A stretch of DNA of 64,000 nucleotides. It comes from Spirosoma sp. KCTC 42546. GTDB taxonomy: Bacteria; Bacteroidota; Bacteroidia; Cytophagales; Spirosomataceae. The notes under the pieces are model-generated. The model did not search any database and was not told where the DNA came from. It saw only the letters and a list, made by a program, of their open reading frames with translations. The stretch spans positions 992,001 through 1,056,000 of the forward strand of contig NZ_CP041360.1 of assembly GCF_006965485.1 (NCBI RefSeq), in the 5' to 3' direction. Below, in pieces: positions 1 through 64,000 of the stretch. The translations under genes and the position numbers were made by a program. How positions within the stretch are numbered: position 1 is the stretch's first letter; every line of letters begins with the position of its first letter.

Positions 1-616
1 TTGCGTAGCGCTGTGTCATGGTAGCGGCAACGGCACTATCTTTCCGGTTACCCAGCTTAAGCTCCAGCGCCTGATTTTTCAGGATCTTACGCCACAGATC
101 ATTTTGCTCTTCTACGGTTTTAGGCCACGCAGCTTTCTCCCGATCGGTATTGAAACTTTCATCTTCAGTGAAGGTGAACGGCTTCTTGATCTGATCTTTA
201 ATAAATTCGCTGCGTTCCTGAAAGCGTTTACGGAAAACGTTGTACAGGTCATAAGCAGCCGTCAGGTCACCATTAACGAGTGCGTCGTCAATTTGGTAAC
301 GATACTTCTCAAAAGCCGCTACATCCGATGCGAGCAGATACGTTTTATTACCATCCACTTCTTTAAGGTAATTATCCCATACGACTGACGAGAGCGAATC
401 GTTGAGTTTTACCTTACGGTAGTGATAAGTCGTCAGCAATTTAGCGACCAGCGTCTCTACTTTCTCCTGCGAGATAGAAGGTTTCAGGTCATCAATTGTG
501 GACGACGTCGGCAATGTATGCAGCGACGAAACGTCGCCTGTAGCACCATTCGAGGGCGAATCCGGCTGAAAACTCAGCATCAGCACGGGCAATAGGGTTA
601 CCAGATACTTTTTCAT
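1..616 (-). CDS. prc: Carboxy-terminal processing (tail-specific) protease, N-terminal part
   Basis: This gene runs off the left edge, so only the first 205 codons are visible. It starts at the ATG whose complement ends at 616 and opens with MKKYLVTLLPVLML, a signal peptide. The following helical region (YHYRKVKLNDSLSS, then VDGNKTYLLASDVAAFEKY) matches the N-terminal domain of Prc/Tsp proteases. These cleave periplasmic substrates from their C-termini using a Ser-Lys dyad and a PDZ domain. The PDZ and catalytic domains lie outside the window, so activity cannot be judged. The gene is co-directional with the FKBP isomerase upstream, which suggests a shared role in envelope protein quality control. 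The family assignment rests on recognising the N-terminal domain only. Confidence 0.75.
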   Translation of the reverse strand, partial: MKKYLVTLLPVLMLSFQPDSPSNGATGDVSSLHTLPTSSTIDDLKPSISQEKVETLVAKLLTTYHYRKVKLNDSLSSVVWDNYLKEVDGNKTYLLASDVAAFEKYRYQIDDALVNGDLTAAYDLYNVFRKRFQERSEFIKDQIKKPFTFTEDESFNTDREKAAWPKTVEEQNDLWRKILKNQALELKLGNRKDSAVAATMTQRYA

Positions 617-647
617 CTATATTACCCAGGTTATGATTAGTCACTTG

Positions 648-754
648 GTGAAGTAAGTGAAATAGGTAAAGTAAGTAGAACAGGTCAACTCACTTTCACT
701 TACTACACTTAATTTACTCACTACACTTACTTCACCTAATTTACCTACTTCACT
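648..754. repeat. Imperfect palindrome of repeated gtgaagtaa-like words
   Basis: The left arm (about 648-679) and right arm (about 721-753) are imperfect reverse complements made of words such as gtgaagtaagtg and aggtaaa. It lies between the FKBP and Prc genes and touches the FKBP stop codon. It belongs to the same style of low-complexity palindrome seen elsewhere in the window. Confidence 0.55.
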
Positions 755-1523
755 GCTTTACTATATCAAGCAACTCAACATCGAACACTAATGTTGAGCC
801 AGGTTTAATATCGGCACCGGCAGCCCGGTCGCCATACGCTAAATCAGACGGGATGTACAGCTTCCATTTTGAGCCTACTGGCATCAGTTGGAGAGCTTCT
901 GTCCAGCCTTTAATCACTTCTGTAACACCAAATTCAGCGGGTTGGCCACGTTCTACAGAACTATCAAATACTTTTCCGTCGATCAACCGACCTGTATAGT
1001 GTACCTTAACACGATCTGTGGCCGTTGGTTTGGCACCCGTGCCTTCTTTTTCAATAGAATACTGCAAACCACTGGCTGTAGTCACTACACCAGCCTTCGT
1101 TTTGTTTTCTGCCAGAAACGCACTGCCAATTTTCTTGTTTTCAGCAGATGCCTTCATGCCTTCGGCATTGCGGCTAGCCATTTGCTTCTGCATGAAATTG
1201 TTCATTACCTGGCCACACTGTGCCTGCGTCAGCTGGGTTGATTGGCCTGAAAGAGCATCTTCAAGACCGCGCATCAATAAGGCGTTGTTGAGATCAGATA
1301 TGCCTTGTTGCTTTAGATTCTGGGCCATAAATACCCCGATACTATAGCTAACTGAATCTTGGGTAGAGACTATTTTGGTTCCCGATGTTGCGGGTTTAGC
1401 GGTTGTAGCTGGTTTAGCTGAAACAGACTTTTTAACAGCAGGCTTCTTAACTTGTGCAGTCGCGGAACCGGCGACAAAAACGGCCGACGCAATACCGGCC
1501 AGCATCCATTGATTAAACTTCAT
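750..1523 (-). CDS. FKBP-type peptidyl-prolyl cis-trans isomerase (FkpA/Mip-like)
   Basis: The 257-residue protein has a signal peptide (MKFNQWMLAGIASAVFVAG, then ATAQ), a Lys/Ala/Pro-rich linker to about residue 50, and an FKBP_N helical dimerisation domain (about 55-145, with DSVSYSIGVFMAQNLKQQG). The C-terminal FKBP domain (about 150-257) contains VKVHYTGRLIDGKVFDSS and SDLAYGDRAAG. It should catalyse proline isomerisation and chaperone folding in the periplasm. The start at 1523 is chosen because it gives a clean signal peptide. An in-frame ATG at 1553 would add ten residues ahead of it. The gene is followed by prc on the same strand, and a joint envelope-stress role is an inference. Confidence 0.93.
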   Translation of the reverse strand: MKFNQWMLAGIASAVFVAGSATAQVKKPAVKKSVSAKPATTAKPATSGTKIVSTQDSVSYSIGVFMAQNLKQQGISDLNNALLMRGLEDALSGQSTQLTQAQCGQVMNNFMQKQMASRNAEGMKASAENKKIGSAFLAENKTKAGVVTTASGLQYSIEKEGTGAKPTATDRVKVHYTGRLIDGKVFDSSVERGQPAEFGVTEVIKGWTEALQLMPVGSKWKLYIPSDLAYGDRAAGADIKPGSTLVFDVELLDIVKQ

Positions 1524-1553
1524 GCGAAAATGAAACGGGATGTATGTAAACAA

Positions 1554-1852
1554 AAGGTGATACTACTGAAACGTGAAGGAATAGGATAAAAGTTTAGTTA
1601 TGGGTTGGTTAGCCTAAAAAATAATTAGTCAATCACTTCCTGATCCAATGCTAATTCTATTCCGGATTAAGGTATTAAAAGTAGTTGAAAATTTGGCTGA
1701 TGTCAATTTTGATTGGGTAAAGTACCGTTAATTTGGATGAACGGTTTAGGTTGGTTACCCAATGGTTAATTAATTAAGCCTATTATATCGGAAAAGTCTA
1801 ACATTCAGCTATTGATTCTGTGTTTCATCGCATTTTTATTAAATTTTAGTCG
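1554..1852. other. Intergenic region between FKBP and atpA
   Basis: This stretch of about 300 bp separates the divergent FKBP and atpA genes. It is AT-rich and must hold both promoters. I recognise only the atpA element at its right end and see no RNA gene or ORF. Confidence 0.5.
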
Positions 1853-1860
1853 TACCTTTG
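1853..1860 (+). promoter_or_regulatory. Bacteroidota -7 promoter element upstream of atpA
   Basis: TACCTTTG matches the Bacteroidota consensus TAnnTTTG exactly. Transcription would begin near 1867, about 30 nt before the ATG at 1899, which rules out the longer upstream reading of atpA. No clear TTG was found at the expected -33 spacing. Confidence 0.6.
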
Positions 1861-1898
1861 CGCCCGAAAAATCAACATTAAAATCTCATTATACACAT

Positions 1899-3473
1899 AT
1901 GGAATCCGTAAGACCCGACGAGATATCAGCCATTCTGCGCCAGCAACTGGCCGGAACCCAAACCGAGGCTGAACTCGAAGAAGTCGGTACGGTGCTGCAA
2001 ATCGGCGACGGCGTAGCGCGTATCTACGGCCTCTCGAAGGTGCAGGCCGGCGAATTGCTGTCGTTTGACAATGGGCTTCAGGCCATGGCGCTGAACCTAG
2101 AAGAAGATAATGTCGGAGCTGTATTGCTCGGCGATTATTCGGAAATCAAAGAAGGCGATACCGTTAAACGTACCGATCAGATTGCCTACGTAAACGTGGG
2201 TGATGGTATCCTTGGCCGTGTGGTAAACACGCTTGGCTTACCCATTGATGGTATGGGCCCTATTCAGGGCGAATTGTTCCAGATGCCACTGGAACGCAAA
2301 GCGCCAGGGGTAATTTTCCGCCAGCCGGTAAATGAACCACTGCAAACGGGTATTAAGGCTATTGACGCCATGATCCCCATCGGCCGTGGCCAGCGCGAAT
2401 TAATTATCGGTGACCGTCAGACGGGTAAAACCGCTGTGGCTATTGATACGATCATTAACCAGAAAGAGTTTTACGATAAGGGGCAACCCGTATTTTGTAT
2501 TTACGTAGCCTGCGGTCAGAAAGCTTCAACTGTGAAAATGGTGGAGCAGACACTGCGGAAAGCTGGTGCTATGGATTATACGGTAATCGTAGCAGCCAAT
2601 GCATCTGATCCATCACCCATGCAGTTCTTTGCGCCATTTACGGGGGCTGCTATCGGCGAATTCTTCCGGGATACAGGTCGGCCTGCCCTGGTTGTTTATG
2701 ACGATTTGTCGAAACAGGCTGTTGCGTACCGCGAAGTGTCGCTGTTGCTGCGTCGCCCACCAGGTCGTGAGGCTTACCCTGGAGATGTATTCTACCTGCA
2801 CAGCCGTTTGTTAGAGCGGGCCGCCAAAATCAACCAGAATGATGACATCGCCAAAACGATGAATGACCTCCCACCAAGTCTGAAAGACAAAGTGAAGGGT
2901 GGTGGTTCATTGACAGCCTTGCCAATCATTGAAACCCAGGCTGGTGACGTATCGGCTTATATTCCGACAAACGTAATTTCGATTACGGATGGTCAGATCT
3001 TCCTGGAGTCGAACCTGTTTAACTCGGGTATTCGCCCAGCTATTAACGTGGGTATCTCGGTATCACGGGTGGGTGGTAACGCCCAAATCAAATCGATGAA
3101 GAAAGTAGCTGGTACGCTAAAACTCGATCAGGCCCAGTTCCGCGAGTTGGAAGCCTTCGCTAAGTTCGGTTCTGACCTTGATGCATCGACCAAATTGACG
3201 ATCGAACGCGGTCGGCGTAACCAGGAGATGTTGAAACAGCCACAGTACTCGCCAGTTCCGGTTGAACAGCAAGTCGCTATTATCTATGCTTCGACCAACG
3301 GGTTACTTGACAAAGTGCCGGTTAACAAAGTGAAAGCATTTGAGAGTGAGTTCGGCATGGTACTGAGTGCGCAGTATCCAAACGTTCTGAACGACCTGCG
3401 CGCTGGTAAACTAACCGACGAAGCTACGGCAACGTTGAAGAAAGTAGCCGCTGACCTCTCAGCGCAATATTAA
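1899..3473 (+). CDS. atpA: F1Fo ATP synthase subunit alpha
   Basis: This 524-residue protein is the alpha subunit of F1, forming the catalytic hexamer with beta at the cytoplasmic face of the inner membrane. The Walker A loop [12 protein letters not shown] is clear. [20 protein letters not shown] and the conserved alpha-subunit C-terminal region are present, and length is normal for the family. The ATG at 1899 gives the usual N-terminus ([17 protein letters not shown]). An in-frame extension to 1812 is excluded because it would start upstream of the -7 element at 1853-1860. atpG follows after a 94-bp gap containing a perfect palindrome. The usual upstream subunits (a, c, b, delta) are absent here, since the gene upstream is a divergent isomerase. 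Confidence 0.98.
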
Positions 3474-3476
3474 AAA

Positions 3477-3555
3477 GGTTTACAGTTTACGGTTTACAGT
3501 TGGCTGACGCAAGAACACAATGCGTCAGCCAACTGTAAACCGTAAACTGTAAACC
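3477..3555. repeat. Perfect 35-bp palindrome between atpA and atpG
   Basis: The arms 3477-3511 and 3521-3555 are exact reverse complements separated by a 9-nt loop. Each arm is itself built from repeated gtttacagtttac-like words. It starts 3 nt after the atpA stop codon and ends 12 nt before the atpG start. In RNA it would form a very stable hairpin inside an expected operon. Confidence 0.9.
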
Positions 3556-3567
3556 GCAAACTATACT

Positions 3568-4452
3568 ATGGCCAGTCTTAAAGAAGTACGCGCCCGGATT
3601 TCGTCGATTAACTCGACTCAGCAGATCACTAAAGCCATGAAAATGGTGGCCGCTGCCAAGTTGCGTCGGGCGCAGGATAATATAACGCAATTACGTCCCT
3701 ACGCTCAAAAACTGAGCCAAATGCTCGGAACGGTTTCGGCGGGTGCAGAAACGGCTTCGGAGAGTCCTTACCAACAACAACGTTCTGTTGAGCGTGTATT
3801 GCTTATCGTTGTTACATCTGATCGGGGATTGTGTGGCGCCTTTAATACCAACGCGGTAAAAGGAGCGCTGGCACTCATTGACGAAAAGTATTCGTCACAG
3901 GCTCGTTCGGGTAACGTTGAAATTATGGCCATTGGTAAAAAAGGGGCGGAAGCGTTCCTGCGCCGGGGCTTTAAGGTCAATACCTCGCACCTTGACATCT
4001 TTGGCTCATTGAATTTTACTACGGTTCGTGCGGCTGCCGAAGAAGCGATGGAAGGATTTGCCAACGGGCGCTACGATGTGGTTGAAGTAATCTACAATGA
4101 GTTCAAGAACGCAGCAATGCAAATCGTTCGGGCAGAACAAATGCTACCCATTGTAGCTACAGCTCCACCAGCGGGTTCGTCGGCTTCGATCAACTACATC
4201 TTTGAGCCATCGGAAGTAGAAATCGTTACAGAGCTGATTCCGAAAACGATTAAGATACAATTGTATAAAGCGGTATTAGATTCCAATGCATCGGAACACG
4301 GTGCGCGGATGACCGCCATGGACAAAGCAACCGAAAACGCGGGCGAACTTCTGAAAGAGCTTCGTTTGGTGTACAACCGGACGCGTCAGGCGGCTATTAC
4401 AACCGAGATTCTCGAAATCGTGGGCGGTGCGGAAGCATTGGCCAGCGCGTAA
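3568..4452 (+). CDS. atpG: F1Fo ATP synthase subunit gamma
   Basis: The 294-residue protein is the central rotor shaft of F1. The N-terminal helix (MASLKEVRARISSINSTQQI then TKAMKMVAAAKLRRAQ), the internal SDRGLCGAFNTN segment, and the C-terminal helix with MTAMDKATENAGELL are diagnostic. Length matches the family. It follows atpA on the same strand and ends at a strong terminator, so the transcription unit stops after gamma. The hairpin between atpA and atpG may alter their expression ratio (3 alpha to 1 gamma in the enzyme), which is an inference. Confidence 0.98.
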   Translation: MASLKEVRARISSINSTQQITKAMKMVAAAKLRRAQDNITQLRPYAQKLSQMLGTVSAGAETASESPYQQQRSVERVLLIVVTSDRGLCGAFNTNAVKGALALIDEKYSSQARSGNVEIMAIGKKGAEAFLRRGFKVNTSHLDIFGSLNFTTVRAAAEEAMEGFANGRYDVVEVIYNEFKNAAMQIVRAEQMLPIVATAPPAGSSASINYIFEPSEVEIVTELIPKTIKIQLYKAVLDSNASEHGARMTAMDKATENAGELLKELRLVYNRTRQAAITTEILEIVGGAEALASA

Positions 4453-4470
4453 AGCCAATCTGATTTATTC

Positions 4471-4520
4471 TTACAACAAAAAGCCGCTAACCAATTCTGG
4501 TTAGCGGCTTTTTGTTGTAA
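4471..4520 (+). terminator. Intrinsic terminator after atpG
   Basis: A perfect 23-bp stem (4471-4493 with 4498-4520) has a 4-nt loop and contains an aagccgctaacca core followed by a T-rich stretch. It begins 18 nt after the atpG stop codon. Its symmetry would let it work in both directions. Confidence 0.85.
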
Positions 4521-4893
4521 GCTATTTTTTAAGAATGCATTGCAACGTTTCTCCCGTTTATGGCGTCATAGCTAATGAAGACATATCCGATTTTTCGCTA
4601 AGTTTGACTGGCTATCTAAAAGGTGATTTCTAACTCGAATAGGTTGAAAGCAGGCGTACAGAATTTGCGAAAATGAGACTATAAAAAGTGAGTAGGTTAA
4701 GAGGTCGTTAAAAATAGTTAAATAGAATTATTCACTTTGATAGTCAGAGGGTTATGGCTGTTGTTGTCTATGAATCACAAGTATAGAACCGGAACGAATA
4801 TGACCCATTTTTAGTTATTTAAGTGTCACATACGAATGACCGTTTCCCGAACGTTTATTAATCGGTTTGACAACAATTAACGACTCAAAATAC
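4521..4893. other. Intergenic region, nothing recognised
   Basis: These 373 bp lie between the atpG terminator and the DUF4136 lipoprotein gene. The sequence is AT-rich with no convincing ORF, RNA gene or exact TAnnTTTG element. It presumably carries the promoter of the downstream gene. Confidence 0.4.
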
Positions 4894-5466
4894 ATGAAAT
4901 TCAAAGGCATAATCACCAGTCTGTTCGTCGTCGGTACGCTGGCGTCCTGCGCTCCGGCCATTACGGTCAAGTACGACTACGATCCTAAAGTAAATGTTCG
5001 TCAGTTTTCAACCTATCGTATCGAAGCTGATCGTCAACGCAACGCCGACCCCATTGTTGGTAGCAACCTGAATCAACGCAGGATTGCCGACGCGCTCGAC
5101 CAGTCGCTCAAAGCGCGGGGTTATAAACCTGTAACGCAGGGTGAAGCTGATTTGGTTGTTCGGTTCTTTATGGACTCGAAAGACAAACAGCAAATTCAGT
5201 CAAATAATATGTACTCGCCTTATTCGTGGTGGTACGGTGGTGGTATGGGTAATAACGTATACTCGCGCCAGTATGAAGAAAACCGGGTAGTGGTAAACGT
5301 ATCCGATGCACGTACCAATGATATTATCTGGCAGGGTTGGGCAACCGGTCAGTTGAATGCACGTAATAAAGAACGTGACCGCGACCAGGCGTTCCGTGAG
5401 ACGGTAACCAGCATCATGAAAAATTTCCCGGAGAGCGCTGGTCAGGATTATGGCGCGGCTCGCTAG
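4894..5466 (+). CDS. DUF4136 family lipoprotein
   Basis: The 190-residue protein begins MKFKGIITSLFVVGTLASC, a lipoprotein signal with the lipobox LASC, so it should be anchored to the envelope. The rest fits DUF4136: an early YDYDPKVNVRQFSTYRIEAD segment, NLNQRRIADALDQSLKARGY, then a conserved beta-rich domain with VVVNVSDARTNDIIWQG. The biochemical role of this family is unknown. The ATG at 4894 is preferred over an in-frame start at 4867 because it places the signal peptide at the N-terminus. It stands alone, with terminators on both sides. Confidence 0.88.
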   Translation: MKFKGIITSLFVVGTLASCAPAITVKYDYDPKVNVRQFSTYRIEADRQRNADPIVGSNLNQRRIADALDQSLKARGYKPVTQGEADLVVRFFMDSKDKQQIQSNNMYSPYSWWYGGGMGNNVYSRQYEENRVVVNVSDARTNDIIWQGWATGQLNARNKERDRDQAFRETVTSIMKNFPESAGQDYGAAR

Positions 5467-5486
5467 TGGATAAATGACAAACCACA

Positions 5487-5518
5487 AACCTGCTATCTAA
5501 CCGATGGCAGGTTTTTTT
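5487..5518 (+). terminator. Intrinsic terminator after the DUF4136 gene
   Basis: An 11-bp stem (aacctgctatc paired with gatggcaggtt, one G-T pair) is followed directly by a run of seven T. It begins 20 nt after the stop codon. Confidence 0.85.
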
Positions 5519-5560
5519 ATGGGCATTGCTTTTTGTTAATTTGTGGCTTTCTGTTCTGTT

Positions 5561-5857
5561 ATGCCAGTCGTAAGCCGAGGTGTTGTATATTCGCTTATAG
5601 CCGTAGTCTTTGTACTGCTGCTGGGCATTACGGCATTGCTCAGTGTGTCCTATCACCGACACCAGCGCCTTGAGGATGCAACGATTGACTTTCAACGTAA
5701 TCTTACACAACAGGAAAGTAAAATAGTAGAACTACAGACAAAGCTTGCCAACTGCGATACGGCTCAGGCAGCACCCCCAACTGATACATCCTGGGGTACA
5801 TCTGCATCCACTGATTCAGTGCAGGTTATCAAGAAGACTACGCCCCCTAAGTGGTAA
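5561..5857 (+). CDS. Small single-pass membrane protein with coiled coil
   Basis: The 98-residue product has one hydrophobic segment (about residues 8-30, VVYSLIAVVFVLLLGITALL). A helical, coiled-coil-like region follows (about 38-65, DATIDFQRNLTQQESKIVEL), then a Pro/Thr/Ser-rich tail. The layout suggests an inner-membrane protein with its coiled coil on one side, but I do not recognise the family. The ATG at 5561 is chosen. A GTG at 5543 in the same frame would add six residues with no benefit. It lies just downstream of the DUF4136 terminator and appears to be its own unit. Confidence 0.55.
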   Translation: MPVVSRGVVYSLIAVVFVLLLGITALLSVSYHRHQRLEDATIDFQRNLTQQESKIVELQTKLANCDTAQAAPPTDTSWGTSASTDSVQVIKKTTPPKW

Positions 5858-5915
5858 TTGCTTATTAGTTAATAAACTTTATGGATAGTTAATATCTATA
5901 GACCGATAGCCACCT

Positions 5916-6845
5916 TTACTTCAAAAATTTCTCGATGGTTTGGCGGATAAGCTGGCGGCTGGTGACTGTGTTATAGTCTGATTTTTGTGCTGTTGCCGCT
6001 AATTCATCTAATTCACGACTTAATACACTTCCTTTTACCTGTCCTTTTATAGCCACAGCATCACGGCTGGATAGTATCTCATTCCAAACAGCGCGCACAT
6101 CAGCCCAATAAGCCCGATTATTAGCCCACCAATAGTTAGCCGCCTGGCATTTTTTATCGTCGGTGCGTTTATACGTGTTTACTCCTTTTTCGGAAACCAA
6201 TAGTTGGTCTCCAGTCTCGCTACGAATGATTTTGTCGTTATCCTGTTCGTGTACGTAACCATCTGGACGAATCTCGTGGTGATTGGTCCGGCGCATGACA
6301 TTGTAATCGGTACGTTTAGTGTATTCGCGACGGGGAAGAGGAGCGTCCACTGTACTTTCCCAATAATGACGCCCATCGACGTGAATCCATGTAGCCGACC
6401 CTTCGTAACGTGGGCTATCATCTACCTCAAACACTTTCTGAGTCCACTGCCCTTTAACTTGAGTTGTCGATAGGTTTTCGCGTTTCCAGGACGCGTTCTG
6501 ATCGAATTTAAGTAGGCTGGTATTCTGATACAGCCAATCTTCACGCCAGTGTTTAATAACCATCGAATCACTAATAACCAGTAGATGCTGAATAACGATT
6601 TTGGTAGGCTGACCTGCCGGGCCAGATTCTTCTTCAACAAATACCCATTCGGTACCCTTAGCTGTGTATCGATCTTTAAATACATAGGCCTTTTCGGGAG
6701 CAAAGGTCTCGGCATACAGAAAGTTAACCTCATGGCAGCCACATTGCCCTTTGATAGCAGCTACATCTTCACTTCTTGGTGTCGTTTGAGCCAGTAGTTT
6801 CCCAATGAGTAACAGTAAGGCGGCCAATACTAGTGGTAAGCGCAT
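5916..6845 (-). CDS. DUF6607-like secreted protein
   Basis: The 309-residue protein starts with a Sec signal peptide (MRLPLVLAALLLLIGKLLAQ). The segment AIKGQCGCHEVNFLYAETF is the hallmark of DUF6607 as I recall it, a Bacteroidota family of exported proteins. The remainder is rich in Trp, Tyr and charged residues, with repeated motifs of the type YxxRTDYNVMRRTNHHE, consistent with an all-beta fold. No enzymatic signature is visible. In some genomes such genes sit near metal or haem uptake genes, but none is adjacent here. It is convergent with the small membrane protein gene. Confidence 0.65.
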   Translation of the reverse strand: MRLPLVLAALLLLIGKLLAQTTPRSEDVAAIKGQCGCHEVNFLYAETFAPEKAYVFKDRYTAKGTEWVFVEEESGPAGQPTKIVIQHLLVISDSMVIKHWREDWLYQNTSLLKFDQNASWKRENLSTTQVKGQWTQKVFEVDDSPRYEGSATWIHVDGRHYWESTVDAPLPRREYTKRTDYNVMRRTNHHEIRPDGYVHEQDNDKIIRSETGDQLLVSEKGVNTYKRTDDKKCQAANYWWANNRAYWADVRAVWNEILSSRDAVAIKGQVKGSVLSRELDELAATAQKSDYNTVTSRQLIRQTIEKFLK

Positions 6846-6929
6846 ACTAGATGGAGCGTTAGGTAAATTTTGGATTGCCAGTGTAAAGATATTTTTATTT
6901 AGATTCTTTATGAATAAATTTCAATATTG

Positions 6930-6961
6930 TTTGTAATGATTCTAGATAAGGCTTACGTTTG
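6930..6961 (+). promoter_or_regulatory. Bacteroidota-type promoter upstream of the 119-aa gene
   Basis: TTTG at 6930-6933, a 20-nt spacer and TACGTTTG at 6954-6961 match the Bacteroidota -33/-7 consensus. Transcription would begin near 6968, giving a leader of about 140 nt before the ATG at 7107. Confidence 0.6.
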
Positions 6962-7106
6962 TCATGAAAAGTATGAAGTAATTGCGTCAGTTGCTTCTGG
7001 TAATTACTAGTTGTTGACGCTTATTACGCTACCACTGCCTACTGACGATTATAGTATAGATTCCTCAAAACTCTTTACGAATCAAATCAACGTTGACTGA
7101 AAACTT

Positions 7107-7466
7107 ATGGACTGTACCTGTCGTATTTTATCTGATTCTGCGAGCGGACGTATCCTACTGTATGGTGATGTAGTCGCTGATAAAGCCGAAATGCCGGATC
7201 ACTATAACATTGCTCTGCAATTCAACAACATTACGCAATGGTTATGTTACGAGGATTTTCTGGCTCTGGAGTGGAACGTACGTGCTATTGATACAACTGC
7301 CTATTTCGACGCGCACCCATATGAAGAACGCATTCATTTGAGCACTCCATCGCGTTTTCTAACCTTCAGTTTCCGGCTGCATGAACTGATTGAGTTGCGA
7401 AAAATGTTGAGCCGCGCAGTTGCACGGCTTCACTGGTTCGAGACGCTTCGTAAGACCCAGAATTAA
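7107..7466 (+). CDS. Conserved-looking 119-aa protein, function unknown
   Basis: The product begins with a CTC motif (MDCTCRILSDSASGRILLYG) and has alternating beta-type segments. It ends in a helix (FRLHELIELRKMLSRAVARL). There is no signal peptide or membrane segment, so it is probably cytoplasmic. The N-terminal cysteines and the C-terminal helix loosely recall DUF6686-type small Bacteroidota proteins, but I cannot confirm this. Codon use is normal for the window, a good promoter precedes it, and a terminator-like hairpin lies 138 nt after it, which supports a real gene. Confidence 0.55.
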   Translation: MDCTCRILSDSASGRILLYGDVVADKAEMPDHYNIALQFNNITQWLCYEDFLALEWNVRAIDTTAYFDAHPYEERIHLSTPSRFLTFSFRLHELIELRKMLSRAVARLHWFETLRKTQN

Positions 7467-7603
7467 AAGAGATTCAGAGAAGGCCCTGCTTAGGTGTAAC
7501 TAGTGTAGCTCGTTATCCCATGTTTCGTTAGCACTGTCAGCCAGACAGGAGGCAGACATTGATATACGTGCCAAATGTGTTGTCAACTTCTTCAGTTAAC
7601 GAC

Positions 7604-7631
7604 AAAAAGGCACCCATTACGGATGCCTTTT
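7604..7631. terminator. Terminator-like hairpin between the 119-aa gene and the M23 gene
   Basis: The stem aaaaggcaccc / ggatgcctttt has one mismatch in 11 pairs and a 5-nt loop. T- and A-rich flanks would allow bidirectional action. It lies in the 410-bp convergent gap 7467-7876, which otherwise holds nothing I recognise. Confidence 0.6.
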
Positions 7632-7876
7632 ACATTTTCATAGGTTGGTTATTAAAGCAGGATGCCAACGTGGGTAACGCTGGCGAATGGTCTAGCTGAT
7701 CAATACGCCTGAGTTTTACCATCTCAATAACCTACATAATCGTATCAATGCCGTTTACGAACCAGAATACGTTATGATAAGGTGACGTTACGAAATTAGT
7801 TGTAGCAACAACTAATTGTCAAATATACAAGTCTGGCATTATTCCCATAGAAACTGCGAAAGATTTTAAGCAAGAT

Positions 7877-9250
7877 TTAACGTGCAACGGCATTCGTTGG
7901 CTGAAGGGTGCCTACAGTCGAGGGTATCCAACCCGTTTGTCCACCAGTACTACGTACTAATTGAAAGGAGTTTGCTATTGCCAGTACATCGACGGACGAG
8001 CCTGTTGATAGGGCTTGAATAGCTGCTGCCTGCGAACTGGCATTTTCTAGCAAGCTACTGGGAGTTGAGACTGCGAATCGACGAAGTGGCCGATTAATGG
8101 ATTCCGTAGTGTTACTAGACACGTAGCCTGTCGAGCCATCAGGTAGTTCCACTCGAAGCCAGGTTTCTGTGCCACCAATGATGGTTAGGGCAGATGCTTT
8201 AGGCAGTTCCCGTACTATGCTTGCGTCGCTATGAGGAGCTATTCTGACCACCGATTTGGTAGCTGAAACCCGTACCGAATCGCCTAATCGCGATGGTGCT
8301 AGTAAGGCTTGTTTGGCCGGGCCGCGTCCAAGCCGAATGAATGGTAGAGGATCGGTGGCACCATCAGTCATTCCATAAATACCAAAATGCAGGTGCGGCC
8401 CAGTTGTACGGGCATTGCCGGTATTTCCAACAAAACCAACGGTATCACCTGCTGAAACGCGCTGCCCATTGCTAACATTCCAGCGGTCGAGGTGGGCATA
8501 ATAAAGGCGAATATTACGTTCGTTATCGGTCAGAAAAGCGACATTGCCACCCAGCGTGTTTGTGCCAACACCCGTAATGATACCAGCTACCGACGCCAGC
8601 GCTGGTGTTCCTTTGGGGGCGAAAATATCTACACCTTCGTGCCGCCTGCGGCCACCATCCCGAACAGCGCCAAAATAACTGCTAATCTGACGACTGTCAC
8701 GACCTTTTACGGGAAAGGCCAACGCGGGTTCACGGGTAATGGCAATCGTGTAGTTACCGCTTCTCAGCAGCTCCGGCTGAATACGAATCAGATAAGATTG
8801 TGTTTTTCGAGGCTCCCATGTCAATACACTGTTATCAGCTTTCGAAGCTGTAATCAAATTGAGACGACTGCGGCCTTCCAGCGCAAATACATCAATAAAT
8901 ACCTGAGTTGTTTTCTGTCCCTGTGTTTCAACCTGTATCAGAAAACGGTCACCCCGTTGGGCATCGAGTCGATAACCGACAGCAAAGGCTTTGTTGGCTG
9001 AAAAATAGCCACTTTCGCGGTAGGGAACGGTAATTTTTAGTGAGTCACGAAGGGCACGTTCACCAGCAGCAAGCCAGTCAGTGCCTAAGGCCGTACGGTC
9101 AAGTTTGGCTTCCTTGAGCGACTGTCCATACTGCTCATGCGGTGACGATGGCCTGAATAGATTCGCTGTTGGGCCTATACCGGTACAGGCACTAAACCAA
9201 CCCGCAAGCAATCCTACAGAAAGAAATCGGAGTGAATACGTTATTAGCAT
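7877..9250 (-). CDS. M23-family peptidase lipoprotein with SH3-like repeats
   Basis: The 457-residue protein has a lipoprotein-type signal (LLAGWFSAC, Cys22). An N-terminal beta domain (about 70-175) precedes the LytM/M23 domain (about 190-300). The zinc ligands are visible: H204 and D208 in RRRHEGVDIF, and the HLH pair H286/H288 in GPHLHFGIY. YYAHLD supplies a further active-site His. Two SH3-like segments follow (about 325-385, ending GYVSS, and 395-450, ending GWIPS). It should be an envelope-bound peptidoglycan endopeptidase. All catalytic ligands are intact. It lies 15 bp downstream of the TMEM175-like gene, so the two are probably co-transcribed. Confidence 0.92.
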   Translation of the reverse strand: MLITYSLRFLSVGLLAGWFSACTGIGPTANLFRPSSPHEQYGQSLKEAKLDRTALGTDWLAAGERALRDSLKITVPYRESGYFSANKAFAVGYRLDAQRGDRFLIQVETQGQKTTQVFIDVFALEGRSRLNLITASKADNSVLTWEPRKTQSYLIRIQPELLRSGNYTIAITREPALAFPVKGRDSRQISSYFGAVRDGGRRRHEGVDIFAPKGTPALASVAGIITGVGTNTLGGNVAFLTDNERNIRLYYAHLDRWNVSNGQRVSAGDTVGFVGNTGNARTTGPHLHFGIYGMTDGATDPLPFIRLGRGPAKQALLAPSRLGDSVRVSATKSVVRIAPHSDASIVRELPKASALTIIGGTETWLRVELPDGSTGYVSSNTTESINRPLRRFAVSTPSSLLENASSQAAAIQALSTGSSVDVLAIANSFQLVRSTGGQTGWIPSTVGTLQPTNAVAR

Positions 9251-9265
9251 ACTTTTACTATAGTA

Positions 9266-9892
9266 TTAAACGACTTTGTCGCGATGATATTTCAGGCGAG
9301 ATAAGTAAAAGACAACCGCCAGGGCCATCAAAATACTGATAGAAGGCAATACCATGGCTATTGCAGCCGCTAGTGCATATATACTAGTACTAATACGCAA
9401 GCTGCTGCGAACGGTTTGAATACGTACATCGGCAGCGGGCCGTTTCAGTAGCCGATAGTTTTCAGTTGCGTACGACCACATCATCAGTAGCGAACAGGAT
9501 ATACCCGCAAACAGCAACATATACAAAGCTGAGGAAAGCTGGTTGGCAGGGGTATTGATGTAATCGGCCAGTAGGGAGGTCGTGAAGGGAATAATACTGA
9601 CCAGGAGTAACAGAAGACCGTTATAAAACATGAACCGGACGTCGCTTCGTTGAATGACGTTGTACATGCGATGGTGGTTTAGCCAGATAATGAAAATGGT
9701 TATGAAGCTAATAAAGTAAGCAATATAATCAGGCCATTGATGAAACAGAGCGAGCGCCAGACTGTGGTTTGAGGTGGCAGCTTTTAAACTTGGAGCCTTT
9801 AGTTGAAAAGTCAGAAGGGTAATGTCAATTGCAAAAACGCCATCGCTGAATGTTTCCATACGAAGGGTTTCGTTTCCCTGAAAGTCTGCCAT
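9266..9892 (-). CDS. TMEM175-family (DUF1211) potassium channel-like protein
   Basis: The 208-residue membrane protein carries the family signature RMETFSDGVFAIDITLL in its first helix. That motif lines the pore of bacterial TMEM175 potassium channels. Further hydrophobic segments lie at about 58-78 (ending IIWLNHHRM), 90-110, 120-140 and 165-195, giving a six-helix layout. It should sit in the inner membrane and conduct K+. It ends 15 bp before the M23 peptidase start, and the operon link is by spacing only. A shorter start at the internal Met12 is possible. Confidence 0.88.
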   Translation of the reverse strand: MADFQGNETLRMETFSDGVFAIDITLLTFQLKAPSLKAATSNHSLALALFHQWPDYIAYFISFITIFIIWLNHHRMYNVIQRSDVRFMFYNGLLLLLVSIIPFTTSLLADYINTPANQLSSALYMLLFAGISCSLLMMWSYATENYRLLKRPAADVRIQTVRSSLRISTSIYALAAAIAMVLPSISILMALAVVFYLSRLKYHRDKVV

Positions 9893-9972
9893 TTGTTTGC
9901 AGTTGAATATCTGTCAGACAAACGGTTAGAGTAGTCAATAAGTTATGGGCTTCCCACTCTCTAAAAATGAGA

Positions 9973-9998
9973 ATGCCCTAATCAGGCAATTAGGGCAT
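9973..9998 (-). terminator. Hairpin downstream of the AraC/VOC pseudogene
   Basis: A perfect 10-bp stem (atgccctaat / attagggcat) with a 6-nt loop lies 39 nt beyond the VOC stop codon. It looks like the preserved terminator of the decayed operon. Confidence 0.65.
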
Positions 9999-10036
9999 CC
10001 CTATTTTATGAATAAGTAGGCTAGCAACCCACTGGT

Positions 10037-10289
10037 TCAATTTGTCTGCGAAAAACTAAACCAGTAGCCTGAGTCGTCTTTAAAAGTGGCTTTAGTGCCG
10101 TAAAATTCCACTTTAGGCGCTTTTGGAAATACGACGCCCTTGGTCTTCAGCTATTCGTAAGTCGCAAAAATGTCGGTCGTATTATATGGCGTTGAGGTTT
10201 ATTTTCTCAGTAAAGTGCTGGTCGATGACTAGTTTATCCTGCACCAGTCGCCGGTAAAGATAGAGTTTTGGATAGTCGTTGGTTTGCAT
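10037..10289 (-). pseudogene. Deletion remnant: AraC-type regulator start fused to VOC/glyoxalase C-terminus
   Basis: Read on the minus strand, an ATG at 10289 begins MQTNDYPKLYLYRRLVQDKL and continues VIDQHFTEKINLNAI. This resembles the start of an AraC-family HTH domain before it hits a stop. Immediately after, in another frame, comes PYNTTDIFATYE, a TAG stop, LKTKGVVFPKAPKVEFYG, then TKATFKDDSGYWFSFSQ and a stop. That matches the C-terminal half of a VOC/glyoxalase protein. The arrangement fits an AraC-VOC gene pair in which an internal deletion joined the two genes and a nonsense mutation followed. The family calls rest on motif recognition. Confidence 0.7.
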
Positions 10290-10298
10290 AGCAATGTC

Positions 10299-11798
10299 CT
10301 ACGAAGCCTGCTGACTGCGTTTCGTCAGGAAGTAAACGGGTATACCCAACCCGGCAATCAGCAGACCCATACCGGTATTGAATGTTTTTGTATAGAGCAA
10401 AATCATACAAATGGTTAGAGCCGCAATGATATAGAGGGCTGGTACAATGGGATAGCCAAACGCTCGGTAAGGTCGTTCAGTGTCAGGCTCAGTACGCCGG
10501 AGCCGGAATAGACCGGCAATGGTGACTATGTAGAATACTAAAGAAGCAAAAGTGCAGTAATCGAGCAGATCACCGTATTTCCCAGACAGGCAAAGTAAGG
10601 ATGCCCAGATACATTGTAACCACAACGCCCGGCCCGGAACCGCATTTTTATTCAGGTGTGATGCCTGCTTGATAAACAGGCCATCTTTGGCCATCGCATA
10701 ATAAAGCCGCGCTCCGGCCAGAATCAGTCCGTTGTTACATCCAAAAGTCGAAATCATGATCAGAACCGCCATAACAGCTACGGCCACATTCCCGAAAACC
10801 GTTTCGACAGCAGCCGTGGCAACCCGATCGGCGGTGGCAAATTGAATGCCCCGGCTGATGATGTCTGTACCGGCTGGTGAACCTTTCAAGGGCAACAGCG
10901 ATAAGTACGAAACGTTAGCCAGGAAGTAGATGGTTGTCACGATCAAGGTTCCAAAAAATAGGGCCAGCGGGATATTACGACGTGGATTTTTGATCTCACC
11001 GGCAATAAAGGTCACATTATTCCAGGCATCTGCCGAAAACAGCGAACCAATCATCGACGTACCAAACGCCAGTACCAGGGCAAACCCCGCCAGTGGCAGA
11101 ATCTCACCCGTAGCGGTTGTTGTGCTGGCGGCCCAGGCATTGGTGAGGTTAGTCGACAGCAACCCACTGCTTAATCCGATGGTAATCCCGATCACAATTA
11201 GTCCGAGTAGTGCAATTAGTTTAGCTGATGTAAATACGTTCTGAATCAGCTTGCCACTCTGAACGCCCTGGCTGTTGAGCCAGGTTAGTAAAACTAAGCT
11301 TGAAATCGCGAATAGGGAGCCGAGTGTGATTTTAATTGGCCCGAGAGCCAGTAAAACGTTATCGGGGCCGAGGGCTGGAATAAATACAGCCGTATACTTG
11401 GTAAACGCTACTGCTACGGCGGCTATAGTTCCGGTCTGGATAACGGTAAAAACCGTCCAGCCATACACGAAACCCGTTAGATGGCCATATGCCCGTTGTA
11501 TATAAATGTATTGCCCGCCTGCTTTGGGCATCATACCGGCCAATTCGCCATAGCTGAGTGCAGCCGCTACCGTTAGTACGCCCGTTAGCACCCAGAGCAT
11601 GAGCAACCAGCCCGACGAGCCCAGGTTACGGGCCATGTCGGCAGTAACGATGAAAACCCCGGACCCAATCATGGAGCCGGAGACAATAAGCGTGGAGTCG
11701 AGCAGGCTTAGTGAGCGGTTGAATTCAGTAGGTTCTGTAGCCAGATCGGCAGACGGAACGGAGAGCGGTTGGTTTTCGGCCATGAGGAAGTTAGTCAT
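10299..11798 (-). CDS. APC-superfamily amino acid permease
   Basis: The 499-residue protein has about 12 hydrophobic segments and the first-helix signature STLIVSGSMIGSGVFIV of APC transporters, followed by SYGELAGMMPKAGGQYIYI. It should exchange or import amino acids across the inner membrane. The substrate cannot be read from the sequence. The closest general type is the LAT/YhdG-like group. Annotated from Met1. An in-frame Met6 (MAENQPL) is an equally plausible start. The stop lies only 10 bp upstream of the start of the AraC/VOC remnant, which is co-directional, so the three genes may once have formed one unit. Confidence 0.92.
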   Translation of the reverse strand: MTNFLMAENQPLSVPSADLATEPTEFNRSLSLLDSTLIVSGSMIGSGVFIVTADMARNLGSSGWLLMLWVLTGVLTVAAALSYGELAGMMPKAGGQYIYIQRAYGHLTGFVYGWTVFTVIQTGTIAAVAVAFTKYTAVFIPALGPDNVLLALGPIKITLGSLFAISSLVLLTWLNSQGVQSGKLIQNVFTSAKLIALLGLIVIGITIGLSSGLLSTNLTNAWAASTTTATGEILPLAGFALVLAFGTSMIGSLFSADAWNNVTFIAGEIKNPRRNIPLALFFGTLIVTTIYFLANVSYLSLLPLKGSPAGTDIISRGIQFATADRVATAAVETVFGNVAVAVMAVLIMISTFGCNNGLILAGARLYYAMAKDGLFIKQASHLNKNAVPGRALWLQCIWASLLCLSGKYGDLLDYCTFASLVFYIVTIAGLFRLRRTEPDTERPYRAFGYPIVPALYIIAALTICMILLYTKTFNTGMGLLIAGLGIPVYFLTKRSQQAS

Positions 11799-11870
11799 AC
11801 AGTTCGTTGGATGGTGTTGTGAGTTTAGAAGGCAATTCGAGTCACCTTAGCTGACCACTTCACCAATTAC

Positions 11871-11878
11871 CAAAACTA
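11871..11878 (-). promoter_or_regulatory. Possible -7 promoter element for the APC permease
   Basis: On the minus strand TAGTTTTG fits TAnnTTTG, 73 bp before the permease start. No well-placed -33 TTG was found. The rest of the 325-bp divergent gap (11799-12123) shows nothing else recognisable. Confidence 0.35.
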
Positions 11879-12123
11879 CGTACAAGAAGCGGGCAATTGC
11901 CCAAAAAAGCAAACCGCTCCGATAAATCCTGTTAGTATATCCTCACTTGATCAGAAACTAAATCTTGTATATCGCACTGATGGGCAAATAATATTTTGCA
12001 ATTTGTGCGAAATTTTCTGCGCTCAAAGCCGGTTGCTACGTTGCTAGATAGCCAGCCTACGGCAAACGGTATGTGTGCAGAACGGATACAGAACAGAACA
12101 ACAATTGAACGCCTTAGTTAGCA

Positions 12124-12735
12124 ATGCAATTTAACGAACAGGAGTATCTGCAATCTAACCAGCTTGATAAATATTGTTTAGGATTGCTCAGCCCCGGCGA
12201 AGCTAAAGAAGTAGAGCGGTTGGCCGCTAAGTATCCATCTATTCGGGCCGAGCTAGATCGGCTTATGCAAGCAATGGCTGATTATGCGCTGGCTCGACCC
12301 GTTGCGCCCAGGCCTGAGTTGAAAAGCCGAATAATGCTGGCGTTGAGCCAGCTGGATCAGACGCCAGCTTTTGATTTAAACGAACTACCACTCATTAACG
12401 CCAACTCCAGCGCCAACCAGTGGCAACGGACAGTTGCGTCTATACAGCCTCCACCCACGTATCGAAACCTGTTCGCGCATGTTCTCCGGCAGGATGCGGA
12501 AATCGAGCAGTTTTTAATATGGGTAAAACAGTCAATTAATCCTGAAGTACATCACAACGAACAGGAGAGCTTTCTGATTCTGGAAGGGAGCTGTGAGTGT
12601 TCTTTTGGTGGTGAACTAGTGCAGTTAAGTGCAGGCGATTACATGGCTGTGCCGATTGATCTGGAGCACACTGTGCGGGTCAGTTCCGATACGCCTGTGA
12701 AAGCAATTATTCAGCGCTTGAAGCTACCTGCCTAG
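12124..12735 (+). CDS. ChrR-like anti-sigma/cupin protein
   Basis: The 203-residue protein has an N-terminal helical region (about 8-75) with YCLGLLSPGEAKEVERLAAK, typical of anti-sigma-factor N-termini of the RskA/ChrR type. A C-terminal cupin domain (about 115-200) contains NPEVHHNEQESFLILEGSCE and ends in a GDYMAVPIDLEHTV strand. The HH...E arrangement provides a plausible metal site. This layout resembles ChrR, which restrains an ECF sigma factor. No sigma gene is adjacent, so the partner must be encoded elsewhere or the role has changed. It is divergent from the APC permease and followed by a terminator. Confidence 0.7.
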   Translation: MQFNEQEYLQSNQLDKYCLGLLSPGEAKEVERLAAKYPSIRAELDRLMQAMADYALARPVAPRPELKSRIMLALSQLDQTPAFDLNELPLINANSSANQWQRTVASIQPPPTYRNLFAHVLRQDAEIEQFLIWVKQSINPEVHHNEQESFLILEGSCECSFGGELVQLSAGDYMAVPIDLEHTVRVSSDTPVKAIIQRLKLPA

Positions 12736-12758
12736 CATCAGGCGAGTTGTTTTTAATG

Positions 12759-12800
12759 AACGCCAGCCGAGGACTAATCCCTTGGCTGGCGTTTTGTTTT
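12759..12800 (+). terminator. Intrinsic terminator after the cupin gene
   Basis: The stem aacgccagcc / ggctggcgtt with extra inner pairs is followed by ttgtttt. It begins 23 nt after the stop codon. Confidence 0.8.
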
Positions 12801-12896
12801 AAACCGCTTGTGTAGTCATCCCTACCGCTTCTAAAGTCAGGCCTGCTTGCTGTAGAGTCTCTCTGATAGTGCCCTGTCGGTTCTAGTAGTTTTGAC

Positions 12897-12904
12897 ATGT
12901 CAAC
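12897..12904 (+). promoter_or_regulatory. Possible -7 element upstream of the 159-aa lipoprotein gene
   Basis: TAGTTTTG fits TAnnTTTG, 112 bp before the ATG at 13017. No -33 TTG at the right spacing is evident. Confidence 0.3.
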
Positions 12905-13016
12905 GGAGGAAAGGGCAACCAACACACTCCTTTTGATCGGCTTGAGTGATGGTCACTCAGTTGAAAAATACCTTAGCTGATTCTACCAATTCATTTTAAA
13001 AACTTCTCTGTCAATC

Positions 13017-13496
13017 ATGAAAATTGCTCAGTTTTTCTTCTTTATGGCTATTGCAGCCCTGCTTAGCTTAAGTTCCTGCAGCAAAAAATCGGACGACGGT
13101 GTTACGCCGACTACGACACAAGCGCAGGCCGGTTTTTCGGTGAAAATCGACGGGCAACCCTATGCACCTGACTTTGCGTACGCACTTGCCAGCTCGCCTG
13201 GAACCAGTAACTATTATGCCATTTATGGCCTCGATAGTAAAACCAGTGATATTGTGGCCATTGCTTTACCCAACACTGTTGCCGAAGGAACCTACGCCTT
13301 AAGCAATGTCAATTTTGCAACCATGACCATTGCTAAGGAAGATTTTTCGACGGTGAATGGCGGAACTGGAACCGTGACTATTAAGACCAAAACCGCAACC
13401 AATATAACGGGTACATTCAGCTTCACCGCTTATGATGTTACCGGTACCAAAAAGCGGGTGCTTACCGATGGTACCTTCAATGTTGCGATTCGCTAA
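13017..13496 (+). CDS. Small lipoprotein, DUF6252-like
   Basis: The 159-residue product starts with a lipoprotein signal (LLSLSSC, Cys near residue 21) and a short Ser/Thr linker. A beta-rich domain follows, beginning AGFSVKIDGQPYAPDFAY and ending GTFNVAIR. The pattern of an opening FxxxIDGxxY strand and a closing GTFNV strand resembles DUF6252-type Bacteroidota lipoproteins. This is a resemblance rather than a firm match, and function is unknown. It is a single-gene unit ending at a hairpin. Confidence 0.6.
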   Translation: MKIAQFFFFMAIAALLSLSSCSKKSDDGVTPTTTQAQAGFSVKIDGQPYAPDFAYALASSPGTSNYYAIYGLDSKTSDIVAIALPNTVAEGTYALSNVNFATMTIAKEDFSTVNGGTGTVTIKTKTATNITGTFSFTAYDVTGTKKRVLTDGTFNVAIR

Positions 13497-13517
13497 AGGA
13501 AGATAGGTTAGGAAGTT

Positions 13518-13554
13518 AAATGGCCAGTTTCTGAGGAGACTGGTCATTTGTTTT
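13518..13554 (+). terminator. Terminator-like hairpin after the 159-aa gene
   Basis: An imperfect stem (aaatggccagtttc with gagactggtcattt) is followed by gtttt. It lies 22 nt after the stop codon in a convergent gap. Confidence 0.6.
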
Positions 13555-13575
13555 CGTGCAGATAGCTGAGCAACG

Positions 13576-14139
13576 CTATTTCTTTAGCCGGAAACAAACA
13601 TAGAAACCTGCTCTAAGCCATAGCCGGTCGGAATGCGATTCGTGCAACAGTAGGTTAGAGATCCTACTGTTTTCAACACGCCACTGATAGTCTGGACCGC
13701 CATAAATATCGACTGTAAAACGGTGGCTTTTATAAGGCTGAAAACCGAGAAGTACGCCCGTATATTTCTCATGTATTAGTTTACCTTCATCGTCTGGAGA
13801 AGCCTCATAGTCATACGATTGTAGACTGCCGTATCCTACAAACGGGCTTATATAATAACCACGGTTTTTCTGGCCTTCTGGATTTATGTAGTAGCGATAG
13901 GCTAGATAAGCTTTCGGGCCTTTGGTAAAACTCTCTCCCAGAGCCTTATCTACACGATAGACGCCATTGATTTGTATTGATGATTTAGGGGAGAGTCCTA
14001 CTTCGATACCACCACCCAGCGAAATAGGAATATACTGGCCGATGTGAATGGGATTTAGTTGTAACTGAGCCGTAATAGCCTGCGCTGCGAGTTGAACAGG
14101 TAAGAGGGCTACTACGAAAAAAAGCTTTATGAAAGTCAT
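13576..14139 (-). CDS. Outer-membrane beta-barrel-like protein (DUF3575-like)
   Basis: The 187-residue protein has a signal peptide (MTFIKLFFVVALLPVQLAAQ). Alternating amphipathic strands follow (QLQLNPIHIGQYIPISLGGG, YLAYRYYINPEGQKNRGYYI, SPFVGYGSLQSYDY). It ends in an aromatic-rich strand (GFYVCFRLKK), typical of a small outer-membrane barrel. DUF3575 proteins have this size and layout. It may be structural, and no transport or enzyme motif is visible. It sits 33 bp beyond the end of the flavin dehydrogenase gene on the same strand. Confidence 0.55.
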   Translation of the reverse strand: MTFIKLFFVVALLPVQLAAQAITAQLQLNPIHIGQYIPISLGGGIEVGLSPKSSIQINGVYRVDKALGESFTKGPKAYLAYRYYINPEGQKNRGYYISPFVGYGSLQSYDYEASPDDEGKLIHEKYTGVLLGFQPYKSHRFTVDIYGGPDYQWRVENSRISNLLLHESHSDRLWLRAGFYVCFRLKK

Positions 14140-14172
14140 TCTAGTTTCTAGAGTATAAATTGGCCAATGTTC

Positions 14173-15831
14173 TCACGCAATCTCCTCGGCCGCTGCCCGT
14201 CCTGCGGTGCGGCCCGAAAAGATACAGCCGCCTAGAAACGTTCCTTCCAGGGCTCGATAGCCATGCATACCACCCCCACCAAAGCCAGCCACCTCACCTG
14301 CTGCATACAGACCGGGAATGGGTTCGCCGTTGTGGCCCAATACACGGCTGGATAAGTCGGTTTGGAGGCCACCCAGGGTCTTGCGGGTGAGGATGTGGAG
14401 CCGGACGGCAATGAGTGGTCCGGCGGATGGGTCGAGTAGTTGATGTGGTTTGGCGGTGCGAATCAGTCGATCGCCGAGGTAGTGGCGCGCTCCTCGAATA
14501 GCCGTAATCTGTGAATCCTTGCAGAATGGGTTAAGAATTTGACGATCACGGGCAATAATCTCTCGTTCCAGCGATGCCAGGTCGATGCGGTTTTCGCCGG
14601 TTAGGGCGTTCATACCGGCTACTAGATCAGCCAGATTGTCTTTCACGATGAAATCGACTCCCTGACTTTTAAAGGCTTCGACCGGCGCAGGTGCCGATTT
14701 GCCAACCGCGCGACCCAGCACCTGTCGCCAGCTTTTGTTGGTTAAATCCGGGTTTTGCTCTGAGCCCGATAAGGCAAATTCCTTTCGGATAATGGTTTGA
14801 TTCAAGACAAACCAACTGTAATCGTATCCTGTCTGGGTAATATGCCGGAGTGTGCCCAGCGTATCGAAACCTGGAAATAGGGGCACGGGCAGTCGATTCC
14901 CGCAAGCATCGAACCACATGGATGAGGGGCCGGGCAAAATACGAATACCGTGCTGATTCCAGATGGGAGCCCAATTCTGGATACCTTCGGTATAGTGCCA
15001 CATCCGGTCGCGGTTGATCAGATTGGCCCCGGCGCTTTCGGAAATGGCTAACATACGCCCATCTACGTGTTCCGGTACCCCAGAGAGCATGTGCTTTGGT
15101 GGCTTGCCTAATCGTTCCGGCCAGTTTTGTCGAACCAGGTCATGATTGGCCCCAATTCCGCCCGACGTAACAATAACGGCCTGGGCTCGAAACGTAAATT
15201 CACCCACAACGACTCTAGAACTTTTCTCCCCGCGTCTCACCATACTGGGTTCCAGAATATCGCCATGAATACCAACAACGCACCCGTTTACTAGCGTCAG
15301 TTCATTAACCCGATGGCGGAATTTTAAGGTGATCAGCCCCCGTTTAACCGCTTCCCGAACACGGTATTCAAAGGGAGCCAGTACACCGGGGCCGGTGCCC
15401 CAGGTAACATGAAATCGAGGAACTGAATTGCCGTGACCAATAGCCCCGTAGCCACCCCGCTCCGCCCAGCCAACAACCGGGAAAAACCGGATGCCCTGCT
15501 GCCGCAGCCACGAGCGTTTCTCACCAGCCGCGAAGGCAACATAAGCTTCTGACCATTTTCGGGGCCAATGGTCTTCAGGCCGGTCAAAGTCGGCGCTGCC
15601 CAACCAGTCGGTTAAGGCCAGATCGTAGGAATCGCGGATCTTTAGCCGACGTTGTTCGGGCGAGTCCACCAGAAATAATCCACCAAACGACCAGAAGGCC
15701 TGGCCGCCCAGGTTCTGTTCGGGCTCCTGGTCAACGATTAGAACCCGTTTGCCCGCATCGGCCAGTTCGGCGGCTGCAACCAGTCCCGCTAGCCCAGCCC
15801 CAACAATGATAACATCTGTTTCCTCGTGCAT
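14173..15831 (-). CDS. FAD-binding dehydrogenase (fumarate reductase/KstD-like)
   Basis: The 552-residue protein has the N-terminal dinucleotide-binding motif DVIIVGAGLAGLVAAAELAD and an acidic end of the second strand (VLIVDQEPE). The C-terminal GLYAAGEVAGFGGGGMHG segment closes the FAD site. This matches the family of putative FAD-binding dehydrogenases related to fumarate reductase and 3-ketosteroid dehydrogenase. It is soluble, with no signal peptide, and the substrate is unknown. The ATG at 15831 is chosen because it puts the Rossmann motif close to the N-terminus. An in-frame start at 15867 would add a 12-residue tail. Confidence 0.88.
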   Translation of the reverse strand: MHEETDVIIVGAGLAGLVAAAELADAGKRVLIVDQEPEQNLGGQAFWSFGGLFLVDSPEQRRLKIRDSYDLALTDWLGSADFDRPEDHWPRKWSEAYVAFAAGEKRSWLRQQGIRFFPVVGWAERGGYGAIGHGNSVPRFHVTWGTGPGVLAPFEYRVREAVKRGLITLKFRHRVNELTLVNGCVVGIHGDILEPSMVRRGEKSSRVVVGEFTFRAQAVIVTSGGIGANHDLVRQNWPERLGKPPKHMLSGVPEHVDGRMLAISESAGANLINRDRMWHYTEGIQNWAPIWNQHGIRILPGPSSMWFDACGNRLPVPLFPGFDTLGTLRHITQTGYDYSWFVLNQTIIRKEFALSGSEQNPDLTNKSWRQVLGRAVGKSAPAPVEAFKSQGVDFIVKDNLADLVAGMNALTGENRIDLASLEREIIARDRQILNPFCKDSQITAIRGARHYLGDRLIRTAKPHQLLDPSAGPLIAVRLHILTRKTLGGLQTDLSSRVLGHNGEPIPGLYAAGEVAGFGGGGMHGYRALEGTFLGGCIFSGRTAGRAAAEEIA

Positions 15832-16097
15832 AAAACCGCCTTGGCTCGGGGCCTGAATGACAGGCAATAACCTTCAGAAATAGGTAGAGCCTCAACGTCG
15901 AGCCAGAGTTGTAAGTAGAACCTATTTATTCGCCAATATACTCGTCTGTGGTCGCTCATCAACATTCCGTAATCTGACTATAACAAGTCGTAATAACATT
16001 GACACAATTTGAAAATAATTTCATCTTTACTGTGCTGATTATCGGTTGATTGTGTCAGTGGGATGAGCCCGATATCGCCAACCCTCATACACCATTC

Positions 16098-16829
16098 ATG
16101 AAGAAAAAACTATTGGCTACCTGGCTGTTTCTGATAACAGCCGTTCAGGTCATGTCATGGCCATTGATTAGTGGCACCAGTCAACCGCTGAAAGTAGGTG
16201 ATGTCGTGTTTGTTCATGCTCCGGCTGGACTTACGCTCCGTAAAACCAACTCCAGAGATGGAGCCAAAGTGGCCTTAGTCTCTTACGCGGCTGCACTCAC
16301 AATACTGGCAATTCCTGATTCCAGTGCTCCATACAAGGCCGAGTCGATTGATTCGTTTGCGGTTAGCGGTGGCTGGGTGAAGGTAAAAACCCGCGATGGT
16401 CTGGAAGGCTATCTGTTTGACGGCTATTTACTGCGCTATCCGCCAGTCCTAAAAGAGCCACAAGATGGTGTTGATCTGATCGACTGGGCTTATCGTACAC
16501 TATCTCCACCGAAAGGAAAACGAATCACCCTGCCCCAAATTGAGGGTAGTATGGAACGCTATAAGCAGGTTTTTGTCGATGGAGCCAGCTTTGAACTACA
16601 GGCGTATCCGGGTGGATCTACGCAGATACTGGACATATCTAAGAGTAAACTCACGATGCAGGACGCATTGATCTTTTTTCGGCCTGTATGGTTCCTGAAG
16701 GGAAAAACGACGGCTACCTATGATTCGGTAAAACAACGACTGGAGGTTAATGGGGAGGACGGTACCTCCCAGTTCACGATTCAGTCAAAAGGCACTCGAT
16801 TGCTGTTACGTTTCGCAACGGCTGATTAA
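16098..16829 (+). CDS. Exported SH3-domain protein
   Basis: The 243-residue protein starts with a signal peptide (MKKKLLATWLFLITAVQVMS). A bacterial SH3-like domain (about 32-115) begins VGDVVFVHAPAGLTLRKTNS and ends GYLFDGYLLRYPP. The C-terminal half has no family I recognise. The SH3 domain suggests binding to peptidoglycan or another envelope ligand. The ATG at 16098 is favoured over a GTG at 16050 because it places the signal peptide first. It is convergent with the hexosaminidase gene, with only 9 bp between their stops. Confidence 0.7.
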   Translation: MKKKLLATWLFLITAVQVMSWPLISGTSQPLKVGDVVFVHAPAGLTLRKTNSRDGAKVALVSYAAALTILAIPDSSAPYKAESIDSFAVSGGWVKVKTRDGLEGYLFDGYLLRYPPVLKEPQDGVDLIDWAYRTLSPPKGKRITLPQIEGSMERYKQVFVDGASFELQAYPGGSTQILDISKSKLTMQDALIFFRPVWFLKGKTTATYDSVKQRLEVNGEDGTSQFTIQSKGTRLLLRFATAD

Positions 16830-16838
16830 TCGGGACGA

Positions 16839-19232
16839 TTACCTCACCTCCAGTTCATCTATCATCAGTTTAGCAGCTTTGCCGGGGTAACGTAAACCTG
16901 CGGGTACCTGGCCAACGTTTCGGGCGATGATGCGTACATAGCGGGCAGTGGTGGCCTGAAAGTCGAAGGGGAGCCGAACAAAGGCACGCTTACCCCCTTC
17001 GGCAGTATTGGTTTTAGCGGTCAATGCCGGTATGAACGTTTTACCGTCCTCCGAAAGCGAAATCTCGACCTGTTTGGGCAAACAGATGTTCTTCGCGGTG
17101 TATTTCAGAAAGCCAACCCGAACGCTTTCAACTGATTCTGGCTTGCCGAGGTCAATAACCACGTTCAGATCATTTTTAAAGGCTACGACATTGGCAACTT
17201 CATAGCCACCCATGCCGCCTGTTACGCCATCGGTCAGGCTGTAATTGCGATCGGGTCTATCGCTGAGGGGTGCATTGAGGAACGTATAGGACTTACCGGT
17301 TGCCTTCGAAACGATATATTCCTTTTCCACCTTTGCCAGTTGGCTGAGGGGCTTCCCATTGACAAACGTCGCTGTTCGGATGGTTGCTGACTTGCTGAGG
17401 AGGATTGGTTTTTCGTACAAGGGAGATTCCCCGGATGGAATTCGGCCATCCAGCGTGTAGCGAATGTCAGCAGGCTGCTTTCCGGCTAAGAGAGTCACTT
17501 CTACATGACCATCTGGGGTGGATTTGCCTGAGGGAAGGGCGTCGTAGATAGTTCGGGCGAAGTTGACATCCAAGTTCGTTAATCGCTCGAAATGCGTTGT
17601 TAAACGACGGGTAAAATCATCGTAATTTTTCTGGGTTAGCGGGGTCCAGGCAACCTCAGCCATAGCGGCTGCACGGGGCCAGATCATGTATTCCGCCTGC
17701 TCGGGTGTTTGGATATACTCCGTCCAGATGTTACCCTGTGCCCCCAGAATATGGATTGCCTCTGTTGGCGACAGTCCGGCGGGCGTAGGATCATACGAAT
17801 ACACTTTCTCCAGGGGCAAAAAACTACCGAAAGCGGTAGGTTCCTGCGCCGGATCACCCTGATAATGATCGAAATAGCAAAACTGGCCGGGTGTCATAAT
17901 CACATCGTGGTGTTGGCGGGCGGACTGTATGCCTCCTTTAACACTACGCCAGCTCATGACAGTTGCGTTCGGTGATATACCACCTTCCAGAATCTCATCC
18001 CAACCAATAATTCGACGACCTTTTGAGGTCACAAATTTATCGATGCGGGTGATGAAATAGCTCTGAAGTTGATTCTCATTTTTGAGCTTTTCCCGCTTCA
18101 TAAGCTGCTGACAAAACGCACTTTTTCGCCAGGCGGCTTTCGGGCATTCATCTCCTCCGATATGAATGTATTTGCCTGGAAATAAATCCATTACTTCGGT
18201 GAGTACATCCTGTAAAAACGAAAATGTCTTTTCCGTTGGGCAGAACACATCCTCGAACACGCCCCATTTCGTAGCCACCTGATAAGGCCCTGGTGCACAA
18301 GCTAGTTCTGGGTAGGCGGCCAAAGCAGCCAGCGCATGACCAGGCATTTCAATTTCAGGCACTACATTGATATACTTCGTTGCTGCATAGCGAACTACCT
18401 CTCGGATTTCGTCCTGGGTATAAAAACCACCATAGGGCTTCCCGTCAAACTCCTGTGGGTCAAAGTCATCGTAATGGCCAAGTATCGTTTCGCTTCGTCG
18501 GGAACCGATCTGCGTTAGTTTTGGGTACTTTTTGATTTCGATACGCCACCCCTGATCATCCGTCAGATGCCAGTGGAAGTTGTTGAACTTATGGAGCGCC
18601 ATTAGATCCAGATACTTTTTGATAAAGGCTACCGAAAAAAAATGTCGACCAACATCAAAACTCATCCCTCGATACCGGTAGCGAGGTTTGTCCTGAATCC
18701 GGCAGGCGGGAATGGGTAGAGCGTGGCGCAGGGGGCTTGGCGCAGGGACAATTAACGCCCCCCTGCTCCCTGCGCCATGCTCTACGCCAAAAACCACCGG
18801 TGGCAGGAGCTGATACAGCGTTTGAACCGCGTAGAAAAATCCTTTTGGACTGGCGGCTTCAATCGTTACGAGCTGAGGAGTTACGTCGAGGTGATAGCCT
18901 TCGTCGCCCATCGTTGTGTCGCGCAGGGGCAGAAACTGAATTAAGTTTGCGCCTGCATTCTGGCCCGACTGGGGTGTTTTGTCAAGGTTTCGAACAGTAA
19001 GAGTTAAGCCACTGCTGCCACTAATCCGTTGCGTAAACTGCTCGGCAATTGCTTTCACATCTGCCTGCGCAAACGGTACTATAACCGTTGTGCGCTGACT
19101 GACAATGAATTCGCCAGCGCGGGGTTCGAGTTGCGCCGGGCGAGGAATGATTGTATAGCGATCCGTAGATTGGCAAAGGCCGGGTACTAACTGCAAACTG
19201 AGTGCAGTGATGAGCAATAAGCGGGTAAGCAT
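16839..19232 (-). CDS. GH20 beta-N-acetylhexosaminidase with an in-frame palindrome-encoded insert
   Basis: The 797-residue secreted enzyme has a signal peptide, a GH20b N-terminal domain (about 25-145), and the GH20 barrel (about 185-530). The catalytic pair D361-E362 lies in YIHIGGDECPKAAW, and FHWHLTDDQGWRIEI is also present. A chitobiase C-terminal-like segment (about 565-640) and an F5/8 (discoidin)-type domain (about 660-797) follow. It should release terminal GlcNAc or GalNAc from glycans in the periplasm or outside the cell. Residues about 150-173, between GH20b and the barrel, are encoded by a palindromic element (18716-18785) and look foreign to the fold. They lie in a linker, so activity is probably retained. 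Confidence 0.95.
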   Translation of the reverse strand: MLTRLLLITALSLQLVPGLCQSTDRYTIIPRPAQLEPRAGEFIVSQRTTVIVPFAQADVKAIAEQFTQRISGSSGLTLTVRNLDKTPQSGQNAGANLIQFLPLRDTTMGDEGYHLDVTPQLVTIEAASPKGFFYAVQTLYQLLPPVVFGVEHGAGSRGALIVPAPSPLRHALPIPACRIQDKPRYRYRGMSFDVGRHFFSVAFIKKYLDLMALHKFNNFHWHLTDDQGWRIEIKKYPKLTQIGSRRSETILGHYDDFDPQEFDGKPYGGFYTQDEIREVVRYAATKYINVVPEIEMPGHALAALAAYPELACAPGPYQVATKWGVFEDVFCPTEKTFSFLQDVLTEVMDLFPGKYIHIGGDECPKAAWRKSAFCQQLMKREKLKNENQLQSYFITRIDKFVTSKGRRIIGWDEILEGGISPNATVMSWRSVKGGIQSARQHHDVIMTPGQFCYFDHYQGDPAQEPTAFGSFLPLEKVYSYDPTPAGLSPTEAIHILGAQGNIWTEYIQTPEQAEYMIWPRAAAMAEVAWTPLTQKNYDDFTRRLTTHFERLTNLDVNFARTIYDALPSGKSTPDGHVEVTLLAGKQPADIRYTLDGRIPSGESPLYEKPILLSKSATIRTATFVNGKPLSQLAKVEKEYIVSKATGKSYTFLNAPLSDRPDRNYSLTDGVTGGMGGYEVANVVAFKNDLNVVIDLGKPESVESVRVGFLKYTAKNICLPKQVEISLSEDGKTFIPALTAKTNTAEGGKRAFVRLPFDFQATTARYVRIIARNVGQVPAGLRYPGKAAKLMIDELEVR
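18716..18785. repeat. Palindromic element inside the GH20 coding sequence
   Basis: The arms 18716-18733 and 18768-18785 are reverse complements with one mismatch in 18. The interior repeats the word ggcgcaggg. The element is read in frame through the hexosaminidase and contributes about 24 residues rich in Gly, Ala and Pro. Its design matches the intergenic word-palindromes of this window. Confidence 0.75.
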
Positions 19233-19330
19233 AGAAATTCTAAAGCTGGCTACTAACTTGCCAATTCAATCTATAAACGTACAAAAGGCGGTGGCTTGTT
19301 GTACATGGAAAAAACAACGCATTCGGGTAC

Positions 19331-19951
19331 GTGAAGAAATCGCTAGCTGTATTAATTTTTTGTGTCTACTGGTCATGTTCACAGGCACAAACAACTACCG
19401 AGGCAGGCCCTGCCGAAACCCATCATTACGCCATTGACATTGCCGGTATTCGCGTGGGTACGATGACAGCCGTGCGACAGACAATGGCTAATGACCAAAC
19501 CGTATATACGCTGATCAGCGATGTGAACGTGAATTTGCTGGTGTATACCGTGAAAATCTATTACAAGGTTATCAACCGATTTGAGGGTAAAAAAATGGTA
19601 CTTTCGACGGTTGATGTACACACTAACCGGGGCGATTTTACGTCCCGAACCGAGTGGAAAGGAGATCACTATGATATCAATGCCGACCAGTATAAGTACA
19701 AGCGTCAGACTATTGAAAGTAAAAATATTGATTTTTCAAGTTCTCTTTTGTACTTTTACGAACCACTAGGACGAAATAAAGTCTATGCCGAGTATTTCGG
19801 CGATTATTTCACCCTAAACCGGACTGCTTCCGGAACCTACCACGCCACCATTGATGACCGGGCCGACGACTACATTTATCAGAATGGTCGTTTAGTAAAA
19901 GTGATTAAACATAATTCAGTGAAGAATTTCATAGTGCGGCTGCTGGATTAG
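19331..19951 (+). CDS. DUF6134 family exported protein
   Basis: The 206-residue protein starts at GTG, since no ATG precedes the signal peptide (MKKSLAVLIFCVYWSCSQAQ). The body matches DUF6134 by pattern: HHYAIDIAGIRVGTMTAVRQ, a central TYTLISDVNVNLLVYTVKIY-type strand series, and SRTEWKGDHYDINADQYKY. Function is unknown. The beta-strand composition and export suggest a periplasmic or outer-membrane-associated protein. It lies divergent to the hexosaminidase gene, with a 98-bp gap. Confidence 0.75.
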   Translation: MKKSLAVLIFCVYWSCSQAQTTTEAGPAETHHYAIDIAGIRVGTMTAVRQTMANDQTVYTLISDVNVNLLVYTVKIYYKVINRFEGKKMVLSTVDVHTNRGDFTSRTEWKGDHYDINADQYKYKRQTIESKNIDFSSSLLYFYEPLGRNKVYAEYFGDYFTLNRTASGTYHATIDDRADDYIYQNGRLVKVIKHNSVKNFIVRLLD

Positions 19952-20048
19952 TAACGTAGAGTCAGGACATAGTGAGAAGCCGCTGAGTATCGAGTGCCGT
20001 TTGGACTGAACGGCGTAGTAGCGTACCCACCGTAACCCACTACTGTTA

Positions 20049-21377
20049 ATGACGAAACTATTCCTGATAGTATCGGCTGGAGTCGGCTGTATCACCCTCA
20101 TCGCCCAATCGGCTGTTGCTCAAACCAGCCAGTTCCTCGCCCTAAACGTTGCTACACCTGTTAAGGCTCTAACGAATCGGTTAGCGTTTGCCAGCATCGA
20201 GGAAAGCCCCGTTCATTTCTGTGGAGAAAATATACCCACAAACCACCCGGCTATTGTTGAACGCTGGACGCGTACCCTCAATCATCAGGCAGCTTTAGCG
20301 GCAGACCTGACCGTATTGAAACGCCGGGCATCGGTAGTTTTCCCCATTATCGAGCCGATTCTAAAAAAATACCGGATTCCTTCCGACTTTAAATTTCTGC
20401 CTCTGCTCGAAAGTGCCGTTACCAACCGGGCTGTTTCCCGAAAAGGAGCGGCTGGTTTCTGGCAATTGATGCCGCAAACCGCTCAGTCGCTTGGGTTGAA
20501 TGTATCCCACCGGCGCGATGAACGCTTCAATCTCTTGAAAGCAACTCATGCTGCCTGCCGATACATTAATGAACTATATGATCAATTAGGCTCCTGGATG
20601 CTCGTTGCAACGGCCTATAATGCTGGGCCTAACTACATTCAGCAGCTCAGCCGTCAGCATCCGGATATGCATCCTATGGCGTTGCCGTACCGCGCTGCCG
20701 AAACCAAAGCGTATCTGTTTCAAACAGTTGCAATTAAGGAGTTGCTGACTCGTCCACAGGCATATCGTGACCGTCTGAGTGCCCGGAATCTGGAAGCCCT
20801 GAGCGAGGGAGCTGACCCGGTTGCATCTGCCGAACGGGCGGTGATCCTGGCATCCTTCGATATGGATGAACGGGATGTGGCAAAGGCTACCCTAAACGGA
20901 CTTGGCGTTGATGAACAGGCATTAGAGAAGGGAATAACATTTGTTACGGATTCGACAACAACGGTTGTGCTGTTGAACGACGATGAACCAGCAACCGAAG
21001 TCGTCCCGAAAAAATCGACACCTACAGACAATCAGGTTGCACCAGCTGAACCAGCATCTGCCCCGTCTGTTATGCGGTTGGTAACCCGTAGCCTGAGCGA
21101 AGGCCCATTAACCGAAGGGAAATTGTGTTTGTTTCAGGTGGTGCAACCCATTACCTTGAACGGCCGAACCTTTGCCGTTGGCGATATGATTCAGGCACAC
21201 ATCGAAGTTATTGATGCGGGATCGAACCGGGTTTTCCTGCGTACCGATCAACTGACGACCGCTCAGACCCAGGAAACCTTCGCTCTCAAATTAGTCGCCA
21301 CAGAAGAACCCAGGCATCCGGGTGTTGCACTCCCCGCTCGGTTAGAAGGCTGGACGTTGAGTTGGGAGGTTCTATAG
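20049..21377 (+). CDS. Lytic transglycosylase (SLT/MltD-like) with C-terminal extension
   Basis: The 442-residue protein has a signal peptide and an SLT domain (about 100-235). The catalytic Glu121 is in FLPLLESAVTNRAVSRKGAA, and the supporting motifs GFWQLMPQTAQSLGL and ATAYNAGPNYIQQ are present. It should cleave peptidoglycan glycan strands with formation of anhydro-MurNAc. The C-terminus lacks the LysM repeats of MltD. Instead, after a Thr/Pro/Ala-rich linker, a beta-rich domain (about 345-442, with GRTFAVGDMIQAHIEVI) follows. This domain resembles the barrel-like C-terminal region of TraM/TrbI-type proteins, which is only an impression. The gene is followed by a multi-hairpin repeat. Confidence 0.88.
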   Translation: MTKLFLIVSAGVGCITLIAQSAVAQTSQFLALNVATPVKALTNRLAFASIEESPVHFCGENIPTNHPAIVERWTRTLNHQAALAADLTVLKRRASVVFPIIEPILKKYRIPSDFKFLPLLESAVTNRAVSRKGAAGFWQLMPQTAQSLGLNVSHRRDERFNLLKATHAACRYINELYDQLGSWMLVATAYNAGPNYIQQLSRQHPDMHPMALPYRAAETKAYLFQTVAIKELLTRPQAYRDRLSARNLEALSEGADPVASAERAVILASFDMDERDVAKATLNGLGVDEQALEKGITFVTDSTTTVVLLNDDEPATEVVPKKSTPTDNQVAPAEPASAPSVMRLVTRSLSEGPLTEGKLCLFQVVQPITLNGRTFAVGDMIQAHIEVIDAGSNRVFLRTDQLTTAQTQETFALKLVATEEPRHPGVALPARLEGWTLSWEVL

Positions 21378-21388
21378 TTTTGAATTCT

Positions 21389-21492
21389 GTGGTGTCAGAT
21401 GCTTACATCTGACACACAAGAGGTTTCTCAAAACCGATTGACGCATTAGGTTTTAAGAAACCTAACGTGTCGGTTAGAGTAACCGACATCAC
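21389..21492. repeat. Multi-hairpin interspersed repeat, copy 1
   Basis: The ends are gtggtgtc and gacatcac. Inside are a hairpin around tgtcagatg, the palindrome-like ggtttctcaaaacc, a matching ggttttaagaaacct, and a second hairpin around gtcggtta. It corresponds closely to the reverse complement of copy 2 (28200-28306). It sits between convergent genes. Confidence 0.85.
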
Positions 21493-21508
21493 GTCACTCA
21501 TTCAAAAT

Positions 21509-22447
21509 TCATTCATTCAAAAGTACCTTCGGCCCCTGTTTATTAATTTCCGAAACGTAGGCTTCGCTAGTAATGCCGACAGACAAAAATGCCTGCTGCA
21601 TGGCTGCACCAACCTGCTCAGCGGTTTGCGCATCACGGCTGAGGGCGAACATCGACGGTCCCGAGCCAGAAATACTGCATCCCAGAGCGCCATTATCTAG
21701 CGCGGCCTGTTTGGCTTCATTGAACTCCGGGATTAAAATAGAGCGCACCGGCTCAATAATTACATCGACCAGCGAGCGGCTAATAAGGTCATAATCCGGT
21801 GTCATTAACCCCGCAATCAGGCCTGCCACATTACCCATCTGGATAATGGTGTTCTTTAGCGAGACTTCATTTTTGAGAATAAACCGGGCATCTTTCGTAT
21901 TCACCTCAATATCGGGATGAACAAGCGTACAGAACAGGTTAGCCGGCGTATCAATCCGAATAACATCCAACGGCTGGTAACTCCGAACCACCACAAAACC
22001 GCCTAACAAGGACGGGCCTACATTATCGGCATGGGCCGATCCGCAGGCAATTCGTTCGCCTTCCATAGCAAAAGGCAACAGCTTCAGGATGGGTAATGGT
22101 CGGCCAAGTAACTCATTGGCGGCAAACACACCGGCTACGGCACTAGCCGCGCTGGAACCTAAGCCGCTACCCAGGGGCATCTGCTTATGCAGTACAACAT
22201 CAAGGCCCACATCGAGCCGATTGATGTGCTTCAGGAAAGTTTGAATGGCAATACTGGCCGTATTTCGACCTGCTTCACGCGGAAGCCGGCCTTCATCCCC
22301 AATAATATCCGTAATCCGAACACCGGGCTCATCGCTGGCAGTGAGGGTAATCTGATCGCCGGGATTATCAACAGCAAACCCAAAAATATCAAACCCACAG
22401 GCTACATTGGCAACAGTAGCGGGGGCAAACACACGAATAGAATCCAC
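21509..22447 (-). CDS. thrB: Homoserine kinase
   Basis: The 312-residue protein is a GHMP kinase. The start VDSIRVFAPATVANVACGFD and the ATP-binding motif MPLGSGLGSSAASAVAG are diagnostic for ThrB. The C-terminal GCSISGSGPSMFAL loop is also present. It phosphorylates homoserine in threonine synthesis. The GTG at 22447 is chosen. It gives the usual family N-terminus and length, and a strong promoter at 22472-22500 lies inside the longer reading that would begin at 22525. No thrA or thrC is adjacent on the right, and a left neighbour in a thr operon is not seen either, so the gene appears separated from its pathway partners. Confidence 0.95.
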   Translation of the reverse strand: MDSIRVFAPATVANVACGFDIFGFAVDNPGDQITLTASDEPGVRITDIIGDEGRLPREAGRNTASIAIQTFLKHINRLDVGLDVVLHKQMPLGSGLGSSAASAVAGVFAANELLGRPLPILKLLPFAMEGERIACGSAHADNVGPSLLGGFVVVRSYQPLDVIRIDTPANLFCTLVHPDIEVNTKDARFILKNEVSLKNTIIQMGNVAGLIAGLMTPDYDLISRSLVDVIIEPVRSILIPEFNEAKQAALDNGALGCSISGSGPSMFALSRDAQTAEQVGAAMQQAFLSVGITSEAYVSEINKQGPKVLLNE

Positions 22448-22471
22448 GATAGAAGAAGAGGCAACAAAACG

Positions 22472-22500
22472 CAAAGGTAATGATTTGGCTTGGAAATCAA
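22472..22500 (-). promoter_or_regulatory. Bacteroidota-type promoter of thrB
   Basis: On the minus strand TTG (22500-22498), an 18-nt spacer and TACCTTTG (22479-22472) match the -33/-7 consensus. Transcription would begin near 22465, about 18 nt before the GTG start. This decides the translation start. Confidence 0.75.
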
Positions 22501-22546
22501 TTTTGTATCGAGCGTCTGTTGCCAATTCAGTTGATACTTGACCAAT

Positions 22547-22951
22547 CTACTTTATTCGTAAAAAGCCCAGGTGGCACCCTTCAAAACAGGACTGGTACAG
22601 GCGAAGTGTATCACTACTTAGATAAACTTGTTCGGTATACTCACTGGCGCTGGGGATGAAGCGAATCCGGATCATCTGATTCAGACTATCAAGACGAAAC
22701 CGGCTGAATGCCTGATAGGTCTTTAAGTTATCCCCCTGCGCCTGTAGATGACCATCAGCTGTAAACGTTACGTATTGCTCAGGTTTGGATGGAATCTTAT
22801 CGATGATATAGCCAGCACCTGGTGAATAGCCTCGTTCAAACAGTTGCCATGTGCCGGGTAAGCCACTTCCCTGTATGGGTATTATGGAATCGTCGGAATG
22901 GCAATTAATAAGGGTAGCCAAGAGTGTGAGAATAATCAGCCAGCGGTTCAT
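22547..22951 (-). CDS. Small lipoprotein, lipocalin-like
   Basis: The 134-residue product has a lipoprotein signal (MNRWLIILTLLATLINC, Cys17). A small beta-rich domain contains LPGTWQLFERGYSPG, YVTFTADGHLQAQG and a closing EGCHLGFLRIK. The GTWQLxE opening and FTADGHL strand are typical of lipocalin-like Bacteroidota lipoproteins. The two cysteines near the end could form a disulfide. Function is unknown. It precedes thrB on the same strand, but thrB has its own promoter. Confidence 0.6.
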   Translation of the reverse strand: MNRWLIILTLLATLINCHSDDSIIPIQGSGLPGTWQLFERGYSPGAGYIIDKIPSKPEQYVTFTADGHLQAQGDNLKTYQAFSRFRLDSLNQMIRIRFIPSASEYTEQVYLSSDTLRLYQSCFEGCHLGFLRIK

Positions 22952-23048
22952 AGGTTACCTTTTTTCTATATAGGACTCTATTGACGACAAAAAGGTTGGA
23001 AGCGCCTAATTTTCGTATAAGGATTATTACTTACTTATTTAATTCATA

Positions 23049-23077
23049 TTTGTCTTATTATCAGTAGGTTATATTTG
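23049..23077 (+). promoter_or_regulatory. Bacteroidota-type promoter for the PHSGT-repeat gene
   Basis: TTTG (23049-23052), a 17-nt spacer and TATATTTG (23070-23077) fit the consensus with a slightly short spacer. Transcription would begin near 23084, about 100 nt before the ATG. Confidence 0.5.
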
Positions 23078-23187
23078 AATATTAGTAGATTAAATTTTCA
23101 TTGTTGCTGCCACGCTTTCTGGGCAAGTGGCGTATAGTCAGTTAACCCCTGAATAGGTTCCTATTTATTTACTTAACCGATAATCTA

Positions 23188-23574
23188 ATGAAGAAACTGA
23201 TTGTAGCTGGTTGTGTTGTAACAGCTTTGCTGGGCGGATACGCCTGTACGAAGAGTTCAGATCTGTCACCTGATGATACCAGTGCCGCGGCACGTACCTC
23301 ATCTACACAGTCTGGCTCAGTCACTAGTCCTCACAGCGGTACGGATACACGACCACATAGTGGCACGGATGGTCACGGTGGACCTCACCTGGGAGGGCCA
23401 CATAGTGGTACCAATACTCCTCCTCACAGCGGTACGGATACACCACCCCACAGTGGTACCGGTACCCCACCGCATAGTGGTACGGGCACTCCACCCCACA
23501 GCGGTACTGATACACCCCCTCATAGTGGTACGGGTGGCCCCGGAGGCCCTCCACGTGGCCCGAAACATGGCTAA
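23188..23574 (+). CDS. Low-complexity PHSGT-repeat lipoprotein
   Basis: The 128-residue protein has a lipoprotein signal (VTALLGGYAC, Cys20) and a short Ser/Thr-rich linker. From about residue 48 it carries eight PHSGT units, five of them in a tight 8-residue tandem (PHSGTxTP). It ends GGPRGPKHG-like and is rich in Gly and Pro. The histidines, one per unit, could bind metal ions such as Zn or Ni, which is an inference. No known domain is present. The matching 24-bp DNA repeats would allow copy-number change by slippage. It is a single-gene unit with its own promoter and terminator. Confidence 0.7.
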   Translation: MKKLIVAGCVVTALLGGYACTKSSDLSPDDTSAAARTSSTQSGSVTSPHSGTDTRPHSGTDGHGGPHLGGPHSGTNTPPHSGTDTPPHSGTGTPPHSGTGTPPHSGTDTPPHSGTGGPGGPPRGPKHG

Positions 23575-23580
23575 CCAGCA

Positions 23581-23623
23581 CGTAAAAAAGCCAGCCCTTG
23601 TCAAAAGGGCTGGCTTTTTTACG
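23581..23623 (+). terminator. Intrinsic terminator after the PHSGT gene
   Basis: A perfect 19-bp stem (arms 23581-23599 and 23605-23623 approximately) with a very short loop includes an aaaaaagccagccctt arm. The complementary T-rich side follows the GC core. It starts 6 nt after the stop codon. Confidence 0.85.
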
Positions 23624-23708
23624 CGACAAGAGCTATTCTATTGATTCTAAGAGATTCTACAGAGTTGACAATTCGGCCCAACAGAATCTAATTTGGTCAG
23701 TCATTAAC

Positions 23709-24188
23709 TTACTCCCCGAACAAGCTGTTCCACATACCTTTAGCCTTTTCTTTAGCGACTTCGATCTGGAGGGCTGCTTCGGCTTTTAGTTCGTCTAATT
23801 TGACCTGTGCAGCTTCCAATTGGACAGCGGCTTCAGCCTTCATTTCATCAAATTTATCTTCGGCTACATCCGATAATTCATCAGCTTTCGCGGCAGCGGC
23901 AGCAAACGCTGTTTCGGCCTGAGCCTGTAAATTGGCCAGGTTTTCGGCTGTAGAAGCTTTAGCGGCTTCAAAATGCTCCGAGGCTTTCGCTTTTATACCG
24001 TCAATATCAATGTCTTTTCCAAGCTCCTGCGCCTGAGCAACCAGTTTGTCTTTCAATTCGTCAAGCTGAGTGGCGGCTGAGTCGAGGTGCTGACTTGCTT
24101 CTGCTTTAAAGGCTTCCAGTTTTTCGGCGGTTGTTGCTTTGGCTGCCTGAACGTCTTCGGCAGCTTTGGCTTTTTCGTTGTTTTCCAT
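23709..24188 (-). CDS. Ala/Glu/Lys-rich helical repeat protein
   Basis: The 159-residue protein is almost entirely charged amphipathic helix, with recurring segments such as AEKLEAFKAEASQHLDSAA, AKASEHFEAAKASTAENLA and KLDELKAEAALQIEVAKEKA. The roughly 11-residue spacing resembles LEA-like or apolipoprotein-type repeats and suggests coiled-coil or surface-binding behaviour. There is no signal peptide, so it is probably cytoplasmic. The end (KGMWNSLFGE) is hydrophobic and distinct. Function is unknown, and a stress or structural role is only a guess. Confidence 0.7.
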   Translation of the reverse strand: MENNEKAKAAEDVQAAKATTAEKLEAFKAEASQHLDSAATQLDELKDKLVAQAQELGKDIDIDGIKAKASEHFEAAKASTAENLANLQAQAETAFAAAAAKADELSDVAEDKFDEMKAEAAVQLEAAQVKLDELKAEAALQIEVAKEKAKGMWNSLFGE

Positions 24189-24334
24189 AGAATTCGTTTG
24201 TGGGATTTTGCGTAAAGTTGAGAAAATTGCGAAGAAAGCTACGTAGAATCGGATGAAAGGGAGGAAGGGGTAGTAAAGGGACGAAAAGAAGGATAAAAAA
24301 GAACATCAAGTTCCGTTCATTCCTCACGTCCTTT

Positions 24335-24901
24335 TCAACCAAGCCGTCTTATTATCAAACTATTAACTAGCTCAAAAAGGCCCGCTGGCTTGAGGGTACG
24401 CCAGTTGGCAATATCGAGCGTACCACCGAAATTGATGTAGTAATCGAGGTGGTATTTTTTCCATTCCCGTTCGATAAACTCGGGGGAGTGAATAGCCGCG
24501 ATCCAGCCGTCTTCTACATCCTCGAACCATTCCTCATAATAACTATCGTCGGAGCCGTGGAAATTGAGAATGTTCTCGCTGATCAGAATGAAATATTTGA
24601 TGCCTTCCTGAACGAGCGGATCAATAACCTGGCGCTTCAGATACATAATGTCGTTGTGAAGCGTGTCATTCCACTCGCCAAACAGTTCGATCACAACAAA
24701 CTGGCGGTCGTAGTTAGCGAATAGAATCTTGCAATAGAGCGTTTCAGAACCTATTTCATCCCATAGCGGGTGAATGTAGTAGCCATAAATATCATTTTCA
24801 TACTGCTGCATATTGTACTCCCGTTCGTGAAACGGTGACCGCTCATCTTCCGACGCGGTATAGTACTTCTCCCAGCCATAGAAGGGTTCAATATCTTGCA
24901 T
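24335..24901 (-). CDS. Conserved-looking 188-aa protein, function unknown
   Basis: The product is acidic and very rich in Tyr, Trp and Glu, beginning MQDIEPFYGWEKYYTASEDE. The core alternates strands and helices (SETLYCKILFANYDRQFVVI, then ELFGEWNDTLHNDIMYLKRQ), with no signal peptide or membrane segment. The composition and uninterrupted normal codon use suggest a real cytoplasmic protein. I do not recognise a family. It is divergent from the SDR gene, with a palindrome in the gap. Confidence 0.6.
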   Translation of the reverse strand: MQDIEPFYGWEKYYTASEDERSPFHEREYNMQQYENDIYGYYIHPLWDEIGSETLYCKILFANYDRQFVVIELFGEWNDTLHNDIMYLKRQVIDPLVQEGIKYFILISENILNFHGSDDSYYEEWFEDVEDGWIAAIHSPEFIEREWKKYHLDYYINFGGTLDIANWRTLKPAGLFELVNSLIIRRLG

Positions 24902-24926
24902 AAGTCAATGAGTGAATTGATGAATA

Positions 24927-24971
24927 AGTGACTGAGCGAATAGGTGAGCCGAAGTTATTCGCTCAGTCACT
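24927..24971. repeat. 16-bp palindrome between divergent genes
   Basis: The arms 24927-24942 and 24956-24971 are exact reverse complements (agtgactgagcgaata) with a 13-nt loop. Related words (gagtgaatt, gttcactta) extend on both sides. Because the flanking genes diverge, it cannot serve as a normal terminator for either. Confidence 0.8.
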
Positions 24972-25054
24972 CATTTCCTCGTTCACTTATTATAAAAAGA
25001 CATAACGTTAACGTACGCGCGATTGTTGACGTAGAGAATGGGTATGTTTACAGA

Positions 25055-25894
25055 ATGAAATCCGTTCCCAAAACTATTCTAATTACCGGTGTCTCGACCG
25101 GTATCGGCTATGGTGCTGCAAAGCACTTTCTCCAGCGAGGCTATACCGTTTTTGGCAGCGTCCGGACACAAACGGATGCCGACCGGCTACAGGCCGAGTT
25201 TGGAGAAGCATTTACGCCCTTGCGATTTGATGTGACAGATGCCGATGCTGTAGCAAAAGCGGCCCATTACCTAACCGAACGACTGGCTGGGAGTGGTCTT
25301 GGCGGGTTGATCAACAACGCGGGCATTGCCATTGGCGGGCCATTGCAGGATCAGCCTATGGACGTGTTCCGAAAGCATTTCGACGTAAATGTAATTGGAC
25401 TGGTTCAGGTTACGCAGGCCTTTTTGCCGTTGCTGGGGGCTCGTGAAAATCATCCTGTTCTGCCGGGGCGGATTCTAAATATCAGCTCGGTAAATGGACA
25501 GGTGGCTATTCCGTTTATGGGGGCGTATGTTGGATCGAAACATGCAGTAGAAGGACTATCACATAGCCTGCGTCGTGAACTAAGCTTATTGGGGATAAAG
25601 GTGGTTATCGTAGGGCCGGGCGCCGTTCAAACGCCGATCTGGGGGAAAGGAACGGACATGAGTCCATACGCCAATACACCTTATTACCCGGCTATGCAGC
25701 GGTTTCTGAAACAGGTCGCTGTATCGGAACGTAAAGGATTCTCCATCGATTACCTTGGCCAGCGTATTGTAGAAATTTATGAAACCGAAAAGCCCCGCAT
25801 TCGCTATGCGCTGGTACCGGGTAAGTTGATGGGCTGGATTCTTCCCCGCCTGTTACCCGCGCGCGTGCTGGATTGGGTTCTGGAACGAATTTAG
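25055..25894 (+). CDS. SDR-family oxidoreductase
   Basis: The 279-residue classical short-chain dehydrogenase has the NAD(P)-binding motif TGVSTGIG at about residues 10-17, the NNAG motif (INNAGIAIGG), a Ser in NISSVNG and the catalytic YVGSK pair. It resembles retinol-dehydrogenase-like SDRs of broad specificity. The C-terminal region (VPGKLMGWILPRLLPARVL) is hydrophobic and may touch the membrane. The ATG at 25055 is chosen because the upstream in-frame region back to 24944 overlaps the palindrome and lacks family similarity. Substrate unknown. Confidence 0.92.
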   Translation: MKSVPKTILITGVSTGIGYGAAKHFLQRGYTVFGSVRTQTDADRLQAEFGEAFTPLRFDVTDADAVAKAAHYLTERLAGSGLGGLINNAGIAIGGPLQDQPMDVFRKHFDVNVIGLVQVTQAFLPLLGARENHPVLPGRILNISSVNGQVAIPFMGAYVGSKHAVEGLSHSLRRELSLLGIKVVIVGPGAVQTPIWGKGTDMSPYANTPYYPAMQRFLKQVAVSERKGFSIDYLGQRIVEIYETEKPRIRYALVPGKLMGWILPRLLPARVLDWVLERI

Positions 25895-25911
25895 GAGTGC
25901 TAGCCGTGCCG

Positions 25912-25997
25912 GCGCATCCTCGGTCTGTGTCCTCACAGAACGCCTGTGGATAGCCTTCACTAAAAGCGTTCTGTGAGGACACAGACCGAGGATGCGC
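25912..25997. repeat. Perfect 32-bp palindrome between SDR and MBL genes
   Basis: The arms 25912-25943 and 25966-25997 are exact reverse complements separated by 22 nt. The arms carry ggtctgtgtcctcacagaac. It lies between two co-directional genes, 17 bp after the SDR stop codon. Confidence 0.9.
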
Positions 25998-26033
25998 ATT
26001 GATTTATCTTAAATACTAGTACATCACAATGCT

Positions 26034-26879
26034 ATGCTGAAACCCGCTTTTCAAAAAGACGAAACGCTTCTGGCTGATATGGAAGCGGCCCGGAGCCAGC
26101 CTGGTGCCTTGCACAGTTGGTGGTTGGGTCAAAGTGGCTTTTTGCTTCAATACAACGGCAGGCAGCTATTATTTGATCCCTATCTCTCCGATTCCCTGAG
26201 TCGTAAATATGCGGATACGGATAAACCACACGTACGGCTGTCGGAGCTGGTAATCGATCCGGCCCGATTACCCAGGATCGATGTGGTTACATCGAGCCAC
26301 AACCATACCGATCATTTGGATGCCGAAACACTATTGCCAATTAGATCAACCAACCCTGACATACAGTTTGTGATACCTGAGGCAAATCGAGCCTTCATTG
26401 CCGATCGACTGAAAATAAAACTGGATTGGCCCATTGGTTTGACTGATGGACAATCAGTAACGGTAGATGGCTTCGTGGTTCACGGGGTTCCTGCCGCACA
26501 TAACGAGCTTGAACGTGACGCCGAGGGGCGTTGCAAATTCATGGGCTTTGTTGTAGAAGTGGGTCCTTACCGGGTGTACCATTCCGGGGATACGCTTTGG
26601 TACGATGGGATGGTGGATATCCTTCGGCCATTCAACGTAGATGTGGCCTTTCTGCCCATCAACGGCAACAAACCCGAACGGCGGGTAGCGGGGAATCTCA
26701 ACCCCGACGAAGCCGCCAAACTTGGTCATGAAATTGGGGCCAAACTCGTCATTCCGCACCACTACGATCTGTTCGAATTCAACACTGCTGATCCAGCCGA
26801 TTTCGTACACGCCTGCGAGCAATATGGCACGCCGTATCGGGTGATGCAGTTAGGTGAGCGAGTGAGTATAGGCCGGTAG
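26034..26879 (+). CDS. MBL-fold metallo-hydrolase (UlaG-like)
   Basis: The 281-residue protein has the metallo-beta-lactamase motif SSHNHTDHLD (HxHxDH), a distal HSGDT motif and a late H in IPHHYDLFEF, enough for a two-metal site. The opening WWLGQSGFLLQYNGRQLLFD matches the UlaG/L-ascorbate-6-phosphate lactonase-like branch of MBL-fold hydrolases. It is cytoplasmic by lack of a signal peptide. The substrate cannot be deduced. The VCBS-like gene follows 43 bp later on the same strand. Confidence 0.9.
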   Translation: MLKPAFQKDETLLADMEAARSQPGALHSWWLGQSGFLLQYNGRQLLFDPYLSDSLSRKYADTDKPHVRLSELVIDPARLPRIDVVTSSHNHTDHLDAETLLPIRSTNPDIQFVIPEANRAFIADRLKIKLDWPIGLTDGQSVTVDGFVVHGVPAAHNELERDAEGRCKFMGFVVEVGPYRVYHSGDTLWYDGMVDILRPFNVDVAFLPINGNKPERRVAGNLNPDEAAKLGHEIGAKLVIPHHYDLFEFNTADPADFVHACEQYGTPYRVMQLGERVSIGR

Positions 26880-26922
26880 AAGCAAGTTTCGGATCTCTTT
26901 GCTTTATAACAAAACCACTGCG

Positions 26923-28164
26923 ATGAAAAACGCTTTATTCCTTTGCCTGCTAGCCGTTTCGCCATTGCTGGCCCAGCCCGACACCACCCAACAGGATGCT
27001 CTGAATTTCAAAATTCAGGTGGTCGATAACCAGATCAGTATTGGGTATGGTATGGCCATTGGCGATGTAGACGGCGACAAACAACCCGACATTCTACTGG
27101 CCGATCAGAAAGAAATTGTCTGGTATAAAAACCCTAACGCGAAAGATGGTCAGTGGAAACGGTACGTCATGGCGGCTAATCTAACGCCACAGGACAACGT
27201 GTGCATTGCCGCTCGCGATCTGGATGGCGATGGGCTTGTGGAGGTGGCCGTTGGCGCTGGCTGGAACCCTGCCGAAACAAGCGATAGTACGAAATCGGGG
27301 GCGGTGTTCTACCTCATTCGTCCGCAGGACCCAACCCAGCGCTGGGAATCTGTACGATTGCCGCATGAAGTTACCACACACCGAATGCGTTGGGCGAGAG
27401 TTGGTAAAGACAGTTACCAGCTTATTGTGGTGCCATTACACGGATTGGGAAACAAGAATGGGGAGGGGCGAGGTGTTCGAATTTGGGGTTATGAGTTTCC
27501 GAAAAATCCACGGGGTGCCTGGAAACGCCATTTGGTGGATTCGACCATGCACCTTACCCACAATTTCGAAATCTGGGAAGATGGTGATAATGGCTCGGCT
27601 ACGGGACTGATTGTTGCCAGCAAAGAAGGGGGTAATATATTCCAGTGGCGAAAAAAGAAATGGCAACCGATGGACGAAGAATCGGCGAGTAATTCCCTGC
27701 CCTTGCTGACCAATGATGTAGCAGGTATTGGTGAAATCCGGCGATTGGACAATGGCAAACGCATTGCCACCATTCAGCCTATGCACGGAAATCTGCTACA
27801 GGTAGAAAGTGGATTTTATTCGCTTCGAAAACCCCGGAAACGATCTGATGACAAACAAATCGATGTGCTCAGCGACATGCTCAGTCAGGGGCATGCCTTG
27901 GTTTGCGGTGACTTCTTAGGAATAGGAAGCGATCAGATTGTAGCCGGTTGGCGTAATCCGAATGCCTACAAAAAAGTTGGCGTTCGGCTATTTAAACCGC
28001 AGGAAGTCAAGAACTGGAAAGGATATCCGCTCGACGATAGCGTGCGCATGGCTTGCGAAGACCTGCAGGCTGCCGACCTTGATAGCGACGGTGACCTGGA
28101 CATCATAGCCTCGGGCCGGGCAACGCTTAATGTGTTGATTTACTGGAATCAACGAAAACCGTAA
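26923..28164 (+). CDS. Exported FG-GAP/VCBS-repeat protein
   Basis: The 413-residue protein has a signal peptide (MKNALFLCLLAVSPLLAQ) and several calcium-binding FG-GAP/VCBS-type motifs: IGDVDGDKQPDILLAD, ARDLDGDGLVEVAVGAG and ADLDSDGDLDIIASGRA. Repeats of this type form a beta-propeller. No catalytic motif was seen. The ATG at 26923 is favoured because it starts the signal peptide, whereas 26899 would add eight residues. It sits downstream of the MBL hydrolase and may be co-transcribed with it. Confidence 0.82.
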   Translation: MKNALFLCLLAVSPLLAQPDTTQQDALNFKIQVVDNQISIGYGMAIGDVDGDKQPDILLADQKEIVWYKNPNAKDGQWKRYVMAANLTPQDNVCIAARDLDGDGLVEVAVGAGWNPAETSDSTKSGAVFYLIRPQDPTQRWESVRLPHEVTTHRMRWARVGKDSYQLIVVPLHGLGNKNGEGRGVRIWGYEFPKNPRGAWKRHLVDSTMHLTHNFEIWEDGDNGSATGLIVASKEGGNIFQWRKKKWQPMDEESASNSLPLLTNDVAGIGEIRRLDNGKRIATIQPMHGNLLQVESGFYSLRKPRKRSDDKQIDVLSDMLSQGHALVCGDFLGIGSDQIVAGWRNPNAYKKVGVRLFKPQEVKNWKGYPLDDSVRMACEDLQAADLDSDGDLDIIASGRATLNVLIYWNQRKP

Positions 28165-28199
28165 TACGATTTTTGGTTTATCGTATTCGTTTAGTCGAT

Positions 28200-28306
28200 G
28201 TGGTGTCGGTTACTTCTAACCGACAATTTAGGTTTCTCAAAACCTACAGTTTGCACCTACAGATTTTGAGAAACCTAAATTGTCAGATGTAAGCATCTGA
28301 CAGCAC
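28200..28306. repeat. Multi-hairpin interspersed repeat, copy 2
   Basis: It has the same architecture as copy 1 but inverted: gtggtgtcggtta hairpin, ggtttctcaaaacc, a matching gattttgagaaacct, a tgtcagatg hairpin and a gacagcac end. It lies between convergent genes. Confidence 0.85.
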
Positions 28307-28340
28307 GTTCAATGTTCCAGGTTGTGCAACATTGAACGTG
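28304..28340. terminator. 13-bp hairpin next to repeat copy 2
   Basis: cacgttcaatgtt pairs with aacattgaacgtg around an 11-nt loop. It overlaps the end of repeat copy 2 and lies 16 nt beyond the stop codon of the minus-strand gene ending at 28356, which it may terminate. Confidence 0.55.
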
Positions 28341-28355
28341 AAACCTGAAACCTGT

Positions 28356-28706
28356 TTACGAGTTTCCCAACTGTCCGGCCAGCGATTGCAAGGCTGATGA
28401 TACGGCTTCGAGCCGGGTTGCCATATCCCCTTCTGAACCCATAAACGTACTGAACTCGGCTGTTTGGGTAGCTAAGGTGTCGAGTAGCTGGATCAACTCG
28501 TTCGTATTAATTTCATCACTCTCCAACTGCGTTTTTACCTGCTCGAGAGTACTTGTGAGATCCTTTGCATTTTCGGCCTGACGGAGTTGAACCAGCCACT
28601 GGTCAATAACCCCCAGACCACTTTGCGGAGTTTCGGGCCCTCCTTCACTCTCCAGAACGTTCATCGTTGAGTCAAGGAGCTCAGAGGATTCTTCGTGAGT
28701 AAGCAT
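28356..28706 (-). CDS. Small helical protein, paralogue A of a four-member cluster
   Basis: The 116-residue protein is predicted all-helical and acidic, without a signal peptide. It shares with its neighbours the core pattern G-x-x-(L/I)-(L/I)-(D/E)-x-W-L-x-x-L (here GLGVIDQWLVQL). A second helix (STLEQVKTQLES) and a third (ELIQLLDTLATQTAEF) follow. The start at 28706 is chosen because the previous gene stops only 1 nt upstream. The longer frame to 28790 would overlap that gene. Function unknown. It ends the minus-strand cluster. Confidence 0.65.
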   Translation of the reverse strand: MLTHEESSELLDSTMNVLESEGGPETPQSGLGVIDQWLVQLRQAENAKDLTSTLEQVKTQLESDEINTNELIQLLDTLATQTAEFSTFMGSEGDMATRLEAVSSALQSLAGQLGNS

Positions 28707-28707
28707 A

Positions 28708-29058
28708 TCATATCTGGTTAGTGAAATTCCGCAGCGCCGTTGATAACTGCTTAAGCTGACTTTCTGTTGTTGGGTCAACCGATGGTTCATGCGAGAGCGT
28801 CAGGGTATGACTGGCCATACTAAGCAGCCAGTGTCTAATTTTTTCGCCATCAGGCTGGCCTGTTTTGAGGTGATCGCGCAAGGCAGTTACTTCTGCCAGA
28901 ATGCGTTCGGCACCCACATCGCCCGGTAGGGCATTTAACCAGCCTTCGAGTAGCAAAATGCCCTGTTCGGCCGAGAGTGTAGTTTGGCGTCCATCGCCGA
29001 GTGCGCCCAATGTATCGTTGAGCATCCGGTGCTCAAGTGTGGTTCCGGTTCCTTCCAT
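28708..29058 (-). CDS. Small helical protein, paralogue B
   Basis: The 116-residue protein closely resembles paralogue C: EQGILLLEGWLNAL, then VTALRDHLKTGQPDGEKIRH, then WLLSMASHTLTLS and a final helix QLKQLSTALRNFTNQI. All segments are amphipathic helices. There is no signal peptide, cysteine or catalytic motif. Its stop codon is followed 1 nt later by the start of paralogue A, so the two are translationally adjacent and almost certainly co-expressed. Family unknown to me. Confidence 0.65.
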   Translation of the reverse strand: MEGTGTTLEHRMLNDTLGALGDGRQTTLSAEQGILLLEGWLNALPGDVGAERILAEVTALRDHLKTGQPDGEKIRHWLLSMASHTLTLSHEPSVDPTTESQLKQLSTALRNFTNQI

Positions 29059-29124
29059 GGTTTTATGTAGTGAATTGTCGTTTTGTTTTGTGGTCTGTTA
29101 GACGGCAAACTCAGCGCTACGTTA

Positions 29125-29469
29125 TTATTTACTGCCGAAATCGCGTAGAATTTTTGATAAACTCTCTAACCCACCCGTCCAGGTGCCTTCCGAATTGGCG
29201 TCCTCGGCTACCGCCTGGGTTTTATCGGCCAGGCTCAGCAGCAGGTCTCGGATATACTGATCGTCGGGTGGAGTGGCCTGCAAAGCCGAGCGGAGTTCGC
29301 CAAGCTGGCCTTTAATCTGGTCGATATTAGGGTCGCCCTGTAACGCCTGAAGCCAGCTATCGAGCAACTTAATACCCTGTTCAGGCGAAATCTCGACTAT
29401 ATGTCCATGATGGCGAAACGCACTGAGTGTATTGGTGAGCGCCTGTTCTTCCAGATTATTTGATCCCAT
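29125..29469 (-). CDS. Small helical protein, paralogue C
   Basis: The 114-residue protein carries EQGIKLLDSWLQALQG, IKGQLGELRSALQATPPDD, then YIRDLLLSLADKTQAVAEDA and the end LESLSKILRDFGSK, matching paralogue B segment by segment. The ATG at 29469 is chosen because similarity to B begins there. The open frame continues upstream to 29712 through a hairpin region with no similarity. It lies 66 bp upstream of paralogue B. Function unknown. Confidence 0.65.
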   Translation of the reverse strand: MGSNNLEEQALTNTLSAFRHHGHIVEISPEQGIKLLDSWLQALQGDPNIDQIKGQLGELRSALQATPPDDQYIRDLLLSLADKTQAVAEDANSEGTWTGGLESLSKILRDFGSK

Positions 29470-29564
29470 TGTCGCTAAATTTATCAGCCAGCTTGTTTGC
29501 TGTTCTTGAAATAACACAGTCGGGAATGGTTTGTTTGCCCGATGTTCGGGTTTGCCGATAAACA

Positions 29565-29632
29565 AAAAGGCAACCTGTGCCGGGAGAGTAGCCGATGGAA
29601 ATCCATCAACTCGCCAGCACAGATTGCCTTTT
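29565..29632 (-). terminator. Large hairpin between the acidic protein gene and paralogue C
   Basis: The 16-bp arms 29565-29580 and 29617-29632 pair with one mismatch. They enclose a second small hairpin (gatggatttccatc). On the minus strand the element is followed by tttttgttt. It lies 9 nt after the stop of the acidic protein gene and could be a terminator or a processing site inside the operon. Confidence 0.6.
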
Positions 29633-29641
29633 AAGGGTTCG

Positions 29642-29896
29642 TTAGTATTGCGACCGCCCGCCCGATTGACTGGAATCTGCATCGCCAGTGCCGCCCGAAA
29701 TACCCGGCCCATCGACCCGCGCTGTATCGCTTCGGGGTTTGTCTGCCGTTGATGAATGCGTGTAATCGTCGCCCTGTTCCTCGCTGGCCGTATCGGCTTC
29801 GCCCGAAAAGCGATCGTTGGTCGGGCCTCCGTTGCTGCCCGTTGTGTCGTCCATATCGACTGTTGGGTCGCTGTCTAATGGCTTGTCCTGTGTCAT
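29642..29896 (-). CDS. Small acidic, disordered protein
   Basis: The 84-residue product is almost free of hydrophobic residues and rich in Asp, Ser, Thr and Gly, for example DSDPTVDMDDTTGSNGGP. It is therefore predicted to be intrinsically disordered. It starts with MTQDKPLDSDP and ends GGRSQY. It sits between paralogues D and C, 21 bp after D, and is followed by a strong hairpin. These facts support a real gene despite the low complexity. No family or function is recognisable. Confidence 0.5.
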   Translation of the reverse strand: MTQDKPLDSDPTVDMDDTTGSNGGPTNDRFSGEADTASEEQGDDYTHSSTADKPRSDTARVDGPGISGGTGDADSSQSGGRSQY

Positions 29897-29917
29897 AGTT
29901 ATCTGTGATTTTTGTTG

Positions 29918-30292
29918 TTAATCAATACGGCTGACCGCCTGGCGGTGCAAATTTTCGAGTACAGCAATCAATTGCGAAAGCTCAGTTTGTTCAGCACTGG
30001 CCTCAACTGTATCGGCTACGTTCCGGGTTTGCTCGATCAACTCTTGTAGGAGAGAGGCTATTTCCTGATTATCAGTCCGGTTGTAGCGAAGAGACGTGTC
30101 TAGTTCTGGGCGTAGCCGTTCAAGGGTTTCGGCAATATCGTCGGTGGCTTCATCGCCTGCTTCATCCAGCCTATTGAGCCATTTGTCAATGAGCGACAGG
30201 CCATCCGTTGCCGTTGTTTCATCAATAGCCCCATCGAAGGTATTCACCGTTTGATTGACGAGTGAAATCTGGGTTTGATCTCTTGATATCAT
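29918..30292 (-). CDS. Small helical protein, paralogue D (first of the cluster)
   Basis: The 124-residue protein shares the cluster pattern: TDGLSLIDKWLNRLDEAGDE, ETLERLRPELDTSL, then NQEIASLLQELIEQTRNVAD and a last helix LSQLIAVLENLHRQAV. It is acidic, helical and without a signal peptide. It is the promoter-proximal gene of the minus-strand cluster D - acidic protein - C - B - A and is divergent from arfB with a 144-bp gap. It is the most diverged of the four. Confidence 0.6.
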   Translation of the reverse strand: MISRDQTQISLVNQTVNTFDGAIDETTATDGLSLIDKWLNRLDEAGDEATDDIAETLERLRPELDTSLRYNRTDNQEIASLLQELIEQTRNVADTVEASAEQTELSQLIAVLENLHRQAVSRID

Positions 30293-30354
30293 GATTTAGT
30301 CTGTTGAGTAGGTGTCGGGCGTTTGGCTGTAGTGAGCCTTACCATTGAATCTGT

Positions 30355-30362
30355 TAGTTTTG
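30355..30362 (+). promoter_or_regulatory. Possible -7 element upstream of arfB
   Basis: TAGTTTTG fits TAnnTTTG, 74 bp before the arfB ATG. No properly spaced -33 TTG is apparent. Confidence 0.35.
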
Positions 30363-30436
30363 ACAAAAAACCGACTCCTGCCCTGATTGTTTGTAGGATA
30401 GCCAGGTTTTTCCAGACAAAAGAAAGTTGATCAAGT

Positions 30437-30838
30437 ATGGATGCCACCCGTTTACAACCCGAATTACAATACCAGTTTGCCCGTAGTGGAGGGGCCGGTG
30501 GACAGAATGTGAATAAAGTAGCAACAAAGGCCGAACTGCGCTTCGATGTGCGCAACTCTACGGTACTCACCGATGACGAACGGGCTATTCTGGAAGAAAA
30601 ATTAGCCAATAAACTAACGACCGAAGGCGAACTGGTACTGACGCATCAGACCGAACGGACACAACTGGCCAACAAAGAAAAGGTGACGAAGAAATTTTAC
30701 CGGCTCATCGAAAAAGCCTTTGCTATACCGAAACCCCGAAAAGCCACAAAGCCCTCTAAAGCTTCTATTGAAGAGCGGATTACCCAGAAGAAACAGAAAG
30801 GCGATACGAAAGCCAATCGCAGAAAAGTAGACTACTAA
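30437..30838 (+). CDS. arfB: Alternative ribosome-rescue factor (peptidyl-tRNA hydrolase)
   Basis: The 133-residue protein has the release-factor-type GGQ motif at residues 21-23 in ARSGGAGGQNVNKVATKAEL. It also has a basic C-terminal tail (KPRKATKPSKASIEERI, then KKQKGDTKANRRKVDY) that enters the mRNA channel in ArfB/ICT1 proteins. It hydrolyses peptidyl-tRNA on stalled ribosomes without a stop codon. Length and both functional parts are complete. Its stop overlaps the convergent neighbour's stop by 2 nt. Confidence 0.95.
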   Translation: MDATRLQPELQYQFARSGGAGGQNVNKVATKAELRFDVRNSTVLTDDERAILEEKLANKLTTEGELVLTHQTERTQLANKEKVTKKFYRLIEKAFAIPKPRKATKPSKASIEERITQKKQKGDTKANRRKVDY

Positions 30839-31323
30839 AATCCATTATCTAACTCCACCGGGCTAAAACCCAGGAATCTAAAATAGGCCATCACGGCTAC
30901 TTTGTGCGGATCGGCTTCCTCGCCTATACCAGCTCCGTAGCGACCCGATTTGTAGTTTATATAGACTTGGTCGTCATCACCAAACCATAATTCACCGCCT
31001 TGTAGAGCTGGAGCACCACCCGTAATATTCGTATGGCAAACTATCTGCCGGTCAGCATATGGATTAGGAGTTGATTCAGGGATTATTTTCAGTCCCTTTT
31101 CGTCAATAATCCACAGATATTTACCCTGAAAGGGGTGGTTCTCAAGTATATCGGCAACCACAACTGTTAATGGATTAAGGCTACTTTTAGTAGTGACCAG
31201 GTGAATGGCATCTGTAAAAATAATGTCTTCACCCTGTTCTATTTTTCGTTTAAACTGCGTACGCGCAAAAGGTAGAACCGGTGGCCCTAACTGCTGAATC
31301 CACTCGTCACTCAGTAAGGCCAT
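30835..31323 (-). CDS. 162-aa protein of an unrecognised bicistron (second gene)
   Basis: The product is mixed alpha/beta with no signal peptide. It contains FARTQFKRKIEQGEDIIFTD, the hydrophobic TVVVADILENHPFQGKYLWI segment, and GGELWFGDDDQVYINYKSGR followed by YGAG. The ELWF...VYIN..SGRYG block looks like a conserved core, but I cannot name a family. Its ATG overlaps the TAA of the upstream gene by 1 nt (TAATG), so the two are translationally coupled. The pair may be a toxin-antitoxin or immunity-type unit, which is speculation from gene arrangement only. Confidence 0.55.
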   Translation of the reverse strand: MALLSDEWIQQLGPPVLPFARTQFKRKIEQGEDIIFTDAIHLVTTKSSLNPLTVVVADILENHPFQGKYLWIIDEKGLKIIPESTPNPYADRQIVCHTNITGGAPALQGGELWFGDDDQVYINYKSGRYGAGIGEEADPHKVAVMAYFRFLGFSPVELDNGF

Positions 31324-31883
31324 TATAAACGAATATATTGTTTTTCCTTAGATTCCTCCATTCGTTTTAAACCATAACGCTGAAGTGTTTCAAGGGCAGT
31401 CAAAGGCTTTAATGGGCCGCCTTTTGATTCAGGCAATTTCGCGTAGTTGGAAAATAAATACCGTTCTGCCTGATCGATATAGAATTCATAGGGAGCCTGG
31501 GTAAAAAGATTTTCTATGAATTCGGCATTCAGAACGTGAGACTTACTCAGTTGATCTCTCACTATGTCTGAACCTAAAATTGATTCTAGCCGCCATATCT
31601 CCTCATAGCTTGAAAGATAGTCATTGGGTGAAAAACTAATAAGTATATTTTTCCAGACTATTTTCTGACTGCCTCCACGTTGGGGCTCTTTATCAGCATA
31701 ACTTCTGTCCCTAAGTGGTACACCTAACAGTTCTTCGGTTCTTCGTTTAAAGGCTTCAGGGTCATTTGTTTCAACCACAGGTACATTACCTTTTCGTTCT
31801 TTGAGTGTAACATACACTCGTTGCTGATCTTCCAGAGATAGTTCATCAAACTCCTGAAGAACCTGATCGACTGTTGGTTTCAT
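31323..31883 (-). CDS. 186-aa protein of an unrecognised bicistron (first gene)
   Basis: The N-terminus (TVDQVLQEFDELSLEDQQRV) resembles the helical start of small antitoxin-like proteins that precede toxins. The rest (KNILISFSPNDYLSSYEEIW, EFYIDQAERYLFSNYA, LTALETLQRYGLKRMEESKE) is helical and not recognised. No signal peptide. It overlaps the downstream gene by 1 nt. The gap upstream (31884-32146) shows no exact promoter motif. Confidence 0.55.
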   Translation of the reverse strand: MKPTVDQVLQEFDELSLEDQQRVYVTLKERKGNVPVVETNDPEAFKRRTEELLGVPLRDRSYADKEPQRGGSQKIVWKNILISFSPNDYLSSYEEIWRLESILGSDIVRDQLSKSHVLNAEFIENLFTQAPYEFYIDQAERYLFSNYAKLPESKGGPLKPLTALETLQRYGLKRMEESKEKQYIRL

Positions 31884-32146
31884 CTGCTGAAAACGTTGTT
31901 GTTCTTTTAGACCTAAGGTATTAATTTAATTGATCAATGACTAGTTCTCGGATAGGATTTAGTCTTTATACATGCTTCTAACGGGCCTAACCTGACAGAT
32001 TTATGTGCGAAATTGTTGAGCGATAAATTACTGGTTTTGACTTTATTCCAGAAAAAGTTAAAACCAACTAAGGGGATTTTTTCGAAAAGTTGTCTTAGCT
32101 AGTAGATGATTGATTCTAACGAGATGAACTCGTTTACCAATAGGCT

Positions 32147-32836
32147 ATGCAAGTACGTCAACTGATTGATCCCTTTAGCCAGCCTTTTTCGGCAAATTCT
32201 GTAGCCCAGCCTGTGCTTGGGGAAGCCGTTGAATCAATGGACGAAAAAACGGTTGGCAACGATTCGGAGCTATTCATTCGGCGGACGTTCAATGAGAGTC
32301 CACAGAAAGGCTGTGAACTGCTTTTCCGGCGGTATCATCAGGCTTTATGCAGTCATGCAGTTCGCTATGTGTATTCCAAAGAAACCGCCGAAGACCTGGT
32401 AAGCGACGTTTTCTGCAAATTCTGGAAAACGAAAGCCTACGAAAGTGTCACCTCATCGTATCGCTACTATTTGTTCCGCAGCGTTCGCAACGAAGCGTAC
32501 AACTACCTCCGCCTGGAGTTTCAGCAACTGGACGATCTGGAAACGGCCAACGTTCAGGAAAGCGCATTCGGTCAGCGACCCGATCAGATCATTCAGTTTG
32601 AGGAAGTGCTGCATCGGGTGGAAGCAATGGTTGAATCGCTACCGCCCCAATGCCGGAAAGTATTCCTGCTCAGCCGCTTTGAAGGAAAAAAATACCAGGA
32701 CATCGCTACTGAGCTGGGTTTGTCCATCAAAACCGTTGAGGTTCACATTGGTAAAGCACTGAGTACGGTTAGAAAGGGATTGAAAGACCATTGGCTGCTG
32801 GCGCTGCTACTCGCCTGCCGTTTGCTCCCTTTTTGA
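32147..32836 (+). CDS. ECF RNA polymerase sigma factor (FecI-like), module 1
   Basis: The 229-residue protein has sigma region 2 (about 60-120, with ETAEDLVSDVFCKFWKTKAY) and region 4 (about 160-215, with ESLPPQCRKVFLLSRFEGKK and YQDIATELGLSIKTVEVHIG). The pattern is typical of the Bacteroidota sigma-70 family expansion regulated by FecR. The N-terminus before Met31 is not conserved, so a start at 32237 is possible. It precedes fecR by 33 bp and should transcribe the SusC/SusD operon downstream. Confidence 0.93.
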   Translation: MQVRQLIDPFSQPFSANSVAQPVLGEAVESMDEKTVGNDSELFIRRTFNESPQKGCELLFRRYHQALCSHAVRYVYSKETAEDLVSDVFCKFWKTKAYESVTSSYRYYLFRSVRNEAYNYLRLEFQQLDDLETANVQESAFGQRPDQIIQFEEVLHRVEAMVESLPPQCRKVFLLSRFEGKKYQDIATELGLSIKTVEVHIGKALSTVRKGLKDHWLLALLLACRLLPF

Positions 32837-32869
32837 CCAAAGCTGTCTCATCAATAAGCAAGACACACC

Positions 32870-33877
32870 ATGGATTCGGAAATCACGAAAGAATTGATAT
32901 TTAGCCACTTCGCCCGGAACATATCTCCACTCCAGCGCGAACGGATTGCGAACTGGCTTCGGGAGAAAGCCAATGAAGAGCAATATTATGAATGGCTTGA
33001 AGAATGGGAAACCCGCAACCCTCAGTATCGGACGCAAACAGAAACGGCAGCTCAGGCATACACCGCTTTTTTAACCGATAATCCACATACTGAAGCTGGC
33101 TGGTCAGCCGATGTGCCAGCCGTGTTAGCTGTATCCAGGCCCTGGAACCGACCTTTTTGGCTGGTCGCAGCCTCTGTAGTGCTAGTGGCCAGCGTGGCAG
33201 GTTTGGTATTTCGCCACCAGCTTCGCTATCAAACCTACACGACGACCTTTGGCGAAACCCAATCCATAAAACTGGTCGATGGAAGCCGGGTACGGTTGAA
33301 CGCCAATTCCAGTTTACAGGTGCCACGTTGGGGGTTTGGCAGTACCACCCGCGAGGTCGTGCTGGCGGGTGAGGCCGATTTTTCGGTAACTCATACACCT
33401 GATGATCAGAAGTTTGTGGTAAAAACGGCAAAGAATTTCGAAGTGGTTGTATTGGGGACAGAGTTTACGGTTTTTGCCCGAAAACGGGGAGCCCGGGTGG
33501 TATTGAACAAAGGGAAAGTTCAGCTTCAGTATCAGGAAAACAAGATTGCGAAACAGGTGACCATGAAACCCGGCGATCTGGTAACGCTTGACCCTGAGAA
33601 TCACATTGCCCTGAAAACCCTGAAGCAGTCGCAATTGCACCCCGCCGGAGAGCAGAATCGGTTTGTATTTGAGGAAACAACGTTGGAAGAAGTCGCGTAT
33701 ATGCTCCAGGAAAATTACGGGTTGCAGGTCGACATTAAAAATCGAGACCTGGCCGAGCGCGTCCTGATGGGTTCGTTTCAGGCGGACAACGTGGATCAAC
33801 TCCTGCAATCCATCTCCGAACTGTTAGATATCAATGTGGTCCGGCAGGGAAATCGCGTTCAGATCATGGATAAATAA
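32870..33877 (+). CDS. FecR-family anti-sigma factor, module 1
   Basis: The 335-residue protein has an N-terminal cytoplasmic helical domain (about 1-80), one membrane helix (about 94-114, FWLVAASVVLVASVAGLVF), and a periplasmic FecR domain (about 120-220, with VDGSRVRLNANSSLQVP and EVVLAGEADFSVTH). A C-terminal STN-like domain (about 260-335) begins FEETTLEEVAYMLQENYGLQ. It should hold the sigma factor at the membrane and release it when the SusC STN domain signals. Confidence 0.93.
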   Translation: MDSEITKELIFSHFARNISPLQRERIANWLREKANEEQYYEWLEEWETRNPQYRTQTETAAQAYTAFLTDNPHTEAGWSADVPAVLAVSRPWNRPFWLVAASVVLVASVAGLVFRHQLRYQTYTTTFGETQSIKLVDGSRVRLNANSSLQVPRWGFGSTTREVVLAGEADFSVTHTPDDQKFVVKTAKNFEVVVLGTEFTVFARKRGARVVLNKGKVQLQYQENKIAKQVTMKPGDLVTLDPENHIALKTLKQSQLHPAGEQNRFVFEETTLEEVAYMLQENYGLQVDIKNRDLAERVLMGSFQADNVDQLLQSISELLDINVVRQGNRVQIMDK

Positions 33878-33976
33878 TCAGCCATGCGTAACCTATTCAA
33901 ACTCACGGGAATGCCTACTGAGTTGATCCAGACTACCCTAGAATAACCGTATTTCTCGATAGACTATTAGGTAAAT

Positions 33977-34031
33977 GGTTGATAGTCAAATTTTTAAGTT
34001 TTTCTTGGAAAAGAAAGTTTGCCTATCAACC
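33977..34031 (+). promoter_or_regulatory. Hairpin in the FecR-SusC gap of module 1
   Basis: ggttgatag (33977-33985) pairs with ctatcaacc (34023-34031). A small ttttc/gaaaa hairpin lies inside the loop. It sits in the 334-bp gap 33878-34211 that otherwise shows no clear promoter match. A leader or attenuator role is inferred from position. Confidence 0.4.
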
Positions 34032-34211
34032 TTTGCCCATCAATTAACAATAGTACTTGCATTTTCTCAGATTTTGATACGCTCTGAACACGCTCCAAAT
34101 GCCCAGCCAGATTCTGGAATGCGGGTCGCTCACGGTCAACCTCAATGAATTCCAACGAATAACCCAATCATGTCCAGAAATGGATAACCAATAATTAATT
34201 CCCTCACTCTT

Positions 34212-37200
34212 ATGACAAATCATTTACGAGAAGCCTCTCATGCGGGTATTCTATTGCTCTTGTTGCTTGTTGGGTTTCAGCCCGGCTGGTCGCAATCGGT
34301 TGTACTGGCCAGCAATGTTCAGCAAAAGCGAACAGCCTCCGATCAGGTAGCCAGTCGGCAGCTCAAGGACGTACTCAATGACCTGAAAAGTCAGTACGGG
34401 GTAAACATTATGTTCGAGTTACGAACAGTAGATGGACTTTCGGTAACTCCGGAAAGTGTTAACACCAAATCGACCCTCGACAAAAATCTGGAGACTCTGT
34501 TACGCCCGCTGGGTTTACGCTACAAAAAAGTAAACAGTAATTCGTACCTGATCCTGAGCGACCGAAAAGCGAAGAAAATTGCGTTTAAGGATGGCCAGAT
34601 TTCGGGGCCAACGCTCAATCAGGAAACCGATGCCCAAAACGAATCGACGGAAAAGCTACCAGCCGTAGCGCTTCTGGCTGTCACGAAAACAGCAACGCAG
34701 GCAGTAGCAGACCCGATTACGGGTACTGTAAAGAGCCAAACCGGCGAAACTCTACCCGGTATTAACGTGGTCATCAAGAACACAACCAAAGGTACCAGCA
34801 CCGATGCCAATGGTAAGTTTACAATCGACGCACCCGCTAACGCCATCCTGGTTTTTTCGGGTATTGGGTTTGCCACTCAGGAAGTGCCCGTTGGTAGCCG
34901 GAGTCGGATTGATGTAGCCTTGGCGTCTGATAATAAGCAGCTTGACGAAGTGGTTGTGGTGGGCTATGGCACTCAGAAACGAAATAGCCTTACCAACTCC
35001 GTGTCGCAAATTGGCGCAGAAGAAGTGGCCCGCCGACCAGTGTCCAATATTTCGCAGGCCTTACAGGGGCAGCTGCCGGGGGTTACCGTATTAGATCAGG
35101 GTGGCTCGCCGGGTCGGTCCAATACCGCCATTCGGGTTCGGGGTATTACAACGTTTAACATCAATGGGATTGGCAACACGGCTGGTACCAACAATGGCTC
35201 CGGCGGCTACGATATGACTAAGAATGATGCGCTGGTGATTGTCGATGGTATCGAGCAGCGGTTGGCCGATATTAATCCGGACGATATCGAGACGATTTCT
35301 ATTCTGAAAGATGCCTCATCAACGGCCATTTATGGATCAAGAGCCACCAATGGCGTTGTGCTGGTAACTACCAAACGGGCCAAGGGCAGCAAGGTAGTTG
35401 TTGATTATAATGGCTATTACGCCAGTCAGCAATCGATTAATACCCCCCACATGATGGGCATCGAAGACTACATGCGGATGCAGGTTGTGGCCTATACCAA
35501 CGCAGGTTCGACATTGCCAGCCCGTTTCACCGAGCAGTCGATCCAGGCATACGTTACCGCCACCGACCGGGAGAAATACCCGCTGCCAAACACCTGGTTT
35601 CAAACCGTACTTCAGGCCGCTCCCCAGCAAAATCATACCTTATCTGTAGCGGGTGGCAGCGAAGCGATACGGACCCGGTTGAGCCTGCGCTATCAGGATC
35701 AGGGTGGTATTATTACGCATTACGCCAGTAAGATTGGGGAAATTCGGCTGAACTCCGACTATACAATTTCTCCCAAACTGCGGGTCAGTGCCGATGTCGA
35801 TTACCGCTACAACTATTCGCAGGCACCTACCATCGATCCTATTAATTTCCTGCTGCACGGCTCACTCTGGGCGGTTCCGAAATATGCCGATGGTACCTAT
35901 GGCCTAAGCACACAGGGAAACAACCCGTTGATGTACGCCGAAATCGGGGGAGATTCGAAACGATTCGCCGATTATCTGGTCGGTTCGGTCAAGGGTGAAT
36001 GGGATATTGCCGAAGGACTGACATTCTCTACGCAACTGGCTGGTAGAGGCTATTTTACGCAGGAAAAAAACTATGCCAATTCGTATGTCAACGTCGATAA
36101 GAATACGAATATCACCAAAACAGTAGCGAACAATACGCTGACTGAGGTGCGGAATTCGCTTCGGGAATACACCCTTATCAGCTTGCTTACCTATCAGAAG
36201 AGCCTGAACAGTCACAATTTCAAGGGCCTGTTAGGCTATTCGCAGATTGGTAATACCCAAACGTTTTTGAGTGCCTATCGCGAGCGGTTTTATAACAACG
36301 ACATCCAGTCAATCAGTCAGGGGGCTAATGATGGTACCAAGAGCAATTCAGGCAGCGATGCGGTGTATGGCTTACGGTCTTATTTTGCGCGGGTAAACTA
36401 CGATTATGACGGCAAGTATCTGGTGGAGGTAAATGGTCGCTATGACGGTTCCTCCAAGTTCACCGGCCAGAAACAGTATAGCTTCTTCCCATCGTTCTCG
36501 GCTGGCTGGCGCATCTCGAAAGAAAACTTCTGGCAGGGCCTTCAAAAAACAGTAAATGACCTGAAGGTGCGGGGTTCGTGGGGAATAACCGGTAACCAGT
36601 CCGTAAACCTGTACAGTTATTATGCCTCACTGGCAGCGAGTGGGTACGACTTCAACGGTGCTGCGGTGCAGGGTTATCGCCAAACAACGCTGGCCAATAC
36701 CGATCTGGGGTGGGAGTCGACAACCCAATTGGATTTGGGGCTGGATGCTTCCTTTTTTCGCGGGCGTATGAACCTAACGGTTGATTACTACCGGAAACTG
36801 ACCAATGATATTCTGCTGAATCTGGACATCCCGGCCACACTTGGTCTGATCGCTCCTCCACAAAATGCGGGTTCGGTTGAGAATAAAGGCTGGGAGTTTA
36901 GCCTGAACTATCGGGGGGCTAAAAGTGCCTCCGGTTTTCAGTATAATTTGGGCGGTAACTTCAGCATAAACGAAAATAAGGTAGTGGATTTGAAAGGAAC
37001 GGGCCCATACATTCTGGGTTCGGATATTGATCCTCGGTACATCATTGCGGTAGGTTTGCCCATCAACACCTTGTGGGGCTACAAGACAGATGGTCTTTTC
37101 CAGACGCAGGAGCAGATTACCAACTACAAAGCGACCTATGCGGCTAACACCAAACCCGGCGATGTTAAGTATATCGATTCGAATGGCGACGGGAAAATCG

Positions 37201-37712
37201 ACGCCAACGATATGACGAATATTGGTAATTCATTCCCCAAATTCACCTTCGGTCTGACCTCGAACTTCTCGTACCGGAATTTCGAACTGAACCTATTGTT
37301 CCAGGGAGCGGCCAAGGTAGACACCCGCCTGGCAGGAGCCCTGGCCGAGATGGGAAACCAGGAAGGATTTACCCATTCGATCTATACCAATAACTACTGG
37401 ACGCCGGAGCATCCGGATGCTCGTTTCCCGCGCCCCTTAAAGTTTGATCTGCGGAACGTGGCTACGTCGGACCGGCTCATTATTGATGGTTCGTATGTCC
37501 GCCTGAAGAACATCCAACTGGCTTACTCACTCCCAGTGGCACTGGCCAATAAAATACGGCTGAACCGGATTCGGGCCTATGTGTCGGCTACGAACATTTT
37601 TACCATTTCGAAACTGAACGAGTGGAATCTGGACCCAGAAGTTGGCTCGGGTCGGGCTGTGTATTATCCGCAAACATCGCTGTACACGCTTGGGCTAAAC
37701 CTGAACTTCTAA
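34212..37712 (+). CDS. SusC/RagA TonB-linked outer-membrane transporter with STN domain, module 1
   Basis: The 1166-residue protein has a signal sequence, an STN signalling domain (about 50-118, from SRQLKDVLNDLKSQYGVNIM), and a carboxypeptidase-D-like domain (about 165-240, GTVKSQTGETLPGINVVI). The TonB box/plug entry LDEVVVVGYGTQKRN is present, followed by a plug (SSTAIYGSRATNGVVLVTTK) and a large beta-barrel to the C-terminal aromatic strand. With SusD it imports oligosaccharides through the outer membrane. The STN domain couples substrate binding to FecR and the sigma factor. A long linker (about 119-160) between STN and the next domain is unusual. susD follows after 25 bp. Confidence 0.96.
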   Translation: MTNHLREASHAGILLLLLLVGFQPGWSQSVVLASNVQQKRTASDQVASRQLKDVLNDLKSQYGVNIMFELRTVDGLSVTPESVNTKSTLDKNLETLLRPLGLRYKKVNSNSYLILSDRKAKKIAFKDGQISGPTLNQETDAQNESTEKLPAVALLAVTKTATQAVADPITGTVKSQTGETLPGINVVIKNTTKGTSTDANGKFTIDAPANAILVFSGIGFATQEVPVGSRSRIDVALASDNKQLDEVVVVGYGTQKRNSLTNSVSQIGAEEVARRPVSNISQALQGQLPGVTVLDQGGSPGRSNTAIRVRGITTFNINGIGNTAGTNNGSGGYDMTKNDALVIVDGIEQRLADINPDDIETISILKDASSTAIYGSRATNGVVLVTTKRAKGSKVVVDYNGYYASQQSINTPHMMGIEDYMRMQVVAYTNAGSTLPARFTEQSIQAYVTATDREKYPLPNTWFQTVLQAAPQQNHTLSVAGGSEAIRTRLSLRYQDQGGIITHYASKIGEIRLNSDYTISPKLRVSADVDYRYNYSQAPTIDPINFLLHGSLWAVPKYADGTYGLSTQGNNPLMYAEIGGDSKRFADYLVGSVKGEWDIAEGLTFSTQLAGRGYFTQEKNYANSYVNVDKNTNITKTVANNTLTEVRNSLREYTLISLLTYQKSLNSHNFKGLLGYSQIGNTQTFLSAYRERFYNNDIQSISQGANDGTKSNSGSDAVYGLRSYFARVNYDYDGKYLVEVNGRYDGSSKFTGQKQYSFFPSFSAGWRISKENFWQGLQKTVNDLKVRGSWGITGNQSVNLYSYYASLAASGYDFNGAAVQGYRQTTLANTDLGWESTTQLDLGLDASFFRGRMNLTVDYYRKLTNDILLNLDIPATLGLIAPPQNAGSVENKGWEFSLNYRGAKSASGFQYNLGGNFSINENKVVDLKGTGPYILGSDIDPRYIIAVGLPINTLWGYKTDGLFQTQEQITNYKATYAANTKPGDVKYIDSNGDGKIDANDMTNIGNSFPKFTFGLTSNFSYRNFELNLLFQGAAKVDTRLAGALAEMGNQEGFTHSIYTNNYWTPEHPDARFPRPLKFDLRNVATSDRLIIDGSYVRLKNIQLAYSLPVALANKIRLNRIRAYVSATNIFTISKLNEWNLDPEVGSGRAVYYPQTSLYTLGLNLNF

Positions 37713-37737
37713 TCTCACCCTCTCCAACTGAACGATC

Positions 37738-39336
37738 ATGAAATCAACTAGATATATCGCAGGGCTTGCCTTCCTGGCTGTGGCTACAGGCCTGACCCTC
37801 ACCTCCTGCGACCGGGAGTTATTGGATACGGTACCTAACGACCGATTAGCCGAAAACCTTTTCTGGAAAACAGAAAATGACGCCCGGTTAGCTGCTAATT
37901 CGCTCTACACCGATCTGGATAGTACCAACATCATCACCTGGGATGCCATGACAGACATTGCTCATACCAACCAGCCGTTTGATGTGCAGGCGTATGTTGA
38001 ACTGGGTCAGTATGATGCCACCAGTTCGAAGATTTATGGCGAATGGGCCAAGGCCTACAAGGGTATTCGGGCCTGCAATTACTTTTTGCAGAATGTCGAT
38101 AAGGTTACGTCGACCAACACCACGCTGATCAATCAGTTTAAAGGCGAAGCGCGGGCCCTTCGGGCATATCAGTACATTAAACTGGCGAGTCTCTTTGGCG
38201 ATGTGCCGCTGGTAACCACCGCTATTTCACTGGATGAAAGCCGGGCTTTATCTCGCACACCAATTGCGCAGGTCTGGGATTTTGTCGATAAAGAACTCAC
38301 GGATGCTTCTGCGCTCTTACCAACCACCTATGCCGCTGCTGACAAAGGCCGCGTTACCAAAGGCGCTGTTCTAGGTTTACGGGCACGGGCCAATTTGCTG
38401 GCCGGTCGCTATCAGCAAGCCGCCGAAGCTGCCGATCAGGTCATGAAACTGGGTATTTACGGACTGAACGACAGTTACGAAAAGCTATTTTCATACGCAG
38501 CCGAAAACAACAAGGAAGTACTGCTGGATCGGCAGTTTATCAAAGATACCTACCCCGTTAATGTCTTTAATTACCTCGGACCTTACAGCCAGAAAAGTGC
38601 GAACAGTACGATTGTGCCCACGAAGGCGCTGGTGGATATGTACGAAACAACGGCGGGTAAACTCATTACGGATACTGGCAGTGGCTATGATCCGGCTTCT
38701 CCCTATGCCAATCGTGATCCCCGGCTTAAGTTTTCTGTTTTCCTGACAGGCGATGTTTTACCGAGTGGCATCATCTTCCGGCCTGAGCCAACCAGTGGTA
38801 CGGCTGATGCCGTTGGAAATACGTACATTGCTTCCACGACAGGCTTCAATATCAAGAAATACATTAATGCTGATGACTACGCCAACCCAGCTAACAATGG
38901 GATCAATATCATCTTACTGCGCTATGCCGAAATTCTGCTGACCTATGCCGAAGCGAAGATTGAATTGAACCAACTGGATGCCAGTGTTCTAACGGCCATC
39001 AACACGGTTCGGAATGGACGAACGGATGTGAAGCAGCCGTCTATTAGCAGCACAGCTACGCAAGCCGATTTGCGGGCCATCGTTCGTCGGGAGCGGACTG
39101 TTGAGTTAGCCTTTGAAGGGCAGCATCTCTTCGACATTCGTCGGTGGAAAACAGCGGAAACCGTTGTGCCGGGGCCTATTTATGGGATTACTTATAAAGA
39201 CGCTACGGGTGCTCTAGCCACGGTTCAGGTTGTTGGTATTAATCGGACCTTCGATAAAAGCCGTCATTACCTCTGGCCCATTCCGCAACGGGAACGCAAC
39301 CTGACGCCAACGCTTTCACAGAATCCGGGCTGGTAA
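37738..39336 (+). CDS. SusD/RagB surface glycan-binding lipoprotein, module 1
   Basis: The 532-residue lipoprotein has a lipobox (GLTLTSC), an N-terminal SusD-like domain (LLDTVPNDRLAENLFWKTEN, YKGIRACNYFLQNVDK, EARALRAYQYIKLASLFGDV) and the C-terminal RagB part (LRYAEILLTYAEAKIELNQL, ELAFEGQHLFDIRRWKTAE, then HYLWPIPQRERNL). It caps the SusC barrel and captures the glycan. It is 25 bp after SusC and 52 bp before the sulfatase start, all in one operon. Confidence 0.95.
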   Translation: MKSTRYIAGLAFLAVATGLTLTSCDRELLDTVPNDRLAENLFWKTENDARLAANSLYTDLDSTNIITWDAMTDIAHTNQPFDVQAYVELGQYDATSSKIYGEWAKAYKGIRACNYFLQNVDKVTSTNTTLINQFKGEARALRAYQYIKLASLFGDVPLVTTAISLDESRALSRTPIAQVWDFVDKELTDASALLPTTYAAADKGRVTKGAVLGLRARANLLAGRYQQAAEAADQVMKLGIYGLNDSYEKLFSYAAENNKEVLLDRQFIKDTYPVNVFNYLGPYSQKSANSTIVPTKALVDMYETTAGKLITDTGSGYDPASPYANRDPRLKFSVFLTGDVLPSGIIFRPEPTSGTADAVGNTYIASTTGFNIKKYINADDYANPANNGINIILLRYAEILLTYAEAKIELNQLDASVLTAINTVRNGRTDVKQPSISSTATQADLRAIVRRERTVELAFEGQHLFDIRRWKTAETVVPGPIYGITYKDATGALATVQVVGINRTFDKSRHYLWPIPQRERNLTPTLSQNPGW

Positions 39337-39388
39337 GGGGTTGATGGTTGGGTATTTGTTCAATGACAAAAACAACTTACTTACCGTA

Positions 39389-40921
39389 ATGAAGTCAGGT
39401 TTAATTGTACTCAGCGTAGTAATTCTGATTGTGGTCGGATGGTTATTTTCTTCTTTTACCCCCCATCAGGCAGCTTCAGCCAACCGGAGTGCCGTATCAC
39501 CCAACATCATCTACATTTATGCCGATGATATGGGGTATGCAGAATTGGGTTGTTATGGCCAGCAGAAAATTCGGACACCTAATCTGGATCAGCTTGCGCG
39601 TGAGGGTATCCGGTTTACGCAACACTACACGAGCATGCCGGTTTGTGCGCCCGCCCGCTGTATGCTCCTGACCGGCAAGCACAGTGGTCATTCCTACATT
39701 CGGGGAAACTACGAAATGGGTGGTTTTGCCGATTCGCTGGAGGGTGGGCAGATGCCGCTGTATCCTGGCGCGTTTACCCTTGGGCGGATGCTCCAGCAGT
39801 CGGGCTACAAAACGGCCTGCATTGGTAAATGGGGAATGGGTATGGCCAATACCACCGGCAATCCGAATGAGCAGGGTTTCGATTATTTCTACGGTTATCT
39901 GGATCAGAAGCAAGCCCATAACTTCTACCCGACGCATCTCTGGGAAAACGGTAAACCCGACCGCCTGAACAACCCGTTCATCGACGTACATCGCAAGCTC
40001 ACCCCCGAAACAGCCACACCAGAAGCATTTGCCTATTATCGGGGTAAAGATTATGCGATTGATAAGATGGCGCAGAAAGCCCAGGCTTTTGTTCGGCAAA
40101 ACAAGAATGCGCCTTTTTTTCTATACCTGCCATTCACGGTGCCGCACGTATCGTTGCAGGCACCCGAGGTAGCAGTAAAGGAATATATTGGCAAATTTGA
40201 CGACAGACCCTATCTCGGTGGACAGGGATACGCGTCAACGCCTTATCCGCGTGCTACGTATGCGGGCATGATTACCTACATGGATAAACAGATCGGGCAG
40301 TTGATGCAGTTGCTGAAAGACTTGAAAATTGACGACAACACAATCGTTATGTTTTCGAGCGATAATGGAGCAACGTTCAATGGTGGGGTAGAAGCGGCTT
40401 ATTTCAATAGTGTGGGTGGTTTGCGAGGTCTGAAAATGGACGTGTACGAAGGCGGCATCAGAGAGCCGATGCTCGCCCGCTGGCCGGGTAAAATAAAGGC
40501 AGGCCAAGTCACAGACCATGTATCGGTTCAATATGATCTGCTGGCAACTCTGGCCGAACTGGTTGGCTATAAACAGCCATTTACTACTGATGGGATTTCG
40601 TTTTTACCAACCTTATTAGGCCAGTCGACAGCCCAAAAACAACATCCCTTTCTCTATTGGGAATATCCCGAAAAAGGCGGCCAGTTAGCTGTAAGGATGG
40701 GCAATTGGAAAGCGGTGAAAACCAATGTGCGAAAAAATCGTACGGGTCCCTGGGAGCTGTATGACTTGGGTGGAGACGTTAGTGAACGTACCAATCTGGC
40801 CGCCCAGCACCCCGATCTGATTCAACAAGTGAATGCCATCGTTGCCCGTGAACATAGGCCTACACATGTAAACGAATGGGAAATTGTTACACCAAAAACA
40901 GCTGTTGTGGGTACGAATTGA
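39389..40921 (+). CDS. S1-family sulfatase (first)
   Basis: The 510-residue protein has an N-terminal hydrophobic signal/anchor (about 1-20), the metal-binding YADDMGYAELG motif at about 44, and the sulfatase signature C-x-P-x-R at residue 86 (PVCAPARCMLLTGKHSGHS). The Cys there is converted to formylglycine by a maturase. A second conserved block (IGKWGMGMANTT) and the late MFSSDNGATFNGG metal motif are present. It should remove sulfate esters from glycans in the periplasm. The ATG at 39389 is chosen because it starts the signal sequence. It follows SusD in the operon. Confidence 0.95.
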   Translation: MKSGLIVLSVVILIVVGWLFSSFTPHQAASANRSAVSPNIIYIYADDMGYAELGCYGQQKIRTPNLDQLAREGIRFTQHYTSMPVCAPARCMLLTGKHSGHSYIRGNYEMGGFADSLEGGQMPLYPGAFTLGRMLQQSGYKTACIGKWGMGMANTTGNPNEQGFDYFYGYLDQKQAHNFYPTHLWENGKPDRLNNPFIDVHRKLTPETATPEAFAYYRGKDYAIDKMAQKAQAFVRQNKNAPFFLYLPFTVPHVSLQAPEVAVKEYIGKFDDRPYLGGQGYASTPYPRATYAGMITYMDKQIGQLMQLLKDLKIDDNTIVMFSSDNGATFNGGVEAAYFNSVGGLRGLKMDVYEGGIREPMLARWPGKIKAGQVTDHVSVQYDLLATLAELVGYKQPFTTDGISFLPTLLGQSTAQKQHPFLYWEYPEKGGQLAVRMGNWKAVKTNVRKNRTGPWELYDLGGDVSERTNLAAQHPDLIQQVNAIVAREHRPTHVNEWEIVTPKTAVVGTN

Positions 40922-40929
40922 TCATGGCC

Positions 40930-40980
40930 CCGCACCGGCGGACCAGCTGATTGTTATGATTGGTAAGATACAGATATGAT
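40930..40980. repeat. Truncated relative of the 52.4-kb MITE-like element
   Basis: The sequence ccgcaccggcggaccagctg followed by attgttatgat is nearly identical to 52432-52452, and the similarity runs on to atatgattt. It ends where the multi-hairpin repeat copy 3 begins, so two repeat types abut here. Confidence 0.7.
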
Positions 40981-40987
40981 TTTTGTC

Positions 40988-41108
40988 GTGATGTCAGTTT
41001 CTTAAAACTGACACAAAGGTTTCTCAAAACCTATCGTGTCAGGTTAGGATGGTCACTACACTCGGTTTTAAGAAACCTCGCTTGTCAGTTTTAAGAAACT
41101 GACATCAC
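40988..41108. repeat. Multi-hairpin interspersed repeat, copy 3
   Basis: It starts gtgatgtcag and ends ctgacatcac, with internal ggtttctcaaaacc and ggttttaagaaacct and a longer centre than copies 1 and 2. It separates the two sulfatase genes. Confidence 0.85.
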
Positions 41109-41208
41109 ACCATCACCACTCAACGAGCTTAATCTGACGGCTATGGTAAGGACAAAGACCCTTGAATACCCAAAAATAAACAGGACAGTATCTTTTAAAA
41201 TCGCTTTT

Positions 41209-42669
41209 ATGACCTTTATTCCTAAACGTTTATCTCGTCTCGTATTGAGTGCCTTTACCTTAATTGGCGTCGGCCTGCTCATCTCAGCCTGGGTTGAGAA
41301 ACCCGCGCCAGTGCCCCCGCCCAACGTCGTCCTGTTTTTTATGGATGACATGGGCTACGGCGATTTGTCTGTAACGGGTGCGCTGGATTATACAACGCCC
41401 AATCTGGATCGTATGGCGGCTGAGGGTACACGCTTCACGAATTTTATGGCGGCTCAGGCCGTGTGTAGTGCCTCGCGAGCGGCTCTGCTCACGGGTTGCT
41501 ACCCAAATCGACTGGGTATTTCGGGTGCATTAGGACCCAATTCATCTGTTGGCCTGAATCCAAATGAAGAAACGCTGGCCGAGCTACTAAAAGAACGCGG
41601 CTATGCAACGGGCATGTTTGGTAAATGGCATTTAGGCGATAACAAGAAATTTCTGCCAATGCAGCAGGGCTTCGATGAATATTATGGCGTACCTTATTCG
41701 CACGATATGTGGCCGTTGCATCCCGCTCAGGCACAGGCAAAATACCCACCTCTGCGCTGGATCGATGGGAATGAACCTGGTCCGGAAATCAAAGATTTAG
41801 AGGATGCTTCTAAAATTACCGGCACCGTTACGGAGAAGGCTGTTTCGTTTATTCGGAACCATAAGAAAAAGCCCTTCTTCCTGTACGTACCGCACCCACT
41901 ACCACATGTACCACTGGCCGCTTCGGCCAGGTTTAAAGGCAAAAGCGCACGGGGTATTTTCGGTGATGTACTAACGGAACTGGATTGGTCGGTCGGGCAG
42001 ATTTTAACTGAATTAAAACAGCAGGGGCTGGATAAAAATACCCTCGTTATTTTCACCAGCGACAATGGACCCTGGCTCAACTATGGCGATCATGCTGGCT
42101 CATCGGGCGGATTTCGGGAAGGCAAGGGCACCTCGTTTGAAGGCGGGCAACGGGTGCCCTGCCTGGTTCGCTGGCCGGGTGTGGTGCCTGCCGGGCGAGT
42201 GAGTAACAAGTTGCTGTCGACCCTTGATATTTTACCAACAGTGGCCAAACTCTGCGGTGCCCGTTTGCCTAAACAACGCATTGACGGCGTCGATTGGACT
42301 GCCTTACTTAAGGGCGATAACACGTCAACCCCTCGCGATAAATTTTACTATTACTACCGGAAAAACAGCCTCGAAGCCGTCCGGCAGGGCGATTGGAAAC
42401 TGGTCTTTGCCCACCCCGGCCGCACCTATGAAGGGTTCCTTCCCGGCCAGAATGGAAAGCCTGGGCCAAGCACGGAAACGCACGAGTTTCCGGTAGCTCT
42501 GTATGACCTGCGTCGTGATCCGGGTGAGCGGTACGATGTTCGGGAGCAACACCCGGAGATTGTTGCCAAACTGGAACAGATTGCCGAAGAAGCCCGTACC
42601 GATCTGGGTGATGACATCCAGAAACGTACCGGAGCTAATGTTCGTGAGGTGGGGCGGGTGAGTCAGTAA
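41209..42669 (+). CDS. S1-family sulfatase (second)
   Basis: The 486-residue protein has an N-terminal signal segment, the metal motif FFMDDMGYGDLS, and the formylglycine site C-x-A-x-R at residue 86 (AVCSASRAALLTGCYPNRLG). GMFGKWHLGD and FTSDNGPWLNYGDHAGSSGG are also conserved. It is an arylsulfatase-A-like S1 sulfatase and is expected to act on a different sulfate position from the first. The ATG at 41209 starts the signal segment, whereas 41143 would add 22 residues. A strong palindromic terminator follows. Confidence 0.95.
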   Translation: MTFIPKRLSRLVLSAFTLIGVGLLISAWVEKPAPVPPPNVVLFFMDDMGYGDLSVTGALDYTTPNLDRMAAEGTRFTNFMAAQAVCSASRAALLTGCYPNRLGISGALGPNSSVGLNPNEETLAELLKERGYATGMFGKWHLGDNKKFLPMQQGFDEYYGVPYSHDMWPLHPAQAQAKYPPLRWIDGNEPGPEIKDLEDASKITGTVTEKAVSFIRNHKKKPFFLYVPHPLPHVPLAASARFKGKSARGIFGDVLTELDWSVGQILTELKQQGLDKNTLVIFTSDNGPWLNYGDHAGSSGGFREGKGTSFEGGQRVPCLVRWPGVVPAGRVSNKLLSTLDILPTVAKLCGARLPKQRIDGVDWTALLKGDNTSTPRDKFYYYYRKNSLEAVRQGDWKLVFAHPGRTYEGFLPGQNGKPGPSTETHEFPVALYDLRRDPGERYDVREQHPEIVAKLEQIAEEARTDLGDDIQKRTGANVREVGRVSQ

Positions 42670-42674
42670 TATAC

Positions 42675-42731
42675 GGCCATCAATCCTTGGCCTGATGTTA
42701 ATGTCTATCATCAGGCCAAGGATTGATGGCC
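42675..42731. terminator. Perfect 23-bp palindrome after the second sulfatase
   Basis: The arms 42675-42697 and 42709-42731 (ggccatcaatccttggcctg and on) are exact reverse complements with an 11-nt loop. It starts 5 nt after the stop codon. It lacks a clear T-run, so termination is likely but unproven. Confidence 0.7.
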
Positions 42732-42810
42732 ATAACCTCCGTCTTTCTGCGATAACGGGTAGGTCAAAGGCCATTTGTGCTTAGGGTAAGCAAAGGATTT
42801 CGGCTTATCC

Positions 42811-43572
42811 ATGAGATACTTCCTGCTTTTCTGGGCAATCGGCTGGGCTTTCTTCCCAGCCTTCTCCCAGGCCATTACATCAGACGTCTACTCCTATACT
42901 CAGTTACCAGTTATCAATTATACGGGTTACGAGGAGCGAACCCTACTTGAAGGGGCTACCCGGGATTTTTCCCACTTACTCGTTCAAGCGATGACCTTAC
43001 AGGCCAATCAGCCTGGTCAACCCACCCAACAACTCGAAGAAGAGGCTGTCCTAATCATCAAAGCGGGCGAATTAACGCTGACGCTTGGCGGTAAACGCAA
43101 AACCCTGGGACCTGGTAGCGTGGTTGTGATCATGCCCGGCGACGACTATCTGATAGAAAATAAAGCAGCCCAGTCTCTCACTTATTACTTCATACGATAT
43201 ACGTCTAACGAAGTGCCTGATCTGGATATTTTTCAGCTAATGGGTCACTCATACTGGATCGACTGGCAGCAGGTAGCCTTTACTGATGACAAACGCGGGC
43301 GCGACCGACGGATGGTGCCCTGTTTCTCCGTGATGAGCAGCCGATTTGCCTTGCAGGTCACCACACTCAACCCCGGTTCAGAGCGTTATCCACCCCACAC
43401 CCACCGCGCAGCTGAACTCTCACTCATTCTTGACCATCCGGTTCAGGTGGAGATTGATGGGACAATGAAACGGGCGCAGGTGGGGGACCTCATTTTTGTG
43501 GAATCGGATATATCCCATAGCATTCAAAACAGTAGCCAGGAAGGCAGTACCTTCTTCTCGCTCCAATTTTAG
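42811..43572 (+). CDS. Secreted bicupin protein
   Basis: The 253-residue protein has a signal peptide (MRYFLLFWAIGWAFFPAFSQ) and two cupin domains (about 55-130 and 175-253). The first lacks metal ligands (EEEAVLIIKAGELTLTLGGK). The second keeps HTHRAAE, an HxHx3E metal site, and a late His in ESDISHSIQ. The arrangement recalls ureidoglycine aminohydrolase-type bicupins, but here it is exported and sits in a glycan locus. A sugar-related isomerase, lyase or binding role is possible. Function unknown. Confidence 0.75.
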   Translation: MRYFLLFWAIGWAFFPAFSQAITSDVYSYTQLPVINYTGYEERTLLEGATRDFSHLLVQAMTLQANQPGQPTQQLEEEAVLIIKAGELTLTLGGKRKTLGPGSVVVIMPGDDYLIENKAAQSLTYYFIRYTSNEVPDLDIFQLMGHSYWIDWQQVAFTDDKRGRDRRMVPCFSVMSSRFALQVTTLNPGSERYPPHTHRAAELSLILDHPVQVEIDGTMKRAQVGDLIFVESDISHSIQNSSQEGSTFFSLQF

Positions 43573-43599
43573 ACCTTAACTTCGGGCTATACGCTGATC

Positions 43600-44598
43600 A
43601 TGGTTAAAAAGACATTCTTACTGGTAACCCTGCTTACCGTTCATCTGACCTCGGTTTTTTCGCAAAATCGAACCCCTGTGCTCAGACAGGATGTACCCCT
43701 AGATTCTATTCGCCTGAGCGACCCGTTTATTCTGGCGGATAAAAAAACAGCAACGTACTATATGACCGGTACAGGAGGCATGTTATGGAAAAGCAGCGAC
43801 CTGAAAACATGGACTGGTCCTTTCTCCGTTGCCAGGACTGATCCTGAATCCTGGATGGGAAAGAACCCAATGATTTGGGCGGCAGAACTACACCCGTACA
43901 AGGATAAATACTACTATTTTGCCACCTTCACTAACCGGGAGGTGAAAATTGACACGGTCGGCGAGAACGTAATTGAGCGTCGGGCTTGTCATGTTTTAGT
44001 TAGTGATAAAGCCGAGGGGCCATATGTTCCCATGAAAGACCCTGTTTATCTGCCCGCTGACAAACCAACTTTAGATGGTACCCTGTGGGTAGATACGGAT
44101 AATAAGCCTTATATGGTTTATTGCTACGAATGGCTGCAAAACCTGAATGGAACCATTGAAAAGATCGAATTGAAGCCCGATTTAAGCGGTTCAATAGGCG
44201 AGGGGAAACTACTGTTTCGGGCCAGCGACAGTCCCTGGAGTCGTGAGCAATCGAATGGGAAGGTTGGTCCGAATAAAGTGACAGATGGACCGTATGTATT
44301 CCGTACCGGAAGCGGTAAGCTTGGTATGATCTGGACCAGTTGGATCTATGATGTTTATACACAAGGCGTCGCTTACTCAAAAAGTGGCACGCTGGATGGT
44401 CCCTGGGTACAGGAGCCAGAGCCTATAACTCCGCCTAATTTCGGCCATGGTATGTTGTTTCGTACCCTAACAGGCAAGTGGTTAATGTCCGTTCATAGCC
44501 ATAAAAAAAGTAACGGCCGTACGATACGTGTTCCCCATTTAGTTGAGGTGGACTTCTCTGGCGATAAGTTGGTGGTAGGGAAGCCTTATATACCTTGA
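43600..44598 (+). CDS. GH43-like glycoside hydrolase
   Basis: The 332-residue secreted protein has a signal peptide and a five-bladed-propeller pattern: LSDPFILADKKTATYYMTGT with the putative base Asp, LWKSSDLKTWTGPF, then LDGTLWVDTDNKPYMVYCYE with the pKa-modulating Asp. In the position where GH43 enzymes carry the catalytic Glu it has VTDGPYVFRTGSGKLGMIWT, an Asp. This change also occurs in some Bacteroidota GH43 relatives as I recall. It should act on arabinose-, xylose- or galactose-type linkages exported through the SusCD system. It is 27 bp after the cupin gene. Confidence 0.82.
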   Translation: MVKKTFLLVTLLTVHLTSVFSQNRTPVLRQDVPLDSIRLSDPFILADKKTATYYMTGTGGMLWKSSDLKTWTGPFSVARTDPESWMGKNPMIWAAELHPYKDKYYYFATFTNREVKIDTVGENVIERRACHVLVSDKAEGPYVPMKDPVYLPADKPTLDGTLWVDTDNKPYMVYCYEWLQNLNGTIEKIELKPDLSGSIGEGKLLFRASDSPWSREQSNGKVGPNKVTDGPYVFRTGSGKLGMIWTSWIYDVYTQGVAYSKSGTLDGPWVQEPEPITPPNFGHGMLFRTLTGKWLMSVHSHKKSNGRTIRVPHLVEVDFSGDKLVVGKPYIP

Positions 44599-44615
44599 GG
44601 TAATTGATAATGGGT

Positions 44616-44686
44616 AATGAATAATGTACAATGGATAATGAATAACCTGTTGATGATTATTCATTATCCATTGTACATTATTCATT
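44616..44686. repeat. Perfect 30-bp AT-rich palindrome
   Basis: The arms 44616-44645 and 44657-44686 are exact reverse complements made of aatgaataatgtacaatgga and related words, with an 11-nt loop. It lies in the convergent gap between the GH43-like gene and the efflux operon. Confidence 0.88.
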
Positions 44687-44696
44687 AAACCAATGG

Positions 44697-46130
44697 CTAT
44701 CTCCAGCCGCCACCCAATGCCCGGTACGTATTAACCTGGGCATTCAGTTGCTGCACTTTAGTTTCAATAAGCTCCATTCTGGCTTCCAGTACATCCCGCT
44801 GCGTCAGTAACACTTCCATATAATCGGCTCTGGCGGAGGTGAATAACTTGAGCGATATGCTGGTCGACTGCGTCAGTGCCTGCACTTGGTTATTCTTCTG
44901 AACGTACTTCTGCCCCAGGTTATCCATGTTTGATAGTTGATTGGCTACCTCGATATAGGCATTCAGTACCGTTTTCTCGTAATTGTAAACGGCCTGTATT
45001 TGCTTTGAATTAGCCGTTCTATACGTTGCTGTGATAGCAGTCTTATTCACCACCGGACCCGCTAAACCACCCAGGAGTGAAGCCACCAATGATTGTGGGG
45101 CGTTCAGCAGATAGAGTGGGTTGTAGGACATGAAACCCAGAAACGCTGTAATATTCAGCGATGGATAAAAGTTAGCTCTGGCTACGACTACGTCCAGTTT
45201 AGCTGCCTCCAGATTTAATTCAGCCTGTTTGATATCAGGCCGGTTCGCTAGTAACTGCGATGGAAGGCCCGCGTTAACCTTCGTAGGAGTTAACTCACCA
45301 AAGCCCTGAGAATTCCGTTGAACGTGTTGCGGAAATCGACCCACCAGGAAATTAATCCGGTTTTCCGTCTCTACAATCCGTTGCTGAATTTCGTACTGAA
45401 GGCTTTGCGTTTTGTATACTTCGGCCTCAAACCGGCGAACGGCCAGTTCGGTCACCTTAGCCGCTTCTTTTTCCTGCTTCGTAATCGATAGGGCGTTATT
45501 CAGGATCGTAATGTTATTCTGAATAATACTCAGCTGGTTATCATACGCCATCAGCTCATAATAATTGTTGGCGATTTCGGCAACCAGATTGGTAACCTGG
45601 AAATTTTTTCCTTCTATAGAAGCCAGGTAATTGTAAATGGCCGCTTTTTTGGAGTTCCGCAGCTTCCGCCAGATATCCACTTCCCAACTAACCGTTGGGC
45701 CAACGAAGAAATTAGGTAATACAGAAGGCGTTGGTACCCCCGGCCGTATCTCGGTGAATTCATCAGCAGCTCCCTGGCTGGTGTAACGCGACACTTTGTC
45801 GACGCCAGCTCCCCCGCCAAGCGTAACGAAGGGTCGGTAGGCTCCGCTTCTGGCTAAAACTTCGTTATTGGAAACCTGGATTTCCTGTAACGTAATATTT
45901 AACTCCTGGTTGTTATACAGCGCCGAATCAATCAGGGCTGTCAGGTTGGGGTCCGTAAAATACTGCCGCCAGCTTGTTTTTGCTGAGTTGGTAGAGTCCT
46001 GCGAGTTGTAAAAACTCGCAGGTACTGATTTATTCTCTGTTTTCTGAGTCAGACGCGGTACGCTACAGGCGGCATTGAACAGGACAATGAGCGTAATACC
46101 GGCCCAATTCGCAATTTGTTTATTAGTCAT
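44697..46130 (-). CDS. RND efflux outer-membrane factor (OprM/TolC-like)
   Basis: The 477-residue lipoprotein has a signal with lipobox (IVLFNAAC) and the two repeated outer-membrane efflux protein domains. YNNQELNITLQEIQVSNNEV and RPDIKQAELNLEAAKLDVVV are the conserved helices. It should form the trimeric outer-membrane channel of the pump. The ATG at 46130 is chosen. It overlaps the end of the RND permease gene by 8 bp, indicating coupling. An alternative start at 46178 would lie deep inside that gene. Confidence 0.93.
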   Translation of the reverse strand: MTNKQIANWAGITLIVLFNAACSVPRLTQKTENKSVPASFYNSQDSTNSAKTSWRQYFTDPNLTALIDSALYNNQELNITLQEIQVSNNEVLARSGAYRPFVTLGGGAGVDKVSRYTSQGAADEFTEIRPGVPTPSVLPNFFVGPTVSWEVDIWRKLRNSKKAAIYNYLASIEGKNFQVTNLVAEIANNYYELMAYDNQLSIIQNNITILNNALSITKQEKEAAKVTELAVRRFEAEVYKTQSLQYEIQQRIVETENRINFLVGRFPQHVQRNSQGFGELTPTKVNAGLPSQLLANRPDIKQAELNLEAAKLDVVVARANFYPSLNITAFLGFMSYNPLYLLNAPQSLVASLLGGLAGPVVNKTAITATYRTANSKQIQAVYNYEKTVLNAYIEVANQLSNMDNLGQKYVQKNNQVQALTQSTSISLKLFTSARADYMEVLLTQRDVLEARMELIETKVQQLNAQVNTYRALGGGWR

Positions 46131-49100
46131 TGATTTCGCTTTCTTCAGGTTGTGGGAAAAGGTCAACAGAGTGAACAAGGTTTTCGGTCAACGAATCCTC
46201 TTCTTCATCTTTAATCATCTTCCGCCCATCGGCCAGACTACCAAATATGTAATATAAGCCAGGGATGATGATGACCCCGAAAATGGTTCCGAACAACATA
46301 CCTCCCATGGCAGACGCACCAATGGTACGGTTACCGATAGCACCTGCGCCCGATGCACTAATCAACGGGATCAGACCGGCCACAAAGGCAAAGGAGGTCA
46401 TTAAGATCGGGCGGAAACGAACCCGGGCTCCTTCAATAGCTGCGTTCAGAATCGTTTCGCCCTGCTGGCGTTTCTGAACCGCAAACTCCACGATCAGTAC
46501 GGCGTTTTTACCTAAAAGCCCCACCAGCATGATCAGACCAATCTGGGCATAGATGTTGTTTTCCAGCCCCATGAGCTTTAGCAACAGGAATGAACCGAAT
46601 ATCCCAACCGGTAAGGAGAACACCACCGCCAATGGAATAATAAAGCTTTCGTACTGGGCGGCCAATACCATGTATACGAAGGCCAGTACGATCAGGAATA
46701 CATACAGCGATTCGTTCCCCCGGATCGACTCGTCATACGAAAGGCCTTCAAATGCGATATCGTATCCTCTTGGCAAGGTCTTGGCAGAAACTTCCCGTAT
46801 GGCCTGGATGGCGTCGGCCGTTGTATAGCCTTTAGCCGGAAGGCCCTGAATAGCCGCTGAATTGTACAAATTGAAGCGGGTGATTTCATTGGGTCCCTGT
46901 CCTTTTTTCAATCTCATGAAGGCTGAGTAAGGTACCATTTCGCCCGCATCGTTTTTGACAAAAAGCTTTAGAAGGTCGGTTGGAAGTCGTCTGAAACCGG
47001 GATCAGACTGCACGTACACTTTGAAGAACTGGTTATATTTAATAAACCCTTGTTCGTAGGTACTACCAATCATGATGTTCAGGTTGTCCATCGCTTTCCC
47101 GATAGACACACCTTTTTGCATGGCCAGATTATTGTCGATTTCCAGTTCGTACTGCGGATAATTGGCGGCAAAGAAGGTAAACAAGCCGGTTAGCTCTTTA
47201 CGTTTGCCCAAATCCTCCATGAACTGCTTGTTGATTTTGTCGAACTCACGGTAGTCCGTATCGGTCGTTTTATCCAGCAAACGCATCGAGAAACCGCCTG
47301 ATGTACCAAAGCCAGGAATAGCGGGTGGTTCGAAGAATTCGACTACGGCTCCAAGACCTCTCGTTTTACCTTCCAGTTCTTCCATTATTTCCTTCACGTT
47401 CTTGTCGCGATCTCCCCAGGGTTTCAGGTTGATCAGACAGGTACCGGCGTTGGATCCCCGTCCTTCGGTCATGATCTCGTAACCGGCCAGCGACGATACG
47501 GATTCGATCCCAGGAACTTCTTCGCAAATTTTCTGAAGCCGTCGGGATACCTCGTTAGTTTTTTCGAGCGTAGAACCTGGTGGCGTCTGGATAATGGCAT
47601 AAATCGTACTCTGGTCTTCGTTCGGAATAAAGCCAGCTGGCAGGATTTTATTCACGAGTACGATTCCCGCACAGAAACCTATTAAGATGGCGAACGTAAC
47701 GAAACGGCGGCTGACGATTAATTTTAACAGACCTACATACCAACCGGTCATTTTATCAAATCCCCGGTTGAAACTGTCGAGGGCCCGGGTTAGCGGATTT
47801 TTCTTGGGGGGATGTCCATGATGATTTCTTAGCAACATGGCGCACAAAACGGGGGTAAGCGTTAGGGCGATCAAAGCCGAAATCACAATAGAACTAGCCA
47901 TAGTGATGGAGAACTGTCGGTAAAACGTACCAACCGGACCCGACATGAAAGAGATGGGCAGGAATACCGATACCATAACCAGGGTAATCGCGATAATGGC
48001 CCCACTGATCTCGCCAAGCACTTTTCGGACCGCACCAAAGGGTGTTATATGCGGTTCTTCTTCCATCTTGGCGTGCACGGCCTCCACCACCACAATGGCA
48101 TCATCGACCACAATACCAATGGCCAGTACGAGCGCAAAGAGTGTAATTAAGTTGATGGAGAGCCCAAACGCCTGAATCACAAAAAACGCCCCGATCAGGG
48201 ATACCGGAACCGCCAGAATCGGGATCAGGGTAGAGCGCCAGTCGCCCAGGAAGATAAATACAACCAGAGCAACCAGAATAAACGCATCTCGTAACGTATC
48301 AATTACCTGCTCGATAGAGGCATCCAGGAAGTTGGATACGTCATAGCTGATCTTATAATCGACCCCCGGAGGAAAGGAGGTTTTCATTACCTCCAGTTTC
48401 TTCTTCACTTCTTCAATGACGTCACTGGCATTACTACCATAGTTTTGCCGCAGTACAATAGCTGCCGACGCGTGACCATCCAGGTTGGAATAGATGTCAA
48501 AGAATTCACTTCCTAATTCAACCCGGGCTATATCGCGCAGGTGTATGCTCTCTCCTTCCGAATTAGCCCGTATAATGATCCCTTCGTACTCTTCCGGTTT
48601 ATTATACCGGCCTTTGTACGTAAGCACGTATTCCAGCGACTGGGCGGCTATGCCGGAACTTTGACCAATCCGGCCCGGCCGACCAATAATACTTTGCTCG
48701 CCAATGGCCTTCATCACTTCCTCGGTAGAAATGTTATAGGCCCGCATGCGCTCTGGATTTAACCAAACGCGCATAGCATAGCGTCGACTACCTAATATTT
48801 GTGCTCTGGCTACCCCTTTGGTCCGTTGGATCTCGGGGATCATTTTAACCGTAGCGTAGTTGAATAGGAATTTTTCGTCAATACTCTTTTCCTTAGAATA
48901 GAGGTTAACGTACATCAACATACTGGGCTGAACAGGCGAAATAATAACCCCTTCCCGCTGAACCAGTTCGGGCAGGAGCGGCATAACCTGGTCCACCCTG
49001 GTTTTCACCCTGATAACAGCGGTATTGGGATCCGTACCCGGTTCAAAAATAATGCGGAGGGTAGCTTCACCAGCACTGGTGGCGTCGGTGGCGATATAGC

Positions 49101-49326
49101 GCATATCCTGAACACCGTTGATGGCCTGTTCCAGGGTGATCAGTGTGGATTTTACCAATACATCAGCACTGGATCCAGGATAGGCAATAAATATATTGAC
49201 GGTTGTAGGCGCAATATCCGGGAATTGAGAAATGGGCAATTTCTCAATAGCCAGTATACCGATAAAGACGATCATGACCGATATCACAATAGCGAATACG
49301 GGTCTGCGTATGAATTTACTGAACAT
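46123..49326 (-). CDS. RND-family multidrug efflux permease (HAE1/AcrB-like)
   Basis: The 1067-residue inner-membrane protein has 12 expected helices and the HAE1 signatures: the start FSKFIRRPVFAIVISVMIVF, GIVVDDAIVVVEAVHAKMEE in helix 4 with the proton-relay Asp pair, and GLLGKNAVLIVEFAVQ near the end. Two large periplasmic loops are present. It should export drugs, dyes or fatty-acid-like compounds in exchange for protons. It lies between the adaptor gene and the outer-membrane factor. The C-terminus ends with an acidic tail that overlaps the next gene. Confidence 0.96.
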   Translation of the reverse strand: MFSKFIRRPVFAIVISVMIVFIGILAIEKLPISQFPDIAPTTVNIFIAYPGSSADVLVKSTLITLEQAINGVQDMRYIATDATSAGEATLRIIFEPGTDPNTAVIRVKTRVDQVMPLLPELVQREGVIISPVQPSMLMYVNLYSKEKSIDEKFLFNYATVKMIPEIQRTKGVARAQILGSRRYAMRVWLNPERMRAYNISTEEVMKAIGEQSIIGRPGRIGQSSGIAAQSLEYVLTYKGRYNKPEEYEGIIIRANSEGESIHLRDIARVELGSEFFDIYSNLDGHASAAIVLRQNYGSNASDVIEEVKKKLEVMKTSFPPGVDYKISYDVSNFLDASIEQVIDTLRDAFILVALVVFIFLGDWRSTLIPILAVPVSLIGAFFVIQAFGLSINLITLFALVLAIGIVVDDAIVVVEAVHAKMEEEPHITPFGAVRKVLGEISGAIIAITLVMVSVFLPISFMSGPVGTFYRQFSITMASSIVISALIALTLTPVLCAMLLRNHHGHPPKKNPLTRALDSFNRGFDKMTGWYVGLLKLIVSRRFVTFAILIGFCAGIVLVNKILPAGFIPNEDQSTIYAIIQTPPGSTLEKTNEVSRRLQKICEEVPGIESVSSLAGYEIMTEGRGSNAGTCLINLKPWGDRDKNVKEIMEELEGKTRGLGAVVEFFEPPAIPGFGTSGGFSMRLLDKTTDTDYREFDKINKQFMEDLGKRKELTGLFTFFAANYPQYELEIDNNLAMQKGVSIGKAMDNLNIMIGSTYEQGFIKYNQFFKVYVQSDPGFRRLPTDLLKLFVKNDAGEMVPYSAFMRLKKGQGPNEITRFNLYNSAAIQGLPAKGYTTADAIQAIREVSAKTLPRGYDIAFEGLSYDESIRGNESLYVFLIVLAFVYMVLAAQYESFIIPLAVVFSLPVGIFGSFLLLKLMGLENNIYAQIGLIMLVGLLGKNAVLIVEFAVQKRQQGETILNAAIEGARVRFRPILMTSFAFVAGLIPLISASGAGAIGNRTIGASAMGGMLFGTIFGVIIIPGLYYIFGSLADGRKMIKDEEEDSLTENLVHSVDLFPQPEESEIND

Positions 49327-49342
49327 AACGTCTACTTTAAGG

Positions 49343-49449
49343 AATGTAAAATGAATAATGTAAAATGAATAATCGGGGCCGCCGTTCGGAATAATGATCT
49401 GATAATGAGACGATTTTCATTATACATTTTTCATTATTCATTATACATT
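49343..49449. repeat. Imperfect AT-rich palindrome between adaptor and RND genes
   Basis: Left words aatgtaaaatgaataatgta pair imperfectly with right words attattcattatacattt, around a GC-rich centre (cggggccgccg). It shares its vocabulary with the palindromes at 44616-44686 and 63590-63740. It lies inside the efflux operon. Confidence 0.75.
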
Positions 49450-49452
49450 TAT

Positions 49453-50535
49453 TTATTCGGCATATAAACTTAGATTAGAGATGACTGAATCAGGTTTTAC
49501 GAACTTGTAGTGTATTTTTTCATTTTCGCGTACCTGACGTAAGCCTTCCAGAAGGATCTTATCATCTTTAGTCAAACCAGTCCGAACAACAAAAATGTGG
49601 GGCATTTCTGCAGCTATGGTGATTTCCCGGGATCTAATTTTATTGTCTTTATCCACTATATACACATACTTCTTTTCAAGGACTTCGAACGTGGCTTTCT
49701 GTGGAATAATCAGAGCATTTTTAAGCGGTAAAGTCATTTGGATATTACCCGTTTCGCCATGACGTAACAGCCCGTTCGGGTTTGGGAAGGTAGCCCGAAA
49801 CGCAATGTTTCCGGTTTCGTTGTTGAAGTCGGCTTCAATTGTTTGAACCACGCCCGGATGATCATACACTCGCTGATTGGCCATCAGTAGGTTTACACTA
49901 GTCAGATTTTCCTGCTGAGCGTGGGTTTTATAGTTCAGGTACTCGGCTTCGGGTACGTTGAAGTACACCCACATTTTGCTGTTATCGGAGAGTGTAGTCA
50001 GTAAATCACCCTCATTAACAAGGCTACCCAACCGTACCTGAAAGTGGTCCATGATACCATCGAAAGGCGCTCTTACCTCGGTAAATCCAAGGTGAATCTG
50101 CGCTACAGATACTTCAGCTTTCGCTTTGTCTAACTTGGCTTTGGCCAGAGCCAATTCATTTTTTGAAACAATATTACTATCCGCCAGTAGTTTTGTGTTT
50201 TTGTATTCGACGTCTACAAAATTGGCTTCAGCCTGTGCTTTCAGTAATTCAGCCTGGTATTGAATTGGCAGAATCTGAAACATGAGCTGCCCTTTTTTAA
50301 CGTACTGGCCTTCGTCTACGAAGATTTTCTGTAAGTAACCCTTTTCCAGCGCTCTTATTTCGATGTGCTGGATCGAGTGGATTTGAGATACGTAATCATT
50401 TGTGATCGTCGTGTCTTTTTTCAGTGGACTGGTCACCAGATAGTTGACTTCTTCTTCCTTTTCTTCTTCTTTATGTGAACAGCTTGTAAAGCACCACAAG
50501 GCACACAAGCTCATGAGCATGAGCATTCTATTCAT
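49453..50535 (-). CDS. RND periplasmic adaptor (membrane fusion protein)
   Basis: The 360-residue lipoprotein has a lipobox (LCALWCFTSC), an acidic spacer (KEEEKEEEVN), the lipoyl/hairpin region (FVDEGQYVKKGQLMFQILPI, ADSNIVSKNELALAKAKLDK) and a beta-barrel domain (GETGNIQMTLPLKNALIIPQ). It links the RND permease to the outer-membrane factor. The ATG at 50535 starts the signal peptide, whereas 50571 would add 12 residues. It is the first gene of the minus-strand efflux operon. Confidence 0.93.
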   Translation of the reverse strand: MNRMLMLMSLCALWCFTSCSHKEEEKEEEVNYLVTSPLKKDTTITNDYVSQIHSIQHIEIRALEKGYLQKIFVDEGQYVKKGQLMFQILPIQYQAELLKAQAEANFVDVEYKNTKLLADSNIVSKNELALAKAKLDKAKAEVSVAQIHLGFTEVRAPFDGIMDHFQVRLGSLVNEGDLLTTLSDNSKMWVYFNVPEAEYLNYKTHAQQENLTSVNLLMANQRVYDHPGVVQTIEADFNNETGNIAFRATFPNPNGLLRHGETGNIQMTLPLKNALIIPQKATFEVLEKKYVYIVDKDNKIRSREITIAAEMPHIFVVRTGLTKDDKILLEGLRQVRENEKIHYKFVKPDSVISNLSLYAE

Positions 50536-50998
50536 AACTATCTTATTTTTTACACGAAACGATTTTGACAATTTTCAATTAGTGTTCTTGAACTATAGGA
50601 TCAACTATAAACGGGTTGTCGATGACTCCGGCAGCTGAAGAAGGGCTCGCTGATCACCCAAAAGCCAAAAGTGCCTGGTCGCCAATGGGCTTAGGATTGA
50701 CGAATACAAAGGTATTTTACCCACAGGCGGCCAACATTAAAAAATACTTAAGGGGCGATTAGAAATTCTTTAAACAATTATATTAGTAGGACAATACCGG
50801 GAATTTTCCGTAGCTGGCTGGCTTTTATCTGATTTTAATTGTATTATTTCTATGATAAGTTGTCATTGAATCAGCCGGGTTCGGGCGGAGTTGACGATTT
50901 TATTAAACGTAGATTAAAAGGGAATTAGAAGTCTATTCAATGGGTTAGATTAAACGATCGAGCCTATATAAATTGGCAGTTGGTAAAGCGGTATTCTC
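50536..50998. other. Divergent intergenic region with a possible small ORF
   Basis: These 463 bp separate the efflux operon from the response regulator gene. A 46-codon ORF on the plus strand (50622-50762) contains SPMGLGLTNTKVFYPQAANI and then KKYLRGD. This looks protein-like and could be the end of a decayed gene, but I cannot assign it. The remainder is AT-rich with no exact promoter consensus. Confidence 0.35.
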
Positions 50999-51688
50999 AT
51001 GCAAATATTACTCGTTGACGAAGACGCAAAACTGGCCTATTCCCTGAAGCGTAGTTTGAAGGAGCATGGCTTTAGGGTTTCAACAGCACTAGATGGCGCT
51101 ACTGCCCGAAAGTTGATTGAGTTTGGGGGAATCAATCTGGTCATACTGGAAACTAGCCTGCCCGATGTAAGTGGGTATGAGCTATGTCGCGATATCCGCA
51201 CCCAAAATGCTCACATCCCTATTATTATCCTTACGAACCAGGGAAGCATTGACTGTAAATTGGCCGGGTTCGATGCCGGGTCTGATGACTATATTGTTAA
51301 GCCCGTTGAGTTTAGTGAGCTGCTGGTCCGGATTAAGTCAAGCATAAAACGCAGTTATCAATCCTATGAGTCTGGATTAGGTGAGTCGACTCAGCTAACC
51401 ATGGCCGACTTGACCCTGGATTTACGGGAAAAGACTGTAATCAGAGCTGGTAATAAACACATCAACGTGACACCTCGTGAGTTTGCCATCCTGGAGTATT
51501 TCTTACGAAACCAGGGAACGGTACTCAGCCGCGAAGAAATTACACAGAACGTATGGGACATGCCCGTTGGGGTAGGCACTAATCTACTCAACGTATATAT
51601 CAACTCGCTACGAAAAAAAATTGATAAAGATTTCGAGACAAAACTGATTCACACCCGTAAAGGAATTGGTTTTGTGATGAAGGAATAG
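50999..51688 (+). CDS. OmpR-family response regulator with Glu at the phosphorylation site
   Basis: The 229-residue protein has a receiver domain (1-115) and a C-terminal winged-helix Trans_reg_C domain (about 130-228, with INVTPREFAILEYFLRNQGT and the ending HTRKGIGFVMKE). The acidic pair D7/E8-D9, Thr79 and Lys101 (IVKPVEF) are present. At the phospho-acceptor position the motif reads LVILETSLPDVSG, so Glu51 replaces the usual Asp. Glu can mimic the phosphorylated state, so it may be permanently active. No histidine kinase is adjacent. Lying divergent from the efflux operon, it may regulate it, which is inferred from position. Confidence 0.9.
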   Translation: MQILLVDEDAKLAYSLKRSLKEHGFRVSTALDGATARKLIEFGGINLVILETSLPDVSGYELCRDIRTQNAHIPIIILTNQGSIDCKLAGFDAGSDDYIVKPVEFSELLVRIKSSIKRSYQSYESGLGESTQLTMADLTLDLREKTVIRAGNKHINVTPREFAILEYFLRNQGTVLSREEITQNVWDMPVGVGTNLLNVYINSLRKKIDKDFETKLIHTRKGIGFVMKE

Positions 51689-51826
51689 CATGCTGCTTAA
51701 ATCGCGATGAATCAATCGTCGGGCTTATGCCATTGGCTGGCCAAGCCCAATCAACAAAATTAGTAAGCTTATAATTTTGAAGTATTTAAGGGTTTATTAC
51801 AACTTTGCTTATAAATCCTGTATTGA

Positions 51827-52402
51827 ATGTCCCTGCACTTGTTAACCGACAATGAGTTGTTGGCCCTGCTTCGAGAAGACGACGAGCAGGCGTTCAGGGA
51901 GTTATATGATCGATACTGGTATAAAATGTACGTAATTGCTCATCGTAAACTTCGGCGGAAAGAAGTGGCTGAAGAGTTGGCGCAGGAGCTTTTTGTAATG
52001 ATCTGGCAGAAACGGGAATCCCTGCGGGTCATTAATTTACAGGCGTTTTTAGGGGTGTCGCTCAAGAATCTGATGATCGACTACATCCGCCGAAATATTC
52101 AGGAGGAGCATTACCTCGATCAACTTCAGCAGTTTTTCCCCGCCGAAACCTTTGCCACTATAGAGGCCGTACAGATGAATGAACTCTCCGAAGCGATTCA
52201 GAGTACATTGGCCAAACTTCCCGAAAAAACCCGGGAAATTTTCATTCTCAACCGGTTCGAACACCTTACCATTCGGGAAATTGCCCAGCGACTGAACCTG
52301 TCCGAAAAAACAATAGAATACCACCTTTCCCGGTCAACCACCTTTCTACGTCAGAATCTACGCGATTTCATGACCGTCTGGGTGCTGTTATTAATCTCCT
52401 GA
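51827..52402 (+). CDS. ECF RNA polymerase sigma factor (FecI-like), module 2
   Basis: The 191-residue protein has region 2 (about 20-85, RELYDRYWYKMYVIAHRKLR and EELAQELFVMIWQKRESLRV) and region 4 (about 125-180, LPEKTREIFILNRFEHLTIR and EIAQRLNLSEKTIEYHLSRS). It should drive the module 2 SusC operon under control of the FecR that follows 261 bp later. A possible -7 element (TAATTTTG) lies at 51772-51779. Confidence 0.93.
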   Translation: MSLHLLTDNELLALLREDDEQAFRELYDRYWYKMYVIAHRKLRRKEVAEELAQELFVMIWQKRESLRVINLQAFLGVSLKNLMIDYIRRNIQEEHYLDQLQQFFPAETFATIEAVQMNELSEAIQSTLAKLPEKTREIFILNRFEHLTIREIAQRLNLSEKTIEYHLSRSTTFLRQNLRDFMTVWVLLLIS

Positions 52403-52423
52403 TTACATGAAATGAATAGAACC

Positions 52424-52540
52424 GCACCGGCGGATCGGCTGATTGTTATGATAGTTATGATCCTAATATGATTTAATTACGGTATTCTTCTGGAAAAATC
52501 ATTGTTAATCTTAACGATCATAAAAATCCGCGTTCTATTC
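52424..52540. repeat. MITE-like element with terminal inverted repeats
   Basis: The ends gaatagaac and gttctattc are reverse complements, and gcggat/atccgc match just inside them. The interior has ttatgat-type direct repeats. A truncated relative lies at 40930-40980. It fills much of the gap between the sigma and FecR genes of module 2. No transposase is encoded. Confidence 0.65.
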
Positions 52541-52663
52541 AAAGTGAAAAAAAATCTAAAAAAAGCCTGATTGGTCTTAGGGAATTTTTGGAGCTATTCG
52601 TCTATACCTTTTGTCGGCCCGCCGATGCGTCGGCCCGTCGATGCGAACGAATGACTCAACCCG

Positions 52664-53689
52664 ATGGACAGCACCAACTACCAGGAATTACTTGCTAAAT
52701 ACCTCAGGGGCGATTGCACTGACGAAGAACGGGTACTACTCGATCAATGGTATTCGTCTTTGGATTCTGAAGTAGCACTACCGGCTACCGATGAGGAGAA
52801 GAAACAGCTACTCGCTAAAAACTGGCAGGTATTGGCCGTTCGAACCGTAAAAACGGCCCCCGTCAAACACTTCCAATTCAGACCATATTGGGCGGTTGCT
52901 GCAGCTGTTTTATTGATCAGCGGATTGAGCTGGTACTTCATCAGTCGGTCAACTCTGGAACTACCAGCACAACAGGAGCAAGTAACGGAAGCAAAATTGC
53001 CGTTTACCGAGCGAACTAATACATCTGCCGTACCTGAGCGGGTGGTGTTAAGCGATCGGAGCGTGGTTACGTTACAACCTGGCAGTAGCCTCCGCTATCC
53101 AATTGCATTCGCTGGCAACAAGCGGGAAGTAACCCTGGTAGGAGAAGCCTTTTTTGAGGTACAGAAGAATCCACACAAACCGTTTCTGGTCTATTCACAC
53201 GACCTGATTACCAAAGTACTCGGAACCAGCTTTCGGATTAAAGCGTACCCAACCGATCGGAACGTGACGGTGGCCGTTCAAACGGGGCGTGTATCCGTCT
53301 ATTCGCCCAAGCTGGCAACGCAGACTAAATCAAAATCGGACCCGGAAACCATCGGCGTCGTACTGACCCCAAATCAGCAGGTAACCTATCTGGGGCAGGA
53401 GCATCGGCTGGTAAAGACGCTGGTTGAGAAGCCCGTCGTGCTGATTCCGGAAGCGGAATTAGCCTCTTTCACGTTTCAGAATGCCCCGGTTTCCAAAATC
53501 ATGGCGGCTATTGAGAAAACGTATGGCGTGGATGTGGTCTATGACGAAGAACTAATGGCTAACTGCTTTATAACGACGTCCTTAGATCAGGAAAATCTGT
53601 ACGATAAACTGACGATTATCTGTAAACTATTAGGAGCTACGTACAAGGTCATTGATGCGCAGATCGTCATTACCGGATCTGGGTGTTAA
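52664..53689 (+). CDS. FecR-family anti-sigma factor, module 2
   Basis: The 341-residue protein has an N-terminal helical domain (LLAKYLRGDCTDEERVLLDQ), one membrane helix (about 74-92, YWAVAAAVLLISGLSWYFI), and a FecR domain (about 120-215, with LSDRSVVTLQPGSSLRYPI and EVTLVGEAFFEVQKNPHKPF). A C-terminal STN-like domain (about 265-340) begins FTFQNAPVSKIMAAIEKTYG. It keeps its sigma factor inactive until the SusC STN domain signals. Confidence 0.93.
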   Translation: MDSTNYQELLAKYLRGDCTDEERVLLDQWYSSLDSEVALPATDEEKKQLLAKNWQVLAVRTVKTAPVKHFQFRPYWAVAAAVLLISGLSWYFISRSTLELPAQQEQVTEAKLPFTERTNTSAVPERVVLSDRSVVTLQPGSSLRYPIAFAGNKREVTLVGEAFFEVQKNPHKPFLVYSHDLITKVLGTSFRIKAYPTDRNVTVAVQTGRVSVYSPKLATQTKSKSDPETIGVVLTPNQQVTYLGQEHRLVKTLVEKPVVLIPEAELASFTFQNAPVSKIMAAIEKTYGVDVVYDEELMANCFITTSLDQENLYDKLTIICKLLGATYKVIDAQIVITGSGC

Positions 53690-53830
53690 GTGGTCATTGG
53701 TGGTCATGCAATGGTTATGTAAATGAAAACAACCAATGATTATAATATGACAAGGAATGACAACTAAATGACAAGCTCTTTACTTAACCCAACTGCTATG
53801 AAGTGAAGGTAACCTGACGTAAAAAAAGAA

Positions 53831-53860
53831 AGTCGGCGATGGGTCCAAGCATCGCCGACT
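53831..53860 (+). promoter_or_regulatory. Hairpin in the FecR-SusC gap of module 2
   Basis: A perfect 11-bp stem (agtcggcgatg / catcgccgact) with an 8-nt loop is preceded by an A-run. It lies in the 272-bp gap 53690-53961. The position matches hairpins in modules 1 and 3. Confidence 0.6.
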
Positions 53861-53961
53861 GGATAAGCCCCAGTTCGGTTGGTATTCCGTTGCATCCTCG
53901 TCAGATGTGTAGGGGCTCGTTTGTCTTTGTCTAAATCCTGTAAACAAAAACGATCAAAGGT

Positions 53962-56900
53962 ATGAAATTACCTCGACTCAGTCACGCCTACGCACGTACC
54001 CTTATGCGTATCACTATTGCCCAATTGCTTTGTACGGTTTTGTTCCTGAACATGACCTATGCCCGAACGGTCAAAGCCCAGGCCTTGCTGGAGCAGTCAA
54101 TTACCTTATCCGTTGAGAATAAGGAGATTCGCGTTGTATTGTCGACCATTGAAAAGGCCGCGAAGGTTACCTTTTCCTATATACCACAACAGATTCAGGC
54201 CGATCGGAAGGTGTCCATAAACATCTCGAATCAACGCCTGTCTACGGTACTGGATCAGCTTTTCAGGAACCTGCCGATCACTTATGAAGTGGTGGGGAAA
54301 AAGCAGATTTTGCTCAGTGTGCGCCCCGTGGTTCAGCCAACGATTCCGACGCTACTGCCTAAGAACACTTCATTCGAGCCTAGCCCCACGGCCGACCGCC
54401 AACTCTCGGGAACCGTTAAAAGCGAAACTGGTGAAGGCTTACCGGGTGTGAGTGTGGTCGTTAAAAACACCACGCGTGGTACCACGACCGATGCCGAAGG
54501 GAGATACAAACTCACGATTCCCAACGATGGCCCGGCTGTCACGCTCGTTTTTTCCTTTGTGGGGTATCTGAATCAGGAAATTGCCATTGGAAACCGCACC
54601 ACTATTGATCTGCAACTTGTGCCGAATGATAAGTCATTGGATGAAGTGGTGGTCGTAGGCTATGGTACCGTTAAGAAAAGTGACCTGACCGGCTCACTAT
54701 CGCAGGTCAAAGCGAAGGAGATCAACTCCTACCCAGCTACGAACGTTTTGCAGGCCTTAACCGGTCGGGCGGCTGGCGTACAGGTATTGCAGAATACGGG
54801 CGCTCCTGGTGCCCCCGTCAGTGTGCGTATCCGGGGTACTAACTCTATTCAGGGCAGTAACGAGCCGCTGTATGTGGTGGATGGGTTTCCGCTATCGGGC
54901 ACTAACCCCACGGTGCTGAACAACGCGGACATTGAAACCATGGAGATTTTGAAAGATGCGTCCGCTACGGCTATTTACGGCTCAAGGGGTGCGAATGGGG
55001 TGGTGTTAATTACAACGAAACACGGCAAAGCGGGCAAAACACGGGTCGATTTTGAGACCAGTTATAGCTCACAAACACTGAGGAAGAAACTTGACTTGAT
55101 GAACGCCCAGGAATATGCGACGTTCTATAACGAACAGGCTGCTAATGACAAACTGAAGCCCTATTTTACCCAGGATCAGATTAATGCGTTCGGGCAGGGT
55201 TTCGATTGGCAGAACCTTGTTTTCCAGAAAGCGCCGATGAAAACCACTGCGCTGAATATCAGCGGTGGGAACGAAAAAACGCAGTTTTCGCTATCGGGAA
55301 GTGCGTTCAATCAGGACGGTATCGTTAAAGGAAGCGACTATAACCGGTATTCGTTGCGGGCCAATATCAATCATGCCGTTAGCAGCAAATTCAGCGTCAA
55401 TTTTGGGGGGACATTAACCCGGCTGCAAACGGGCCGAAAAGATAGTAATGGAGGAAGCCGGGGAAATTCGATGATTGCGGGTGCTATTTCCGCGCCACCG
55501 ACCCTGACACCCTATAATGATGATGGGACCTATCGGACATTGGCCATCGCCTATCCATTTGTAGCCACCGACCTGATAAATCCGCTCAACTTTATCAATG
55601 AACAAAACAACCAGACAAAAGCGAACGTCGCCCTGCTCAATGCATCGTTGATTTTTAAGCCGATTGAATCCATAACCATCAAAGTGTCGGGAGGGGTTGA
55701 AAATCGGGACGATCGAACCGACAACTATACCACCCGGAATTTTGTGAATTCCAGCGGTTCGGCTAGTGTTGGTACCAATCAATTCACCAGTCTGTTGAGT
55801 GAAAACACCATCAGTTACAACAAAACCTTCAATCAGAAGCATACCGTCTCGGCCGTAGCGGGGTTCACCTACCAGGATTTTGTGAACACGTCACTAGCTG
55901 CTAGTGGGGTTGGTTTTCTGAGCAATACTCCCGAAACCTATGATCTGGCGTCGGCGTCGACACCAGGGATACCGAGTTCCGGGTATACAAAATCGGTATT
56001 GTTATCGTATCTGGCTCGGGTCAATTACGCCTATAGCAGTAAGTACCTGGCAACGGTCAGTATACGCAGAGATGGTTCATCGAAATACAGCGAAGGCAAT
56101 AAGTGGGGCTACTTCCCTTCGGCTGCATTGGCCTGGCGCGTATCTAATGAGGAGTTCATGAAAGACAACTCATTGATTTCAGATTTGAAAGTACGGGCCA
56201 GTTGGGGACTTACGGGTAGCCAGGCCATTAACGCCTATGCTACGCTGAATCAGCTGTATTCAGGAAAAACCGTTTTTGGCGATGCTCTGTATAACACCTA
56301 TGGGCCGAGTACAACCTTGCCCGGTAATCTGAAATGGGAAACCACCGAGCAAAAGGATATAGGCGTTGATTTCGGGATTTTGAATAACCGAATCCTGTTC
56401 ACGGCTGATTATTACATCAAGAACACCCGGGATCTACTGAATAATGTATCCTTGCCGTCTTCACTAGGGTATACCACGACGATTAAAAATGTGGGTGAAA
56501 TCCAGAATAGCGGTCTTGAATTGGGTATTGACAGTCGGATTTTAACCGGTGCTTTCAAATGGGATGTCAACGCCAACATCTCGTTTAACCGAAATAAAGT
56601 CGTGAAACTATACGGCGGACAGGATATTCTGGGCGGTACCATTAGTGTGGTGGTCATTAATGATGTGACGAATATTCTGCGCGAGGGCCGCCCGTTGGGC
56701 CAGTTTTGGGGCTATGTGGAGGATGGGTACGACGATAAAGGGAAAATTAAGTACAAAGATACCGATGGCGATGGGAGCATCACGATCAAGGATAAAACCT
56801 ATATCGGCAACCCGAATCCGAAGTACATTTTTGGGTTTAATTCAAACATGTCCTACAAAAACTTCGACTTAACGCTCTTCCTGCAAGGTGTTCAGGGGAA

Positions 56901-57318
56901 TAATATCTTCAATGCCAGTGCCATGGGGAGTACAATCGACTATGGCTTTGGGCTGAACATGCCCCGCGAGGTGTATCTGAATCACTGGTCGACCACCAAT
57001 CCGAATGCCAAGTACCCCATTATCAGTAACAGTGTGAATGCACGGGTTTCGGATCGGTATATAGAAGATGGATCGTTTGTGCGGCTCAAAAATATTCAGT
57101 TAGCCTATAATTTCCCGCTTCAGAACTGGGGCGTAAAGTGGGTAAGAACAATACAGTTATATGCCAGTGGACAAAATTTACTGACCCTCACCAATTACTC
57201 CTGGTGGGACCCCGAAGTGAACTCAAAAGGGGATGCTAACTCGACTACCCAGGGTGTTGACTCCTACAGTTATCCCGTTGCGAAAACGATTACGGCTGGT
57301 CTTCGTGTCGGTTTTTAA
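53962..57318 (+). CDS. SusC/RagA TonB-linked outer-membrane transporter with STN domain, module 2
   Basis: The 1118-residue protein has an N-terminal signal region (MRITIAQLLCTVLFLNMTYA), an STN domain (about 45-115, from ITLSVENKEIRVVLSTIEKA), and a carboxypeptidase-D-like domain (about 150-220, GTVKSETGEGLPGVSVVVKN). The TonB box LDEVVVVGYGTVKKS, a plug with ILKDASATAIYGSRGANGVV, and a barrel ending in TITAGLRVGF follow. It imports a glycan or other bulky substrate with its SusD partner and signals to FecR. A palindrome directly follows its stop codon, before susD. Confidence 0.96.
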   Translation: MKLPRLSHAYARTLMRITIAQLLCTVLFLNMTYARTVKAQALLEQSITLSVENKEIRVVLSTIEKAAKVTFSYIPQQIQADRKVSINISNQRLSTVLDQLFRNLPITYEVVGKKQILLSVRPVVQPTIPTLLPKNTSFEPSPTADRQLSGTVKSETGEGLPGVSVVVKNTTRGTTTDAEGRYKLTIPNDGPAVTLVFSFVGYLNQEIAIGNRTTIDLQLVPNDKSLDEVVVVGYGTVKKSDLTGSLSQVKAKEINSYPATNVLQALTGRAAGVQVLQNTGAPGAPVSVRIRGTNSIQGSNEPLYVVDGFPLSGTNPTVLNNADIETMEILKDASATAIYGSRGANGVVLITTKHGKAGKTRVDFETSYSSQTLRKKLDLMNAQEYATFYNEQAANDKLKPYFTQDQINAFGQGFDWQNLVFQKAPMKTTALNISGGNEKTQFSLSGSAFNQDGIVKGSDYNRYSLRANINHAVSSKFSVNFGGTLTRLQTGRKDSNGGSRGNSMIAGAISAPPTLTPYNDDGTYRTLAIAYPFVATDLINPLNFINEQNNQTKANVALLNASLIFKPIESITIKVSGGVENRDDRTDNYTTRNFVNSSGSASVGTNQFTSLLSENTISYNKTFNQKHTVSAVAGFTYQDFVNTSLAASGVGFLSNTPETYDLASASTPGIPSSGYTKSVLLSYLARVNYAYSSKYLATVSIRRDGSSKYSEGNKWGYFPSAALAWRVSNEEFMKDNSLISDLKVRASWGLTGSQAINAYATLNQLYSGKTVFGDALYNTYGPSTTLPGNLKWETTEQKDIGVDFGILNNRILFTADYYIKNTRDLLNNVSLPSSLGYTTTIKNVGEIQNSGLELGIDSRILTGAFKWDVNANISFNRNKVVKLYGGQDILGGTISVVVINDVTNILREGRPLGQFWGYVEDGYDDKGKIKYKDTDGDGSITIKDKTYIGNPNPKYIFGFNSNMSYKNFDLTLFLQGVQGNNIFNASAMGSTIDYGFGLNMPREVYLNHWSTTNPNAKYPIISNSVNARVSDRYIEDGSFVRLKNIQLAYNFPLQNWGVKWVRTIQLYASGQNLLTLTNYSWWDPEVNSKGDANSTTQGVDSYSYPVAKTITAGLRVGF

Positions 57319-57319
57319 A

Positions 57320-57384
57320 GAGCGAAAGAGTGGATGAGCGAAATAACGCTCTGATAAGCAAATCAATCATTCACTCTTTCGCTC
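57320..57384. repeat. Palindrome between susC and susD of module 2
   Basis: The arms 57320-57337 and 57367-57384 (gagcgaaagagtggatga with one mismatch in 18) flank a 29-nt loop. It starts 1 nt after the SusC stop. It shares gagtgaatga/gagcgaa words with the palindrome at 24927-24971. Confidence 0.8.
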
Positions 57385-57408
57385 ATTCACTCTTTAAAAA
57401 TTAGTCCC

Positions 57409-58842
57409 ATGAAAAAGATACTATTCCTACTTTCAATTATTGTCCTGACATCCTGTGAGAAATCGCTCATTGAAGAACCCAAATCATTGGTTGTCGAATC
57501 CTTTTTCAATACGGCCACCGAGGTGGAAACGGCCACTAATCTTATTTATTCCCCTTTACGGAATACCAATTATTCTGTGTACGAAGCAACGCTTGAATGT
57601 CAGTCCGATTATGCGAACGGCCGGGGAAGCTGGGCCCCGCTTCACGTTTTTCAGGGTTTAGATGATGCAAATATCACGCGGGTAGCTGGCTTGTGGAACA
57701 ACTTTTATCTGAGCATTCGTAACGCGAATCTGGTGATAAAAAACGCCCCTACGGGTAAGGTAATCAGCAAAACGGATGTGGCCAAATACGTGGCCGAAGC
57801 CAAGTTTATGCGGGCGTTCAATTATTTTCAGTTGGTACGAAACTGGGCAGGCGTGCCGCTACGTACGGAAAGCACGATGGATGCCATCGACCTGAAACGC
57901 AGCAGTACGGATGAGGTGTATGCATTAATTGTTGCCGATCTTACCGAAGCCGAAACCAACCTGCCTGATAATCCGGCAGTGGCGGGCAGGCCCACTAAAT
58001 GGTCTGCCAAAACGATGCTGGCCGATGTGTACCTACACCTGGGCAAGTTTGCTGAAGCACGGGATAAAGCCGACGAAGTTATTAAATCCAATAAATTCTC
58101 CTTAGTACCCATCACCACTAAAACCGATTTTCAGGCCAAGGTTTGGGGGCCTGATTTAGTGTCGACCAGCGAGGAGATTTTTTACTTGAAATACGCCCGT
58201 CAGGTTAATCAGGGTAATTACATGCTCTGGATCAGCAATCATCCGGATACGAAGCTGTTCAATTTCGGAGGAGCCTACGTTATCTATCTCGATGTCACGA
58301 GTACCTATTATAAATCCTGGAATTCAAGTGACCTTAGGAAAGGGCTTTGGGACTTGATCAATTTTGGCTTAGGGGCCAACACCCTGGTTAGTTCGAAGTT
58401 TGCCGACCAACTTGCTGTTTCTCAGAATGGTGCCGGGAATGATGATCCCGTTTATGGCTACTCGGATGTATTGCTGATCTATGCTGAAGCTTCGAGCAGA
58501 GCCGGTAACGGACCAACGGAAGCGGGTATGGAAGCGCTCAACAAGGTACATCGTCGGGCGTTTGGAAAGGCACCTTCGGTTGCTTCATCCATCGACTATA
58601 CCCTTGCCGATTATAACGCGGCTACATTTCTTGATTTAGTATTAACCGAACGGAGCTACGAGTTTCAATTGGAAGGGAAACGCTGGCTGGATCTCAAGCG
58701 AACGGGCAAAGTCAAAGAGGCTGTCCTGGCGGCTACCGGTAAAACCGTTGCGGATAAACACCTCCTCTGGCCCATTCCGGTTTCAGAAATGAACTACAAC
58801 AAAGGCCTTGATCCAACAAAAGATCAGAATCCGGGCTATTAA
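57409..58842 (+). CDS. SusD/RagB surface-binding lipoprotein, module 2
   Basis: The 477-residue lipoprotein has a lipobox (IIVLTSC), an N-terminal SusD-like region (KSLIEEPKSLVVESFFNTAT and AEAKFMRAFNYFQLVRNWAG) and a RagB C-terminal part (YSDVLLIYAEASSRAGNGPT and YEFQLEGKRWLDLKRTGKVK). It ends HLLWPIPVSEMNYNKGLDP-like. It should partner the preceding SusC. It is 90 bp after susC because of the intervening palindrome. Confidence 0.95.
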   Translation: MKKILFLLSIIVLTSCEKSLIEEPKSLVVESFFNTATEVETATNLIYSPLRNTNYSVYEATLECQSDYANGRGSWAPLHVFQGLDDANITRVAGLWNNFYLSIRNANLVIKNAPTGKVISKTDVAKYVAEAKFMRAFNYFQLVRNWAGVPLRTESTMDAIDLKRSSTDEVYALIVADLTEAETNLPDNPAVAGRPTKWSAKTMLADVYLHLGKFAEARDKADEVIKSNKFSLVPITTKTDFQAKVWGPDLVSTSEEIFYLKYARQVNQGNYMLWISNHPDTKLFNFGGAYVIYLDVTSTYYKSWNSSDLRKGLWDLINFGLGANTLVSSKFADQLAVSQNGAGNDDPVYGYSDVLLIYAEASSRAGNGPTEAGMEALNKVHRRAFGKAPSVASSIDYTLADYNAATFLDLVLTERSYEFQLEGKRWLDLKRTGKVKEAVLAATGKTVADKHLLWPIPVSEMNYNKGLDPTKDQNPGY

Positions 58843-58877
58843 CACCTGTCTAGCTTAGACCACTCAAACGAACTGTT

Positions 58878-60251
58878 ATGGAAAGAAGGTCAGTTTTGGC
58901 AACGTTGGGCGCTATGTCGCTGGGCGCTGCCTCCCCCAAATTAGCAACTGGTGAAGTTCTAAATAAACCGTATAAACTCACGAAGCAAACCCTAAAAACG
59001 GATATCCTGGTTATTGGGGGCGGAACGGCGGGCGTGGTAGCGGCCATTCAGGCTGGTCGGGCCGGACGCAAAACTATTCTGGTTGAAAATGGAAGTCAGT
59101 TAGGTGGCACCACCACCACGGGCGGAGTGGCTTTCCCAGGTATATTTTTTGCCTGGGGGAAGCAGATAATCAGCGGAATCGGTTGGGAAATGGTGCAGGA
59201 AGCCGTAGCTCTCAATGATGATACGCTTCCTAATTTTTCGATTCCCCACGGCAAAAATCATCCCAAACATCAGGTTCGGCTGAATGGACAATTGTATGCA
59301 ATGTTGCTGGAAGAGAAATGTGTGCAGGCAGGTGTTCAGATCCGTTTCTATGAAACACCTACGCAGATAACCTTTCAAAAAAACAACTGGGTCGTAGAAA
59401 CGGTCGGTAAAGGCACCATGACCCAGATAACCTGTAACCAGTTGATCGACTGCACCGGAAATGCCTATGCTACGTCCATTGCCGGGTTCGATGTGTTGCG
59501 GGAGTCGGTTACCCAGCCGGGTACGCTGATGTTTAAACTGGGCGGATACGACTTTAATTCGCTGGATGTTAAACTGATACAGGCTCGGTATCAGGAAGCT
59601 ATTCAGAAAGGAGAGTTAGTGAAAACCGATTTTCGAAACAACATAATTGGCTTGTTGCGAAGCGCTGGCGATAATATTCAGCACGTATTGGGTGCCGACT
59701 CCACGACCTCCGAGACCCATACCGTTGCGAATATAAAAGGGCGGGCTTCCTTATTGCAAACGCTACGGTTTCTGCGCACATTACCCGGCTGCGAAAAAAC
59801 AAAACTCATTGATGTGCAAAACGAAACGGCGGTTCGGGAAACCTACCGCATTGATGGCCATTACAAAATTACGCAGGCCGATTACGTGACGGGGAAACTG
59901 TTCGATGATTCGGTTTCCTATTCCTATTACCCAATCGACGTTCACGACGAAAATGGCGTTGTTCCCGATCATCTGGCCGAAGGGATCGTTCCAACGGTTC
60001 CGCTTCGGGCGCTTATTCCCAAAAACAGCCGGAACTTCCTGGTGGCGGGCCGGTGCGTCAGTAGTGACCGACTGGCGAACTCGGCGCTTCGGGTACAGGC
60101 TTCCTGCATGGGAATGGGGCAGGCCGCTGGTGCCGCAGCTGTACTGGCTAATATGCAGAATAAAACGCCACTGGACGTGTCCATGAGCGACCTTCGAAAA
60201 CTGCTGGAAGAACACGGCGGCATTGTACCCGGCAGCAGCTCAAAAGGCTAA
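58878..60251 (+). CDS. FAD-dependent oxidoreductase with a twin-arginine-like N-terminus
   Basis: The 457-residue protein starts MERRSVLATLGAMSLGAAS, a likely Tat or Sec export signal with paired arginines. The FAD motif follows at about residue 42 (DILVIGGGTAGVVAAIQAGR, then LVENGSQLGGTTTTGG). NFLVAGRCVSSDRLANSALR and MGMGQAAGAAAVLA complete the family pattern of FAD_oxidored-type enzymes common in Bacteroidota glycan loci. Substrate unknown, and oxidation of a sugar or uronic acid is a guess. It lies 35 bp after susD in the same operon. Confidence 0.88.
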   Translation: MERRSVLATLGAMSLGAASPKLATGEVLNKPYKLTKQTLKTDILVIGGGTAGVVAAIQAGRAGRKTILVENGSQLGGTTTTGGVAFPGIFFAWGKQIISGIGWEMVQEAVALNDDTLPNFSIPHGKNHPKHQVRLNGQLYAMLLEEKCVQAGVQIRFYETPTQITFQKNNWVVETVGKGTMTQITCNQLIDCTGNAYATSIAGFDVLRESVTQPGTLMFKLGGYDFNSLDVKLIQARYQEAIQKGELVKTDFRNNIIGLLRSAGDNIQHVLGADSTTSETHTVANIKGRASLLQTLRFLRTLPGCEKTKLIDVQNETAVRETYRIDGHYKITQADYVTGKLFDDSVSYSYYPIDVHDENGVVPDHLAEGIVPTVPLRALIPKNSRNFLVAGRCVSSDRLANSALRVQASCMGMGQAAGAAAVLANMQNKTPLDVSMSDLRKLLEEHGGIVPGSSSKG

Positions 60252-60324
60252 AAACGAGTATGATAAGGGCCTACTTATAGAAACCTCTGTGTTCACTGTG
60301 GCTATTTTTTTTAGATAAGTGTGT

Positions 60325-61476
60325 ATGCGTGTCCTGAAAATCAACACATTATTCGCTTTTGTTCTGGTGCCGCTACTCATATTGGCCTATACCAGCGTGG
60401 GGCAAATTCGGTATTTTCGTACGCCAGCTAGTACACTGAAACCTGATACGAAGCTGGCATTTATGGCCGTGTCTGAAGATTCCATTGCCAATGATACGTT
60501 GTTTCAGATTCGATCCAAAGAAGGCTACCCGATGGCTTATTTTCGGAAAATCAGGACTAGCGTATGCTTCGATAATAAGTGCCGGTTATTGAAAGTCAAT
60601 CTGTATTGGACGAGTACAGGACGCTATTTAGGATTTGACCTCCCTAAAGGCGAGTTTTTGAGTAAAGCCGAGCACAAGCCATTTACACCGGCCGAATATG
60701 AGCGCATGAGTGACTTATTGGCCGATCCGCTTTCGCCACTGGCTACGCTATCCTATGCCGAACTGGCACCCCATGTAAAACTCCCCGACAAAGGAAATGA
60801 AGTGGATGGGGTGTCGTCGGCTACGGCGAAGAATGTGCTGGAGTATGTAGTTGAAGGGGCCGCGTATACTACTTATAAAATGTGGCATGTTGTGTATGGC
60901 TCAACGCAGGCGGATGTAACTCGTTTGACCGAAAAGTCATTGTCGCCCGACTTCATCCTGACGATTCTGGAGAGCCCGGATTTGACGGATAAAATCTGGG
61001 CTCTCAATCATATTCGTGGGTTTGTACCGCTCACACCAGCGCTGCAAAACTCGCTTTTGGGCTTTATCAGCCCGACAGATTACAATCTGGCCGAGCGGGC
61101 TATTCAGGCTTTTGGGGCAGGTGATTTACAATCCAATGCCATTCAGCAGGCATTATTCACGAAGTTCAACAAGTCTGGTTATGCGCTTAAAAAACTCATT
61201 GTTGGTAAGTTTAAGGAAGCACCAGTTCTTGATGAACAGGTGAAAAAAACCTTTGCTGAAAGCTTGACATCGTTGAATAGCGAACTGATAAGCAACGTAT
61301 TGGATCTATTCAGAAAACACAAAGTTACAGACGCTGACACCTGCCGACTGGTAGCCCAACTCCTCACAAACCGGAACGAATTAATTGCCCAAAAAGCGTT
61401 TGCCTATTTAAACGCCACACCGGTCCGTGATACGTTGATCGAAATGCAGATGAAGGCGTACAAGTTGAAAAAGTGA
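60325..61476 (+). CDS. Exported FMN_bind-like/HEAT-repeat-like protein
   Basis: The 383-residue protein has a signal peptide (INTLFAFVLVPLLILAYTS). A domain at about 30-200 ends in VDGVSSATAKNVLEYVVEGA followed by YTTYKMWHVVYGS. The DGVSSAT and WHxxYG motifs resemble FMN-binding-type domains. The C-terminal half (about 200-380) is helical and repetitive (TDKIWALNHIRGFVPLTPA, NSELISNVLDLFRKHKV), similar to HEAT repeats. FMN binding is inferred. The gene follows the FAD oxidoreductase by 73 bp and may form a redox pair with it. The ATG at 60325 is chosen over the upstream GTG. Confidence 0.65.
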   Translation: MRVLKINTLFAFVLVPLLILAYTSVGQIRYFRTPASTLKPDTKLAFMAVSEDSIANDTLFQIRSKEGYPMAYFRKIRTSVCFDNKCRLLKVNLYWTSTGRYLGFDLPKGEFLSKAEHKPFTPAEYERMSDLLADPLSPLATLSYAELAPHVKLPDKGNEVDGVSSATAKNVLEYVVEGAAYTTYKMWHVVYGSTQADVTRLTEKSLSPDFILTILESPDLTDKIWALNHIRGFVPLTPALQNSLLGFISPTDYNLAERAIQAFGAGDLQSNAIQQALFTKFNKSGYALKKLIVGKFKEAPVLDEQVKKTFAESLTSLNSELISNVLDLFRKHKVTDADTCRLVAQLLTNRNELIAQKAFAYLNATPVRDTLIEMQMKAYKLKK

Positions 61477-61554
61477 CTGACAGTATCCTGGATTTTAGTA
61501 GACAGTAAAGGTTAGTGGAAGAAGTAAGAAGTTTAGTTTAGATAGGTTGCTGTA

Positions 61555-61586
61555 AACTCCCGGCGGGTATCTGCCGGGAGTTTTTT
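61555..61586 (+). terminator. Intrinsic terminator at the end of module 2
   Basis: A perfect 10-bp stem (aactcccggc / gccgggagtt) with an 8-nt loop is followed by a run of T. It starts 79 nt after the stop of the 383-residue protein gene. Confidence 0.88.
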
Positions 61587-61758
61587 GTATAAGCAATTGC
61601 CTGTTTTTCAATGGGAATAACCCTACTAAAGCACTATTTAAATAAATTTTGCACAATACTGAGTATTAGTTGAATTATCTCCCCTATTAACTCATGTATC
61701 CACTTCCGTCGCAACGTACCGGACTAGTTATTGAATCGCTCTTAATGAGGACGAGATT

Positions 61759-62394
61759 ATGCTGAAACTCAACATAGGCCAGCAAGCACAAAATACGTGG
61801 GAGAAAACGGACGAAACGCTGCTCTGGCAGCAGTTCAGGGAAGGGCAGCAGGAAGCCTTTCAGGGATTGGTTCAGCACTTTTATCGCGAACTCCACTTCT
61901 ACGGCGGTCGTTTCACCCGCGATTCTGATCTGCTGAAAGACTGTCTGCAAGACCTGTTTCTGGACTTATGGACGTATCGGCACAAGATTGTACAAACGCC
62001 CTACATCCGGCCTTACCTCTACAAATCGTTACGTCGAAAAATCCATCGGGAAGTGATGCGTCATTCGGCCGTTGTTAGCGAAGACAGCGTTCCGTTCGAT
62101 GATGTAAGTTCGGAAGAGATTACCGCCGAACAGGCCCTGATCCGTACTGAATTGTCTGAATATCAGACGGCCCGTCTACATGCGCTCTTGGCAACCCTGT
62201 CTGATCGACAGCGGGAAGCCATCCACCTGAAGTTCTACGCCGAATTGTCGAATGATGAAATTGCTGATATACTGGCAGTTAACAAGCAATCGGTGGCAAA
62301 TCTGTTGCATCGTGGCCTGAGCCGGTTACGAGAAAGCTGGCCGTCGTTGCTATCGTTGTTTGGCTGGTTGGTAAACGAGTCGTTTCCTAAATAA
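61759..62394 (+). CDS. ECF RNA polymerase sigma factor (FecI-like), module 3
   Basis: The 211-residue protein has region 2 (about 20-95, GQQEAFQGLVQHFYRELHFY and LLKDCLQDLFLDLWTYRHKI) and region 4 (about 140-195, LSDRQREAIHLKFYAELSND and EIADILAVNKQSVANLLHRG). The acidic linker (SEDSVPFDDVSSEEITAEQA) is typical of this class. It is 69 bp upstream of the FecR gene and should control the third SusC transporter at the window edge. Confidence 0.93.
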   Translation: MLKLNIGQQAQNTWEKTDETLLWQQFREGQQEAFQGLVQHFYRELHFYGGRFTRDSDLLKDCLQDLFLDLWTYRHKIVQTPYIRPYLYKSLRRKIHREVMRHSAVVSEDSVPFDDVSSEEITAEQALIRTELSEYQTARLHALLATLSDRQREAIHLKFYAELSNDEIADILAVNKQSVANLLHRGLSRLRESWPSLLSLFGWLVNESFPK

Positions 62395-62463
62395 CCTTGC
62401 GTACTGAGTATTGTCCCGAAAAACCACCCTATTAACAAACGAGATGGCTGACTCTCATACGCT

Positions 62464-63585
62464 ATGAAAACGTATCAACACTATACCGTCGAGGATTTTC
62501 TAACCGATAACTGGTTTCTGGCCTGGGTGAAACATGACCAGCCCGAAGCACGCCAGTTCTGGGAGGAATGGCAACAACAGAATCCGGCCCAACGGCATAC
62601 GCTACTGCTGGCCAAAGACATGGCCGAAGCGCTTAAAAACCGCCCGCATACATTGTCTGCTGAGCAGGAACTGCTGGAAGTTGACCGGATTGTTAAACTG
62701 ACCCGCCACGTACCGACACCATCGCGCTGGCTTGTACTTAAGGCTTCACTGAATCAGTATCGCTGGTTAGCTGCTGCCTTGGTACTTGTGATTTTGGGCG
62801 CTGGTTGGTGGATTAGCCAACAGAAATCGCCGATAACACAACTGGCTAAAACGGAGCCTATTCCCGGACAGGAAAATCGCTCAACCGAACAGTGGTTCAA
62901 TCAGGTCAATGGTACGTCTCAACCGGTAGTCCTGTCGCTGCCCGATGGGAGCCAGATGACACTGATGGCGCATAGTCAGGCGTCATATCCTCGCTCGTTC
63001 GATGTCGATAAACGGGAGGTTTATCTGAAAGGGGATGCGTTGTTTTCGGTTGTTCACGAAGGAAAACGGCCTTTTCTGGTGTATAGTGGCACTCTGGTCA
63101 CCCGCGTACTGGGCACCCGATTCCGGGTTCAGGCCCGCCCCGGCGAAACCCATATGCGGGTGTCGGTCATATCCGGGAAAGTGTCGGTGATGGATCAGAA
63201 AGCGTGGATGGCTTCCCGAACGTCGAGCCGTAATCCTGTGGCGGGCGTGGTACTGACGGCCAATCAGCAGGTAACCTACAATCCGGGCCTGAATAGTTAT
63301 CAGAAAGAATTGGTACCCAGGCCAATGGTTATCCCTACGGTAACGGAAAGCCCGGAAACCTTCAATTTCGACGATGCCCCAGCTACAAACGTTTTCGACC
63401 GACTAAAAAAAGCCTATGGTGTAGAAATCATCTATGATGCGTCGGCCTTGCGGCATTGCACCCTAACGGCCTCGCTGGCGGGTGTCTCACTGTATGATCA
63501 ACTTCAGTTACTGTGTGCCTCCATTGGCGCATCATACGAAGTCGTCGATACGCGCATCATCATTACCAGCAAAGGCTGTTCGTAA
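62464..63585 (+). CDS. FecR-family anti-sigma factor, module 3
   Basis: The 373-residue protein has an N-terminal sigma-binding region (VEDFLTDNWFLAWVKHDQPE), one membrane helix (about 99-116, WLAAALVLVILGAGWWI), a FecR domain (about 150-250, LSLPDGSQMTLMAHSQASYP and EVYLKGDALFSVVHEGKRPF), and a C-terminal STN-like domain (about 298-370, FNFDDAPATNVFDRLKKAYG). It ends YEVVDTRIIITSKGCS. It is very similar in layout to the FecR of module 2, including the C-terminal cysteine. Confidence 0.93.
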   Translation: MKTYQHYTVEDFLTDNWFLAWVKHDQPEARQFWEEWQQQNPAQRHTLLLAKDMAEALKNRPHTLSAEQELLEVDRIVKLTRHVPTPSRWLVLKASLNQYRWLAAALVLVILGAGWWISQQKSPITQLAKTEPIPGQENRSTEQWFNQVNGTSQPVVLSLPDGSQMTLMAHSQASYPRSFDVDKREVYLKGDALFSVVHEGKRPFLVYSGTLVTRVLGTRFRVQARPGETHMRVSVISGKVSVMDQKAWMASRTSSRNPVAGVVLTANQQVTYNPGLNSYQKELVPRPMVIPTVTESPETFNFDDAPATNVFDRLKKAYGVEIIYDASALRHCTLTASLAGVSLYDQLQLLCASIGASYEVVDTRIIITSKGCS

Positions 63586-63589
63586 GTGA

Positions 63590-63740
63590 ATGAATAATGC
63601 ATAATGAATAATTCATAATGTAAAATGTAAAATGAATAATGGGTAAGGGGTTGATTGTTAATAGTTTGCCTGTTGTTTGTTTTGCCGCATGGGCGGCCTC
63701 ATTTACCCATTATTAATTATTCATTTTACACTATTCATTA
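63590..63740. repeat. Imperfect AT-rich palindromic region after fecR of module 3
   Basis: Left words (aatgtaaaatgaataatgggtaa) mirror right words (ttacccattattaattattc, then attttacactattcatt) around a GC-rich centre. It has the same vocabulary as 44616-44686 and 49343-49449. It fills half of the 276-bp gap before the third SusC gene. Confidence 0.75.
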
Positions 63741-63747
63741 AAAAAAT

Positions 63748-63772
63748 CCCGCTATGCTGCGAACATAGCGGG
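63748..63772 (+). promoter_or_regulatory. Hairpin in the FecR-SusC gap of module 3
   Basis: A perfect 9-bp stem (cccgctatg / catagcggg) with a 7-nt loop is preceded by an A-run. A second inverted pair (ccgatcgggcgg / ccgccgatcgg) lies just downstream at about 63782-63819. Confidence 0.6.
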
Positions 63773-63861
63773 GGTATTTGACCGATCGGGCGGCTATTTC
63801 GGGCCACCGCCGATCGGTGTAGCTACTCCTTTGCCCGGAATAACTAAACCTACCACAAGTT

Positions 63862-64000
63862 ATGTACAAGTTTACAAACCACGAAACGATTCGGATGCTT
63901 ATGCGAATTTCGCTACTCCAGTTGTTGCTTACGGTTGCGTTGATCAATGGGGTGCTGGCGGCTAAGGGGCAGGAGCTTCTGGAGCAACGAGTCAGCCTTC
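63862..64000 (+). CDS. SusC/RagA TonB-linked transporter, N-terminal part, module 3
   Basis: Only the first 46 codons are visible. The start MYKFTNHETIRMLMRISLLQ, a hydrophobic signal region (LLLTVALINGVLAAKGQ) and the opening of an STN domain (ELLEQRVSL) match the N-terminus of the module 2 SusC. It follows the third sigma/FecR pair. The gene runs off the right edge. Confidence 0.85.
   Translation, partial: MYKFTNHETIRMLMRISLLQLLLTVALINGVLAAKGQELLEQRVSL

Follow-up and report, generated by a model that had tools for sequence, protein, structure and literature searches.

In-frame palindromes of seven-nucleotide words suggest a repeat-making process that rewrites protein loops in a bacterial genus

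How did a palindrome built of repeated short words come to lie, in frame, within a gene for a GH20 beta-N-acetylhexosaminidase? The gene lies in the window, by which we mean the whole stretch of 64,000 nucleotides that was analysed, itself part of the 8,664,091-base contig of the source genome (G000, 8.66 Mb). The original prediction held that a self-spreading palindrome family of this lineage, comparable to the Rickettsia palindromic elements, had been tolerated in a linker between two domains of the enzyme. The features concerned are these:

16839..19232, minus strand: gene for a GH20 beta-N-acetylhexosaminidase of 797 aa, which holds the palindrome (open reading frame, domain profiles and PDB 6q63)
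18711..18800, minus strand: variable linker between the GH20b and catalytic domains, residues 145-174, 30 aa (orthologue comparison and the gap in 6q63)
18716..18785, no strand assigned: heptad-word palindrome, residues 150-173, 70 bp (inverted-repeat search, shuffles, and lag-7 signal of the arms, p 0.005)
18716..18736, plus strand: palindrome arm 1, GTAGAGCGTGGCGCAGGGGGC (inverted-repeat search)
18765..18785, plus strand: palindrome arm 2, GCTCCCTGCGCCATGCTCTAC (inverted-repeat search)

The inverted repeat is present where it had been placed. Its arms, of 21 nt each, are 90% complementary (18716-18736 and 18765-18785), and their outer 18 nt, the length first claimed, pair with one mismatch (18716-18733 and 18768-18785); on the coding strand a G-rich arm is followed by a C-rich one. 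The repeated words are equally real, with GGCGCAGGG occurring three times within the palindrome and four such words in the entire window, against 0.48 expected. In structure the palindrome consists of two arrays of degenerate 7-nt words (class GRGCANG), inverted with respect to each other, and none of 200 dinucleotide shuffles of the linker attained its self-complementarity. The placement between two domains was also correctly recognized: the profiles assign residues 26-158 to PF02838 and 185-531 to PF00728, alongside matches to CHB_HEX_C_1 and F5_F8_type_C, and the residues encoded by the palindrome (150-173) sit in frame between PF02838 (GH20b) and PF00728 (the catalytic barrel). Among solved structures the closest homologue in sequence, PDB 6q63 (E 1e-174), lacks 20 of the linker residues. 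A known RNA family was ruled out at this locus, since no Rfam match at gathering score occurs anywhere in the window.

Copies of the element are another matter. A genome-wide count had been proposed as a check on its spread, and a search of the 8.66-Mb genome with a 101-base query returned no further full-length copy; the best of the 19 other matches extends over 27 nt at 93% identity (E 4e-4), which speaks against a self-spreading element having been copied into GH20. What recurs is the word, and some of the matches lie in other inverted arrays, several of them within genes. The Rickettsia elements (PMC10969869) also form in-frame palindromes in unrelated genes, but they measure about 150 bp and belong to multi-copy families marked by a conserved peptide. 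The GH20 element and arrays in other genes have the in-frame coding location in common with them (a statement of location, not of an insertion event). The GH20 element differs in that its 70 bp consist of heptad arms, that near-alike copies are absent from the genome, and that heptad-derived stretches stand in place of a family-specific peptide; the comparison with a Rickettsia-type spreading palindrome was not upheld.

The seven-nucleotide design extends well beyond this gene. In a sample of 464 kb of G000, comprising the window and 20 stretches of 20 kb, 87 ungapped palindromes reached the threshold score of 15, whereas the control, one shuffle of each stretch, produced none. Identity within the arms peaks, among lags 1-24, at lags 7, 14 and 21 (0.39, 0.36 and 0.42, against about 0.29), and the sample contains 31 period-7 arrays, versus none in the shuffle; other lags yielded 0-9 arrays, except lag 14 with 17. 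Arms with a 7-nt period at p 0.02 were found in 20 of the 87 palindromes (1.7 expected), that of GH20 included. Between the two arms of these 20, complementarity is 95.8%, against a likeness of 66.9% between adjacent heptads; of the 284 positions at which adjacent heptads disagree, 261 are nonetheless paired between the arms. The arm looks to have been copied whole, irregularities included, because pairing persists even where neighbouring heptads differ. Another match (at least 70% of the length, at least 75% identity) exists within the 464-kb sample for seven of the 20; these are TAATGNN- and AGTTTAC-word elements, and the GH20 palindrome is not among them. Within the window, the following intergenic members were detected, none being assigned a strand:

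3477..3555: AGTTTAC class, 35/35 arms (inverted-repeat and periodicity scan)
44615..44687: TAATGNN class, 31/31 arms (inverted-repeat and periodicity scan)
49343..49449: TAATGNN class (inverted-repeat and periodicity scan)
63615..63734: TAATGNN class (inverted-repeat scan, neighbouring registers, and periodicity scan)

The proposal that the GH20 palindrome shares its design with the intergenic ones of the window is thus correct in kind, in that both have arms with a 7-nt period, and incorrect in detail, in that the actual words differ. AGTTTAC-class palindromes have the tip GGCTGACGC in common; no core of that kind was seen in the GH20 element. At the site of 3477-3555, G008 has a palindrome with nearly the same AGT-words, and G003, G014 and G006 have palindromes with different words. 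Over orthologous intergenic sites in general, the position of a palindrome is kept more often than its sequence (18/27 versus 11/50 comparisons, as raw counts that include ordinary terminators).

The same turnover is apparent when the GH20 linker is followed through the genus. With each species represented by one genome, all 36 genus genomes gave GH20 matches (E 0.001, paralogues included), and the orthologue linker could be read in 29; parsing succeeded at 68 of 71 loci, the exceptions being L049, L122 and L091. Orthologue linkers range from 17 to 39 aa, with 28-39 aa in 11 of the 29 genomes and 17-26 aa in the other 18. Palindromicity attained by none of 200 shuffles was found in G000, G006, G032, G003, G007 and G001, all six with long linkers, and several orthologues have strong predicted hairpins. 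The remaining five long linkers show weak palindromicity or none (G008 at 1/200, G017 at 5/200, G015 at 124/200, G035 at 153/200 and G022 at 178/200), and no short linker of the genus falls under 4/200, the value of G033. Paralogues have linkers of only 9-10 aa (19 readable of 20 fetched), one of which, L109 with 27 nt, stands at 1/200; among 20 linkers from other genera, low values occur in G135 (1/200), G077 (2/200), G137 (4/200) and G052 (8/200). At this position in GH20, several sibling species have heptad palindromes that differ from the present one. A conserved GH20 feature was ruled out by the shorter linkers of 18/29 orthologues and of 6q63. Comparison with homologues had been expected to reveal absence of the segment, and shorter forms do exist in 6q63 and in those 18 orthologues; they do not, however, present a clean contrast of insert and no insert, since orthologues without the palindrome have an unrelated linker of 17-26 aa, not the same sequence minus an insert. 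Judged from these sequences, a simple insertion into an otherwise unchanged GH20 gene is not the case. In a gene tree of the 29 GH20 sequences with the linker removed, nine of the long-linker genomes group together in a single clade with support 0.93. The long linker was probably gained or lost more than once, because G017 and G007, which also have it, sit apart from that clade among short-linker relatives.

Heptads in frame are not peculiar to the hexosaminidase. A survey in which genes were called as simple ORFs placed nine of the arrays in 20 fetched loci within ORFs of at least 150 aa (five near the ORF end, four well inside) and 11 outside. In G000, in-frame arrays occur in a hybrid sensor kinase (L074), between HATPase and receiver; in a MeaB/mutase fusion (L078), which we take to be IcmF; in methylmalonyl-CoA mutase-type proteins (L087, 22-741, presumably MutA, and another in L013); in an amidohydrolase (L087, 14323-15666) that we assume to be dihydroorotase-like; and in an FAD/4Fe-4S oxidoreductase (L012) and an AMP-binding enzyme (L003). 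Heptads lie within the racemase domain of a Mur ligase-alanine racemase fusion (L006), at the N-terminus of an Lnb-type protein (L079) and at the C-terminus of a DUF2291 protein (L002), and one ORF, presumably P-type-ATPase-like, has an array at a matching position in both G000 and G032. The encoded peptides overlap just in heptad-derived, EQGAGSR-like stretches. An insert in an asparaginase is of a different kind, being a 15-nt AAVDS repeat.

Inspected by eye across the genus, the loops of the dihydroorotase-like protein, IcmF, the racemase and the FAD/FeS protein differ in the heptad arrays or palindromes that they contain, and these occur mostly in species with long GH20 linkers (exceptions being G023 for the dihydroorotase-like protein and G027 for FAD/FeS); the arrays of MutA, likewise seen by eye in G000, G032, G003, G008 and G017, belong to another word class. 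When genomes are grouped by the length of their GH20 linker, lag-7 identity over four non-GH20 genes is 0.424 in 10 long-linker genomes versus 0.284 in 18 short-linker ones, G000 being left out because those genes were chosen for their heptads in it, and the difference was equalled by none of 5000 label permutations, which leave the kinship of genomes uncorrected. Of the lags compared (5-9 and 14), an excess is seen at 7 (0.424) and 14 (0.384) alone, and solely in long-linker genomes; lags 5, 6, 8 and 9 give 0.26-0.30 in both groups. Genomes with arrays of the three-heptad pattern described below tend to have the long GH20 linker, such arrays occurring in 8/12 versus 3/17 genomes at a limit of 26 aa (Fisher p 0.018). 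The genes also covary at the level of the genome: with G000 included and kinship uncorrected, loop lengths are correlated for most of ten gene pairs (Spearman 0.13 to 0.68, with DHO-FAD and IcmF-FAD near zero), and heptad scores correlate between genes at 0.35 to 0.82. The IcmF linker of G008, G032 and G013 contains a different palindrome family, present out of frame in G012 and G019; because this linker holds another family, insertion into linkers of its kind probably does happen.

The relation of each arm to its partner bears most directly on how such elements arise. For 43 loop elements from five genes and 11 genomes, including G000 and, for IcmF, the loops of G008 and G032 with their other palindrome family, the mean score of the left arm was 12.15 with its own right arm, 9.83 with that of another gene in the same genome, 9.41 with that of the same gene in another genome, and 9.22 where both differed. 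The own-arm sum was reached in none of 5000 trials in which right arms were shuffled among genes within a genome, and in none of 5000 in which they were shuffled among genomes within genes (by gene 9, for GH20, 241, 1, 47 and 101 of 5000). Locus memory is small and arm-to-arm memory strong, because the own-arm score exceeds that for the same gene in other genomes, and the better matching of each arm to its own partner points to making in place.

A second, weaker signal belongs to the genome as a whole. The mean of 9.83 for different genes of one genome was reached by 79 of 5000 label shuffles, and the spelling of words is genome-specific: across 54 arrays none of 10,000 permutations equalled the clustering by genome, with kinship uncorrected, and a thinned set of 45 arrays in eight genomes, from which G004, G022 and G029 had been dropped together with adjacent arrays of G000, G001 and G006, gave 1/20,000. 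Restricted to GH20 and the dihydroorotase-like gene, this dialect is weak (p 0.03). The three-heptad pattern GRGCANGGRGCANGGRGCA is found in 11/36 genus genomes (17 times in G032, 11 in G000, 10 in G035, 9 in G003, 8 in G006, 7 in G017, 6 in G001, 2 each in G005 and G029, and 1 each in G004 and G022), its reversed control in 0/36. In a sample of the phylum it occurs in 6/395 genomes, namely G000 and five outside the genus with one match each; the reversed control matched nine genomes of that sample, which marks the five single matches as background. A purely local motor does not explain why the spelling of words is common to the loci of one genome; some genome-wide component is possible, and the dialect hints at an extra step on that scale.

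On balance, we consider it rather probable that the GH20 element is a heptad-word palindrome made and renewed in place, within a tolerant linker, and not pasted there as a copy. We infer as its motors slippage and fold-back synthesis, with selection for survival acting on the products. Replication slippage in 7-nt steps would grow and alter the arrays. The strand would then fold back and one arm would template the other, such hairpin-templated copying carrying a whole irregular array over to its inverted partner, and the arms would stay matched as their words drift. Within genes, an array would survive only where its word is free of stops in all frames, where its overall length is divisible by three, and where the peptide (rich in Gly/Arg/Glu/Gln, then in Pro/Ala/Ser/Leu) can be tolerated in a loop, linker, signal peptide or terminus; frame-breaking arrays would be removed by selection, leaving survivors in just those places. 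A more far-reaching version, which we hold to be doubtful, has spellings homogenized per genome by trans-acting machinery, seeded at many loci and folded into palindromes in place, with core enzymes rewritten in their loops, linkers and signal peptides as a consequence. If true, such word-writing would repeatedly rewrite alanine racemase, acyl-CoA mutases, the dihydroorotase-like protein and the hexosaminidase.

Several observations would be expected of a mobile palindromic element (akin to Rickettsia palindromes, MITEs or REPINs) that inserted in frame and whose copies quickly lost their likeness: words specific to a genome at many loci, members both coding and intergenic, partial matches for seven of 20 heptad palindromes, the tip common to the AGTTTAC class, and the other palindrome family in the IcmF linker. 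We nonetheless regard this as unlikely for GH20, where a second full copy is lacking from the genome, arms match their own partner above other loci, and length is not fixed (28-39 aa in the long-linker group). Nor does the strong carrier G006 have a recognizable Y1/RAYT transposase domain: PF01797 matches at E 1e-5 in 28/36 genus genomes, four times in G000, and not in G006, which rules out this transposase as necessary machinery, so that RAYT seems not to be needed. What survives of the original prediction is a palindrome class of the lineage, with coding and intergenic members, residing in frame in an interdomain linker, 20 residues of which are missing from 6q63; the self-spreading element copied into GH20 does not. 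Ectopic recombination or gene conversion between heptad arrays, with palindromes as a side product, could account for the dialect tests and for the likeness between genes of one genome, and yet the effect of dialect on arm matching is small beside own-arm matching, and the arrays are short for a process, homologous recombination, that as a rule of thumb needs longer stretches; we think it quite improbable.

Two further explanations appear very hard to sustain. A hairpin selected as such, as RNA or DNA in the GH20 message, would agree with the strong predicted hairpins of several orthologues and with the co-variation of the arms; it is difficult to reconcile with the 18/29 orthologues whose short linkers include none under 4/200 shuffles, with the same class in unrelated genes and intergenic sites, and with a window devoid of Rfam matches at gathering score. 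The position and composition of the segment are those of a flexible Gly/Pro-rich protein linker, of which palindrome and period might be by-products of codon choice; against this, 7 nt is not a multiple of the codon, lags 7 and 14 alone are raised and only in long-linker genomes, and dinucleotide shuffles fail to produce the pairing.

The closest known parallels to the element are heptamer repeats, long noted in bacteria but lacking an agreed maker or role. In two reports (PMC4692102, PMC4679880), heptameric repeats such as the STRR of Nostoc and other cyanobacteria, GGGAATC of Xanthomonas, and TAACTGA of Beggiatoaceae and Bacteroidetes are 7-nt units spread genome-wide, variable at conserved positions and sometimes in inverted pairs, as here; they are mainly intergenic, with some intragenic cases in both papers, where the heptameric excess and slippage set by the polymerase footprint have already been put forward. 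The GH20 element works like such STRR-type repeats in the two defining features that were tested, consisting of tandem, degenerate and dispersed 7-nt units and varying in length and sequence at conserved positions between relatives. It departs from them in that whole inverted arrays stand in frame in the loops of many enzymes, recurrently at homologous loops across species. In the Nostoc trnL (UAA) group I intron, the P6b stem-loop (PMC4476775) is likewise a hairpin of 7-nt motifs (TDNGATT or NNTGAGT) whose pairing persists although lineages differ in the number of repeats and in the class of motif; that hairpin is a structural RNA in an intron, whereas the GH20 hairpin lies within a reading frame. 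The tandem repeats in ORFs of Borgs (PMC9879509) similarly have a repeat process writing disordered protein stretches, with signal-peptide proteins over-represented, but their units have lengths in multiples of three and almost all are perfect, unlike the 7-nt, degenerate and inverted units of this genus.

The reading frame supplies a clean ruler, with which one and the same enzyme loop can be followed through some 20-36 congeneric species, giving a direct view of the turnover of words, the matching of arms and the dialect of each genome. It renders the question of origin, local slippage and fold-back versus spreading, testable on strains within a species, and suggests a repeat-making process rewriting protein loops in the genus, a possible route from DNA repeats to new protein segments. 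In the literature searched, which covered few subscription journals, we found no description of in-frame, loop-specific, arm-matched heptad palindromes with a genome dialect. Elhai et al. 2008 reportedly described small dispersed repeats embedded in the heptamer arrays of Nostoc, which the common tip GGCTGACGC of the AGTTTAC palindromes resembles; no such core was seen in the GH20 element. The word class itself is common to cyanobacterial arrays and the GH20 element, the words being too short to show homology. A four-heptad pattern of this class matched at least 113 stretches elsewhere, and 35 of the 80 loci listed are cyanobacterial by record title. Among those 80, the first array lies in an ORF of at least 150 aa in 4/35 cyanobacterial loci versus 16/45 from other groups, and three, one of them cyanobacterial, are palindromic at the threshold.

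Among the intergenic elements of the window is a palindrome of heptads (degenerate 7-nt words) with perfect arms:

3477-3555, intergenic: heptad palindrome of AGTTTAC words, arms of 35 bp, perfect.

When this site was compared across genomes of the genus, the words in G008 proved almost identical to the AGTTTAC heptads of the window, and the AGT-heptads were spelled differently in G003, G014 and G006. A tip around GGCTGACGC is common to two AGTTTAC palindromes (stretch L079, 17596, and L080, 18686) and a related palindrome (L075, 12601); it looks as though heptad arms enclosed a core. At a second intergenic site, 21378-21508, no palindrome was detected in the window; long palindromes with TTGAATGA-type words of about 8 nt occupy this site in G032, G022, G015 and G001.

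The heptad-bearing linker of the MeaB/mutase fusion protein, here termed IcmF, is also occupied by a different palindrome family, of the CCCCTCTCCC...GGGAGAGGGG type, which lies in frame in G013 (L249) and out of frame in G019 (L253) and G012 (L254). TTCATTA-class heptads form signal-peptide-like N-termini with FIILHSSF-like peptides (L076, 18888-18939; L079, 18518-18564), and inverted GGCCCGGCCTGG-type repeats lie in frame within a sensor-kinase-like ORF (L072, 14184-14328). An asparaginase-like protein (L079, 5613-5651; orthologues L162-L191) carries an in-frame 15-nt repeat of AAVDS units, palindromic in the source genome, G000, and differing in copy number among species.

In-frame heptad arrays may not be limited to Spirosoma, as an ORF in a Prevotellaceae MAG (L396), presumably agmatine-deiminase-like, carries one (EGQGVGSREQGAGGREQGG). 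Two orthologues of the GH20 hexosaminidase (L048 of G032, L050 of G001) do not run through in one frame but are split over two, with the breaks around residues 250 and 315; they represent either pseudogenes or assembly errors.
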